Origin: a virus
Strand: one strand, 5' to 3'
Virus record (IMG/VR): IMGVR_UViG_3300033064_002823
Location: 1-41,922 of that record
DNA length: 41,922 nucleotides
Made by a program: the position numbers and the translations under genes. The notes beneath the pieces were generated by a model. It worked only from the letters and a program-made list of their open reading frames with translations, made no database searches and was not told the origin of the DNA. How positions within the stretch are numbered: the first letter of the stretch is position 1; every line of letters begins with the position of its first letter. Of this stretch, positions 1-41,922 are shown piece by piece.

Positions 1-6
1 ATACAA

Positions 7-73
7 CTCGCACCATATTTTCACAATCCCAACCCAGATTAGTGTACGGCTGTACTGCCACAGCTCACACTAC
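7..73. repeat. 67-bp direct repeat, copy 1
   Basis: This copy is identical over all 67 bases to positions 341-407, and the two copies are 334 bp apart. On the minus strand it lies just downstream of the small zinc-binding gene at 84-332, so it would form the leader of the next gene beyond the left edge. It contains GTAC-rich inverted segments. The repeat is certain; a promoter or leader role is inference. Confidence 0.95.
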
Positions 74-83
74 ATTTTCACAG

Positions 84-332
84 TTATCCAGCAGGCTTCA
101 AGTCTTCGAAATCATCATACTGGTGAATTTCGGCGTAAGCGCACGATCGACACAGGCATTTCCATTCGTCGTATTCGTAGCTCGTTTTCAGCCACCAGCC
201 CCGTTTGCCGTTGCACGACTTCTCGCAATCCTCGCACGTGACTTCCGTCGTCCCTCCATGCTGCCACCCCGCTTGTATCAGCTCACGGCGAACCGCAGAA
301 TGACAAGGCGGTGAAGCGTTTCTGATTGCCAT
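84..332 (-). CDS. Small putative zinc-binding protein, hypothetical
   Basis: This 82-residue protein carries a CEDC pair and a CLCRSC cluster, the spacing expected of a small zinc-binding fold. The family was not recognised. The ATG at 332 is chosen because GAGGAG lies 7 nt upstream; the frame stays open upstream to 395, but that stretch is part of the 67-bp repeat. The gene sits exactly between the two repeat copies, which makes a gene-plus-leader duplication unit likely. It is the leftmost complete gene of the minus-strand block. DNA binding or a structural zinc role are both possible. Confidence 0.6.
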   Translation of the reverse strand: MAIRNASPPCHSAVRRELIQAGWQHGGTTEVTCEDCEKSCNGKRGWWLKTSYEYDEWKCLCRSCAYAEIHQYDDFEDLKPAG

Positions 333-340
333 GCTTTCTC

Positions 341-407
341 CTCGCACCATATTTTCACAATCCCAACCCAGATTAGTGTACGGCTGTACTGCCACAGCTC
401 ACACTAC
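341..407. repeat. 67-bp direct repeat, copy 2
   Basis: This is the perfect second copy of positions 7-73. On the minus strand it abuts the ribosome binding site of the gene at 84-332. Its core TGTACGGCTG recurs once more, in a degraded form, at about 430-440 within the otherwise empty gap 408-501. No clear -35/-10 pair is visible inside it. Confidence 0.95.
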
Positions 408-501
408 TTCCCCATAGCCCTAACCAAATGTACGGCTGCATCTATACTGCAGTTTCCCAATTCCCGGCTCGCAATCCTGTTCAGTACAGCTCCATTTGGC
501 C

Positions 502-765
502 TTAATTGTGGCTTAGGGTTTCCGATTTGTCAGAACTGGCAGGCGGTTGTGGCGGAACGGGAAAAGGCCGGATAACGTATTTGTTACTCAAGTGCGATTT
601 GTTACCGGCTGGAGAGTTTCGGTGTGGCGAAAGCTGATTTGTTCGTATGTGCCCTTGAAGATCGACATCGTCTTCTTCGTCTATGATAAGGATTGGCATC
701 GATACTTCCTTTCTCGCGTACCCGTTCTTCAGGTATATCTGCAGGAACGTTTTGTGGTCGGTCAT
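502..765 (-). CDS. Hypothetical small phage protein
   Basis: This 87-residue protein was not recognised. Its N-terminal half looks folded and includes an acidic EEDD patch near residue 30; its C-terminal half is polar and Pro-rich, probably disordered. The ATG at 765 follows directly on the TAA stop of the upstream gene (TAAATG), so translation is probably coupled. The gene is the second last of the minus block before the repeat region. The C-terminal half could be out-of-frame or decayed sequence, since its composition differs from the N-terminal half. Confidence 0.55.
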   Translation of the reverse strand: MTDHKTFLQIYLKNGYARKEVSMPILIIDEEDDVDLQGHIRTNQLSPHRNSPAGNKSHLSNKYVIRPFPVPPQPPASSDKSETLSHN

Positions 766-972
766 TTATATGCCTCTTCTCAATGGATATCTGGTTATGG
801 TATGGCCTCCATCCTCAGAGCCGTCCGCGTAAAGGAATAGGACTTCCTGTAGTGTTTCCCCTTTCCATACAGTGCCTTTGGGGAGGCTTCCGACGCACTG
901 GCTGTGGTGATTAGATGCCTGGCTTACGACCGTCCTTACGTCGCCCGGGCGGTTAATAATGAAGATTGCCAT
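766..972 (-). CDS. Hypothetical small phage protein
   Basis: This 68-residue protein was not recognised. It opens with a hydrophobic beta-like stretch (MAIFIINRPGD) followed by a mixed soluble sequence, with no transmembrane segment. The start is the ATG at 972, 14 nt after the upstream stop, and the end touches the next start (TAAATG), which fits co-translation in the minus-strand block. Only a weak Shine-Dalgarno sequence is visible. Confidence 0.55.
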   Translation of the reverse strand: MAIFIINRPGDVRTVVSQASNHHSQCVGSLPKGTVWKGETLQEVLFLYADGSEDGGHTITRYPLRRGI

Positions 973-986
973 TTACGATAAGTCCG

Positions 987-1547
987 TTAGTGGATTGGGT
1001 ATTCCGGTCGCTTGTCTTTGTCGATGCCGTCCAGCCAGCGGACGTAATTGATGGATGCGCTCCAGCAGTCGGCTTCGAGATACCTTGGCCAGTCTTCCCT
1101 TGGTGCATAGACTTCTACTGCAGGAGTTCCCGCGAAGAGCCTCTCCAGCCTCTCGAATTCCCCGGGGTGTGTTCTGGCGTACTCCTTGGCCACTATGTAC
1201 ATGTCCGCTCTCATGCTCACCCAGTATGGGGCAAGGCTCCCTTTGTAGGCGTCCCTATGGCTTCTATTGCTGTTGACGGTGATTCGCATACGGGCCAGCG
1301 ACTCAAGCAGCAGCATGTCCCTGCTTTGGTTTGCAATCCTATCGGCGTTTTCCTTGGCTGTGACGAGCGAAGCGTTAAGTGCGGCCAGCGTGGATCCAGC
1401 TATGGCGATCGCCTCTTCCTGCTCGTCCATCTCCCGGATGGCGAGAAGCATGTGCTCGGCCAGCACTCCGACCGACGAATACCTCCCCCGAGTGACGCCG
1501 TTAAGCGTAATCTCGATAAACCCGTCTTCCTTGATTAGTACGCCCAT
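987..1547 (-). CDS. Hypothetical phage protein, 186 aa
   Basis: This 186-residue soluble protein has no recognised family. The N-terminal 30 residues look beta-rich, residues 30-95 are strongly helical (Glu/Ala/Arg-rich), and the C-terminus is aromatic (W and Y). The ATG at 1547 has GGAG 9 nt upstream. It is the first sizeable gene after the 231-nt gap that follows the 92-aa gene at 1779-2057, so it may have its own promoter, but none is clear. Confidence 0.7.
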   Translation of the reverse strand: MGVLIKEDGFIEITLNGVTRGRYSSVGVLAEHMLLAIREMDEQEEAIAIAGSTLAALNASLVTAKENADRIANQSRDMLLLESLARMRITVNSNRSHRDAYKGSLAPYWVSMRADMYIVAKEYARTHPGEFERLERLFAGTPAVEVYAPREDWPRYLEADCWSASINYVRWLDGIDKDKRPEYPIH

Positions 1548-1778
1548 GTCGAGTTCTCCGATTTGTTCGTATGGTTCAGCGCGACAGAATGGCGTTTCGT
1601 TCGTGACACAATAGGGGCTATGCGAAAATTACGCTCGCACTATTATTTTGACAGTCTGTTTTGAGCTTGTGTACGTCTGTATTACTACGGATAGGCTTCG
1701 GAGAAGTCATAGTTGAGAAGCCAGTGAAGAGTGCCTTTCTTGATTGCGTCAAAGCCCAATTGCGTGATTGTCCCATAA
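1548..1778. other. 231-nt gap in minus-strand block
   Basis: No gene is assigned here. An open frame at 1618-1833 (minus) overlaps the gene at 1779-2057 and does not look protein-like. A second minus-strand frame ending in TAG at 1685 looks protein-like over about 34 codons but has no start codon near its beginning. An inverted repeat, GTGATT-7-AATCAC, lies at 1764-1782. No convincing promoter was seen. Confidence 0.4.
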
Positions 1779-2057
1779 TCACCATGCCTTCACTGATTTG
1801 ATTTGCCTGATGATTGACGTGACTCGGTCGCACGCCAGTTCTTTCCTGACTTTGCCGACGCCAAACCCTACTTCCTGTGACCCCTTTATGATCCGTTCTT
1901 TGGCTACGCAGGCCCTTTCAACCTCCTGAACAGCCTGAACCAGCTCCTCGTACAGCTCTTTCGGGCTGTATTCCTTGAGCTCATCCACTAAGCGCCACAG
2001 CTCTTTAATGTGCTCCGAGCTCGTCTGCACGTTATTCTTGTATACAAGTGCTTTCAT
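1779..2057 (-). CDS. Hypothetical helical protein
   Basis: This 92-residue, highly charged and mainly alpha-helical protein was not recognised. Residues 15-50 are rich in Leu, Glu and Val (for example ELYEELVQAVQEVE), which suggests a coiled coil or helical hairpin. The ATG at 2057 starts 6 nt after the thyX stop, so the two are probably co-transcribed and the product may be an accessory of nucleotide metabolism; that link rests on position only. Confidence 0.65.
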   Translation of the reverse strand: MKALVYKNNVQTSSEHIKELWRLVDELKEYSPKELYEELVQAVQEVERACVAKERIIKGSQEVGFGVGKVRKELACDRVTSIIRQIKSVKAW

Positions 2058-2063
2058 GATCGA

Positions 2064-2990
2064 TCACTCCGGCAGATCAAGCTTGTGAAGGTCAGTCAGG
2101 GCGTCAATGTGCCCCGGAAGGTTCTCGTTCCTCTGCATACTCCGCCACGACTCCCATCCCCAGTATGGGCCGTGGAAGCCTTTGTCGCAATGGCCGGCAA
2201 AGCACGTGTGTTCGAACGGACTATGGTGGCCGAATCCTGACCCATCCATAAGCCTTTGAACAAGTGCGTCATCCTTGTCTGCATCTACGAGTCCGTCATG
2301 TGTCAAGTAAGAGATTCTGGCACACCTTGCTGCGGATCTGTTGGCGATCTTGCGGCCTTTCTCGTCGTTCTTGAGTCTGTAGGTCGGGCTCTCTCTCTTG
2401 TCGAGCGACGTATTCCATAGGTCGTTGAGGTAATCATACTCTTCTTCGGTGAGGAATGGGCCGTGGACGTAGCTTTGTCTTGGCTCAGACTCGCTGATTG
2501 CTTCATGGAGCTTTGATGCCAGCATCTGGAAGTGGATCTCAGCGTCCGGATGATGCCTTAGGCGGAAGAGATTGGCCCATTCCGTGGCCGTGTAGATCAC
2601 CTTAATCCACATGAATGGCTCGGTCAGTCGGTTAACGATCGCCTTGTGGACTCCGATATCGGCCAGTTGCTTGGCTGACTCGACAGCATTGTCCCTCGCC
2701 CTGAGCCAAATCTTCTCCGCAAGCACCGCAAGCTCGGCGGAAATCCCATCGCCGGTCTGCATTCCCTTCTGCTCGGCTCCCCACTTGATCGGGATTACCG
2801 GGTCGTTCTCAATCCGAGCCATCATCTTTGGCCATGGGATCGCCCTGCTGGACGCCGCGTTCCTCGACGCCATCCGGTGCGTCATGATCTCCGAGTGAAT
2901 GAACCTCGGATACGTCATCTCGACACTGGTGATACGCCGTCCGCCGTACGTCGTGTCTGCGATGATCTTAACATTGATCTGCGTAGTCAT
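2064..2990 (-). CDS. thyX: Flavin-dependent thymidylate synthase
   Basis: ThyX makes dTMP from dUMP using methylene-tetrahydrofolate, FAD and NADPH, without producing dihydrofolate as ThyA does. The ThyX signature is visible at residues 37-50 (THRMASRNAASSRA), matching the family pattern HR..S.N..S.R. At 308 residues it is longer than the roughly 220-250-residue cellular enzymes and resembles the large phage type, with a second conserved-looking block (ARCARISYLTHDG) in its C-terminal half. The ATG at 2990 has AGGA 7 nt upstream. It probably supplies thymidylate for phage replication alongside the deoxyribonucleotidase at 4710-5234. Confidence 0.92.
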   Translation of the reverse strand: MTTQINVKIIADTTYGGRRITSVEMTYPRFIHSEIMTHRMASRNAASSRAIPWPKMMARIENDPVIPIKWGAEQKGMQTGDGISAELAVLAEKIWLRARDNAVESAKQLADIGVHKAIVNRLTEPFMWIKVIYTATEWANLFRLRHHPDAEIHFQMLASKLHEAISESEPRQSYVHGPFLTEEEYDYLNDLWNTSLDKRESPTYRLKNDEKGRKIANRSAARCARISYLTHDGLVDADKDDALVQRLMDGSGFGHHSPFEHTCFAGHCDKGFHGPYWGWESWRSMQRNENLPGHIDALTDLHKLDLPE

Positions 2991-3037
2991 TGCTCTTCCT
3001 TATTGGTGCCAGGTAGCTTCGTTGCCACGTAGCGCGG

Positions 3038-3361
3038 TTACTCGTCGAGCTTGTGCTCAAGTGTCCGTGCGATATAGACAGCGTTCTCCGCGATCCGGGT
3101 CATGCAGGGTTGCAAGTCGCCAGCTTCCCATACCAGGTGTCCACCGCTCGTAAGCATCGCGTGCATGGCCGACATGGCAAACTCATCCATTCGGCTCATC
3201 CCGACGACCAGCTCGCCCGGCACTTCAAACCCGCTTAACTGCGAGATGACTTTCGTGCAGGCGGCGTCAATTCTGGCAAAATCGGCACGGCCATGCGACT
3301 CACTAAGTTCCTTGGCATTGTTGCTGACTTCAACTAACCACTTAATTATCGCTTCGCTCAT
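3038..3361 (-). CDS. Hypothetical phage protein, 107 aa
   Basis: This 107-residue, largely helical protein contains a Met-rich stretch (residues 55-70) and was not recognised. Its ATG at 3361 overlaps the stop of the upstream gene (ATGA), so translation is coupled. It lies 47 nt upstream of thyX in the same operon-like block. No cofactor motif or membrane segment is visible. Confidence 0.7.
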   Translation of the reverse strand: MSEAIIKWLVEVSNNAKELSESHGRADFARIDAACTKVISQLSGFEVPGELVVGMSRMDEFAMSAMHAMLTSGGHLVWEAGDLQPCMTRIAENAVYIARTLEHKLDE

Positions 3362-3621
3362 GTCTTTTCCTTGAGTAGTTCGTTGGCTTGTTCGATGGAA
3401 TGGATGGCTTCCTCATAGGGTGGCCCGGAAATGGCATCATGCCTCGGTGCCCGTACAGCCCGGAAGTCCGTCCATGAAACGTCGTACCCCGCGTCTCTGG
3501 CAGAGCCGAGTGCGGCTATCGTTGCCTTGCCACGGCTTCTCGCAATGGCAATTACCGGTTCCTTTCCTGTAATCAGTTCGCAGTAAACGCTCCATGCTCT
3601 CATTGGCCTGAAGTCACTCAT
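3358..3621 (-). CDS. Hypothetical phage protein, 87 aa
   Basis: This 87-residue protein was not recognised. It has an alternating alpha/beta look (VIAIARSRGKATIAALGSA), as in small Rossmann-like or ASCH-like folds, but no diagnostic motif. The ATG at 3621 has GGGAG upstream, overlaps the preceding gene by 8 nt, and the gene ends in an ATGA overlap with the next. A mobile-element or toxin role is not indicated. Confidence 0.7.
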   Translation of the reverse strand: MSDFRPMRAWSVYCELITGKEPVIAIARSRGKATIAALGSARDAGYDVSWTDFRAVRAPRHDAISGPPYEEAIHSIEQANELLKEKT

Positions 3622-4120
3622 TCGTATCTCCCGTTAACGCTTCGTTGAGAACTTCACACGGAACCTTGAACAGCCGCTCGATTTCCTTGAGGGCCACAAT
3701 CTCAATCGCATTGGCAACGTAGTACTGTCCGCGAGTCTTGACGATCTTGCAGTAGGATTTGCTGCACTCGCGGGCGCAACACTCTTCAGCTTCCTCTGCC
3801 GTGGCGAAGGCTGGACCGATAACCGGAACCCAGTTTTCCATTATCGCATCAGTGACGGTTTCGCCTCTGACTTTCAGGACCACATTAATGTACGACGAGC
3901 GACGCCCCCTGATGGCAACCGAAGACTCGATAACCTTAGACTTCCTTGACCAGGATCGCTCCGCGAATCTGATTACCTCGCCCTTAACCGGGCGGTCAGG
4001 CAAATAGGCAGTCCTCTCAAGAAGTACGTCGCCGCCCATGCCGAACAATCTCTTATTGAAAACAACTTCATACATGCTTATTTCTTTCTGTGAATATTGA
4101 TCGATGTACTTCTGAAGCAT
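3614..4120 (-). CDS. Hypothetical phage protein, up to 168 aa
   Basis: This protein was not recognised. It has a beta-rich N-terminal half and a Cys-containing segment (EECCARECSKSYCK, about residues 112-125) that might bind metal. Two starts are possible: the ATG at 4120, one base after the upstream stop (TGACATG, coupling likely), or the ATG at 4075 (MYEVVF), which gives a more typical N-terminus. The longer form is listed because of the tight spacing. It overlaps the next gene by 8 nt. Confidence 0.65.
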   Translation of the reverse strand: MLQKYIDQYSQKEISMYEVVFNKRLFGMGGDVLLERTAYLPDRPVKGEVIRFAERSWSRKSKVIESSVAIRGRRSSYINVVLKVRGETVTDAIMENWVPVIGPAFATAEEAEECCARECSKSYCKIVKTRGQYYVANAIEIVALKEIERLFKVPCEVLNEALTGDTNE

Positions 4121-4121
4121 G

Positions 4122-4433
4122 TCAGGAGCCTAAAGAGAAAGGGGTGCCTTTTGGTTCGGCGTCCAGTATTGTCGATTTCCTGCTACCGGCTGTTCGACAC
4201 TGGAGCAGCATCGACACAATGGCATCTTGAATAGCAGGCCACTCGTCATTACTGAAGGCGATACTCTTTTCTGGGTCGGCATTGTAGCGATGTTGTGACA
4301 CCTTGACGAACTCCCCATCGGCATCATCTTTGATTTCTACAAGGGTGCATTTCTGACTGTAAATAGGATTGCCTTTCGGTAGCACGGCAACTTCCAGAAC
4401 TCGCGTCTCGTACTCGTTATTCTCATGACTCAT
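4122..4433 (-). CDS. Hypothetical phage protein, 103 aa
   Basis: The frame is open further upstream to 4523, but the ATG at 4433 (MSHENNEYETR) is preceded by a strong GGAGGA about 9 nt away, and the upstream part overlaps the Lar-like gene in another frame. The resulting 103-residue protein is soluble, with alternating hydrophobic strands early (RVLEVAVLPKG) and a Ser/Lys-rich tail. No family was recognised. It overlaps the Lar-like gene by 11 nt. Confidence 0.65.
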   Translation of the reverse strand: MSHENNEYETRVLEVAVLPKGNPIYSQKCTLVEIKDDADGEFVKVSQHRYNADPEKSIAFSNDEWPAIQDAIVSMLLQCRTAGSRKSTILDAEPKGTPFSLGS

Positions 4434-4591
4434 TCGTCCATTTCCTCCAGTTCCATCGTTCAAGGGCCATTGGCTTTTCATCTTCACAGACGAAAGGTCC
4501 GGTGCATCCGCATGAAGGGGCAAACATAGTAGTACCTTTCGAATAGTATCTCTGGGCAGTTACAGAAAGGACATGGAAGCGGATCGGTCAT
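4423..4591 (-). pseudogene. Lar-like zinc-ribbon protein gene with a +1 frameshift
   Basis: The ATG at 4591 opens a frame with CPFCNC near residues 7-12, typical of the short restriction-alleviation (Lar) zinc-ribbon family. In that frame translation stops after 35 codons, at 4484. One base later in phase, the sequence continues as C-P-S-C-G-C-T-G-P and ends with ALERWNWRKW, the second CxxC and the WN-R ending expected of the family. Removing one T from the CCCCTTC run at about 4514-4520 restores a 55-residue protein. It is either a sequencing or assembly indel, a broken gene, or recoding. It starts 11 nt after the gene at 4603-4713. Confidence 0.6.
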
Positions 4592-4602
4592 CCAAAGGCG
4601 CC

Positions 4603-4713
4603 TTAATAGATTGAATTGAGTATTTCGGCGAGCTTGCCCTCATCTTCCGTTACTATTGTTCCTGCGCCGTATTTCCTGGTTCTGAATTTAACTTGTTCTG
4701 CATCATCGTTCAT
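4603..4713 (-). CDS. Very small hypothetical protein, 36 aa
   Basis: This 36-residue frame starts with an ATG that overlaps the deoxyribonucleotidase stop (ATGA), and it fills the gap to the Lar-like gene exactly. The peptide is mixed and charged with a short beta-like middle (RTRKYGAGTIVT) and a helical end (GKLAEILNSIY). The tight coupling and sensible composition support a real gene. Its function is unknown. Confidence 0.55.
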   Translation of the reverse strand: MNDDAEQVKFRTRKYGAGTIVTEDEGKLAEILNSIY

Positions 4714-5234
4714 CCAAATACCTCATTGAGTGTATAACTGACAGGTTCACTCATGTGCTTGCGGTTTTCGTTCCATGGCTGCGGAAACAGTACCGCTTCG
4801 CCGCCTGCTTTACGGTACTTGTCAACATTGCTGTCTGAGTCGTCGATCAGAACGGCTCCGGACAATGCATTGAGTTCCTTCCTTGGTCCCATCTGATAAT
4901 CATTGCTGTTGAGGCTCATGAACCCATGATTCCGTAGCCAGGTAACCTTCTGTGACGGGCATGAATCACACAAGCTTGGCGACGAACAGAAGATCACTTC
5001 GCCCTTATCGTCCAGTTCATCAATCAGTTTACCTGCCCACGGGTACGGATCAAGTCTCTCCCACCAGCCGGGTTCACGTGTCGGCTTCCACATTTCTTCA
5101 TCAGTAACGCCGAGCTCGCGGTGATAGTTCCACGAATCAAAGTCGCGATGCTCAATCGGCCACTTGTGCGACCGAATCAGTCCGCCAATGAAGTTCGCAA
5201 TAACACCATCCATGTCAAGTAGGAATACGGTCAC
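4710..5234 (-). CDS. 5'(3')-deoxyribonucleotidase-like HAD phosphatase
   Basis: This 174-residue protein belongs to the HAD superfamily of the 5'-nucleotidase type C kind, which dephosphorylates deoxyribonucleoside monophosphates. Motif I is LDMDGV (residues 6-11, nucleophile Asp7 and acid Asp9), motif II is FCSSP (82-86), a Lys follows near 119, and motif IV is DDSDSN (131-136). The GTG start at 5234 has GGGAA upstream and overlaps the phosphoesterase stop. Beside thyX it probably tunes dNMP pools. A polynucleotide 3'-phosphatase is an alternative, but no kinase domain is attached. Confidence 0.85.
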   Translation of the reverse strand: MTVFLLDMDGVIANFIGGLIRSHKWPIEHRDFDSWNYHRELGVTDEEMWKPTREPGWWERLDPYPWAGKLIDELDDKGEVIFCSSPSLCDSCPSQKVTWLRNHGFMSLNSNDYQMGPRKELNALSGAVLIDDSDSNVDKYRKAGGEAVLFPQPWNENRKHMSEPVSYTLNEVFG

Positions 5235-5799
5235 TGGTTTCCCTTCCGTGATGGTCGCAGATGTATGGGACTTTGTGGCTCATCGCTTCTCGAATGCATC
5301 CAATACTGATCGGCCTGAAGTTATGGCAATCAACTCCGACGTCCATGATCTTTCCGCCAATAGAGTCAAGATTTCCGTGTGAGTGTCCGTGTAGCATCCA
5401 TGCGCCTTGCGACATCTGATTCCACGACCTGAATGGGTAGTGACACATGACAATTCGCTGCTTACGAACCCCGCCAAGGTCGATCTTCAGCTCATGGTAT
5501 GGAGTAACTTTAGCCCACCTTGGATTCTTCGTGACTTCGTCCCTGTCGTGGTTTCCGGTAATCAGCCACTTCTGTCCGTTCAGGGCAGCCAGCGTGTTGT
5601 CTATTGCCTTGGCGTGCTTCTTGTCCCATGACAGGGCGAAGTCTCCGAGGTGATAGACAATATCATTCTTACCGACTATCTCGTTCCAGTTATTGACGAG
5701 AGCGGCAGTCATTTCACCGATCCCGCTGAATGGCCTCTCGGAATATTGAATGATATTACTGTGATTGAAGTGCGTATCGCTCGTGAACCATAGTACCAT
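5215..5799 (-). CDS. Calcineurin-like metallophosphoesterase
   Basis: This 194-residue phosphoesterase has all the dimetal motifs in order: SDTHFNH (D8, H10), GDFA (52-55), GNHD (82-85), CHYPF (119-123) and HGHSHG (137-142). Members of this family hydrolyse phosphomonoesters or diesters such as nucleotides and sugar phosphates; the substrate cannot be read from the sequence. Similar stand-alone enzymes are common in tailed phages, next to nucleotide-metabolism genes as here. Its stop overlaps the deoxyribonucleotidase start by 20 nt. Confidence 0.88.
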   Translation of the reverse strand: MVLWFTSDTHFNHSNIIQYSERPFSGIGEMTAALVNNWNEIVGKNDIVYHLGDFALSWDKKHAKAIDNTLAALNGQKWLITGNHDRDEVTKNPRWAKVTPYHELKIDLGGVRKQRIVMCHYPFRSWNQMSQGAWMLHGHSHGNLDSIGGKIMDVGVDCHNFRPISIGCIREAMSHKVPYICDHHGRETSDRIPT

Positions 5800-5827
5800 T
5801 ATTGACCTTTCTGTGGTTACTTAATAA

Positions 5828-6139
5828 TCAGGCCATGCCCGCACGCTTCTTCGCTTCAGCATGCGCCCTCGCTTCAATCATAGCAATAAGTGTCGATGTG
5901 GTTTCGAGCACAACACTGCACGCTTCAAGGTACGCCACAGTTTCATTCGCTTTCGTCATTTCGACCGTGGCGTTGATGACTGCATCATGAAGATTACCAA
6001 TGCTCATCACGGCGCACTCTGGGTGCTTCTTGTGTATGAACGCCAACGGCCATACGCCCCTGCAGTCATTGCAGGTTGCAGTAGTCTCGTCCTTGCTGAT
6101 GAGCTTGTCGCAGCCAGGACACTTAATCGTCTTAATCAT
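5828..6139 (-). CDS. Zinc-ribbon protein with helical tail
   Basis: This 103-residue protein begins with a four-Cys zinc ribbon: CPGC (8-11) and CNDC (23-26). A helical region rich in Ala, Glu and Thr (about residues 50-98) follows and may be a coiled coil. The ATG at 6139 overlaps the TAA of the small membrane gene upstream (TAATG), with AGGGG upstream. Its role may be nucleic-acid or protein binding. The family was not recognised further. Confidence 0.72.
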   Translation of the reverse strand: MIKTIKCPGCDKLISKDETTATCNDCRGVWPLAFIHKKHPECAVMSIGNLHDAVINATVEMTKANETVAYLEACSVVLETTSTLIAMIEARAHAEAKKRAGMA

Positions 6140-6309
6140 TACTTTCCCCTTCGGATCAGCACTGTCATGGTTACGGCACCAATAAGCGTTGAGGCCATAA
6201 TCTTCACATAGGTGCTTCGTTCTGGCAGGTCGGTAAATACGAGCCTGAAATACGACGCCACTGCCGCCATGTAGAAGAAAACCATCGACGCAAGTAACGA
6301 GCTTGACAT
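6139..6309 (-). CDS. Small membrane protein, 56 aa
   Basis: This 56-residue frame encodes two hydrophobic segments (residues 5-25, MVFFYMAAVASYF, and 36-51, IMASTLIGAVTMTVLI) separated by a short polar loop with LPERS, and ends in RRGK. That is the layout of a two-span inner-membrane hairpin. The ATG at 6309 has GAGG 8 nt upstream, and the stop is coupled to the zinc-ribbon gene by TAATG. It overlaps the previous gene by 106 nt in another frame. It could act on the envelope, for example in lysis or exclusion, but this is unproven. Confidence 0.6.
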   Translation of the reverse strand: MSSSLLASMVFFYMAAVASYFRLVFTDLPERSTYVKIMASTLIGAVTMTVLIRRGK

Positions 6310-6482
6310 GGTTTTGACCTCATTAGGATATCAATAATCCCCTCTTCGATGGTCTCGTAGTTATCCCAGTTCCTTGGGGTGTCCTTGTCATGAATACACC
6401 ATGTCCCGTTCGGTCTGGCTTTTGCGGACATGTGTACGTTCCCGACGCTGATTGCAACTACTGTACCTGTGCTTACTTTCAT
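6204..6482 (-). CDS. Hypothetical phage protein, 92 aa
   Basis: The ATG at 6482 has AAGGA 8 nt upstream. The first 55 residues look like a folded domain (beta-rich, with GTWCIHDKD and then a helix ETIEEGIIDILM). The last 35 residues run antiphase over the small membrane gene and are Arg/Trp-rich, so they look like read-out of the overlapping frame. The gene may have been lengthened by loss of a stop, or the 3' part may be expendable. No family was recognised. Confidence 0.55.
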   Translation of the reverse strand: MKVSTGTVVAISVGNVHMSAKARPNGTWCIHDKDTPRNWDNYETIEEGIIDILMRSKPCQARYLRRWFSSTWRQWRRISGSYLPTCQNEAPM

Positions 6483-6493
6483 CGTTGATGTCC

Positions 6494-7021
6494 TTATTGT
6501 GTTCTGTCTCGATTACCTATGTATTCGATTGCGTATTCCCTGCCGCAGTTGTTAACGAACCAACCAAGGCCAGAAAGTATCATTGCCCGATACGCCATCT
6601 CTCCCATGCCAAGTATTACGATTCCACCACCGGGTGCTTTGCCAACACTCCCGTCAGGCCGGATAAACTTTGTCTTGCCTCTTGGGAACAGCATGTAGTC
6701 GCATCGGACTGCGTGCTCGTGCCACCACTTACTTGATGTGTAGGCGCGAACGATGGCGATCCCGTTCCTGTGCTTAATGAACTTCGACAACCACGGCACG
6801 TGTCCGTTTCTTCCACCGAATGGCGGATTCATGAACACAAATCTCTTGCCCCAATCCTTGTGCAGACCGTCATCACTCTTGGTGTAGACCTTGTCGGCTG
6901 GAACCCAATGATCTTTCCCTGGCGAGCAGGGGTCGAGATCGAACCTGACGCCCAGCCCGGCGAATATGGATGGCGGCGTGTACCACTCGTCTGATTCACC
7001 AATGCAGTTCTCGTGTTCCAT
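6494..7021 (-). CDS. Phage DNA N6-adenine methyltransferase (Dam type)
   Basis: This 175-residue enzyme has the layout of the phage DNA N-6-adenine-methyltransferase family (PF05869): DEWYTPP (11-17), FDLDPCSP (27-34) and the catalytic NPPFG motif (65-69), which with SAM methylates adenine N6 in DNA. The ATG is at 7021. Such enzymes mark phage DNA against host restriction or regulate replication. The target site cannot be read from the sequence, and no partner endonuclease gene is visible. Confidence 0.9.
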   Translation of the reverse strand: MEHENCIGESDEWYTPPSIFAGLGVRFDLDPCSPGKDHWVPADKVYTKSDDGLHKDWGKRFVFMNPPFGGRNGHVPWLSKFIKHRNGIAIVRAYTSSKWWHEHAVRCDYMLFPRGKTKFIRPDGSVGKAPGGGIVILGMGEMAYRAMILSGLGWFVNNCGREYAIEYIGNRDRTQ

Positions 7022-7027
7022 TGCAAT

Positions 7028-7264
7028 TTACCTGTGGGTGCCTGGGTTCTTGTCGCCAATCGAAGTCCGCTCACGAAGGCTGTATACCACTTCCTTTGGC
7101 TTGGCCCCTCGCTTCACTGGTTGCCTTGATTTCTCAAGAGACGGTTCCTCTCGGATGATCTTAGTAACAACGGCCTTCCTTAGCCTTGCGAGTCTGCAGA
7201 TTTCATCCAAAGTGAGAGGGCCGTTCTCTTTCAGTGTAAATAGAATTGTCCTGATATCGTTCAC
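7028..7264 (-). CDS. Small winged-helix-like DNA-binding protein
   Basis: This 78-residue protein has a helix-turn-helix-like N-terminus (residues 3-38: TLKENGPLTLDEICRLARLR, then VVTKIIREE) with a basic C-terminus, as in small winged-helix proteins. The GTG start at 7264 overlaps the upstream stop (GTGA). It is probably a DNA-binding regulator of the block, though the wing strands are not certain. It sits directly upstream of the methyltransferase gene. Confidence 0.6.
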   Translation of the reverse strand: MNDIRTILFTLKENGPLTLDEICRLARLRKAVVTKIIREEPSLEKSRQPVKRGAKPKEVVYSLRERTSIGDKNPGTHR

Positions 7265-7491
7265 GCGATTGCCTTCTCTGTGGTTATCAGGTCTAGCCCT
7301 GCTTTGTTGATGGTGAATATCGTGCTGTCGCCCTTACTCTCGTGCATGTCGACCAGTCCGTATCGCAGGCTCATGACTTTTGCTGATCGCCTGCGTCCAA
7401 ACTCCAGCTTAATCCCGTCTCTTCCCGCAGCACGAAGGCATTTCAGGATCGACAGCATTGCAGGCGTCAGATTCGGTTGCGACAACATCAT
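7261..7491 (-). CDS. Small winged-helix-like protein
   Basis: From the ATG at 7491, or the adjacent ATG at 7488, behind GGAAGG, this frame encodes about 76 residues with a helix-turn-helix look: LTPAMLSILKCLRAAGRDG, then FGRRRSAKVMSLRYGLVDM and a beta-like end STIFTINKAGLDLI, as in MarR or PadR-type winged helices. It overlaps the preceding gene by 83 nt in another frame. The neighbouring gene at 7028-7264 has the same fold type, so a duplicated regulator pair is possible. Confidence 0.55.
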   Translation of the reverse strand: MMLSQPNLTPAMLSILKCLRAAGRDGIKLEFGRRRSAKVMSLRYGLVDMHESKGDSTIFTINKAGLDLITTEKAIA

Positions 7492-7681
7492 CACCTTCCG
7501 TGAAAGTTGCGAATCGAACGGACATGAAGTCGCCGAGCGCGTCATCGTCCGAGAAGTACTGGAAGTCGTTTTCCTTAACTGCCCATGCCTTCTGGTAGGC
7601 AACGGCATCTTCTTGCGGGATCAGGACTGTCGCGATCCCACCTGTGCTGTGCGGCTCTCTGAACGTTACGAGCTTTGCCAT
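7409..7681 (-). CDS. Hypothetical phage protein, 90 aa
   Basis: This 90-residue protein was not recognised. The ATG at 7681 has AAAGGTG upstream and lies 16 nt inside the exonuclease 3' end. Residues 1-60 look folded (TVLIPQEDAVAYQKAWAV; acidic FSDDDALGDF). The last 30 residues overlap the next gene and contain a CC pair. The first two thirds are well supported, the tail less so. Confidence 0.55.
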   Translation of the reverse strand: MAKLVTFREPHSTGGIATVLIPQEDAVAYQKAWAVKENDFQYFSDDDALGDFMSVRFATFTEGDDVVATESDACNAVDPEMPSCCGKRRD

Positions 7682-8421
7682 GCTGTCACCTTTTCTATCG
7701 GTACGTCGACTACGAGTTGGGTCAGCTTCCTACTGAGAATCGCTTGATCTTCATGATCGCGAATATTCTGCCAGTACTTCAGCTTGCTTTCGGTCGTCTT
7801 CGATTCCTTGAGTATTCCGGTCAGATCATTGAATTCACCAAGCAGCTTCGATGCAATGACTGGCCCGACTTTCGGTACGCCAGGTATATTGTCCGCTTTG
7901 TCGCCCCATATCGCCAGGAGATCGCCAACCTGGTCGGTTCGGATTCCCCACTTCTCAAGCACTGTCGCTGCCGTGACGTCCACTCTGTCGTAAGGGTGGT
8001 ACATGTGGCAGATGCCAATCATCTGCATCATGTCTTTGTCGGCAGTAACAATCACTCCGTCCCTGCCAAGTCTGTATGCCATCGTGGCCATTACGTCGTC
8101 CGCTTCGAAGCGGTTGGACCGCAGGACCTGGTATCCGTTTATGATCAGGTGCCGAATGAGATCGTCGATTTGCTTAACGAGTTCCGGTGGCTTCGGGTCT
8201 CGATTTTTGTACAGCGGATAGAGTTCATTTCTGTGCCCCCGGCCACCTTCAATGGCGAAGCTGACGCTCTTTGGCCTCAGCTCGTCCTCAAGTCTTCCTA
8301 CGGTAGTCATTACTGCGGGAACCACGTCGCCAGAAGCGTGGTAACTCCGGTGTGCCAGATAGGAGAGATCGATAATGATCTCTTTGTCTCTGATCTCTTT
8401 AGGTACTGGTTCAGACAGCAA
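7666..8421 (-). CDS. 5'-3' exonuclease (T5 D15 / Pol I N-terminal family)
   Basis: The enzyme belongs to the FEN/PIN-type nucleases that remove RNA primers and flaps during replication. It shows IDLSYLAHRS near the N-terminus, the acidic motif EADDVMA (about residue 106), TADKDMMQ (about 126), and a helix-hairpin-helix region GDKADNIPGVPKVGPVIASK (about 173-192). No ATG precedes these motifs; the TTG at 8421 with AGG 6 nt upstream is taken as the start, giving 251 residues, and a TTG at 8439 is the alternative. No phage DNA polymerase is visible in this window, so it probably serves a polymerase encoded elsewhere. Confidence 0.88.
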   Translation of the reverse strand: MLSEPVPKEIRDKEIIIDLSYLAHRSYHASGDVVPAVMTTVGRLEDELRPKSVSFAIEGGRGHRNELYPLYKNRDPKPPELVKQIDDLIRHLIINGYQVLRSNRFEADDVMATMAYRLGRDGVIVTADKDMMQMIGICHMYHPYDRVDVTAATVLEKWGIRTDQVGDLLAIWGDKADNIPGVPKVGPVIASKLLGEFNDLTGILKESKTTESKLKYWQNIRDHEDQAILSRKLTQLVVDVPIEKVTAWQSS

Positions 8422-8423
8422 AG

Positions 8424-8510
8424 TTAACCTGCAATGCAAAAGGCTGTATGCGAATATTCAGTGGCGTAGCGTGAAGTCGCAGACGACAAGACGACCAAGG
8501 AAATCGACAT
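8424..8510 (-). CDS. Possible 28-aa peptide
   Basis: An ATG 4 nt after the stop of the gene at 8515-8922 opens a 28-codon frame that ends at the exonuclease start. The peptide has a hydrophobic start (MSISLVVLSSA). It may be a leader peptide coupling translation to the exonuclease, whose start is non-ATG. Only the spacing supports it. Confidence 0.25.
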   Translation of the reverse strand: MSISLVVLSSATSRYATEYSHTAFCIAG

Positions 8511-8514
8511 GACT

Positions 8515-8922
8515 TCAATTCATCGACGAAGAATAAAGGTACGCCGCATCACAATTCCCACTGGCGACATGCTCGGTGTATTCACCTACAAATGTGCGAC
8601 GTTCACGGTCACGACTCTCGTCTTCCAGCTTCATGTGTTTAGAGCTTCGCTTACGAATCCTATTCATCCATGTGGTGGACACGCACCGGCTTACATAGTC
8701 GCGAGGAGTAGCTGAATCTTTCTCAACCACCGGGTTAACCGTGGCGTTCTGCGCGATCCTTGCGTCATCGAGGGAATCGAAGAATCTGAACTCATCTTTT
8801 CGCGAAGCCATCGATCCCTGAAAGTGTTGCATAGTTGAAATCACAACGCTTTGGCTAACCGGCTCCGCTGTGAAGAAATCAAATATGCTTCCTGCGAATC
8901 CCGTCATAATCCAGTAGTGCAT
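8515..8922 (-). CDS. Hypothetical phage protein, about 135 aa
   Basis: The frame opens with a TTG at 8949 that overlaps the kdsB-like stop, but the ATG at 8922 (MHYWIMTGF) with AAGGA about 8 nt upstream is the better start. The protein begins with a hydrophobic or aromatic stretch and is otherwise polar with many Arg and Ser residues; residues 50-75 are acidic. No family was recognised. Its place directly after the sugar-activating gene may be incidental. Confidence 0.6.
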   Translation of the reverse strand: MHYWIMTGFAGSIFDFFTAEPVSQSVVISTMQHFQGSMASRKDEFRFFDSLDDARIAQNATVNPVVEKDSATPRDYVSRCVSTTWMNRIRKRSSKHMKLEDESRDRERRTFVGEYTEHVASGNCDAAYLYSSSMN

Positions 8923-8945
8923 TCCGTCTCGTCCTTTCCCCGCAT

Positions 8946-9719
8946 TCAAATACCGACTTCCGGAGCAGTCATCCAGTCAAGATGTCTGGCGAGGCGCTCT
9001 CTTACGCGTCTGGAGAAATCTTCAGCAGCATTAAATCTCTTCTCGAACTCGGAGAAATCTTCGGCAGTGTTGATTCCGTTTTGCACTCGTTCTACTTGAA
9101 CCAGGTCTATATTCTGACCGCCAAAGAACTCTTGCTCAAGGTCCACTGGGCCTTCCGAGCGGCAATAGTACAGAGCTATTTTCCTGAACGCGTAAATGCC
9201 TATGTGCTTTAGCGGCACTATGTCGCCTGCCTGCCGGTAGAATAATGGCCTTCCAGGTGGAGTCTGGTAAACCTTAACCACGCTTTTTGAATTGATTTCG
9301 TCTGCATTAACGTCTGACACTAGCGTACGGATGTTGAACGCATCATTGCATTTCATCTTAGCAACCAGAAGGTCAAGGTCGCCAGGTCTCACTTCCGGCT
9401 CGTCGGCCTGGATGTTCACAAAGATGTCGTAGTCCTCGAACTGTGGCATCCGCGAAACGAATCTGACTCTCATTGTTCCACTGTGAATCGGTTCCTTTGA
9501 TTCATCAGTGAAGACTGCGGTCTCGCATCCGAATCTCATCGCCTCCCTGATGATTTCCGGGTCGCCGGACGCAATGACGACCCTGTCGAGCGACTCGGCC
9601 TGCATTGCCTGCTCATACGTGCGCTGAAGAATGGTCTTCCCGCCGACCCGCATCAGGAGCTTGCCCGGCAATCTCGAAGAATTGAGTCTGGCGGGAATTA
9701 CCCCTAACGTCCTACTCAT
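8946..9719 (-). CDS. KdsB-like CMP-sugar synthetase (cytidylyltransferase)
   Basis: This 257-residue protein matches 3-deoxy-manno-octulosonate cytidylyltransferase, which activates Kdo with CTP. Visible elements are PARLNSSRLPGK near residue 8 (nucleotide loop), HSGTMRV, NIQADEPEV (the KdsB VQGDEP motif), HIGIYAFRK, and NTAEDFSEFEK near the C-terminus. The ATG at 9719 overlaps the GNAT stop (ATGA). A related CMP-sugar specificity (pseudaminate or sialate type) is possible. With the neighbouring acetyltransferase and the distant glycosyltransferase it suggests a nucleotide-sugar supply for phage-directed glycan work. Confidence 0.85.
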   Translation of the reverse strand: MSRTLGVIPARLNSSRLPGKLLMRVGGKTILQRTYEQAMQAESLDRVVIASGDPEIIREAMRFGCETAVFTDESKEPIHSGTMRVRFVSRMPQFEDYDIFVNIQADEPEVRPGDLDLLVAKMKCNDAFNIRTLVSDVNADEINSKSVVKVYQTPPGRPLFYRQAGDIVPLKHIGIYAFRKIALYYCRSEGPVDLEQEFFGGQNIDLVQVERVQNGINTAEDFSEFEKRFNAAEDFSRRVRERLARHLDWMTAPEVGI

Positions 9720-10228
9720 TGGATATCCTTCTGGCGTTTTCGGCACGCTTCTGCGATGGACGCGATGTGCTTATCGCTAAGATTGTCCATCGGCACGACA
9801 TATTTCGCTCGATACACGTTGTCGCTTGCGGCCTTCATGACGAACCCGTGATCCTTCAGGAAGTTGAGCACGTCGAGCTTCTCGTCATGGATCAGGCACG
9901 TGAGCGTCATTTTCCTTGCTCGACGAAGCTGAGTCATGACGACTTTCATCAGGAAACTTCCGACACCCTGTCGGCGATATCCATCCTTGACGCAAACGGC
10001 CTCGAGGCGCATCTTCGAGTCTTCAGCGAAAGACCAGTGGGCGTAGCCGACAATTGCCCCTTCCTCGTTCAGAGCAACAACCGGCAATCTGCTCGGCCTT
10101 CCGCCGAACTCGCGAATCATGGATTCGAACATGACCGGGTCTGGTGATACATGGAAGCATTCCGAATCAATCTCCAGAACGGCCCCAATGTCACTGATCT
10201 GCATCTGCCTGATTACTATTTCCATCAT
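9716..10228 (-). CDS. GNAT-family N-acetyltransferase
   Basis: This 170-residue protein has the GNAT fold: an N-terminal strand and helix (EIVIRQMQISDIGAVLEID), the central IVGYAHWSF strand, and the acetyl-CoA pyrophosphate loop RRQGVGSFL, as in RimI-like enzymes. It transfers acetyl from acetyl-CoA to an amine; the substrate is unknown. Two adjacent ATGs (10228, 10225) follow GAGAGG, and the gene overlaps the ParB-like gene by 38 nt. Overlap with the CMP-sugar synthetase leaves an amino-sugar substrate possible, as in PseH-type pathways, but this is inference. Confidence 0.85.
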   Translation of the reverse strand: MMEIVIRQMQISDIGAVLEIDSECFHVSPDPVMFESMIREFGGRPSRLPVVALNEEGAIVGYAHWSFAEDSKMRLEAVCVKDGYRRQGVGSFLMKVVMTQLRRARKMTLTCLIHDEKLDVLNFLKDHGFVMKAASDNVYRAKYVVPMDNLSDKHIASIAEACRKRQKDIQ

Positions 10229-11204
10229 CGCGAATCCTCTCAGTAGACGGACTGATTTCACCATCCCTGGAGAGTTGCAACAGAGCTTCTCTCGTAGCCC
10301 GCATAATACTAAGAGCGATCCCTGCTCGGGAGGCCACGTCGTTACTTGGCTCTGGCAGGAAGGCAACTGCCGCCTCGAATTTTAATATCGCATCCCTAAC
10401 CATCTTCGATGGCACTTCATGCTTCTTGATCTTCTTCACGCCACGAAGCTGGTCTGCCAGTTTATCGAATCGGCTGATCCCGTGCGTATTGAGCGAAGTC
10501 CTCAGCTTAACAGCATCAGCAATCCTTCCTTCGCTCTTCAGCAGGTCAATGGCAGCGAGGGCCTTGCGGGCTTTCTTGTAAAGGGTCTCGCCCATCCCGG
10601 AATTCTTCAGGGCCACATCAAGTGATGATTTCGCACCTGATTCTATGGCTATTTTGATTGCATCCTGCAGCTCTTCCGGGTTGGTGACATAATCAGTAAG
10701 CCCCGGGACGTCGCGGATGTTTTCGATTCCAGCGATACCATCAAGGTCGGTTGGTAGGCTCCGGCTTGCCAGTTCCAGGCGGAACCTGATCATGACATCG
10801 GACACTTCCTTGATCTCGCGGACCCTTTGCTCGAGCGTCTTAGACCTCTGGGTTCGGTTGGCCTCGATCAGTGCCCACAGGATCTTGTCTTCGCTGTCAA
10901 GGTCGTATCTAATCCTGACGGGGACAGATTCCAGTTTGGCTTCCAGGGCAGCCAGCGTCCTGCGGTGCCCGGAGATTATCACGTATTCAGGCGTAACCTG
11001 AATCTCCTCGATGATTCCACCGGTCTTGATTGACTCCAGCAGGGCGATGTCGACTTCCTCTTCTCCATAGATGTCGACATTCTTCGGGTGCGGCTTTAGA
11101 GTTTGCGGCGTCACCCACTTAATCGTTTCATCCAGCTTAATCTCTGCTTCGTTCTGGCAGTCAGCGTCCAGCTCGTCATCATTGCGGTTGTCGTCGCTCG
11201 GCAT
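10191..11204 (-). CDS. ParB-like nuclease-domain protein
   Basis: This 337-residue protein opens with an acidic tail. A ParB/sulfiredoxin-type domain follows at about residues 33-110: LKPHPKNVDIYGEEE, LLESIKTGGI, and the catalytic or CTP-binding motif GHRR (79-82). A helical region of about 100-230 follows, and the C-terminus (about 270-337) is probably disordered. Such phage proteins act as regulators, nucleases or partition factors. The ATG at 11204 has a strong GGAGGGAAC upstream, so it is probably the first gene of the leftward operon, facing the divergent region. Confidence 0.82.
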   Translation of the reverse strand: MPSDDNRNDDELDADCQNEAEIKLDETIKWVTPQTLKPHPKNVDIYGEEEVDIALLESIKTGGIIEEIQVTPEYVIISGHRRTLAALEAKLESVPVRIRYDLDSEDKILWALIEANRTQRSKTLEQRVREIKEVSDVMIRFRLELASRSLPTDLDGIAGIENIRDVPGLTDYVTNPEELQDAIKIAIESGAKSSLDVALKNSGMGETLYKKARKALAAIDLLKSEGRIADAVKLRTSLNTHGISRFDKLADQLRGVKKIKKHEVPSKMVRDAILKFEAAVAFLPEPSNDVASRAGIALSIMRATREALLQLSRDGEISPSTERIRDDGNSNQADADQ

Positions 11205-11417
11205 TATTGGTTCCCTCCAAGGCCTGTTCGGCGAATCCTATTCTCCAGAAGCGTTCTCGAAAAGCGATTCCTGTTGACAAAACCAGAATTTAGTTCAGCC
11301 CGCAAAGTTGAGACTGGTCTGTGCCGTTACTGCGTCTGATCGTACAGTTGGCATCGCAGTTTACACTCGTAGTGACTTGCAGGGGCGGGTCGCATATATT
11401 TCAGGGGAGATGCCTTC
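11205..11417. promoter_or_regulatory. Divergent intergenic region
   Basis: These 213 nt separate the leftward block from the rightward head-tail block, so both blocks probably have promoters here. A GTGACT-17-TATATT pair at 11372-11400 is a weak rightward candidate, but its start would leave a very short leader. A TTGACA at 11274-11279 has no partner -10 box. No strong leftward promoter was recognised, so host factors or phage-specific sites may be used. Confidence 0.4.
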
Positions 11418-11837
11418 ATGTTGCGTTTTGTCAGGTCGTGGTTCTTCACGTTGGTTTCTTCTGAGGTTTCAGCCACGAAGGCTAAACTGAAGGAGAAGTC
11501 GACTGAATGCAAGTTGCTTACTGCTAAGGCCCAGCGGATGGATCGCGAACTTCTCGATCTATCCGAAGACGTTGACCGGCTGCAGGATGAGCTTGGTGTG
11601 TCGCGAGAAGCGTTAAGGCAGAACGATATCGTAATAGAAGAGCGGGATTCTGCTATTAGTCTGCAGGAATTCCAGCTCGAAATGCAGCAGTCGATAATTC
11701 AGAGGGATCTGGAGCTCCGAAAGGCCGAGCGGTTGGCAGCGTTAAGCCAGCTGCAAAGCCTCGAGGGAATGAGACTGGAACTTGGCGCCGACAATAATCG
11801 GCGTACCGCTGAAGAATCCGGAAACAGCCATCGCTAG
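11418..11837 (+). CDS. Coiled-coil protein with possible N-terminal anchor
   Basis: This 139-residue protein has a short hydrophobic N-terminus (RFVRSWFFTLVSS, residues 3-15) and a long Leu/Glu/Arg heptad region (about 30-115) that predicts a coiled coil. The ATG at 11418 follows GGGGAG. Its last 25 codons are repeated as a second in-phase copy just upstream of the portal gene. It could be an anchor or spanin-like protein or a head accessory; the role is unknown. It is the first gene of the rightward block. Confidence 0.7.
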   Translation: MLRFVRSWFFTLVSSEVSATKAKLKEKSTECKLLTAKAQRMDRELLDLSEDVDRLQDELGVSREALRQNDIVIEERDSAISLQEFQLEMQQSIIQRDLELRKAERLAALSQLQSLEGMRLELGADNNRRTAEESGNSHR

Positions 11838-11841
11838 GGCG
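11758..11841 (+). repeat. 84-nt direct duplication, copy 1 (coiled-coil gene 3' end)
   Basis: This copy is identical to 12561-12591 over the first 31 bases and matches in the last 13; the middle is diverged, but both copies stay ungapped, with the same 25-codon frame and the same stop. It ends the coiled-coil gene and precedes the sulfotransferase-like gene. Confidence 0.9.
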
Positions 11842-11868
11842 GGGCACATCACGAAGAGGGGAGGCTTT

Positions 11869-12528
11869 ATGTCCTTAGTATACCCTAAGGCGAAACTTCT
11901 GGTTATGCAGCCGCCAAAAACCGGTTCGCAATGGGTTAAGGCTGCCGTGGTGGCCACCCTCGGCAGCCGCCCGAAACAGGTTCCGCCAAGCGTTGGATTC
12001 GACAGAAGGCACGCCGGATACGGCGAGACACGCAAGCACTTCCCTGGCTTGGATAATATGTTTTGCTTAACTACCGTGAGAAGGCCAGACAAATGGTTAA
12101 GAAGCTATTGGGCGATGAGGACAAGTAAGAGGAACTGGCAGGATAATTTCCCTTATTCGTCGCCCGTCAAGTTGGACGCGAATTGCCGGTCTGGTAATTT
12201 TGAGGATTTCATAGTGAAGTACCTGCAGCATTGCCCGGGACTTTTCAGCGTGCTGTTTAGCGATTACGTCCCTGACAGGCCTCTCGTTTTCGTGTGTCGG
12301 CAGGAGTCGTTAAGGGGCGACTTCAAAAGGGGGATAAAGGCTTGGAGGAATACAATCCTTGAGGGGCAATTGAATGCTTCTGACATGGTGCCTAACAAAA
12401 ACAAATCAAGCTCTAAGGTAAAGGACAGGGCCGTAATTAGCGACGAGTTAATCGTCAAGATATTTAACGCCGAGAAAGAATTCATGCTCAAGTACTATCC
12501 GGAACAGTACAAAGAATACTGTTCGTGA
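11869..12528 (+). CDS. Sulfotransferase-like protein
   Basis: This 219-residue protein has the 5'-phosphosulfate-binding loop PPKTGSQW (15-22), close to the PKTGTTW of PAPS-dependent sulfotransferases, and a 3'-phosphate-binding-like segment RRPDKWLRSYW (71-81). Such enzymes move sulfate from PAPS to sugars, lipids or proteins. The ATG at 11869 has GGGGAGG 5 nt upstream; the frame is open upstream only because it runs through the copied portal leader. It lies between two copies of an 84-nt junction and is probably an inserted cargo gene. Its substrate is unknown. Confidence 0.75.
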   Translation: MSLVYPKAKLLVMQPPKTGSQWVKAAVVATLGSRPKQVPPSVGFDRRHAGYGETRKHFPGLDNMFCLTTVRRPDKWLRSYWAMRTSKRNWQDNFPYSSPVKLDANCRSGNFEDFIVKYLQHCPGLFSVLFSDYVPDRPLVFVCRQESLRGDFKRGIKAWRNTILEGQLNASDMVPNKNKSSSKVKDRAVISDELIVKIFNAEKEFMLKYYPEQYKEYCS

Positions 12529-12560
12529 CTTTCTCGCCGGAAACGGTGTAGTATACCAGG

Positions 12561-12644
12561 GCCTCGAGGGAATGAGACTGGAACTTGGCGCTAAGGATAG
12601 CAAATATGACGCTAACGAATCTGGGATCAATCATCGCTAGGGCG
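12561..12644 (+). repeat. 84-nt direct duplication, copy 2 (portal leader)
   Basis: This is the second copy of 11758-11841. It still encodes an in-phase alternative tail (ending in ESGINHR) for the coiled-coil protein, but no gene now enters it. The diverged part holds the portal Shine-Dalgarno sequence AAGGA and the portal ATG at 12606. Confidence 0.9.
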
Positions 12645-14006
12645 AGTTCAATCCCGACGATGAATACGATCTCGTTCTCCGGAGCTGGCCCGAACAAGGC
12701 TCCGTCCGAGTATCCTGCTGAAGAGCAGTTCCCAAGAATGGCCGTTGGTGGTCAGTACAACGGGAAGACTGTCGCCCCCTGGGAAGACGACAAAAACACT
12801 TATGCCAGGCAGTACACGGGAAGCACCTACATGGCCATTGGGGCAATTGCCAAGATGGTGGCCATGCAGGACATTCGCGTCATGCGGCGAATGAAGAAGA
12901 AGTCTGGCGTTAAGTATGAGTCCGTCAGCTTTACTCACCCGCTGCAGGAACTTCTCGAAGAAATGAATCCCATTGACGCCATGTGGGACATATGGTTCTA
13001 CATGGTTGGCTGGCGACTGCTTACTGGTGATTCGTATCTGTTCAAGGCGAAGAATGGATTTGGCGTTCCGGTCCAGCTATGGCCAGTTCCAAGTCAGTGG
13101 ATCCGAGTGGTTCCCGATCCGAAGGAGTTCGTTGCCGGGTACGAGATCAGCTCCGGCGTCGATTCTCACTTCATTCCGCGTGACTGCATGATGCACATCA
13201 AGAATCCGTCGCTTGACTGGCAGGGCCAAGGGCGATTCTACGGAACTCCGTCCATTAAGGCGGCGGCGACCACTATCGAGCTCGAGAAGGAGATGTTGCG
13301 GCGGCTCTATTACACGTTCAAGAACTTCGCTCCCCCAGGCATGGTGTTTCAGACGGATCAACGATTGCAGCCGCACCAGGTCCATCAGTTATGGGCGAAT
13401 CTGGCAGCTCAACATTCGATGTCCGAACATTCCGGTCGTCCAATGGTTGTGCATTCCGGTCTGACTCTGGCGACTTCCTATCAGCAGAACAGTCAGCGAG
13501 AATTGGACTACACCGGCAGTCTTGACATGACGCTGGATATCACGCTCGCAACGCACGGAGTCCCTCGCGCCGTCCTCGGATTAACCGACGGTTCGAACAA
13601 GGCTTCGATGGACTCGGCACTGACTCAGTTCTGCAAGATGACTATCGATCCGATCCTGAAACATTTCAGTCAGCACTTTACGCAAAACCTTGCTCGCGAC
13701 TTCGAGCCGGACAAAAGTCTCGTGGTCAAGATTGGTCCTTGCGTTGTCAATAAAGAAGAGCAGCTGGCAAAGATCATCGAGGTCATGCTCAAGGCTGCGG
13801 CCATCACTCCGGACGAGGTTCGGGAAGTGTTGATGGATATGGACCCGATGGATTCTCCGCACGGGTCTAAGGCGGTCATGGTCTCTGGCTTCCAGGCAAT
13901 TGATCCTGATACTGGCCGACCTGACCTTCCTCAGGGTGATGCAACTGCGAAAGAGCCTTCGGAAACGGTGGCTGTTGGTCGTCAGGCTCTGGGTGGGAGA
14001 AACTGA
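12606..14006 (+). CDS. Portal protein (HK97-type)
   Basis: This 466-residue protein has the typical portal plan: an N-terminal tail, then a wing/stem region with WRLLTGDSYLFKAKN and QLWPVPSQWIRVV, a central DCMMHIKN and YGTPSIKAA segment, a conserved-looking GVPRAVLGL and a helical C-terminus. The portal forms the dodecameric ring at the packaging vertex. The ATG at 12606 has AAGGA 8 nt upstream. No terminase gene precedes it, which is unusual. The Pro/Gly-rich C-terminal tail overlaps the antisense gene at 13876-14622. Confidence 0.9.
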   Translation: MTLTNLGSIIARASSIPTMNTISFSGAGPNKAPSEYPAEEQFPRMAVGGQYNGKTVAPWEDDKNTYARQYTGSTYMAIGAIAKMVAMQDIRVMRRMKKKSGVKYESVSFTHPLQELLEEMNPIDAMWDIWFYMVGWRLLTGDSYLFKAKNGFGVPVQLWPVPSQWIRVVPDPKEFVAGYEISSGVDSHFIPRDCMMHIKNPSLDWQGQGRFYGTPSIKAAATTIELEKEMLRRLYYTFKNFAPPGMVFQTDQRLQPHQVHQLWANLAAQHSMSEHSGRPMVVHSGLTLATSYQQNSQRELDYTGSLDMTLDITLATHGVPRAVLGLTDGSNKASMDSALTQFCKMTIDPILKHFSQHFTQNLARDFEPDKSLVVKIGPCVVNKEEQLAKIIEVMLKAAAITPDEVREVLMDMDPMDSPHGSKAVMVSGFQAIDPDTGRPDLPQGDATAKEPSETVAVGRQALGGRN

Positions 14007-14622
14007 CAATCCGCCTCTCCTTCTCGCTCAACTTCGGGGGGTGCTGGACTCTCAAGTGGCATTCGATATCACCATTGCTGATGTCTGGGTGGTCTCGATC
14101 GCTGATTATGGAAAGCCTCAGTTCCCCTTTCTCTGGTATAACGAGATATGCACCACAAGACACTGGTGGTCCAAACTGCCATGTGGACGCGGCTCCCCAT
14201 TCCAGGCTCATCGACCTCGTGTCCCATAAGTCGATGAGTTGCTCGACCCTCTTTCTGGTTGCGTGTCCTTCCGGGTACGTGTTCCTTACAACTGTCGACG
14301 CTTGCTTAATGAGTCGATGTGATATGGCCATCTGGTTCCGGAACACTAAGTCGTTGATCGCTTCGACGAGTTCCCCCCACCCTCGCTCCAGTCCATTTCG
14401 TATTTTCTCCATAGCGATGTCGGCTTTATTGATCGTGGCTGCGACTTGAGGGCTTGTGGTTTTGTGTGAACCGCTAAGGTCTGGGCGGTTCACTGCGGCG
14501 GCCATTAGTTCTGTGATTGCCTGGGATAGTGATTTCCGATACTTTTTGATCATCTGATCGAACACTTCAAACAATTCGTTCTGCACCTTTACGCTTACTC
14601 GTCTTGTAAGGCTTCCCGACAT
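13876..14622 (-). CDS. Antisense ribbon-helix-helix-like DNA-binding protein
   Basis: This minus-strand gene of about 248 residues lies between portal and protease. Its N-terminus (residues 5-40: SLTRRVSVKVQNELFEVFDQ, then MIKKYRKSLSQAITELMAA) is a ribbon-helix-helix (CopG/Arc) pattern, suggesting a DNA-binding regulator. A helical region and a beta-rich end follow. The ATG at 14622 has GGGAG 7 nt upstream and shares the CATG with the protease start on the other strand. The last ~44 residues run antisense to the portal end and may be fortuitous. Anti-sense expression could repress late genes. Confidence 0.6.
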   Translation of the reverse strand: MSGSLTRRVSVKVQNELFEVFDQMIKKYRKSLSQAITELMAAAVNRPDLSGSHKTTSPQVAATINKADIAMEKIRNGLERGWGELVEAINDLVFRNQMAISHRLIKQASTVVRNTYPEGHATRKRVEQLIDLWDTRSMSLEWGAASTWQFGPPVSCGAYLVIPEKGELRLSIISDRDHPDISNGDIECHLRVQHPPKLSEKERRIVSFSHPEPDDQQPPFPKALSQLHHPEEGQVGQYQDQLPGSQRP

Positions 14623-15643
14623 GTCCGACTCCCTGGAACGTTTAGGCAGAATCCAAAAGGCGATGCTGGCCAGAACATCCACAATGGTTGCTCGGCCACA
14701 AAACAATCGCGTGCGTAACCTGATCAGTCTAGCGGCGACGGGTACCGACACCAGCCCGAGTACCGAGCAGAAGGCTTCCGGCAATTACCGCAAGGGCCGC
14801 TTCTCGATGCGTGGAATGCAGTTTGTTATCGAGAATCCCAAGGGAACCGTTCGCAGCGGCAATGGCTGGCAGGTTGTGATGCCAGCCCACTACGGATACA
14901 TACTGAAGACCAAGTCTGACGCTGATGGTGATCATCTTGATGTGTTTATCGGGCCTGACCCAGAGTCCGATACCGTGTTTGCGATTGACCAGTCTGACAT
15001 TCGCAATCCAGACAAGTTCGATGAACACAAATTCATGATCGGGTTCCTGACTCGTGATGCTGCGGTTCAGGCATACAACGATGCGTTCAATGGGTCGTCA
15101 CCGATCAGTGCTGTGGTCGACATGTCCTGGGAAGACTTTAAGACATGGATTGAGTTTGGTGATTCATCAACTCCGATTGTCGATCAAATGCTACGCAGTT
15201 TCAATTCTCGCGTTGAGCTGATGAAGTCGCATGAAGATACTGAGGGGAACGTTTACGTCTATGGCGCCTGCATGGTTCCGAATCTGGTCGACCGCTCTCC
15301 GTTTCGGGACTACTACACAGAGGATGATGTCCGGTCAGCTGCTCGCGGCTACATGATGAAGAGCCAGAAGGCTGGCTACAGGCACAAGGCGATCTTCCTT
15401 AATGAGGACGTGCAGCTGACCCAGTCGTTCATTACTCCCGTTCCAATTAAGATTGGCGAGAAGGATATCCCTAAGGGGTCCTGGGTTGTTGAGTTCAAGT
15501 TGAATCACCCGGAAGCTATCCGTATGGCTAAGGCTGGTGAGTTTGCGGCATTTTCAATTGGTGGCCCTTCCAGGAAGTGGCGGTTGGAAAAAAGGGACGG
15601 GTCTTGCAGCCCGTGGTATGGTCCAGGGAGGGGCGACAACTAA
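14621..15643 (+). CDS. Prohead protease: InPase-like domain fused to XkdF-like (S78_2) protease
   Basis: Residues about 55-150 form an inorganic-pyrophosphatase-like domain seen in phage polyvalent proteins, with ADGDHLDVFIGPDPES and FDEHKFMIGF. Residues about 210-325 match the XkdF-type phage serine protease family (Peptidase_S78_2): VYVYGACMVPN, HKAIFLNEDV, SFITPVPIKIG, KGSWVVEFK and GEFAAFSIGG. The protease presumably matures capsid and scaffold proteins. The ATG at 14621 has AAGG 9 nt upstream. The last ~17 residues (after KWRLEK) overlap the tnpB remnant and may have been replaced by insertion-element DNA. Confidence 0.8.
   Translation: MSDSLERLGRIQKAMLARTSTMVARPQNNRVRNLISLAATGTDTSPSTEQKASGNYRKGRFSMRGMQFVIENPKGTVRSGNGWQVVMPAHYGYILKTKSDADGDHLDVFIGPDPESDTVFAIDQSDIRNPDKFDEHKFMIGFLTRDAAVQAYNDAFNGSSPISAVVDMSWEDFKTWIEFGDSSTPIVDQMLRSFNSRVELMKSHEDTEGNVYVYGACMVPNLVDRSPFRDYYTEDDVRSAARGYMMKSQKAGYRHKAIFLNEDVQLTQSFITPVPIKIGEKDIPKGSWVVEFKLNHPEAIRMAKAGEFAAFSIGGPSRKWRLEKRDGSCSPWYGPGRGDN
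15590..15625 (+). other. Possible left end of IS200/IS605-type remnant
   Basis: A stem-loop ACGGG-8-CCCGT lies at 15597-15614 just before the tnpB-like start codon, as expected for the subterminal hairpins of IS200/IS605 elements. It also lies in the protease 3' end. No matching right-end hairpin was seen. Confidence 0.3.
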
Positions 15644-16126
15644 GGTGTTCCGTTCTCATAAACTCCGCCTGAGGCCAACAAAGTCGCAGGAGCAGTATTT
15701 CATCCGCGCCTGCGGGACTTGGCAACGCAGTTCAAAATTGTGTCTATTGAGGATTTGAATGTGAGTGGAATGCTGAAGAACAGAAAGCTGGCAAGGGCAA
15801 TTGCCGACTGCGGTTTCTTCGAATTTCGTCGCCAGCTTGACTACAAGTGTGCCATGACTGGTGCAACCGTGCATGTCGTGAATCGGTTCTACCCAAGCAG
15901 TAAAACATGCTGCCAATGCGGAACGATTCACGACATGCCTCTCAAGCGGCGAGTGATGTCATGCGATTGTGGAAACGGCATTGACCGCGATCTCAATGCG
16001 GCATTAAACCTTATGCGGCAAGCTCTGCCGTCCAAGCCTGTGGAGAGGACGGCTCTGGCGTCAGTGTTATGCACCGACGTGAAACCAGCCTCTGTGAATC
16101 AGGAAGTAACATTTCAAAAGTTATAG
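15618..16126 (+). pseudogene. tnpB: Internally deleted tnpB (IS200/IS605 OrfB) remnant
   Basis: TnpB is the RNA-guided nuclease of IS200/IS605 elements. From the ATG at 15618 the N-terminal signature KVFRSHKLRLRPTKSQEQYF is readable. After ACGT the frame shifts, and the C-terminal half follows from 15719: SIEDLNVSGMLKN (RuvC-II), RFYPSSKTCCQCG and CDCGNGIDRDLNAALN (zinc ribbon and RuvC-III), ending NQEVTFQKL. About 250 residues, including the RuvC-I aspartate, are missing. It is an inactive relic; the zinc ribbon and final RuvC motif are intact. It interrupts the morphogenesis operon between protease and the small gene at 16139. Confidence 0.85.
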
Positions 16127-16138
16127 AGCGGAGGGCGA

Positions 16139-16336
16139 ATGAAAGTTGACGTGAATCTTGGGGAAGACGCATCCAAGGAAGATACTGATTCAGTCGTGAT
16201 GGCAATCAACGCATTGGTTTCAGTTATGAGAACAATGACTGATAGCAGGTTCGAGGGATCTTGTGGTGTTGAGATTCCGCGTAACAGGGGCACGTTTGGT
16301 GTAGTGAAGAAACTGTACGGCATTCGGTCGGAGTAG
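16139..16336 (+). CDS. Hypothetical small protein, 65 aa
   Basis: This 65-residue protein was not recognised. The first 30 residues are acidic and helical (KEDTDSVVMAINALVSV) and the C-terminus is basic. The ATG at 16139 has GGAGG 5 nt upstream. It follows the tnpB remnant by 12 nt, so it may be a former neighbour of the protease or come with the insertion. It is the last gene before the capsid promoter. Confidence 0.5.
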   Translation: MKVDVNLGEDASKEDTDSVVMAINALVSVMRTMTDSRFEGSCGVEIPRNRGTFGVVKKLYGIRSE

Positions 16337-16363
16337 TTATTTTCTCATTTCACAATACGGGAC

Positions 16364-16393
16364 TTGACACAATCTGGAAGACTGTTCTATAAA
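16364..16393 (+). promoter_or_regulatory. Sigma-70-like promoter of capsid operon
   Basis: TTGACA (16364-16369) and TATAAA (16388-16393) are separated by 18 nt, an almost perfect sigma-70 promoter. Transcription would start near 16400 and reach the scaffold candidate at 16479 and the capsid gene. It would give the structural genes a high-output start independent of the portal/protease region. Confidence 0.7.
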
Positions 16394-16423
16394 CGCGACA
16401 ACTCATTTACGGATAAGGCCCGA

Positions 16424-16455
16424 AAGCCCTTGTGCATTAAATTGCTCAAGGGCTT
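16424..16455 (+). terminator. Hairpin with T-rich tail in capsid leader
   Basis: A perfect 9-bp stem AAGCCCTTG/CAAGGGCTT with a 14-nt loop is followed by ATTTTCGTTT. It lies 24 nt after the predicted start of the capsid promoter transcript, so it may terminate read-through from upstream or act as an attenuator or 5' stabilising hairpin. Confidence 0.65.
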
Positions 16456-16478
16456 ATTTTCGTTTAGGGACAGACAAT

Positions 16479-17393
16479 ATGGCATCAGCCGCCGAAGAAA
16501 AGCTCAAGACGCTCATGGCTAAAAACCCTGATCTTGTTCGTCGAGTATCCGGCATTGAAGTCGAGGAGATCACCATGACGAAGCAGGGCGCTCTTGGTGA
16601 TGAAGCCGATACGGTTCTACTGTTTAAGAGTGACGAAGAGCCCAGTGTTGCGTCTTTGGTTTCTGATGCATGGCCGACTCGCGACTCGCTGGTTGAACTG
16701 TCAAAGGAAATCGACCCGGAACTTCTTACGGACGGGGTGCCGTTCGACGTCGCCTTCAAGAAGGAAGATGGGACGTTCGGTGTGTACATCAAGAAGGAAG
16801 ATGGCCCTGCCCAGCTTTCTTTTTCGCTGTCGGGCGACTTCTCCAGTGAGGCTTACTGGGTCCAGAAGGCGTGTGAGCCAGTTGAGCCCGAGCTTTGCTT
16901 TGGTGACGTTAAGGCTGTTCTTGAGAAGGCCGTCTTGACTGAAGACGAGAAGACAGACCTTGTCGATATCACGCTTCGCCTTGCTGGTGAAGAGGCCGTC
17001 CTTGAGAAGGCTGACGAGATCGACGAAACAAAAGACAACAACGATGTCGCGACTCTCCTGAAGGGGTTTGGCGACATCGTTGCTGAAAACACAGCAGCAC
17101 TGAAGTCGCTGATTAGTGACCGGGTCGCTGCTGAGCTGATTGCCGTTAATGAACAGCCAACGACTCTTGAGAAGTCTGAGCCTGTTGAAGCTGCTCCTGT
17201 GCTTGATGTTCTTGCTCAGGCTGAGCAGCTCCTCCGCAAGTCAAGGAATGACAAAGCAGCCCAGGGACGGGTAGCGGCGGGGGAACTGGCTGCCAGAAAG
17301 ATTGAAGACTTGTCTCAGGCCGTGAAAGGCCTGAGTGATCGTTTCTCCGAGACCAATCGCAAACTTCTCCGCGCATGCGGTCAGGACGCTTGA
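16479..17393 (+). CDS. Putative scaffold or capsid-assembly protein
   Basis: This 304-residue acidic protein lies between the protease and the major capsid gene, the usual scaffold position. It is rich in Glu, Lys, Ala and Leu with a helical C-terminal half (about 170-300) including repeated LEKAD/LEKAV segments, and a duplicated KKEDG near residues 95 and 107. No scaffold family motif was recognised. The ATG at 16479 has AGGGA upstream. Function is assigned from position and composition only; an alternative is a head-decoration or internal protein. Confidence 0.5.
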   Translation: MASAAEEKLKTLMAKNPDLVRRVSGIEVEEITMTKQGALGDEADTVLLFKSDEEPSVASLVSDAWPTRDSLVELSKEIDPELLTDGVPFDVAFKKEDGTFGVYIKKEDGPAQLSFSLSGDFSSEAYWVQKACEPVEPELCFGDVKAVLEKAVLTEDEKTDLVDITLRLAGEEAVLEKADEIDETKDNNDVATLLKGFGDIVAENTAALKSLISDRVAAELIAVNEQPTTLEKSEPVEAAPVLDVLAQAEQLLRKSRNDKAAQGRVAAGELAARKIEDLSQAVKGLSDRFSETNRKLLRACGQDA

Positions 17394-17424
17394 CTCTTTA
17401 CTACGCCCGGAAAGGGATTTCCCA

Positions 17425-18831
17425 ATGGCTGATGAACTCAAACCTGATGTTACTGAAACAAGCGCGTCCGCGATTGTCGAATCGATCGGCAGTCTTGAGG
17501 CCGCTATGACTTCCCTCGCGAAAGGCATGGAAGACATGGACGCGAAGATCGAAGAGCGAAGCAAGGTGCAGCAGGCCTCGTGGCTTGGCGGAAAAGCACC
17601 TGGTCTCGTTATCGGCGAATCGTCCCTGTCGAGTCGTCCATTCTCGTACTCTCGCCTTGCTCTGGGTCTCCAGAAGCAACGCCAGAACGACGACAGCTGG
17701 AAGGATGACGCTAAGCTGGAGATGCGATTCTCAGCTGACGTCGGGCGCCGGTCTGGATTCGTATGTGCAGTGCCGATTGGTGCTGAGTTCATGTCTGAAG
17801 ACAACGGCCTGAGTGATCTCCGCAAAGAGTGGACGGACATGGACACGAACCTGAAAGGGTTCGATCCTGAAGAAGCGAAGTGGCTTCTGTCCAAGCTCGA
17901 AAAGTCGATGTCGTTCCGGACTCACGAGACTGGCGGGACGCTGGTTGACTTTCCCCAGCAGGGCGAGCTGATTGATCTTCTGCGTGCGAACAGTATCTTC
18001 GGCCAGATCCCTGGCATCTCGAATGTCCAGCTTCCTCAGCAGGGCTCGATTCGCTATCCGCGAATCACTTCCGGTGTGACGGTTTCGTCATACGCTGAAC
18101 TGGAAACGACTTCGGATTCAGACATCGGGACGGACGAAGTCCTGCTGGAAGCCCGCAAGTACGCTGGCATGGTGAAGCTGTCCGAAGAGTTCATGAAGTT
18201 TGCAACGAGCGTTGCTTCTGATGCCTTCGTTCGCGGCGAAATGACTCAGGACATCAACCTGCAAGTTGACCGTGACATTATCGATGGTGGTGGCGGCAAG
18301 CGGATCGTTGGCCTGATCAATTACTCTGGCATTACGTCTCACGACGCAGCTACGCCAGGTACTGATGGGGACACGCTTGGCTCAGAGGATCTTGACTACT
18401 TAATGGCCAAGATTGCTGATGCGAACGTTCCGACGTCAAGCGGATTCTTCTTCGCTTGCATCAATCGATTGTGGGCAGCCCTGAAGCATCGTAAGGACGA
18501 TCAGGGGCGTGGAGTTTTTGATGTCTCTGCGTCATCTTTCGGTGGCGGGCGAGTCCAGAAGCAGATGTCTGGCGAGCCGGTCTACACCTCGACCAACATT
18601 CCATCAACTCGCGTGAAGGGCTCTTCCGGAGCAGCCTTGACGCTGGTTCTTGCTGGTGTTCCCGGTGAACTGTATCTCGGTCGCGCTGGTGCGATGGAGA
18701 TCAAGATGACTGACAGTGACTCGAGCGATTTCACGCAAGGCAAGTTCACCCTGCGAGGCGTCCATTACGTCGATGCTGTTCCGAAGCACGCCGAGAGTTT
18801 CGGCCTGATTGACCAGCTCGTCATTGGCTAA
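17425..18831 (+). CDS. Major capsid protein (HK97 fold)
   Basis: This 468-residue protein has an N-terminal helical delta-domain-like region (residues 1-60) followed by the body. The ending VAKVKLSEEF-type pattern of HK97-family capsids is visible as YAGMVKLSEEFMKFA, with later GLINYSGI, SGFFFACINRLW, and a C-terminal FTLRGVHYVDAVPKHAESF segment. It presumably assembles the T-number shell after cleavage by the upstream protease. The ATG at 17425 follows AAAGGG; upstream ATGs in frame overlap the scaffold gene. A strong terminator follows. Confidence 0.88.
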   Translation: MADELKPDVTETSASAIVESIGSLEAAMTSLAKGMEDMDAKIEERSKVQQASWLGGKAPGLVIGESSLSSRPFSYSRLALGLQKQRQNDDSWKDDAKLEMRFSADVGRRSGFVCAVPIGAEFMSEDNGLSDLRKEWTDMDTNLKGFDPEEAKWLLSKLEKSMSFRTHETGGTLVDFPQQGELIDLLRANSIFGQIPGISNVQLPQQGSIRYPRITSGVTVSSYAELETTSDSDIGTDEVLLEARKYAGMVKLSEEFMKFATSVASDAFVRGEMTQDINLQVDRDIIDGGGGKRIVGLINYSGITSHDAATPGTDGDTLGSEDLDYLMAKIADANVPTSSGFFFACINRLWAALKHRKDDQGRGVFDVSASSFGGGRVQKQMSGEPVYTSTNIPSTRVKGSSGAALTLVLAGVPGELYLGRAGAMEIKMTDSDSSDFTQGKFTLRGVHYVDAVPKHAESFGLIDQLVIG

Positions 18832-18846
18832 TGACGAGAGACCATA

Positions 18847-18872
18847 GCGGGGTTGGGAGTGCCCGACCCCGC
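18847..18872 (+). terminator. Rho-independent terminator after capsid gene
   Basis: An 11-bp GC-rich stem (GCGGGGTTGGG/CCCGACCCCGC, one G-T pair) with the tetraloop AGTG is followed by ATTCTTTC. It lies 15 nt after the capsid stop and probably lowers downstream expression relative to the capsid gene. Confidence 0.8.
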
Positions 18873-18907
18873 ATTCTTTCACGTTAATTCCAGGGAGTGG
18901 AAATTAC

Positions 18908-19378
18908 ATGAGCACTACAAAAGAAATGATTCCGGCTGAGTCCCTCCGTGCTGACGAAGTCAAGCGGGTCGATCCTGTGAAGTCCACTGGGTTTTACATG
19001 GTTGACCTGCAGTTCGGCAGCAAGCGTTCATGGCGGAATTACAGCGGAATGCCACGGTCTGCTTCGAAGCGGCCTGGCCCTGAAGGCGGGTGGGAATTTA
19101 CCCATCAGCCGAAAGTGCATCGGAACGTTGGGCCGCTTACTGGCTCTGTCGTTAACGGATTGATCTCCAGTCACAACGACTGGATTAAGCTTCATCGTCA
19201 GCAGAAGCCGGGCGGTCAGGTTGACCTTCAGCGACTTGTGTTGAACATTGAAGAAACCGAGCAGGTTCCAGCAGGGATCGGCTCGGTAAACGGAATGATT
19301 CCAATCTCGATGGTTGAGCGAATTGTGAATTCGGCCATCGAAGCAAAACTTGGCTTGAACCCAGCAGGTAAAGGATAA
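18908..19378 (+). CDS. Hypothetical head-associated protein
   Basis: This 156-residue protein was not recognised. A basic middle (KRSWRNYSGMPRSASKRPG) is followed by a soluble helical C-terminus. The ATG at 18908 has GGGAG upstream. It sits between the capsid gene and the decoration-like gene, both followed by terminators, so a head protein (decoration, minor head) is likely from position alone. Confidence 0.65.
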   Translation: MSTTKEMIPAESLRADEVKRVDPVKSTGFYMVDLQFGSKRSWRNYSGMPRSASKRPGPEGGWEFTHQPKVHRNVGPLTGSVVNGLISSHNDWIKLHRQQKPGGQVDLQRLVLNIEETEQVPAGIGSVNGMIPISMVERIVNSAIEAKLGLNPAGKG

Positions 19379-19383
19379 ACGTC

Positions 19384-19791
19384 ATGCCTCAAATGATTGA
19401 TCTCGCGGGCCGTTACACCACGGCAGTTGCTTCAGCTCTGGCTGACGTTACGGCTTCCGGTCAAAGCGATCCGGTCGATTTGCAGGACCAGGAAAACGGC
19501 GTGATGGTGGAAATCGCCATCGGAACCGTTTCTGGCACAAGTCCGACTCTCGCTGTCAAGGTGCAGCAGTCATTCAATGACAACACTGCGTCAGCGCAAG
19601 GTGCTGCGGATGCATACACCGACGTTACCGGGGCGACTCTGGCCCTGACTGACGCCGACTCAGACACTGTTGTACAGTTGATGGTTTACAACATCGACGA
19701 ACGCTATGTGCAGCTGGATTACGTGATTGGCGGAACGTCGACCCCGACATTCCCGCTGGTCGCAACAGTTCGATCGCTGAAGAAGTCCTAA
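19384..19791 (+). CDS. Putative head decoration protein
   Basis: This 135-residue, Ala/Thr/Val/Asp-rich protein has the alternating strand pattern of beta-sandwich proteins (VMVEIAIGTVSG, LAVKVQQSF, VVQLMVYN), typical of capsid decoration or head-fibre base proteins. It has its own terminator downstream. The family was not recognised, so the assignment rests on composition and position. The ATG at 19384 follows AAAGGA. Confidence 0.6.
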   Translation: MPQMIDLAGRYTTAVASALADVTASGQSDPVDLQDQENGVMVEIAIGTVSGTSPTLAVKVQQSFNDNTASAQGAADAYTDVTGATLALTDADSDTVVQLMVYNIDERYVQLDYVIGGTSTPTFPLVATVRSLKKS

Positions 19792-19813
19792 CTCGTTTGA
19801 CTCGCCTCCCTGG

Positions 19814-19858
19814 AGCGGCTGGCGGTGGCAGTTAAATGCTGCTGCCAGTCGCTTTTTT
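19814..19858 (+). terminator. Rho-independent terminator
   Basis: A 10-bp stem (AGCGGCTGGC/GCCAGTCGCT, one G-T pair) is followed by TTTTTT. It lies 22 nt after the stop of the decoration-like gene and ends at the connector gene start region. Confidence 0.85.
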
Positions 19859-19867
19859 GGTATCAAT

Positions 19868-20548
19868 ATGGCGTTAGCTGACATTGTCGATACTGACGAC
19901 ATTAACACGGAGCTTGGCGGTGCCGTTGCTGGCGACGACCTGGCTCTGCTGGACACTCTCAGGCAGCGTGTCGAAAGGGTTGTGCGTAATTATGTTCGGT
20001 GGAATATTACTGAAGCTACGTACATTGAGATTCTACCTTATCGAGGTCCTATTGGCAGTCGCCTTCAGTTGACGCAGCCATTTGTGACTGCTGTTGCTTC
20101 AGTGTATGAGGACTTCGAATCGCGTGGTGGTCAGGGAGACAATGACTTCCCCGCTTCAACGCTCTTGACTGCCGGTACTGATTACTGGATAGATCGGGAC
20201 CACACGAGCTATTCGAGAGAGGGGATTCTTCATCGGTATGGTTCGTGGCCGGACTACTCAAGGACAGTCAAGGTGACGTACACGGCTGGATTTGATGCAG
20301 ACGCTTTAGCTGACGAGTTCCTTTACGTGAAGGACGCGGTCATTAACGAAACCATCGACAGGTTCCATTACCGTAAAGGCAGGCAGGGGACCGCTGGCGT
20401 TACGGGGACAATCAAGTCTGAGAAGCTGAAAGATTATTCGGTTTCTTATGCGGTCGATTCTGGTTCCCTGAAGACGAACGCGTCCGGGTTGTCAGATACG
20501 GCAGAGGCTTCTCTGTCTTCGATCATGTTCTACGGGATGATGCTTTGA
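19868..20548 (+). CDS. Head-tail connector (gp6-like adaptor)
   Basis: This 226-residue protein resembles the gp6-type DNA-packaging adaptors that bind beneath the portal: an acidic helical N-terminus (LADIVDTDDINTELG), an arginine-containing helix (LRQRVERVVRNYVRW), a beta segment with SVYEDF and TDYWIDRD, and a strand KVTYTAGFD, a commonly seen feature of the family, followed by helices. The ATG at 19868 opens a run of head-tail joining genes. Confidence 0.78.
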   Translation: MALADIVDTDDINTELGGAVAGDDLALLDTLRQRVERVVRNYVRWNITEATYIEILPYRGPIGSRLQLTQPFVTAVASVYEDFESRGGQGDNDFPASTLLTAGTDYWIDRDHTSYSREGILHRYGSWPDYSRTVKVTYTAGFDADALADEFLYVKDAVINETIDRFHYRKGRQGTAGVTGTIKSEKLKDYSVSYAVDSGSLKTNASGLSDTAEASLSSIMFYGMML

Positions 20549-20919
20549 CTATTGGTTCGATGTGTGACCGTTTTACGGCGACCCTTGATCGCCAGGGCAG
20601 CTCACGCGCGGCAGACGGGTCGAAGGTTATCGCTTTCACTTCCGGTGCCAGGACGGCGGATGGAGTTCCGACATCGGTCAGGGCAGACTTCCAGACAATG
20701 ACTGCTGAGGAAAAGATCGAGTACGGAATCAAGGAGTCGGAGATGTGCTGGTGCATGTTTACGGCGACTGATCCGAAACTCGATACCAGGGATCAGGTCA
20801 CATGGGTCGACAGTGGCTCCATTTCGAGGGTCTGTCGAGTTACTAATCTTAGTTTCGACATGGCAGGGAGAGCGAGAATATGGAAGACAATGGTAACGGA
20901 GTCGAGGACACGGACGTAA
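20545..20919 (+). CDS. Putative head-tail stopper protein
   Basis: This 124-residue protein lies directly after the connector, the usual place for the stopper (SPP1 gp16 / HK97 gp7-type). Its layout (N-terminal DRFTATLDRQG, a beta-rich body, VTWVDSGS and RVCRVTNLSFD) fits these small beta-barrel proteins. It starts with a TTG overlapping the previous stop (TTGA); an ATG at 20560 is an alternative. The assignment is mainly positional. Confidence 0.6.
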   Translation: MTIGSMCDRFTATLDRQGSSRAADGSKVIAFTSGARTADGVPTSVRADFQTMTAEEKIEYGIKESEMCWCMFTATDPKLDTRDQVTWVDSGSISRVCRVTNLSFDMAGRARIWKTMVTESRTRT

Positions 20920-21227
20920 TTGCGGAAGCTGTATCCAAGGCTGTTTCGGCAGTCGAAGAAGTGGCGGCTGTAGTTGCTGAGGTTCCTGTCGTTGTAGAGA
21001 ATGCCGTGGAAGCTGCGGCTCACGAGCTCTCTTCTTCGTGGGACGTTGTTCACGCGGATCTCCGAAAGAGCGTAGCGAGAGCTGCCGCTGGATCGATCGT
21101 TCGCATTAAGGACGAGGCGACATTCAACACTGTCAAGTCTCTGCTGGAGTCTGGCGGCAACCTGCGGAAGCTTGTTGTCCAGCACAAGCCAGGTCTCGGG
21201 CATCACTCTGTCGTGGTGCGTAAATGA
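20880..21227 (+). CDS. Hypothetical protein, 115 aa
   Basis: This 115-residue protein has a helical Ala/Val/Glu-rich N-terminal half (about 13-50) and a basic C-terminus (KLVVQHKPGLGHHSVVVRK). The family was not recognised. The ATG at 20880 follows GGGAGAG and overlaps the stopper gene by 40 nt, and the gene ends in an ATGA overlap with the next. It is probably a head-tail or tail accessory protein. Confidence 0.6.
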   Translation: MEDNGNGVEDTDVIAEAVSKAVSAVEEVAAVVAEVPVVVENAVEAAAHELSSSWDVVHADLRKSVARAAAGSIVRIKDEATFNTVKSLLESGGNLRKLVVQHKPGLGHHSVVVRK

Positions 21228-21556
21228 AGGTTCGAATCAACGACCTTGAAGCGTTCATCGCTGAAGTTATCGCTGTTTCCGAAGACCTTGCCGAGGACGG
21301 CGAGAATGGGCCTCTGATCTTGCGGTGTATGATCGAGAGTGAAGCTGAAGATAACTGTTCTTCAGTATTCCTGTATTGCTCATTCGTTTGCGATGATGAC
21401 TTCGTTTGTGAGCTTGAGCTTGAGTGTGGGTTCGATGTGAACACTGCATATCAGGATGGCACCAATAAGGCGAATGGAATCATCCAGACACTCAAGGGTG
21501 CGTTTGAGAATCACAACATTTCCGTCAGGTCTGGCAGGTTCGAGGAGTCAGCCTAG
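21224..21556 (+). CDS. Hypothetical acidic protein, 110 aa
   Basis: This 110-residue acidic protein contains several Cys residues and beta-like stretches (FLYCSFVCDDDFVCELELEC). The family was not recognised. The ATG at 21224 overlaps the upstream stop (ATGA) and the stop overlaps the next GTG start (TAGTG). It belongs to the head-tail joining run and could bind a partner protein. Confidence 0.6.
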   Translation: MKVRINDLEAFIAEVIAVSEDLAEDGENGPLILRCMIESEAEDNCSSVFLYCSFVCDDDFVCELELECGFDVNTAYQDGTNKANGIIQTLKGAFENHNISVRSGRFEESA

Positions 21557-22236
21557 TGGCCAAGCCAATCATAAGCATCAAGATTACTGAGCTTGGTGGC
21601 AAGTTTGGCAAGAAGCTCGAAAACGTCATACGGAGTCGGCTCGAGTCGGCGGCTGTGATCCTTCAACGTAAGATGAGGAAGAAATTCAGTAAGGAGCCAT
21701 TTGCTAAGTTCCGCAAGAGGCCTGGTGGGACTTATCCAAGAAAGCTCAATGGCCATGCAATGAATTCTGTTTTCGCCACCAAGTTATCAGGCAGGAACGT
21801 CATTCGGATTGGCTCGGTCAGTCATCACCCACAGTACGCAATGAGGCTTTCCTGGCTGGAGACTGAAACCAGAATATCGCCGAAAGGTAGCGGTGCGTTA
21901 GCGATTCCTCTTTCGATGGCAGCGAAGCGGCACGCGTCTAACGCCAGGACTCGCGGGGCTGGAGGTCCAAAAACCTTTGGTGTCGCCCTTACGATGGTTG
22001 TCATAAAAGCCAAGCGAGGAAAGCGAAAGGGAATGAAGCAGTTGTTTCTCGTAGAGAAGCGTGATGGCGCATCAAAGAAGATGGGTATGAGGCGATTCGT
22101 TCTTCACTACTTGATCACCCGAAAAACAATAATTCGTCCGGCTTATCTTGGGGTTAGTGATGCGTTCATGGATGAGTCAAAGTGGTTCATTAACAAGATT
22201 ACTGGAAGCATGCAGAACGAACTGGAAAACCTATGA
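21556..22236 (+). CDS. Putative tail-completion protein (HK97 gp10-like)
   Basis: This 226-residue, strongly basic protein has the pattern of HK97 gp10-type tail-completion proteins: an N-terminal SIKITELGGKFG, a basic helix, YAMRLSWLE, then GALAIPLS. It begins at GTG 21556 (GAGGAG 8 nt upstream). Such proteins complete the tail end before it joins the head. A basic insertion (KAKRGKRKGMKQLFLVEKRD) is longer than in typical members. Confidence 0.72.
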   Translation: MAKPIISIKITELGGKFGKKLENVIRSRLESAAVILQRKMRKKFSKEPFAKFRKRPGGTYPRKLNGHAMNSVFATKLSGRNVIRIGSVSHHPQYAMRLSWLETETRISPKGSGALAIPLSMAAKRHASNARTRGAGGPKTFGVALTMVVIKAKRGKRKGMKQLFLVEKRDGASKKMGMRRFVLHYLITRKTIIRPAYLGVSDAFMDESKWFINKITGSMQNELENL

Positions 22237-22682
22237 GCATGGCCGGGTCGATAGTCACGAGATGGGACGCGACGGGGCTCGACACCTCGATCTGCGAACT
22301 GTTTCGCGTGTATCCTGGTGGTGAGGTTGGCGGCACTCCAGAAGATGACGATACGGCTGATCCGCTCCTGCCAAGAGCTCAATTCTACTTGGAAGGAGAC
22401 AATAATACTGAGGGAACCGTTGGTTATACTCTTCGTGAAATCGTATTGCGATTTGAGTTATGGCACTCTAGCGGGGTTTCTCTGGAAACTGCTCTGGACT
22501 TGATAGAGGACACATTCGATAACTCTTACAGGGCAGGGACTGATCCGGTAACCATTCCAAATGGTGTGATCAACAAGATCGAGTATGTTAGCCGAGAATC
22601 CGGCCCGGCTAACGAACAAGTACATTTCGGGTTCGTGGAATTCGAAATTGAATGGCAAAAGACTTTCGCTGTCCCAGATTAA
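22233..22682 (+). CDS. Putative tail terminator protein
   Basis: This 149-residue protein lies where tail terminators (gpU-like) are encoded, before the tail tube gene. It has a beta-rich middle (GYTLREIVLRFELWHSSG) and a helix (ETALDLIEDTF), consistent with that alpha/beta fold. The ATG at 22233 overlaps the upstream stop. Identification rests on position and shape, not on a family signature. Confidence 0.6.
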   Translation: MSMAGSIVTRWDATGLDTSICELFRVYPGGEVGGTPEDDDTADPLLPRAQFYLEGDNNTEGTVGYTLREIVLRFELWHSSGVSLETALDLIEDTFDNSYRAGTDPVTIPNGVINKIEYVSRESGPANEQVHFGFVEFEIEWQKTFAVPD

Positions 22683-22694
22683 AGGAATGATCGC

Positions 22695-23078
22695 ATGGGC
22701 GCTACCTCAGGATTGGAAGGCTACTGCACGATTGGTTCTTGCACGCCTGTCGCTGTGACTGACTGCAACCTCAACTTCGGTTCTCCGAATGAAGAGTACT
22801 TCGCTGTCAGCGGCAGCGGTTTCTCGGAAACTGTTGCTACGGCAAAGCGTGGTAGCGGCACCATCAATGCTGTTTGCGACGAAGCTCAACTGTTGAATTC
22901 AATCGCCAGCTCCGGTGACCTTGTCACGCTCGCGTTCTTCGCCAGTGCTGCCACGTCGGCAACTGGCGAGGGTCGGCTTGGCCAGTTTGACTGGTCCATG
23001 AATCGGGAAGGGACTCCGCAACGAGTTTCGATTCCGTTCATCACTCACGGAGTGTGGACCGGCGACCTCGTGAGCTAA
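22695..23078 (+). CDS. Putative major tail tube protein
   Basis: This 127-residue, beta-rich protein with Ser/Thr/Gly-rich loops lies between the terminator-like gene and the chaperone-like genes, the normal tail-tube position. Alternating strands (NEEYFAVSGSGFSETVA, LVTLAFFAS, RVSIPFITHGVW) resemble tube-type barrels. It is short for a tail tube protein. The ATG at 22695 follows AAAGGA. The assignment is positional. Confidence 0.6.
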   Translation: MGATSGLEGYCTIGSCTPVAVTDCNLNFGSPNEEYFAVSGSGFSETVATAKRGSGTINAVCDEAQLLNSIASSGDLVTLAFFASAATSATGEGRLGQFDWSMNREGTPQRVSIPFITHGVWTGDLVS

Positions 23079-23096
23079 TGATTCTGGGAGGGATCA

Positions 23097-23864
23097 GTGA
23101 GCGGATTGTCTGTAGTTTGCCAGGTTGGCCCCCTCGTAAAAGCGAGGGGTGTCACTCTGCAGCTGAAAGGCCGGACGCTAAGGCATCTCGGGGAGGCAGA
23201 GTCACAGATCCTTCTGTTACGGGGGGATCTGTGTTCTCGTTTAGCCTTCGCCGTTCGCCACTGCGACAATGGTCCTGCGAAGGACTTTTGCGTTCAGGTT
23301 CTGCAGCGATACCGTTCTCGGTGGATTGGCTGTACTGGCGGCGATATCCAAAGATTCTACTCCACGCTTGAGGGTAGAATCTTTTCGTTTTGGCAGTCGG
23401 TCAGGCATAGCGGAAAAGATTACGATTGGTGTCACGAGGCCTACTGCGAGATGTGCGACACTGATCCGTTATGGGAGCCGATGATCAAGCGTGGAATTGA
23501 GACGGCTTCCGGCGAGTCCGACATCTGTAAAATGTACAAGGTTACCGGGACGTATCGCGACAAGGGTGGCGGCGCCGAAGACAATTACCTCATATGTCGG
23601 GCAGACTTGTTTGCGTCTTTGTTTGCGAACCCTTATTGCTACCACCCGGACGAAGTGGCAGACATGACGCTTGGGCAGGTGGGCATGCTGCTTGCTGGAA
23701 TGGACAATTCGCGTGAAGACGTACGCATGGAAGCCAGCCTGCGGTCTAAGGTCAAGAAGAACATTGGGATGCGGGCAATGATGCGTCCTTATGATAGGGT
23801 CTATGGTGAAATGGCGACCAATCTGGTTGATGGTCTGCCGGTTATGAGTGGTTTGACTTCTTAG
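23097..23864 (+). CDS. Tail-assembly-region protein, 255 aa, over structured RNA
   Basis: This GTG-initiated (23097, GGGAGGGATC upstream) protein was not recognised as a defined family. Its first half includes VTLQLKGRTLRHLGEAE and STLEGRIFSFW, and its second half is helical with ADMTLGQVGMLLAGMD and Cys-rich DWCHEAYCEMC. Its place between tail tube and tape measure fits a tail-assembly chaperone. The 5' third holds five inverted repeats (see findings), one terminator-like. If the start is internal, ATG 23451 is possible, but the upstream sequence looks coding. Confidence 0.6.
   Translation: MSGLSVVCQVGPLVKARGVTLQLKGRTLRHLGEAESQILLLRGDLCSRLAFAVRHCDNGPAKDFCVQVLQRYRSRWIGCTGGDIQRFYSTLEGRIFSFWQSVRHSGKDYDWCHEAYCEMCDTDPLWEPMIKRGIETASGESDICKMYKVTGTYRDKGGGAEDNYLICRADLFASLFANPYCYHPDEVADMTLGQVGMLLAGMDNSREDVRMEASLRSKVKKNIGMRAMMRPYDRVYGEMATNLVDGLPVMSGLTS
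23130..23383 (+). other. Cluster of inverted repeats in the 5' part of the 255-aa gene
   Basis: Stems: 23130-36/23143-49 (7 bp, 6-nt loop), 23150-60/23196-206 (11 positions, one mismatch), 23203-11/23225-33 (9 bp), 23245-51/23277-83 (7 bp) and 23351-60/23374-83 (10 bp, then TTCGTTTT). The second and third are mutually exclusive at their edge. All bases are read directly; RNA folding and function are inference. Confidence 0.6.
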
Positions 23865-23876
23865 GGGAGAGCAGGG

Positions 23877-24473
23877 ATGGCTATCGCAGATACATTGAAC
23901 GTAAAGATCAACGGCTCCGAGGTTCCATTCGGATTCATTGGGCGACACTTCCGGGTGCAGGCTGCACACCAGCTCCGAAATATCAGGCACAAGGCGTTTC
24001 AGCAGGCGACGGAGAAGCTCCCGTCTGATCCTGTTTCGCTGGCGGCTCAGGTGAGTAGTGCGATCGACTCGTACATGGGCGGTGTCATCGTTACTGATTC
24101 CGAGGTAAATGAGTGGCTCGGGACTCCGGAAGGGTACTACTTCGCTTTCACTATTTCGGTGCGGAAGTCAAACCCCGAGATGAAGGACGATCGTATCGAG
24201 CAGCTCCATGACCGTCTCGATGCTGACGGGGCTGGTGAATTGCGCGATTACTGGGGTCGATCGTTCGAGGGAAATCGGTATGATGATATCCTCGAAGAAG
24301 CTCGCCGCAGGGCGTTGATGATCTACGGCGTAACTCAGGAACAGTTGGACGAATTCGAAGAGTGGCGATTGTCTAAGGATGAGCCAGTCATCGAAGAGCC
24401 TGAGGTTGCGGCGCCCGAACCAGAAGTGAAGGCCACTCCCGTATTGGTAACGGGAGATGAGTCTCCCGAATAG
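23877..24473 (+). CDS. Putative tail-assembly chaperone
   Basis: This 198-residue protein directly precedes the tape measure gene. It has a beta N-terminus (MAIADTLNVKINGSEV), a helical centre with QLHDRLD and DILEEARRRALMIYG, and an acidic Pro/Glu C-terminus (EPVIEEPEVAAPEPEVK). No slippery sequence for a -1 frameshift was found, although its 3' end has alternative hairpins. The ATG at 23877 follows GGGGAG. Position and layout, not a motif, support the assignment. Confidence 0.6.
   Translation: MAIADTLNVKINGSEVPFGFIGRHFRVQAAHQLRNIRHKAFQQATEKLPSDPVSLAAQVSSAIDSYMGGVIVTDSEVNEWLGTPEGYYFAFTISVRKSNPEMKDDRIEQLHDRLDADGAGELRDYWGRSFEGNRYDDILEEARRRALMIYGVTQEQLDEFEEWRLSKDEPVIEEPEVAAPEPEVKATPVLVTGDESPE
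24436..24467 (+). other. Alternative hairpins at chaperone 3' end
   Basis: CTCCCG (24436-24441) can pair with CGGGAG (24451-24456), while GGGAGA (24452-24457) can pair with TCTCCC (24462-24467) over the tetraloop TGAG. Both cannot form at once. They end 6 nt before the stop and 25 nt before the tape measure start. Confidence 0.5.
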
Positions 24474-24491
24474 CTAACAGGAATTTGAGTT

Positions 24492-27400
24492 ATGGCCCGA
24501 AGCCGAAAGATGGCTGATGCACATGTCCAGTTTTCGGCTTTGGGCACTAAGAAGCTCATTTCTGAAGCTGCCGAGGTTGGTCACGCCCTTAGCACTCTTG
24601 GCAAGAAGGACGTTATCAATAAGGCGATGATCGAGAACGTGCAGGCCATCACTAAGCAGCTTGGTCTGTACCACGAGATGATCAAGCAGGTATCTGGGGG
24701 CACTAGCAGGCTTTCTGCGTCTCAGGTGAAGAGCGGCCTTGGCGAAGCTACTGCTATTAAGAGCTTGAAGAAGCAGCTGTCTGAGTATCGTGATTACACA
24801 ACCAGCCTGAAGCAGGTTAACAGTAATCGCGAGAAGGAATTGAAACGCATGGCCGTCATGGGCCGTGCGTACACGTCCCCTAAGGACGCTCATGTTGGCC
24901 GAGCTGCGCAGTTCGCCGTTACTGGCGGATCGCAGGCTGGACGCAACCGGCTCCTCATTAACAAAGGAGAGTTCGACAAGGCTCGAGACAGGACCCAGGC
25001 AGGAACTGCCGGGGCCAGAAACTACAGAAACCCGCTCACGAACTCGATCATCAATCAGCGATCGGGAATTGCTTCTGGTGACATTCAGGACAACTCACGA
25101 TTCAGTCGCCAGCAGGATGCTAACCGTGTTCATGCTGCGTTCTCGATGGAGCGGCAGGGCGCTGCAATCCGAGCGAAGGACCGGGCGAACGAGTTTATCT
25201 CTTCAAGGCGTGACGCTGTCACCTCGAACAGTCCGCTTCTGATGTCCGCGACTCAGGAAGCGAACAAGATTCAGCGAGCCAGAGTTGGTCAGGTCGGCAA
25301 GACTGTGCATTCCGGGCTCGCTATCGAATCGGCGAGTCGTGCTGACTCTGGTCAGGATAATAAGTCGTTCGATAAGCACATGGAGTCGTTCAAGTCTCTT
25401 CCGAGTATTACTGCGTCTTCGTCATCGAAGTCGTTGAACGATTATGCGAATAGCGTCGACACCCTTTCGAAGTCGTTTAACCGATTCAAGGGCGAGGGCG
25501 TCAAGCTAATCGTCAAAGACATGAATGCTCTCTCCGAGGCGGCAAGACTGGCAGCGAGAGAGACGGACGATCTCGCTCGCATCTCGAAGATTCCGAAGTT
25601 GAGCCCTGAGGGACTGTCTTCGATGCGTGGAAGAATTGCCGACGCCGAAGGGGGCGAGGCACGCGTTGAGCAGATGACGGCTCGACAGGTTGGCCGAGAT
25701 CTACTTCGTGCTGACCCGCGAGAAGCCATGGGTCGGCGACTTGAAGATATCCGCAAGACAGGGAGTGAGCTGAATCTTCCTCAGTCTGATATCGACGCGG
25801 AAATCTCAATAGAAGCAAAGGCACTCGCCGAGACTATTCAGGAATTGGCTAAGGATGTTCGTGATTCGCATATCGACGCGGCCATCGCCAAGCTTGCTGA
25901 TGATCTACATTCCAACAAGATCAGTAAGACTCAGTTTGCAGCAGGCGTCGTGCAGCATGAGGCAACTCGTGCTGGAGATGAAAAGATCAATAAGGAACTC
26001 ACCGCCAGCAGGGAAAAGTCCAATGTTCGCCAGATGGTTGGGGACAGAATCAGGAGTGTGGACGCTTCCGACGGGACAGATGAAGAGAAGGATCGGCTAA
26101 TTGCTAAGTCTGCTAGTGGGTTTGCTGCGTCGATACAGGAACAGGCCAGGGAAGTCCGAGAGGCGGATGTCAGTGAGCACCTGAGCGATCTTTCACGTCA
26201 GTTCGACGCCGGAGCGATTAGTGCTAAGTTTTACGCTAAGTCGGTTGCTGTTGCTGGCGAGTTTATTACTAACACCAGGAGACTTGAGGGTGAGCAGGCA
26301 GCTCGAGACATAGAGGCTGGCCCTGAAGAGATGATGCGTCGCCGGATCGGCGAGACTAACGAAATGGGGTTTTCTACTGACGTCAGGAACAAAGAAATCG
26401 CCAAGGCGTCTGCGGATGTTGCCGCTAAGATTCGCGAGTTGGCCAGTAAGCTTGGTGACACCAGTATTGACGCGGCCATCACGAAGCTTGCTGAGGATTA
26501 TGACGACGGTAAGATTACTGCAAAGGAGTTCGAGTCTGCTGTTAACCGGAACGAGACTTCCCGTAGAGACAGGCACGACATTAACGACAGGATGTCGGCT
26601 AACGACCGAACCGCCAATCCAGTCAGGAATCTCGGGGATCGGATTTCGACGATTGATTCTTCTGGGGCGTCGCCTGAATTTAAGAACAAGCTGATCGCTG
26701 AAGCTGGATCCGAATTTGCTAATACCATCAAGGCTAAGGCGAAGGACGTTCGGGAAGCGGACATTGACGGAGCTCTTGCTGTGCTCGCCAGGAAGCTCAA
26801 GGCGGGAGGCATATCTACCAGGGAGTTCGCTAAATCCGCCGCTGTAGCGGAAGCCATGAAGTCTGAGTCTGGCAATGTTGCTTCTCGTCAGGCTGCTCGG
26901 GATTCTGTTCCTGATGATCCTGCAGAGATGATGCGTGCTCGGATGACGGCCATTGATGGTAACCCCAATGTTACCGGCATCGATCGCAACATGGAGATTT
27001 CCGCTGCAGCCAGTGAGGTTGCTGAGAATATTCGGCGACTGGCTCAGAACATTCGTGAGTCCAAGCTTGATGAAGCGATCGCTCAGCTTGCCGAGAAGCT
27101 GGAAAACGGAAAGATCACTGGTACGGATTTCGCCAGGGATGTTGCCGGTCTGAATGCGGAGAAGAGAGGGGCGGGAAAGGCTAAGGATACGATTGCGGAA
27201 GCTGGCTTGAGGGCGAAGACCGGACATGGCAGCGAGACCCTTTCCTTGAAGGGTGAGGCGGGTGCAATCAAGGCGAGGATTAAGGAGATTGAGAATGAGG
27301 AGAAGGCGACGACAGGTCTCACTAAGGCAAAGAAGGACGCACTTAAGACGGAGCGTGAGGCGTTAGACATTGAGGCAAAGCTGCTTGATTCACAGGTCGA

Positions 27401-30400
27401 TCTTTCCAGCAAGATCGACAACCAGGAAACAAAGATCAAGAAGCTACTGACCACTCGCAATAAACTCACGACTACAGTCACTACCAACACGAAGGATCAG
27501 AAGGCTAACGCTAAGGCGATACACGCTACGGACGATGAGATTAAACGCGAAGTTAAGCATCTTCAGGAGTTGAAGATCGCTCAGGCTGGGGCAAACAACA
27601 ATCAGGCACACGCAGCGAAGCTGAGCGGGAACTACAACTTCCGCATTCAGCAATTGTCGTACGGTGTGCAGGACTTCGTGCAGGTTATTGGGCAGACTGG
27701 TCTTTCCGGTGCGTTGCGTGCTTCGGCGAATAACCTCGCGGCGTTCTCTTCGGCGTTTGGCACAACGTCTGCGGCTATCGGCGGCTCGTTGATAACGATC
27801 GCTATGATCGGCGTTGCGGAAGCGATTACTCATCTTGGGACTAAGGCAGAGACGTCTGAAGAGAAGATTGAGCGGCTAACGAAGAGTATTGAAAAGTTCA
27901 TTGACGTAAGGCAGCAGGCCTATGACTTCTCTGGCGACCTTGTTGGCACTCCGATTGGCGAAGCGGATTTCTCTGTTGGAGTTGGTAATGACGCTCGCGA
28001 CAAGATGGAGAGCTCGATACTTGAGTACGAGAAGGAGGGCGTGACGCGAGCGGCGAAGATGAAGGCTGAATTAAAGGATAAGTACGAAGGGTGGTTCGAT
28101 CAGACTTCCGTTGGTCTTTTCGATGGTGTCGGTAGAGTCGCAAGGGAGAAAGTTGGTGGAACAGACAAGTCCGCTAAGGCTGAGTTCGATGCTTTTAAGC
28201 AGCTTCTGCTGGGGCCAGATCCTGACAATAATCCAAAGTCGAACGTGACATATCGGCCAGTTGGCGGCATAGACGCTACCCCCGATGAGGAGCTCGCTGC
28301 GAGACAGAAGTTGATATCAGACATTCAGAGTCAGATACTCGATCAAAACCCCGATACCGCAGAGGGCCTTGCGGCTATTTCGGAGTTTGCTGGCGTTAAT
28401 GCGGAATACGCCAGAGAGTCCGCAGCGAAGATGTTGGAGATCAACCAGAATATCGATCGTTTCGAGGCGGAGTCAAAACTGGCATTTGACCGTACCGTCA
28501 AATCTCTAAACGCTGCTGCCGATAACATTGAGGGCGTTGCGGCGTTCGGTGACATGGCCACGGTCGAATCGGCTATGGGCGACATTGTTAGCAGTGCGAG
28601 GAAGTCGAAGGGAAGGCTTGATCGGCACGAGAATCAGCTTGATGATATGTCAATACCGAAGGGCGAGATTAAAGATGCAGCGGAAGAGGCAAGATTAACG
28701 CCTAAAGCGAGAGAGCTTCGCGCCTTGTATGCTGCAGAGAAGAAGGTTTACGAGGAGCACATCAAAACGATTCGTCGCCTGTATATGGCAACCGATGGCG
28801 CTGCCACTAACATGTCGTCCATCGGAAGATCCCTGTTTGACACTCTTCAGGAATCGGACGAGAGACGACGTGTCGCCCGCAATGTATTCGAAGAAGGATC
28901 TGCAGAGCTCAAGGAGTCCGACGAGCGGGAATCAGCCAGAACGAGTGCGACCGTCAACAGTAACACAATGTCATTTGACGGCAGTGTTCAGCGACAACTG
29001 TTCGAGACTCAGGACGCGGCAGATGCCAGGGTGGTCGCCGAGCTGCAGGCCCAGATCGCGGAGCTGAGAAGGGGGGACCGGGACAATGCTGGAGAGATAA
29101 TCAGCTCGCTCATGATTCGGATCGAAAAAATCATGAGTAAGGACACTGGAAACGGGACCGTGTCTTCGATCGAGGGCTTGCATACTCAGATTCAGAACTC
29201 TTTGCAGGGACCAACCAAAGAGATCGACCTACTTGGTAAGATTGAAGAGCATACCGGCAGAATAGCTAATGCTGCGAACCAGCCGGTTCCGGTTGCCGGG
29301 CCTGCGAACGTTGGCGGGGGGCAGTGGTCTGTCCCGCCAGAGCCTATCCCGAATACAAGGGTGGAAACTCCTAAAGTTCCTGTTGCCCCAACTCCGGTAA
29401 CACAGGAGACATATTCCGCTCCGGCACCAGTTAACCCTGGCGTGTCACCCGCTCCGCCGGTTCCAGAAGACGCGTTAATAGAGACGCCGGTCTCTGAGTT
29501 CCGTAGGCGTAATGCGCCAGTTAAGCCTGGCGTTCCACCCGCTCCGCCGGTTCCAGAAGACAGTTTGACGCCTGAGCAGAAGGCTATCATAAGGGATTTA
29601 CTTGCCAGGCCGCAGAGCGTCCCGTCTGCTCCTCCAATGCCGTTTAGCCTGCCAGATATTCCTAAGCCGGAAATGTCGCCGGTTGAGGAACTGACTCAAG
29701 AGCAGAAGGGTGTGGTAGACGAGACGGTCGTTAGGCCAGCAGCCCACAGGATTGTTGCGAACGTTACGTCTGACCCTAACCTTGCTGAGCTCAAAGCTGG
29801 TCAAAAGCGGATGGATCAGTCTCGCGTTGAGCGGGAGATCAATAAGGGCACGCGGCTTCAAGCACACAGCGAGAAGCGTGTTGAAGCGGCCAGGGCTCTG
29901 CTTAAGCGGAACAAGAAGCGGCTGGGTGTTGAGGACTTTGATGGCGAGAACATGACGCCGCCGTTTGGTGCTCAGAAAGATATCCATAAGAGGAACATGG
30001 AAGAGCGGTCGCCGAAATACTTCAATTATGGCGATGCTGGAATGCCTAAGGCGGAAAGGCCCACTAAAAACAGTAAGCCTATCGGGTTCGACCGGCCTCG
30101 CGGTGGCGTCGTTGCCGACTTCTCTCCAGCATACAAGCAGAACAGGATGGCTCCTGAGTCGATGAATCCTGCGGTGCCGGAGAACGAATCGGTTGAGGAT
30201 CAGATTAAGCGTAAGACTGCAGAGCGTCGTGCCGAGTTTGACGTTACCACTGCAGGGTCAGGGGTAGCCGATCGCCGTAAGGAGTTTGGCGCACCGGCAG
30301 TCCCGGGTCCGGTTTCGAAGCTGCCGCAAGTGGAGACGAAAAGCGAAGGCACTGGCATCGTTTCTTCTCGTAATATCGGGGCAATAGCCAGTAAGGGCGG

Positions 30401-31208
30401 CGGCATCTCCGGCAATGCTGCGCATCAGCGAGCATCGCTCGACTCAGAGTCCCAGGGAGGAATTGCTCCGGTCGAGAATACTCGTTTTGCGCAGAAAGGC
30501 CAGAAGACGCTGGATCGAGAAGCGGCTTCGTGGGCTGCCGTCGATGAACGTAAGGCTGAAAAGGAGAAGGTGGCCGACTTCGTTGCGTCGCAGGACGCGA
30601 CAAAGCCTGTCGATAGCGGGCCAACGCGAAATCGCCGCGAGGCCGCTAAGGACAATATGCGCGATCGCATGAAGGCGAAAATTGCCGGGGACCGTGAACG
30701 TGGTTCGCGTGGCAAGGACATCATTGCGAAGAAAGAAGCTGAAGTCGCGAAGATTAAGGCCGACAAGGAGAAGGCTAAGCAGGCCCGCATCGATGACCGG
30801 AAGGATGGATTCGCTGACAACCTTGATCCGGGTGGAGAAATCGGTGCTCGCCGCAGGAAGCATATGGCTTCTAACAGGAGTAGCCCGTTCGATCCTGCGA
30901 CCATGGCGACGGGCCTTAAAGACGCCTTGCCGAAGATGGATATCGAGTTGAATCTGCCTGGGTTCCGTGGCGATATAATGCCGGAACTTAGAGGCGGGAT
31001 GGACATGACGAAGGTACTTGATAGTGTGGGCCTCGCTCCGGCGATGGCGGCAAGTAACGTCAATACCGGGAGCACCAGGCAAGATAACATGTCCGCCGAA
31101 GAGAGCGTCAAGTACAATAAGCAGACGGCGGACGCCACAATGGCACTGCTGAAGCATTTCCAGTCGAAGGAACGACGGCCCGGCGGGGATGATCTCCGCA
31201 TTAACTAA
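24492..31208 (+). CDS. Tail tape measure protein
   Basis: This 2238-residue protein is the longest gene and lies after the chaperone-like gene, as tape measures do. It sets tail length; at about 0.15 nm per residue it implies a tail of roughly 335 nm (family-based estimate). Layout: helical N-terminus, five repeats of about 100 residues (409-905), a coiled-coil region (920-1040), a membrane-inserting stretch (1070-1116, GLSGALRASANNLAAFSSAF and IGGSLITIAMIGVAEAI), a Pro-rich segment (about 1590-1740) and a basic helical C-terminus. The ATG at 24492 has AGGA upstream. Confidence 0.93.
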   Translation: MARSRKMADAHVQFSALGTKKLISEAAEVGHALSTLGKKDVINKAMIENVQAITKQLGLYHEMIKQVSGGTSRLSASQVKSGLGEATAIKSLKKQLSEYRDYTTSLKQVNSNREKELKRMAVMGRAYTSPKDAHVGRAAQFAVTGGSQAGRNRLLINKGEFDKARDRTQAGTAGARNYRNPLTNSIINQRSGIASGDIQDNSRFSRQQDANRVHAAFSMERQGAAIRAKDRANEFISSRRDAVTSNSPLLMSATQEANKIQRARVGQVGKTVHSGLAIESASRADSGQDNKSFDKHMESFKSLPSITASSSSKSLNDYANSVDTLSKSFNRFKGEGVKLIVKDMNALSEAARLAARETDDLARISKIPKLSPEGLSSMRGRIADAEGGEARVEQMTARQVGRDLLRADPREAMGRRLEDIRKTGSELNLPQSDIDAEISIEAKALAETIQELAKDVRDSHIDAAIAKLADDLHSNKISKTQFAAGVVQHEATRAGDEKINKELTASREKSNVRQMVGDRIRSVDASDGTDEEKDRLIAKSASGFAASIQEQAREVREADVSEHLSDLSRQFDAGAISAKFYAKSVAVAGEFITNTRRLEGEQAARDIEAGPEEMMRRRIGETNEMGFSTDVRNKEIAKASADVAAKIRELASKLGDTSIDAAITKLAEDYDDGKITAKEFESAVNRNETSRRDRHDINDRMSANDRTANPVRNLGDRISTIDSSGASPEFKNKLIAEAGSEFANTIKAKAKDVREADIDGALAVLARKLKAGGISTREFAKSAAVAEAMKSESGNVASRQAARDSVPDDPAEMMRARMTAIDGNPNVTGIDRNMEISAAASEVAENIRRLAQNIRESKLDEAIAQLAEKLENGKITGTDFARDVAGLNAEKRGAGKAKDTIAEAGLRAKTGHGSETLSLKGEAGAIKARIKEIENEEKATTGLTKAKKDALKTEREALDIEAKLLDSQVDLSSKIDNQETKIKKLLTTRNKLTTTVTTNTKDQKANAKAIHATDDEIKREVKHLQELKIAQAGANNNQAHAAKLSGNYNFRIQQLSYGVQDFVQVIGQTGLSGALRASANNLAAFSSAFGTTSAAIGGSLITIAMIGVAEAITHLGTKAETSEEKIERLTKSIEKFIDVRQQAYDFSGDLVGTPIGEADFSVGVGNDARDKMESSILEYEKEGVTRAAKMKAELKDKYEGWFDQTSVGLFDGVGRVAREKVGGTDKSAKAEFDAFKQLLLGPDPDNNPKSNVTYRPVGGIDATPDEELAARQKLISDIQSQILDQNPDTAEGLAAISEFAGVNAEYARESAAKMLEINQNIDRFEAESKLAFDRTVKSLNAAADNIEGVAAFGDMATVESAMGDIVSSARKSKGRLDRHENQLDDMSIPKGEIKDAAEEARLTPKARELRALYAAEKKVYEEHIKTIRRLYMATDGAATNMSSIGRSLFDTLQESDERRRVARNVFEEGSAELKESDERESARTSATVNSNTMSFDGSVQRQLFETQDAADARVVAELQAQIAELRRGDRDNAGEIISSLMIRIEKIMSKDTGNGTVSSIEGLHTQIQNSLQGPTKEIDLLGKIEEHTGRIANAANQPVPVAGPANVGGGQWSVPPEPIPNTRVETPKVPVAPTPVTQETYSAPAPVNPGVSPAPPVPEDALIETPVSEFRRRNAPVKPGVPPAPPVPEDSLTPEQKAIIRDLLARPQSVPSAPPMPFSLPDIPKPEMSPVEELTQEQKGVVDETVVRPAAHRIVANVTSDPNLAELKAGQKRMDQSRVEREINKGTRLQAHSEKRVEAARALLKRNKKRLGVEDFDGENMTPPFGAQKDIHKRNMEERSPKYFNYGDAGMPKAERPTKNSKPIGFDRPRGGVVADFSPAYKQNRMAPESMNPAVPENESVEDQIKRKTAERRAEFDVTTAGSGVADRRKEFGAPAVPGPVSKLPQVETKSEGTGIVSSRNIGAIASKGGGISGNAAHQRASLDSESQGGIAPVENTRFAQKGQKTLDREAASWAAVDERKAEKEKVADFVASQDATKPVDSGPTRNRREAAKDNMRDRMKAKIAGDRERGSRGKDIIAKKEAEVAKIKADKEKAKQARIDDRKDGFADNLDPGGEIGARRRKHMASNRSSPFDPATMATGLKDALPKMDIELNLPGFRGDIMPELRGGMDMTKVLDSVGLAPAMAASNVNTGSTRQDNMSAEESVKYNKQTADATMALLKHFQSKERRPGGDDLRIN
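25716..27206 (+). repeat. Five tandem ~100-codon repeats in tape measure gene
   Basis: Units at residues 409-510, 511-610, 611-708, 709-809 and 810-905. Units 1, 3 and 5 begin as MxRRx or MRARM and contain IDAAI(A/T)KLA-type cores; units 2 and 4 begin GDRI(R/S) and share KDVREAD and FAKSxAVA. The alternation suggests a two-unit duplication. Repeats are protein-level; DNA is diverged. Confidence 0.8.
29427..29561 (+). repeat. 45-bp imperfect repeat in Pro-rich tape measure segment
   Basis: Copies at 29427-29471 and 29517-29561 differ at three positions and encode PVNPGVSPAPPVPED and PVKPGVPPAPPVPED. They form a flexible Pro-rich linker. Confidence 0.85.
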
Positions 31209-31224
31209 TAGTCAGGGATGACAC

Positions 31225-32259
31225 ATGGTTGCTGTTAACGTACATGCCGGGTACCCGACCGGAAATATCAATGCCGAACAGGGTAGTATCACGGTTGTTG
31301 GCGACATAGCGTGGGCTGACCTTACAGCGAAGCTGAATGAGCTGTTTCCTGCGTCGCTAACGTCTGGGATCGGACAGAATCCGCTGGACCCGCAGTTCGG
31401 CATTTATCGCTGTCAGTCGTGCGAATATCGCCCGTTCCCGAACGACGCGCCGCCAGTTATTAGTGATATTCCGTCTACGTTCGACGCAACATTCGCGAAG
31501 ATGCCGGTGTACGAAAAGGCATTATTGACGATTAACTACTCGTCGGCTCAGGTTCAGTTCCCGAATTCTGCCAGCGATACACCGGATAAGCCTGACGGGT
31601 CAACTGAAGTTACCGGCCTGAGCCACCAGATATCCAGTGGTGGCGAAGTGATCACATTAGAGCACTCATCGCTCGTGTGGTCGCATGGCAAGAACGTTGA
31701 AGGGACCAACGTTTCGGCGTCAAAGGTTGTGCCAACCCTTGAGCATAGCATTACCTGGAACAGGGTTCTTTCTCCGAACTGGGATAAGCTTCGAGACTTG
31801 ATCGGCAAAGTGAATAACACTGACTTGGGTCCGTTTCAGACCGGGACGATGTACAACGAGACCTTGTTGTATCTTGGTTACCAGGCGAGCCCTGATATTA
31901 CTGCGGACGGGACGAGGGTGTGGAACCTGTCGCTCCGGTTTTCTGAGCGTCGCGTTACGGAGTTGTGCAAGGAGTCCGTTGGTGGGGCGGTTATCGCAGA
32001 TGGGATTACCGGGTACGAAGGCGTGTACGGGGGGTGGAACCACTTCTACATTCAGGAGCCAGAATTCAAGATTACAGATGTTGCTGTGCCTCCAGTCCCG
32101 GCTGGTGGAAAAGTCCCCAACCCCCTGACGAGCGGATTCCGCAGGCTGCATTCTAAGCTGCCTGGAGCAAGAGGTCCTGGTGTTGCCTTTCTTGCGTATG
32201 TTGAAGATGCCGCGATCTACAAGAAGGCCGATCTTACCCTAATCTTCGTGCAGGTATAA
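31225..32259 (+). CDS. Putative distal tail or baseplate protein
   Basis: This 344-residue protein is the first gene after the tape measure, where distal-tail or baseplate-hub proteins lie. It is beta-rich with aromatic motifs (LLTINYSSAQVQF, VWNLSLRFSERRV, WNHFYIQEPEF). No diagnostic motif was recognised. The ATG at 31225 has AGGGA upstream. It may anchor the following Ser-rich proteins. Confidence 0.6.
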   Translation: MVAVNVHAGYPTGNINAEQGSITVVGDIAWADLTAKLNELFPASLTSGIGQNPLDPQFGIYRCQSCEYRPFPNDAPPVISDIPSTFDATFAKMPVYEKALLTINYSSAQVQFPNSASDTPDKPDGSTEVTGLSHQISSGGEVITLEHSSLVWSHGKNVEGTNVSASKVVPTLEHSITWNRVLSPNWDKLRDLIGKVNNTDLGPFQTGTMYNETLLYLGYQASPDITADGTRVWNLSLRFSERRVTELCKESVGGAVIADGITGYEGVYGGWNHFYIQEPEFKITDVAVPPVPAGGKVPNPLTSGFRRLHSKLPGARGPGVAFLAYVEDAAIYKKADLTLIFVQV

Positions 32260-32262
32260 CGC

Positions 32263-33588
32263 ATGGCAGGCCAGGACGAATTATTCCCCAGGTTTAACAG
32301 GGGGGACCGTGCAAGTAAGCTGCTCGATCACAGTCTGCTTAATCGCACGTTCGGGACGCTCACGCGACTGTCTCAGAACACGATTGGCGCTGGCGCACAG
32401 AACCTTGGAACGGCAACTCTTAACCCGAAGCTGATACGTCCTGTCGAATGGCATGTTGCGAAGGTTCTGTCTCAGGCGGAGATTGAATCTTCCAATCAGT
32501 GCGAGACGGTCAATGTGTACCAGGTTGAGATTATTGACGCGTTCTTCAATGAAGAGGCTGGCGTTCAGGATCTGCATCAAACGACGGCAGCTCAGCGAGT
32601 GTATTTTGCTGGAGCGTCTACTGAGCTATTGATCGTTGAGGGTGATCTTGTTTCCGTGCGGAGTTGGTCGAATCAGTGGTGGATCGAAAGTATTATCGCA
32701 GTTTCGTGCGACTCGTCGTCGAGCTCATTCTCAAGTTCATCATCCAGCGAGCTGTCGTCATCAGCTGAGTCATCATCGGTAACGTTGTCGTCTGAATCTG
32801 AATCGTCAGTCGAGTCGTCATCGATAACGTTTACTGACGACACTTCTGGGAGTAGCACGTCTGGAAGTAGCACGACCGGAAGTGGCGAAAGCAGCACAAC
32901 CGGGGACGGCGGAAGTAGCACGACCGGGGACGAAGTCGATTGCGTTAATACCTGCCTTGGGCTTCTCCCGGAAACAATGGAAATATCGATCGACGGTATT
33001 CCGACTACAGCTACGCTTGGCACCGTAACGGTCGTGGGGACCATCACACAATGGATTTGGTATGGCATGTTTGGCACTCATCAATTCTCGCTTTTCGTGC
33101 AGAGCGAAGATGGAGAGTGTACCGCATGGCTTGAATTCGATTCCGGCTGCGGCACTGCTAACCTGTCAATTGACTCCACGAGTCCGACTATTGAATTGTC
33201 TGGTACGAATGTGTTCACTGGGACGTGCGACATTGGCGTTGTTAACATTCTGGTAACAGCCAGCGGCGTCCCTGGTGGTGGGCCGCTCGTTTGTCGCGAC
33301 TCGTCTGTGCTCACATCCGAATTTACGTCAGAAGCTTCGTCAGGAACTTCGTCATCTTCTCCGCCTTGTCGTGTAGTCACAAGCATATCGCTTTCGTCAG
33401 ACAGTAGCGGGGCAAGCAGCAGCAGCGGAGACAGTGGGTGCCCTGTCCTTGTAATTGAGTACGCAAGGCTTGCGTGGGTTAACGGCGGAGCTTATTGCTA
33501 CGACCACGAATCGGAAGAGTTGCCGATTACCGGGGTGGTTACTGATGTGGCCTGCGATAGCGGCGAGCTAGTGGTTACCAAGTGCTAG
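32263..33588 (+). CDS. Ser/Cys-rich tail protein A
   Basis: This 441-residue protein has an N-terminal region of about 148 residues, then a Ser/Thr/Glu-rich linker (149-224), a first Cys-containing domain (226-344) bounded by CVNTCLGLLP and SGVPGGGPLVC, a second Ser-rich linker, and a Cys-containing C-terminus. The Cys-flanked domain recurs in the next gene. Low-complexity Ser tracts of this kind are potential O-glycosylation substrates, but no glycan is shown. The ATG at 32263 lies 3 nt after the upstream stop. It may be a tail-tip or receptor-binding protein. Confidence 0.6.
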   Translation: MAGQDELFPRFNRGDRASKLLDHSLLNRTFGTLTRLSQNTIGAGAQNLGTATLNPKLIRPVEWHVAKVLSQAEIESSNQCETVNVYQVEIIDAFFNEEAGVQDLHQTTAAQRVYFAGASTELLIVEGDLVSVRSWSNQWWIESIIAVSCDSSSSSFSSSSSSELSSSAESSSVTLSSESESSVESSSITFTDDTSGSSTSGSSTTGSGESSTTGDGGSSTTGDEVDCVNTCLGLLPETMEISIDGIPTTATLGTVTVVGTITQWIWYGMFGTHQFSLFVQSEDGECTAWLEFDSGCGTANLSIDSTSPTIELSGTNVFTGTCDIGVVNILVTASGVPGGGPLVCRDSSVLTSEFTSEASSGTSSSSPPCRVVTSISLSSDSSGASSSSGDSGCPVLVIEYARLAWVNGGAYCYDHESEELPITGVVTDVACDSGELVVTKC

Positions 33589-33601
33589 GGAAGGTTCTTG
33601 A

Positions 33602-35005
33602 ATGTCGGTGACTCGTGTCCCTGGCTGTCCTTGTTGTCAGAGCAGTAGCTTTAGCAGCAGCGAAGACGCCTGCGTTGAATGCGTTGATACGTGCGCGGGC
33701 CTGATGCCTGCGATACTTGAGATATTCATGAATGGCGAGTCAGTCTTGTGTACCTGGGACGGGGCGGACTGGATCGGATCATTTGAGTATTACGACACGC
33801 TCGGCGCTGTGGCTGCGACCCCGGACGTTGTCGTTTCGCTGTCCGGTGGCGGAAGCAGTTCGTCTTCGAGTGGCGGCGAATGCCTATTGACTGTTGCATT
33901 CTGCGAAGGGTCGACGACCGTTTCTCTGGACAGCCTTGATCCGGTGTCGGCTATCGGGACGATCACGCTGGATGACTGTCTTGCCAGTGAGGGCGTGACA
34001 TTCAACCCGATCGACTTCACTCTGGCTGACTCAGGAGTACCAGGCGGAGGCCCTCTAGTGTGCTGCTCATCTTCCAGTTCAGGCTCATCCAGTAGCGATT
34101 ACTGCCCTTGCGATAATACGTGTGATGAGTCTGTCGTGTTCGCTGAGGCAGATATCACATCAGGGCCAACAACAAAGTCATTTGGATCTAAGCCAGCAGG
34201 AACGTACAGGCTGTGTTATATCAGTGGCTCAATGGGGTACGCTAAGAATTGCGATGCCTGTGGAGGCTCAGACTGTTTGAAGTGGAGAGTCAACAGCAAC
34301 GGATGCGATACTGGTGGGCCTGCCGTAGCCGGGTTCACTGCTAATTATGGAGGTGGCTCAGTACTGACTAGTGGCAATGGAGGCAGTTACTCCACGCCGG
34401 CTGCCTGTGAGGCTGGGCACGCTGGCGAGTCAGTTCTCTTCGGTCACTCTGGCGGTGATATCTCTATTACATTTGCAGACAGCGCGTACTCTGATAATGA
34501 GATCGGGTCTGACTTTGAGTGGTGCCTGCAACTTTGCGATTCATCCAGCAGTTCAGTATCCACTTCCGGTAGTTCTGCTGGGTCAGATAGCTTGATATCT
34601 TGTGGTGCCTGTACTGAAGGGATTCCTACAACTCTCAATCTTCATATTGATTGGCGTCAACTGCAAAGCGGTACCGGGTGCCCGATGTCGGCTGATATTA
34701 CTTTGAATTATGACCCAGATTATGAAGACGATTGCGTTGGAGTAACTGGCACAGCATTCTGGGTCGGTCAAGATAGTTGCATGATATGGGTCTTAAGATG
34801 TTCTGGCACCATTTTCGACATGTGGCATACCACAGATAAGTGCAACACTATTAACGTGGTGTCCACGAATAGCGTTTCGTGTGATCCACTAGAAGTGACT
34901 GGAGACAATGCAGCTGGCACCCCTAGTTGGGAATCAGAGGGTTGCGCCTGCGTTTACGAAGATGACGGCGGCGGGATCGCTTATGATTGGACTGTAACGA
35001 ATTAG
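33602..35005 (+). CDS. Ser/Cys-rich tail protein B
   Basis: This 467-residue protein repeats the architecture of protein A: short N-terminus with CPCC, Cys-domain (26-154) running from CVDTCAGLMP to SGVPGGGPLVC with a Ser-rich insertion, then a Ser tract and a Gly/Cys-rich domain (165-315), another Ser-rich linker, and a third related domain starting SCGACTEGIP (about 332). The ATG at 33602 has GGAAGG upstream. It is a likely tail-tip protein; the many Cys residues suggest disulfide-stabilised domains. Confidence 0.6.
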   Translation: MSVTRVPGCPCCQSSSFSSSEDACVECVDTCAGLMPAILEIFMNGESVLCTWDGADWIGSFEYYDTLGAVAATPDVVVSLSGGGSSSSSSGGECLLTVAFCEGSTTVSLDSLDPVSAIGTITLDDCLASEGVTFNPIDFTLADSGVPGGGPLVCCSSSSSGSSSSDYCPCDNTCDESVVFAEADITSGPTTKSFGSKPAGTYRLCYISGSMGYAKNCDACGGSDCLKWRVNSNGCDTGGPAVAGFTANYGGGSVLTSGNGGSYSTPAACEAGHAGESVLFGHSGGDISITFADSAYSDNEIGSDFEWCLQLCDSSSSSVSTSGSSAGSDSLISCGACTEGIPTTLNLHIDWRQLQSGTGCPMSADITLNYDPDYEDDCVGVTGTAFWVGQDSCMIWVLRCSGTIFDMWHTTDKCNTINVVSTNSVSCDPLEVTGDNAAGTPSWESEGCACVYEDDGGGIAYDWTVTN

Positions 35006-35019
35006 TGGAGCATTTCTGA

Positions 35020-36291
35020 ATGAGTTGCGAACATGACTTGTGTACGCTGATAGGGAAACAGATACACGGCAGGCTACTGGAGATATGGGATGGAAAATCT
35101 GGCCTAAGCAAAGAGAAAGAACAGTCTTATCGCGACATATGGATTGCAGGTTCAGGCAGGCCAGCGTCCGACTTCGGCAAGTTTCTTCCCGATCAACCCA
35201 AGGGGCCTGGTATCCTCAAGAAGGCTGCCAACCTTACCAAGGCTGTGGTGAAGCACGTTAACAACCCGACGATCCTTAGTGATGCCGACAAGGAGAAGCG
35301 GCTTCTGGCCTGTCGTAATTGTAGCTATTGCGACAAGGCGAAGATGATCTGTAGCCACAAGAAGTGTGGATGCTTCCTGTCGAAGAAGTCGGGTTGGGAA
35401 TCGGAAGACTGCCCTGTCGGTCGATGGCCAAGCCTTAACCTTGAGCCGAAGCTTGATCGTGAATTCGTCGCCGGGCCTCGAGTGCAGAAGTTTCTGGTGA
35501 ACTGGTACGGAGAGTCTGGCGACTGCATGCAGCATCACCTGCGTGGCGCTCCAGTGTTCCTGTTCTGCGGCGGACCTTCACTGAACAGTATGGACCTTGA
35601 GATATTCAATCAACGAGGGATTGTAACGGCGTCAGTGAATCAGGTTGCGGCGACGCATATCAGGCCACGGTACGCATTCTTCGTTGACCCGCCACGGAAG
35701 TTCCACACGTCAATCTGGGACGACCCAGGCATCATGAAGTTCACCCGGAGGTCGTTAAGCAAGGGGAAGCTGGCAGTAGACACGAAAGAGGGCTGGCAAG
35801 TCACGGGGAAAGCATGTAGAGATTGTCCGAATACGTGGTTCTATGAGAACTCGTACGGTCTCGACATCAACGATTACATGATACGCGAGAAGCCGACCTG
35901 GGGCGGCGACCTGCGTCGTGGTGAGAATCCCGTGGCGACACGAAGCACGAGAAACGTAATGCTGATCGCGATGCGGATGCTGTACTGGCTTGGCTCGCGT
36001 AACGTGTTCCTTGTCGGTGCTGACTTCAACATGCAGGAAGGTAACAGCTACGCCTTCAAAGAGCCTAAGGATAAGCGAGCGGCGTCAACGAACAACAACA
36101 CCTATACGCTGCTCAATGGATTCTTTCACGACTTGAAACCAGTGTTTAAGCAGTGCGACTTCGAGGTTATCAACTGTACTCCAGCCAGTCATATTGATGC
36201 ATTCCCGAGGATGGATTACCGGGAAGCTGTTTCGCTGGTAACTGAGAAGTGGAAAGGGAGCCCGAACGTAAGTGGGCTTTATCGACTATGA
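35020..36291 (+). CDS. Zinc-ribbon plus MptE/DUF115-like protein
   Basis: Residues about 95-135 form a Cys cluster (Cys98, 101, 104, 111, 116, 118, 131; CRNCSYC, CSHKKCGC, CPVGRW), a zinc-binding segment seen in phage tail-region proteins. Residues about 175-400 resemble the 6-hydroxymethylpterin-pyrophosphokinase/MptE-like DUF115 fold: VFLFCGGPSLNSMD, RPRYAFFVDPPRK, NVFLVGADFNM. Members are often found with glycan-modification genes. The ATG at 35020 has GGAG upstream. It may be a transferase acting on a nucleotide sugar, but this is not proven. Confidence 0.62.
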   Translation: MSCEHDLCTLIGKQIHGRLLEIWDGKSGLSKEKEQSYRDIWIAGSGRPASDFGKFLPDQPKGPGILKKAANLTKAVVKHVNNPTILSDADKEKRLLACRNCSYCDKAKMICSHKKCGCFLSKKSGWESEDCPVGRWPSLNLEPKLDREFVAGPRVQKFLVNWYGESGDCMQHHLRGAPVFLFCGGPSLNSMDLEIFNQRGIVTASVNQVAATHIRPRYAFFVDPPRKFHTSIWDDPGIMKFTRRSLSKGKLAVDTKEGWQVTGKACRDCPNTWFYENSYGLDINDYMIREKPTWGGDLRRGENPVATRSTRNVMLIAMRMLYWLGSRNVFLVGADFNMQEGNSYAFKEPKDKRAASTNNNTYTLLNGFFHDLKPVFKQCDFEVINCTPASHIDAFPRMDYREAVSLVTEKWKGSPNVSGLYRL

Positions 36292-37229
36292 TGCTAAGGT
36301 TACTGACAGCCTCTCCGTATCTGTTTTCAATAGGCGACATTACCATTGCCAGCGAAACTTCCCGGCAATTCGCCTTGAGGGGAATAACTTGCCTAGAAGA
36401 TCCCCTAACTAAAGTTAGCGACGGCGAGGTTGCGGTAATTGGCGGTGGCCACGTTATTACTGGGGCGAACCATGTCGCGATTGGAAAGTCGTCTTCAGGG
36501 AATCCCGGCAGGTCGACTTTGAATGTTTTCCGCCCGCCAGGAAAGCACCTGATGAGTTCTGTCGGGGTGAGGCTGAGGGACAAGCCGGATTGTGATATGT
36601 CTTATTTGTCTGAGTACCGATACCTGTCAGCCAGGGATAGCGGATCATGCGAATTCCTCGAGAGAAGCTCACGGCAAGAGGTTCATTCTGTTCCGTGCGT
36701 CGCGTCGCTTTCTCAATCGATGCATGTCAACGATGTCGTCAGCCTGCACGGATTCGAATGGATCCGGCAGCGCATCGGCTCTTATGTTGTTGTGCATTCT
36801 GATCACACGCTGCTTCAGTATGAGATTCGTGACGGAATACGCATGGAAACTCAGGGCTGGATAAACAGGCCAGTTGGCGGGAAGATGCCTGTTGTTCCAG
36901 TTTCCAGTTCTCCTTATGTTGTTTCCGGGGTCATATCTGGAGCAAGGGCAGTTGTTACCAGGTCACTGCATATGGCTATATTTGCGTTGAGCAACAGGGT
37001 TCCGTTCTGCTGTATCGATTGTGGTGATGACGAACAGACCGAAAAGCTCCGATCGTACTTTTCAAGAGCAGGAATCCCGCAGGTTATGTATTCCGGAAGC
37101 GACCCCGTGAAATACGCAGTCGGAAACATTACGAGAGAAACGCTCGACGCTGTGCAGGCTAAGGAAATTGAGTCTTGCACTAATCATTTTGACGCCATGG
37201 CTTCTTTGGTAAATGGTAATTGCACATGA
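36288..37229 (+). CDS. Polysaccharide pyruvyl transferase family protein
   Basis: These enzymes add a pyruvate ketal from PEP to surface polysaccharides. The ATG at 36288 overlaps the previous stop (ATGATG) and gives 313 residues. Visible elements: SIGD (14-17) and IGGGHV (51-56), VGVRLRD (92-98), LSARDSGS (113-120) and TRSLHMAI (224-231), matching the R-x-x-H pattern near the C-terminus of CsaB/WcaK-type enzymes. The frame is continuous. It lies in a glycan cluster after the Ser-rich tail genes. Confidence 0.75.
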   Translation: MMLRLLTASPYLFSIGDITIASETSRQFALRGITCLEDPLTKVSDGEVAVIGGGHVITGANHVAIGKSSSGNPGRSTLNVFRPPGKHLMSSVGVRLRDKPDCDMSYLSEYRYLSARDSGSCEFLERSSRQEVHSVPCVASLSQSMHVNDVVSLHGFEWIRQRIGSYVVVHSDHTLLQYEIRDGIRMETQGWINRPVGGKMPVVPVSSSPYVVSGVISGARAVVTRSLHMAIFALSNRVPFCCIDCGDDEQTEKLRSYFSRAGIPQVMYSGSDPVKYAVGNITRETLDAVQAKEIESCTNHFDAMASLVNGNCT

Positions 37230-37837
37230 GAAAATACCAATCGTTCTACGACAGAAGCTCTTCTGATTCAGAAGGGAAATGGGCAAGGTTTGGCATTCCC
37301 AAACTAACTGGCTCATTCCTTGATATCGGCTGCAATGAAGGCTTCATGTGCCACAAGGCAAAGTCTGCCGGTGCGGACATTGTCGTGGGGATCGATTCTT
37401 CTATCCCAGTGATAAAGCTGGCACGCAAGAGGTGCGGGCAGAACCTGCAGGGCGCCGCTTACTTCCGGGCAATGGACTGGAAGTCGCTGTTCGATAAGCC
37501 TGCCTGCGGGATATTTGACACAGTGCTCGCCAGTTCATGCATGCATTACTGCGATGCGTCTGTTGTCGGCGAAGATGGAAAGCATCCTCTGATTCACGCG
37601 GCGTCGATCTCGACAAGGCCTGGCGGGCTGTTCGTGCTGGAATGCGGGATAGCCCCAGGCGACGAGTGCGAATGGAAGAGGATTAAGCGGCCTGTTGGTG
37701 ACACGGCATGGCACCCAACAGTAGCGGCTGTGGAAGCGGCCCTGAACTTCTCGTTCTCTTCGTACGACTTCATTGGGAAGAGTGTTAACCAGAAAGGTGA
37801 CAGAGTAGACAGGTTTGTTTATCACGCGATTCGTTAA
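37226..37837 (+). CDS. SAM-dependent methyltransferase
   Basis: This 203-residue Rossmann methyltransferase has motif I LDIGCNEG (32-39), an acidic motif GIDSS (about 52-56), FDTVLASSCMHYC (about 96-108) and RPGGLFVLE (about 133-141). The ATG at 37226 overlaps the pyruvyl transferase stop (ATGA). It may O-methylate a sugar; the substrate is not readable. It ends in GTTAAC, which also carries the stop of the antisense gene. Confidence 0.8.
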   Translation: MRKYQSFYDRSSSDSEGKWARFGIPKLTGSFLDIGCNEGFMCHKAKSAGADIVVGIDSSIPVIKLARKRCGQNLQGAAYFRAMDWKSLFDKPACGIFDTVLASSCMHYCDASVVGEDGKHPLIHAASISTRPGGLFVLECGIAPGDECEWKRIKRPVGDTAWHPTVAAVEAALNFSFSSYDFIGKSVNQKGDRVDRFVYHAIR

Positions 37838-38292
37838 CAAGCTCGACCAGCGACCCATACGCGAAATCCGCTCGACTTTAATTCTTTGATGTAGGCGTCG
37901 CGAAATCTCCGGTTAGTTAAAATTGCCCCGTCAACAATTACAATCTTCTCAGTCATATTGAAGTGGCCATGGGACTTAAGGTCGCAAATGAATTCTGCAT
38001 TATTCCTGATTAGCATCTTGTAGGCGTCTCCGATTCTGTTGCAGTTCTTCTTCCATGACCTTCTAACATTCAGGCAGGATTCCGATTTCGCCCACTCGTC
38101 AATCTGAATCATTGTATTGTCCAGAGACACTACTCTGAATGTCTTGCAGTTATCAATAGTGACTGTTGATTTGGTGATTAAAAGGTTCAGCGCAGACGCA
38201 AGCGAGGTCTTCCCTGTCCTTGGTCTGCCGTATAGAATTATCGCCGTCTTCTGAAACCCGGTTTCTCTAATGTCAATCGCAGATCTTGCCAC
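37834..38292 (-). CDS. Antisense P-loop kinase, APS-kinase-like
   Basis: This 152-residue protein has a P-loop GRPRTGKT (22-29), then VVSLDN and RRSWKKNCNRIGDAYKML (like the NIRRI-EVAKL stretch of APS kinase), and VIVDGAILTNRRFRDAY (like the VIVSFISPFRADRD loop). This resembles CysC, which makes PAPS from APS, but a polynucleotide or sugar kinase remains possible. GTG at 38292 has GAGGA upstream. It lies antisense, ending in the shared GTTAAC and starting 15 nt from the glycosyltransferase. Confidence 0.5.
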   Translation of the reverse strand: MARSAIDIRETGFQKTAIILYGRPRTGKTSLASALNLLITKSTVTIDNCKTFRVVSLDNTMIQIDEWAKSESCLNVRRSWKKNCNRIGDAYKMLIRNNAEFICDLKSHGHFNMTEKIVIVDGAILTNRRFRDAYIKELKSSGFRVWVAGRAC

Positions 38293-38307
38293 GTAAGGTT
38301 CCTCGGA

Positions 38308-39027
38308 ATGGATTCCGTATCATTAGTGACAATGACTTCTGACAGGCCGGTCGCTTTGGCTCTGTGTCAGAAGTGGATGCGAGAGCAGGACTTCCAAGGG
38401 GATGTCCAGTGGGTGTTTTCGGATGATGGTACGGAACAAATGCAACTGAGTGAAGTCCGACCTGGCTGGGCCGTCGACATCGATCGCAGGCCGCATAGCG
38501 AGAATCCGATTCATTCATTCTATGGCAATGCTGAATCTGCCGTGTTCCGGTGCAAGAATGACATTATCGTGTTCATTGAGGACGATGATTACTACGCCCC
38601 CGGCTGGCTGAGTTGGGTCGTAAACGCGATCAATGCTGGTGCTGATTGCGTGGGCGAGGGGAACGCCAAGTACTACAATGTTCACCATCGGCACTACAAG
38701 TTCATGAGGAACAGGGGGCACGCTTCGTTGTGCCAGACGGCGGTCGCTAAGGATGCGTTCATCCCGTACTTCAAGGAAACGTTCCATCGCAGGAAGTATC
38801 GGAAGTTTCTCGATATGCATTTGTGGCGGCATGCGTTATTGCATCAGCATCCGTTCCTGAAGCCGGAATCAGAGCATGTCGTTGGGATCAAGGGAATGCC
38901 AGGCAAAGGTGGGCTCGGATCAGGGCATCGGCCCGGCAGGGGTTGGATAACTGATCCCGAATTCAGAACACTGACTTCGTGGGCTGGCGAGGATATTGCT
39001 GGGTTCTACTCGGAAATCAAGTACTAA
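38308..39027 (+). CDS. GT-A (family 2-like) glycosyltransferase
   Basis: This 239-residue protein begins with the GT-A start VSLVTMTSDRP, then FSDDG (37-41), the metal-binding IEDDDYYAPGW (90-100, DxD region), and C-terminal KGGLGSGHRPGRGW. It would transfer sugar from a nucleotide sugar to a protein or glycan. The ATG at 38308 follows AAGG. It stands next to Ser-rich tail genes and a pyruvyl transferase, which suggests glycosylation of phage or host surface. Donor and acceptor are unknown. Confidence 0.78.
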   Translation: MDSVSLVTMTSDRPVALALCQKWMREQDFQGDVQWVFSDDGTEQMQLSEVRPGWAVDIDRRPHSENPIHSFYGNAESAVFRCKNDIIVFIEDDDYYAPGWLSWVVNAINAGADCVGEGNAKYYNVHHRHYKFMRNRGHASLCQTAVAKDAFIPYFKETFHRRKYRKFLDMHLWRHALLHQHPFLKPESEHVVGIKGMPGKGGLGSGHRPGRGWITDPEFRTLTSWAGEDIAGFYSEIKY

Positions 39028-39037
39028 GGGGGCGAGA

Positions 39038-39259
39038 ATGGGAAAGCTACCGGAAGAGATGACTGGTGCGTTGGGCAGGATTGAAGGTGGAGAGCCGTAT
39101 CTGGCGCTCATCGTCACAATGGACATGACTGAAAAGAAGCTGAAACGAAAGTATGTGTTGTCAATGGACGCCTGGCCACACGACTTCTTTAGCGAGGTTT
39201 TGACGAATCTCGAGGCTGAGCTACTGAAGAGAGTGGAAGAATCGAGGCCGAAGATTTGA
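39038..39259 (+). CDS. Hypothetical small protein, 73 aa
   Basis: From the ATG at 39038 (AAGGGGGCGAG upstream) this 73-residue protein was not recognised. It has a beta start (EPYLALIVTMDM) and a basic middle (EKKLKRKY) followed by helices (FFSEVLTNLEAELLKRVEE). The frame extends upstream to 38996 only within the glycosyltransferase end. Its stop overlaps a downstream ATG (TGATG). Confidence 0.62.
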   Translation: MGKLPEEMTGALGRIEGGEPYLALIVTMDMTEKKLKRKYVLSMDAWPHDFFSEVLTNLEAELLKRVEESRPKI

Positions 39260-39363
39260 TGTTTCCTGCTGAAAGCGGAACGGTTACGATGCGGTTATCG
39301 CTGACGTTTCCTATAAAGGCAGTCGCATGGCAGCATTCACCTGGAATCACGATCGAGAGTTAA
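39259..39363 (+). CDS. Possible 34-aa peptide
   Basis: The ATG at 39259 overlaps the previous stop (TGATG, coupled). The 34-residue peptide (hydrophobic RLSLTFPIKAVAW) overlaps the next gene start at 39327 by 37 nt. Only the coupling and length support it. It might be a remnant or a leader. Confidence 0.3.
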   Translation: MFPAESGTVTMRLSLTFPIKAVAWQHSPGITIES

Positions 39364-40808
39364 TCTCTCCCGGCAAACATCAGCACTCCATTGGGGTGGG
39401 ATGGCGCAACTACCTGAACTCTGGAGTTTGGCAGCCTATCAATACGGCTATTGCCAATGATCGTACCGTCACTGGATTTCCGGGCAACGTTCAATTCCCA
39501 CTGACAGCCCAAGGAGACATGACGGCCAGCTTCGGCCACAAGTTTTCCATGAAACGGAAGATCGACGAAGGCAACGAACACAATCCTGATGACGCACTAA
39601 CTATGTCAGTCAGGGTGCTATCAGACAGCAATCCAACAGGCCACATTGACGACAACGGCTATGAGATGGTCTACCCAAATGCTTGGCCAACCGCCAATCT
39701 ACGAATGGGCGTCAGACATGGTAGGGCGGCACGAATTGAGAAGATCGTTGAAATTCATTCGATGCCAGCGGGCAACAGTCAATACGTTACCTATCAGTTT
39801 GAAGTGACGTCCCCACTAGCAAAAATGCGTGCAGGGAAAGGTCACGGTCAAAGACCGTGGGCGGGCAATGCCAGCGACAGTGCAGATTTGAATGGGGCTT
39901 CTGCGTTTATCGCATTGGGCGACTCTCCACATCGCGGTGCTGTGATCAGAACTCCAAAGTGTTGGTATTACATGCCGGATGGGAGCAAGGTTGAGAAGAA
40001 TGTGAGAGTCAACTTTGTTGTCAAGCCTAACTTAGAGACTGCACTCGCCACCAAGTATGTTTTGAGGGCTGACATTCAAGAGGCTTTGAATAATGGTTCG
40101 GCACTGTTCACAGATGCTACAATTACGCCTGATGCTAATCCGGAAACAAATTCTTGCGATGGTTATGTAGAGTGTGCTAACGCTGCTCTATCTTGGGCTG
40201 GTCTCTTGGCAGCGTCGGGCACGTCCGTCGATGACACCGCAACGTTTTCTAACTTAGTATGGGTGGCCGCTTTCAGCACGACCAGTCTATGGAATAGGCT
40301 GAATAGGAGTCACGTTTATTTCGACACCTCGTCTCTCACAGACACCGTGACAGCCGCATCCACGTCATATGATTGTTCTGGATTCGTGGGTTCCGATGGA
40401 CTTGCGATCTCACCGTCCTTCAATGTGGTAAAATCCACCTCGTCTGGAACTACTAGCCTGGCAACGTCTGACTACTTGACTCTGGAGACGACAAGGCTAA
40501 GTGATTCTCCAGTAGCCTATCATAGTGGCTCACCACGTGTCAGGAGTAGTGTTACGTTCAACGCTGCTGGTAGAGCATCCGTCAACATGAGTGGCCTGTC
40601 TCGGTATGTTTGGATCATGGATGAGTATGACGTTGGAGGTTCTGCTCCAGCTTGGTCAAATAGTACGACATATCATCGTTTTTCCTACTCGGAAGATGGT
40701 CCAACGAATACACCAAAATTAGAGGTCACTACTGAGGTTGTGTCAGTTAACGTGAAGTCGTTCAGCTCAACAGTATCTTCAGGCGTCTCAAAAGGCATAA
40801 TCAAATAG
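39327..40808 (+). CDS. Tail-fibre-like or structural protein
   Basis: This 493-residue protein is rich in Ser, Thr, Asn and Ala. It has aromatic strands in the first third (SIGVGWRNYLNSGVW, GPWAGNASD-type loops) and a beta-rich, low-complexity C-terminus. No family was recognised. The ATG at 39327 has AAAGGC upstream. It follows the glycan cluster and precedes another structural gene, so a tail fibre or tip protein is likely. No metal-binding or enzymatic motif was seen. Confidence 0.55.
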   Translation: MAAFTWNHDRELISPGKHQHSIGVGWRNYLNSGVWQPINTAIANDRTVTGFPGNVQFPLTAQGDMTASFGHKFSMKRKIDEGNEHNPDDALTMSVRVLSDSNPTGHIDDNGYEMVYPNAWPTANLRMGVRHGRAARIEKIVEIHSMPAGNSQYVTYQFEVTSPLAKMRAGKGHGQRPWAGNASDSADLNGASAFIALGDSPHRGAVIRTPKCWYYMPDGSKVEKNVRVNFVVKPNLETALATKYVLRADIQEALNNGSALFTDATITPDANPETNSCDGYVECANAALSWAGLLAASGTSVDDTATFSNLVWVAAFSTTSLWNRLNRSHVYFDTSSLTDTVTAASTSYDCSGFVGSDGLAISPSFNVVKSTSSGTTSLATSDYLTLETTRLSDSPVAYHSGSPRVRSSVTFNAAGRASVNMSGLSRYVWIMDEYDVGGSAPAWSNSTTYHRFSYSEDGPTNTPKLEVTTEVVSVNVKSFSSTVSSGVSKGIIK

Positions 40809-40850
40809 TGTCACAGAGCGACACAAAACTAACAACGAGGCAATAATCAT

Positions 40851-41678
40851 ATGGCAGCAATTACTCAGCTCGACACAGAAAACGCAGATAGAAATCTTAC
40901 GGCAGAGGTTGCTGTCCTGACCGACACCCCAGACGTCAGTAACGCTATTCTATGCCAGGGTATAATCTATTTCGGGGATGGCGTAAAAGACCTTGATGGC
41001 ACTGGTGGCGACTTTACCGTACGTGTTACCGTTGGTGAAAATACTATTAACGGCGGCGGAGAGACTCGGACTCTTGGAACTCAAATCAGATCAACGATTG
41101 TCACTGAAGAGTTCCCTGTTCCGGCAAACGCTGCTGTAGTCATCTATGTGACCAGCCCAAACGGTGCTGACACAGACGTGGACGTCACAGCCTACCTTTA
41201 TGATATTGGGCCAGCAACTGTGGCGGGTGTTCAAGTCGATCTTATTGGCGACCTTAATGCTACAGCGGTTATCGCTATACAGGACGGATTGGCGACCAGC
41301 ACTGCGTTGACAACTGCTCAGGATGACCTTGACCTCATCACTGGCACAGATGGTGCTGTTCTTGCCTCAAGCCAGGACGTTTATCACGCCTTGATTGAGT
41401 ACACGTTCGACAGCCCTGTCGATGAGTACACGGTAACCTGGGTCAAGAACGGCCAGCGAGTTTTGGCGGGTATCACATCGCCAACGATCCAGGTCGTGAA
41501 GCGTGCTGATGGAACTGACTTAGTAGGTTCGACTGCCATGACCCAGATTGGTTCGACGGGTTCTTATAAATACGACGAACCCACAAACGTGACTGACGCC
41601 AGCGAGGCGTACCTGACTATATTGTCAGCAACAATCGATGGCGGGTCGCGATCCTTTTCCAAACTTGTCAGGAGATAG
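40851..41678 (+). CDS. Putative structural protein, 275 aa
   Basis: This 275-residue acidic protein is rich in Thr, Asp, Val and Ala with many beta-like segments (NAILCQGIIYFGDG, FTVRVTVGEN, VVIYVTSPNGADTDVDVTAYLYD), typical of fibre or beta-sandwich tip proteins. The ATG at 40851 is preceded by GAGG about 11 nt away. The family was not recognised. It may be the partner of the gene before it. Confidence 0.55.
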   Translation: MAAITQLDTENADRNLTAEVAVLTDTPDVSNAILCQGIIYFGDGVKDLDGTGGDFTVRVTVGENTINGGGETRTLGTQIRSTIVTEEFPVPANAAVVIYVTSPNGADTDVDVTAYLYDIGPATVAGVQVDLIGDLNATAVIAIQDGLATSTALTTAQDDLDLITGTDGAVLASSQDVYHALIEYTFDSPVDEYTVTWVKNGQRVLAGITSPTIQVVKRADGTDLVGSTAMTQIGSTGSYKYDEPTNVTDASEAYLTILSATIDGGSRSFSKLVRR

Positions 41679-41680
41679 TA

Positions 41681-41794
41681 ATGCCACCGAACCGAGCGTT
41701 GCTAATCAGCCTTGTCTGTGATGGCATATTCTGGGAAAGTGCCGAACCGTCGTCAAATAAAGGACGCGGCGCCTTCATGTTGCTGATGAAGTAG
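41681..41794 (+). CDS. Small hydrophobic peptide, 37 aa
   Basis: The ATG at 41681 has GGAG 6 nt upstream and starts 2 nt after the previous stop. The 37-residue peptide has a hydrophobic start (NRALLISLVCDGIFW), possibly a signal or membrane segment, and a basic end. Function is unknown. Confidence 0.5.
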   Translation: MPPNRALLISLVCDGIFWESAEPSSNKGRGAFMLLMK

Positions 41795-41835
41795 TGATCG
41801 ATCTGTTTGTCAGTTAATCACCCGGAGTGGCCGCG

Positions 41836-41922
41836 ATGGCGAACACGATTGTTGAATTCGAGGCTACTCAAGGTCAATCGCTGACGGTTTTGTTGTATCC
41901 GTACGAGTCTGACATTGCCGTA
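41836..41922 (+). CDS. Partial CDS at right edge
   Basis: The ATG at 41836 (CGGAG about 9 nt upstream) opens a frame that runs off the window after 29 codons (MANTIVEFEATQGQSL, beta-like). It is probably another structural protein. The product cannot be identified from this fragment. Confidence 0.55.
   Translation, partial: MANTIVEFEATQGQSLTVLLYPYESDIAV

Follow-up and report, generated by a model that had tools for sequence, protein, structure and literature searches.

A probable sulfotransferase gene between two copies of an overlapping gene junction in a phage genome

Duplicated targets and gene gain in phages

Overlapping genes are densely packed in phage genomes, and still these genomes constantly gain new genes. 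In the refactored phage T7.1, gene overlaps were separated by engineered duplication, which gave each gene its own copy. Here, we describe a locus at which an overlap is likewise duplicated, but naturally, in a virus record of 41922 bases that was analysed over its whole length (the window). The locus behaves like an insertion with long target duplication. Of this route of gene uptake, which is known although little explained, it is a clean example. This route was reported for restriction-modification genes of Helicobacter pylori (Nobusato et al. 2000, as presented in PMC1643837 and PMC3031569), and, as in the cases outlined in those two papers, a gene without its own transposase or recombinase is flanked by a long direct target duplication while relatives have the empty site. 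In our locus, the target is empty in six relatives, the flanking duplication measures about 100 nt, and the insert contains no transposase, integrase or IS. In contrast to the H. pylori cases, as far as they are presented there, the genome is that of a phage, the cargo is sulfotransferase-like, the target is a pair of overlapping genes split by the duplication, and the two copies have partly diverged. Restriction-modification cargo is the usual association of such insertions and not a requirement for them. What is new, at this single locus, is the phage setting, the cargo, and a duplication that separates overlapping genes.

Other phage systems share single features with the locus. The free-standing homing endonuclease genes of T4 are also extra genes placed between conserved phage genes and absent from relatives, but they spread by cutting, whereas the cargo here is not an endonuclease (PMC2988022); a word search for duplication in that review gave nothing. 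The PeSL promoter/stem-loop cassettes of T4-like phages (Arbiol et al. 2010, via PMC4503421) likewise tie short repeats to gene shuffling. Unlike those cassettes, in so far as that source portrays them, the repeat core described below does not fold above chance, has no further copies and, in one of its two positions, is part of a coding sequence. For a gene overlap duplicated through cargo insertion in phages, we found no description in the literature, an absence which is weak evidence.

The two copies of the junction

In the window, the coiled-coil gene (11418 to 11837, plus strand, 139 aa) is the conserved upstream neighbour of the portal protein gene (12606 to 14006, plus strand, 466 aa; PF04860, E=2e-44), and its orthologues occupy the same place in all relatives. 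A cargo gene lies between the two, and the coil/portal junction is present on either side of it. A core of 31 nt at 11758-11788 recurs exactly at 12561-12591 as a direct repeat with a spacing of 803, and about 2e-10 pairs of this kind would be expected by chance in random sequence of the same size. The core ranks second in length among the exact direct repeats of the window; the longest, of 67 nt (7-73 and 341-407), flanks an 82-aa minus-strand gene without a known family at the start of the contig, and resembles a leader that was copied rather than a duplicated gene overlap. The initial annotation had reported 31 and then 13 terminal identical bases around a diverged middle, without gaps and with the same frame and stop, and our re-alignment reproduced this exactly. 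Over 84 nt, the copies differ at 20 positions, all of them at offsets 31-70, with 0 gaps; the final 13 nt (CATCGCTAGGGCG) are the same, and the coiled-coil frame ends at the same TAG in both copies. Beyond the 84 nt, a weaker similarity reaches about 11857/12660, so that copy 1 (11758 to 11857, plus strand) and copy 2 (12561 to 12660, plus strand) are identical at 73 of 100 positions in an ungapped alignment. Copy 1 consists of the core, a rebuilt coil tail and a dead portal start, and supplies the last 80 nt of the coiled-coil gene, while copy 2 consists of the core and the portal start signals. The unique inserted segment between them (11858 to 12560, plus strand, about 703 bp) is missing from the coil/portal junction of every relative.

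Copy 2 lies just before the portal gene and carries its Shine-Dalgarno sequence and ATG, as had been annotated: the true portal start is the ATG at 12606, with AAGGATAG directly upstream. The portal N-terminus encoded there, MTLTNLGSII, fits the MxLTNLxSII of the relatives, and in the 45 nt that begin at the portal start every relative is matched better by copy 2 than by copy 1 (for example, 30 versus 22, 31 versus 27 and 29 versus 22). Because it is nearer to every relative and encodes the N-terminus of the family pattern, copy 2 is the native junction, from which the portal starts. In copy 1, the coiled-coil gene comes to its end, and the portal ribosome-binding site and ATG are gone. The portal-start position of copy 1 holds GTA (at 11803), and the initial annotation is supported in seeing an old portal start there. 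The portal frame of copy 1 also continues into the sulfotransferase frame, as the same annotation had noticed (ORF 11782-12528, open); the chance of such an open frame is not small, and it proves little alone. The coiled-coil frame ends in CGC-TAG in both copies, a stop that occurs in none of the six relatives; the closest ones read CGA-CCA-GGC-AGG-TAG and are three codons longer. Since this derived stop is common to both copies, both descend from the phage's own lineage. It also counts against an assembly artefact, in which two strains or contigs would have been misjoined via the 31-nt repeat. The contig is metagenome-derived, which leaves room for such a misjoin, but the repeat is short relative to reads and all reading frames are kept at both junctions, and we find this explanation scarcely credible.

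The mismatches between the copies fall unevenly, with 0/31 in the core, 13/18 in the block of the portal Shine-Dalgarno sequence and ATG, 7/35 in the next block and 7/16 at the end. The core is coding in copy 1 and is part of the non-coding leader in copy 2. Its perfection is odd, as it is non-coding in copy 2 and yet the neighbouring coding DNA has diverged. Under plain even drift, a perfect 31/31 core has a P of about 2e-5 over the 84 nt. Leaving out the SD/ATG block raises this to about 0.009, but the block was chosen post hoc and the latter figure is a guide only. An old tandem duplication of the junction, with the cargo gained between the copies much later and all differences due to drift, could have spanned the overlap and the start signals as the duplicated stretch does. 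However, under drift alone a perfect core in non-coding DNA would not be expected next to a coding tail that has diverged, and an empty tandem duplication occurs in no relative, which makes this order of events very improbable.

A perfect core with a diverged neighbour makes it necessary, or at least plausible, that the copies later exchanged sequence through the core or that the tail of a donor was different. In the donor case, the coil tail of a close relative would have entered together with the sulfotransferase by crossover in the core, and the two tails would be different alleles that already existed. This would account for a 31/31 core with 13/18 mismatches directly after it, and three of the codons whose amino acid is unchanged carry synonymous differences. 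However, the donor was not found and would still require a first insertion of its own, the lineage-specific stop is common to both tails, and the mismatch peak on the portal start is equally explained by selection. We consider entry from such a donor unlikely.

Empty sites in relatives and the cargo gene

Portal searches of viral contigs gave seven contigs, of which L009 and L010 are nearly identical, leaving six relatives (L002, L003, L004, L009/L010, L034 and L035) with portal proteins 55-68% identical. In all six, the coiled-coil gene runs into the portal gene without interruption, and the portal gene starts, with its ATG, within the coil gene. Five of them have an overlap of 44 nt and L035 has one of 68 nt; the relative frame of the two genes is the same in every case. 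The window is the sole case with a gene between coil and portal. As the junction is uninterrupted in all relatives, the arrangement in the window is derived and represents an insertion. Joined across the core, the flanks encode a complete coil protein of 139 aa whose gene overlaps the portal in the ancestral way; removal of 803 bp across the core would recreate the ancestral layout exactly. Cargo at the junction is absent from all six relatives; the searches gave no occupied one, which leaves the window as the single instance of the event. DNA-level relatives in phage records and portal relatives in bacterial genomes were not found. One relative offers a contrast: in L003, a DNA methyltransferase gene lies between the ParB and coiled-coil genes, which do not overlap, and it is flanked by no direct repeat of at least 15 nt. 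This fits the explanation proposed below. As side observations, an intein with weak LAGLIDADG similarity apparently interrupts the portal gene of L035 (L035:7001-9484), and a DNA methyltransferase gene with an apparent LAGLIDADG intein adjoins a ParB-like gene in L009 (L009:2971-5250, minus strand).

The initial annotation had proposed that cargo was inserted at a gene end with a duplicated junction and that relatives should show the coil gene running straight into the portal gene. The six empty sites support it, and no relative has both copies with cargo. Its insertion, duplication, old start and empty site all stood, whereas its analogy with attachment sites inside gene 3' ends did not. In a site-specific cassette, the core would be the attachment site, and a recombinase would move the sulfotransferase and rebuild the gene end, as at tRNA 3' ends; the geometry fits, with an identical core, a rebuilt tail on one side and the native one on the other. 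However, searches of the whole contig for tyrosine and serine recombinases were empty while the positive controls worked, so that the element encodes no recombinase, and the core did not recur at any further site, whether occupied or empty. In particular, the core is absent from other viral contigs, the junctions of the six relatives hold no core-like sequence, and no other cargo gene in the window is flanked by it, a check that the annotation had suggested. Folding of the core as an RNA element was not above that of shuffled sequences, and a promoter scan gave nothing beyond weak consensus matches. With no recombinase, no core elsewhere and no folding, an attachment-type cassette is highly unlikely, and the core was also rejected as a widespread repeat for want of a further copy in viral contigs.

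The cargo gene (11869 to 12528, plus strand, 219 aa) is the insert's single plus-strand ORF of substantial size, has its own Shine-Dalgarno sequence GGGGAGG and shows no recombinase match. For its protein, which contains PKTGSQW and VRRPDKWLRSYW, searches of Pfam, PHROGs, NCBIfam and PDB gave nothing significant. Remote homologues were found in Planctomycetota genomes; they are 21-26% identical and have PKTG and VRxP in common, and the alignment shows the motifs PKTGxxW and RxPxxWxxS kept in cargo and homologues. These are the PAPS-binding motifs of the sulfotransferase superfamily. One aligned homologue matches PF03567 Sulfotransfer_2 (E=4e-4), while the cargo itself matches no curated model, and three of the six aligned proteins weakly match a Gal-3-O-sulfotransferase PHROG. 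A single-sequence structure model made without an alignment had a pLDDT of 33 and was unusable. The cargo is likely a sulfotransferase and, from remote homology only, probably a carbohydrate sulfotransferase, which would sulfate a carbohydrate. A Planctomycetota host is a guess taken only from the cargo homologues.

The Arg and Leu codon use of the cargo is unlike that of the neighbouring genes; for example, AGA/AGG make up 12/16 of its Arg codons versus 4/21 in the portal gene. No real relative of the cargo was found in phages, plasmids or viral contigs, and none among 386 genomes from the same phylum as G010. Motif matches in L011, L036 and L014-L031 were due to chance, with no sulfotransferase ORF there, and L039 was set aside as a homologue owing to a stop within the match. 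The contigs of L009/L010 (L012, L013) carry a different sulfotransferase (PF13469), located elsewhere. The window also encodes a cytidylyltransferase, a GNAT protein, a pyruvyl transferase, a glycosyltransferase of family 2 and a methyltransferase, which are sugar-related (8946-10366, minus strand; 35020-39027, plus strand), and the first four of these would fit a role in sugar decoration. At 14621-15643, an inorganic-pyrophosphatase-like domain (PF18823) is fused to an XkdF-type protease domain (PF14550).

Proposed origin and its meaning

As coil and portal share DNA, any insertion near their junction would cut one of the two genes unless the shared piece were copied. This is the reason for the duplication at both ends, which the initial annotation missed. 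We propose that a foreign gene of about 0.7 kb, the probable sulfotransferase, entered the site of the coil/portal overlap in this phage's own lineage, and that the insertion was accompanied by a target duplication of about 100 nt comprising the entire overlap and the portal ribosome-binding site. Because the duplication holds the overlap and the start signals, such an insertion is viable: the coiled-coil gene is completed by the left copy, the portal start is preserved in the right one, and the formerly overlapping genes are now separate. The portal start of the left copy was later lost, perhaps as a decoy in frame with the cargo; selection against such a decoy would erase the SD/ATG block just as it has been erased from copy 1. 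Of these steps, the sequence comparison shows the insertion, the duplication, the native state of the right copy and the dead start in the left one. As a whole, we give this explanation a probability of roughly 70%.

The join may have occurred by non-homologous or short-homology recombination, acting on ends that came from two sister or co-infecting genomes and shared an overlap of about 100 nt, and selection may have retained only products with two full junctions. Two joins at phage positions overlapping by about 100 nt are what we would expect from end-joining of two genome copies and a captured fragment. Phage T4 joins ends via 3-13 nt of identity (PMC8262927).

In conclusion, an overlap should block insertion, and this locus represents one solution, in which the overlap is duplicated, the new gene is placed between the copies and the spare start decays. 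The arrangement predicts a signature that can be searched for in phage genomes, namely a copied gene end and a copied gene start on either side of cargo, and it predicts that recombination across the repeat can reverse the insertion, which is open to test. We also propose, tentatively and with more doubt than confidence, that overlap-duplicating insertion is a general phage route for placing new genes between overlapping essential genes, in which the duplicate keeps the neighbours alive and allows precise loss of the cargo. If this is true, insertion would be reversible, and the repeat would serve as a built-in site of precise cargo loss.
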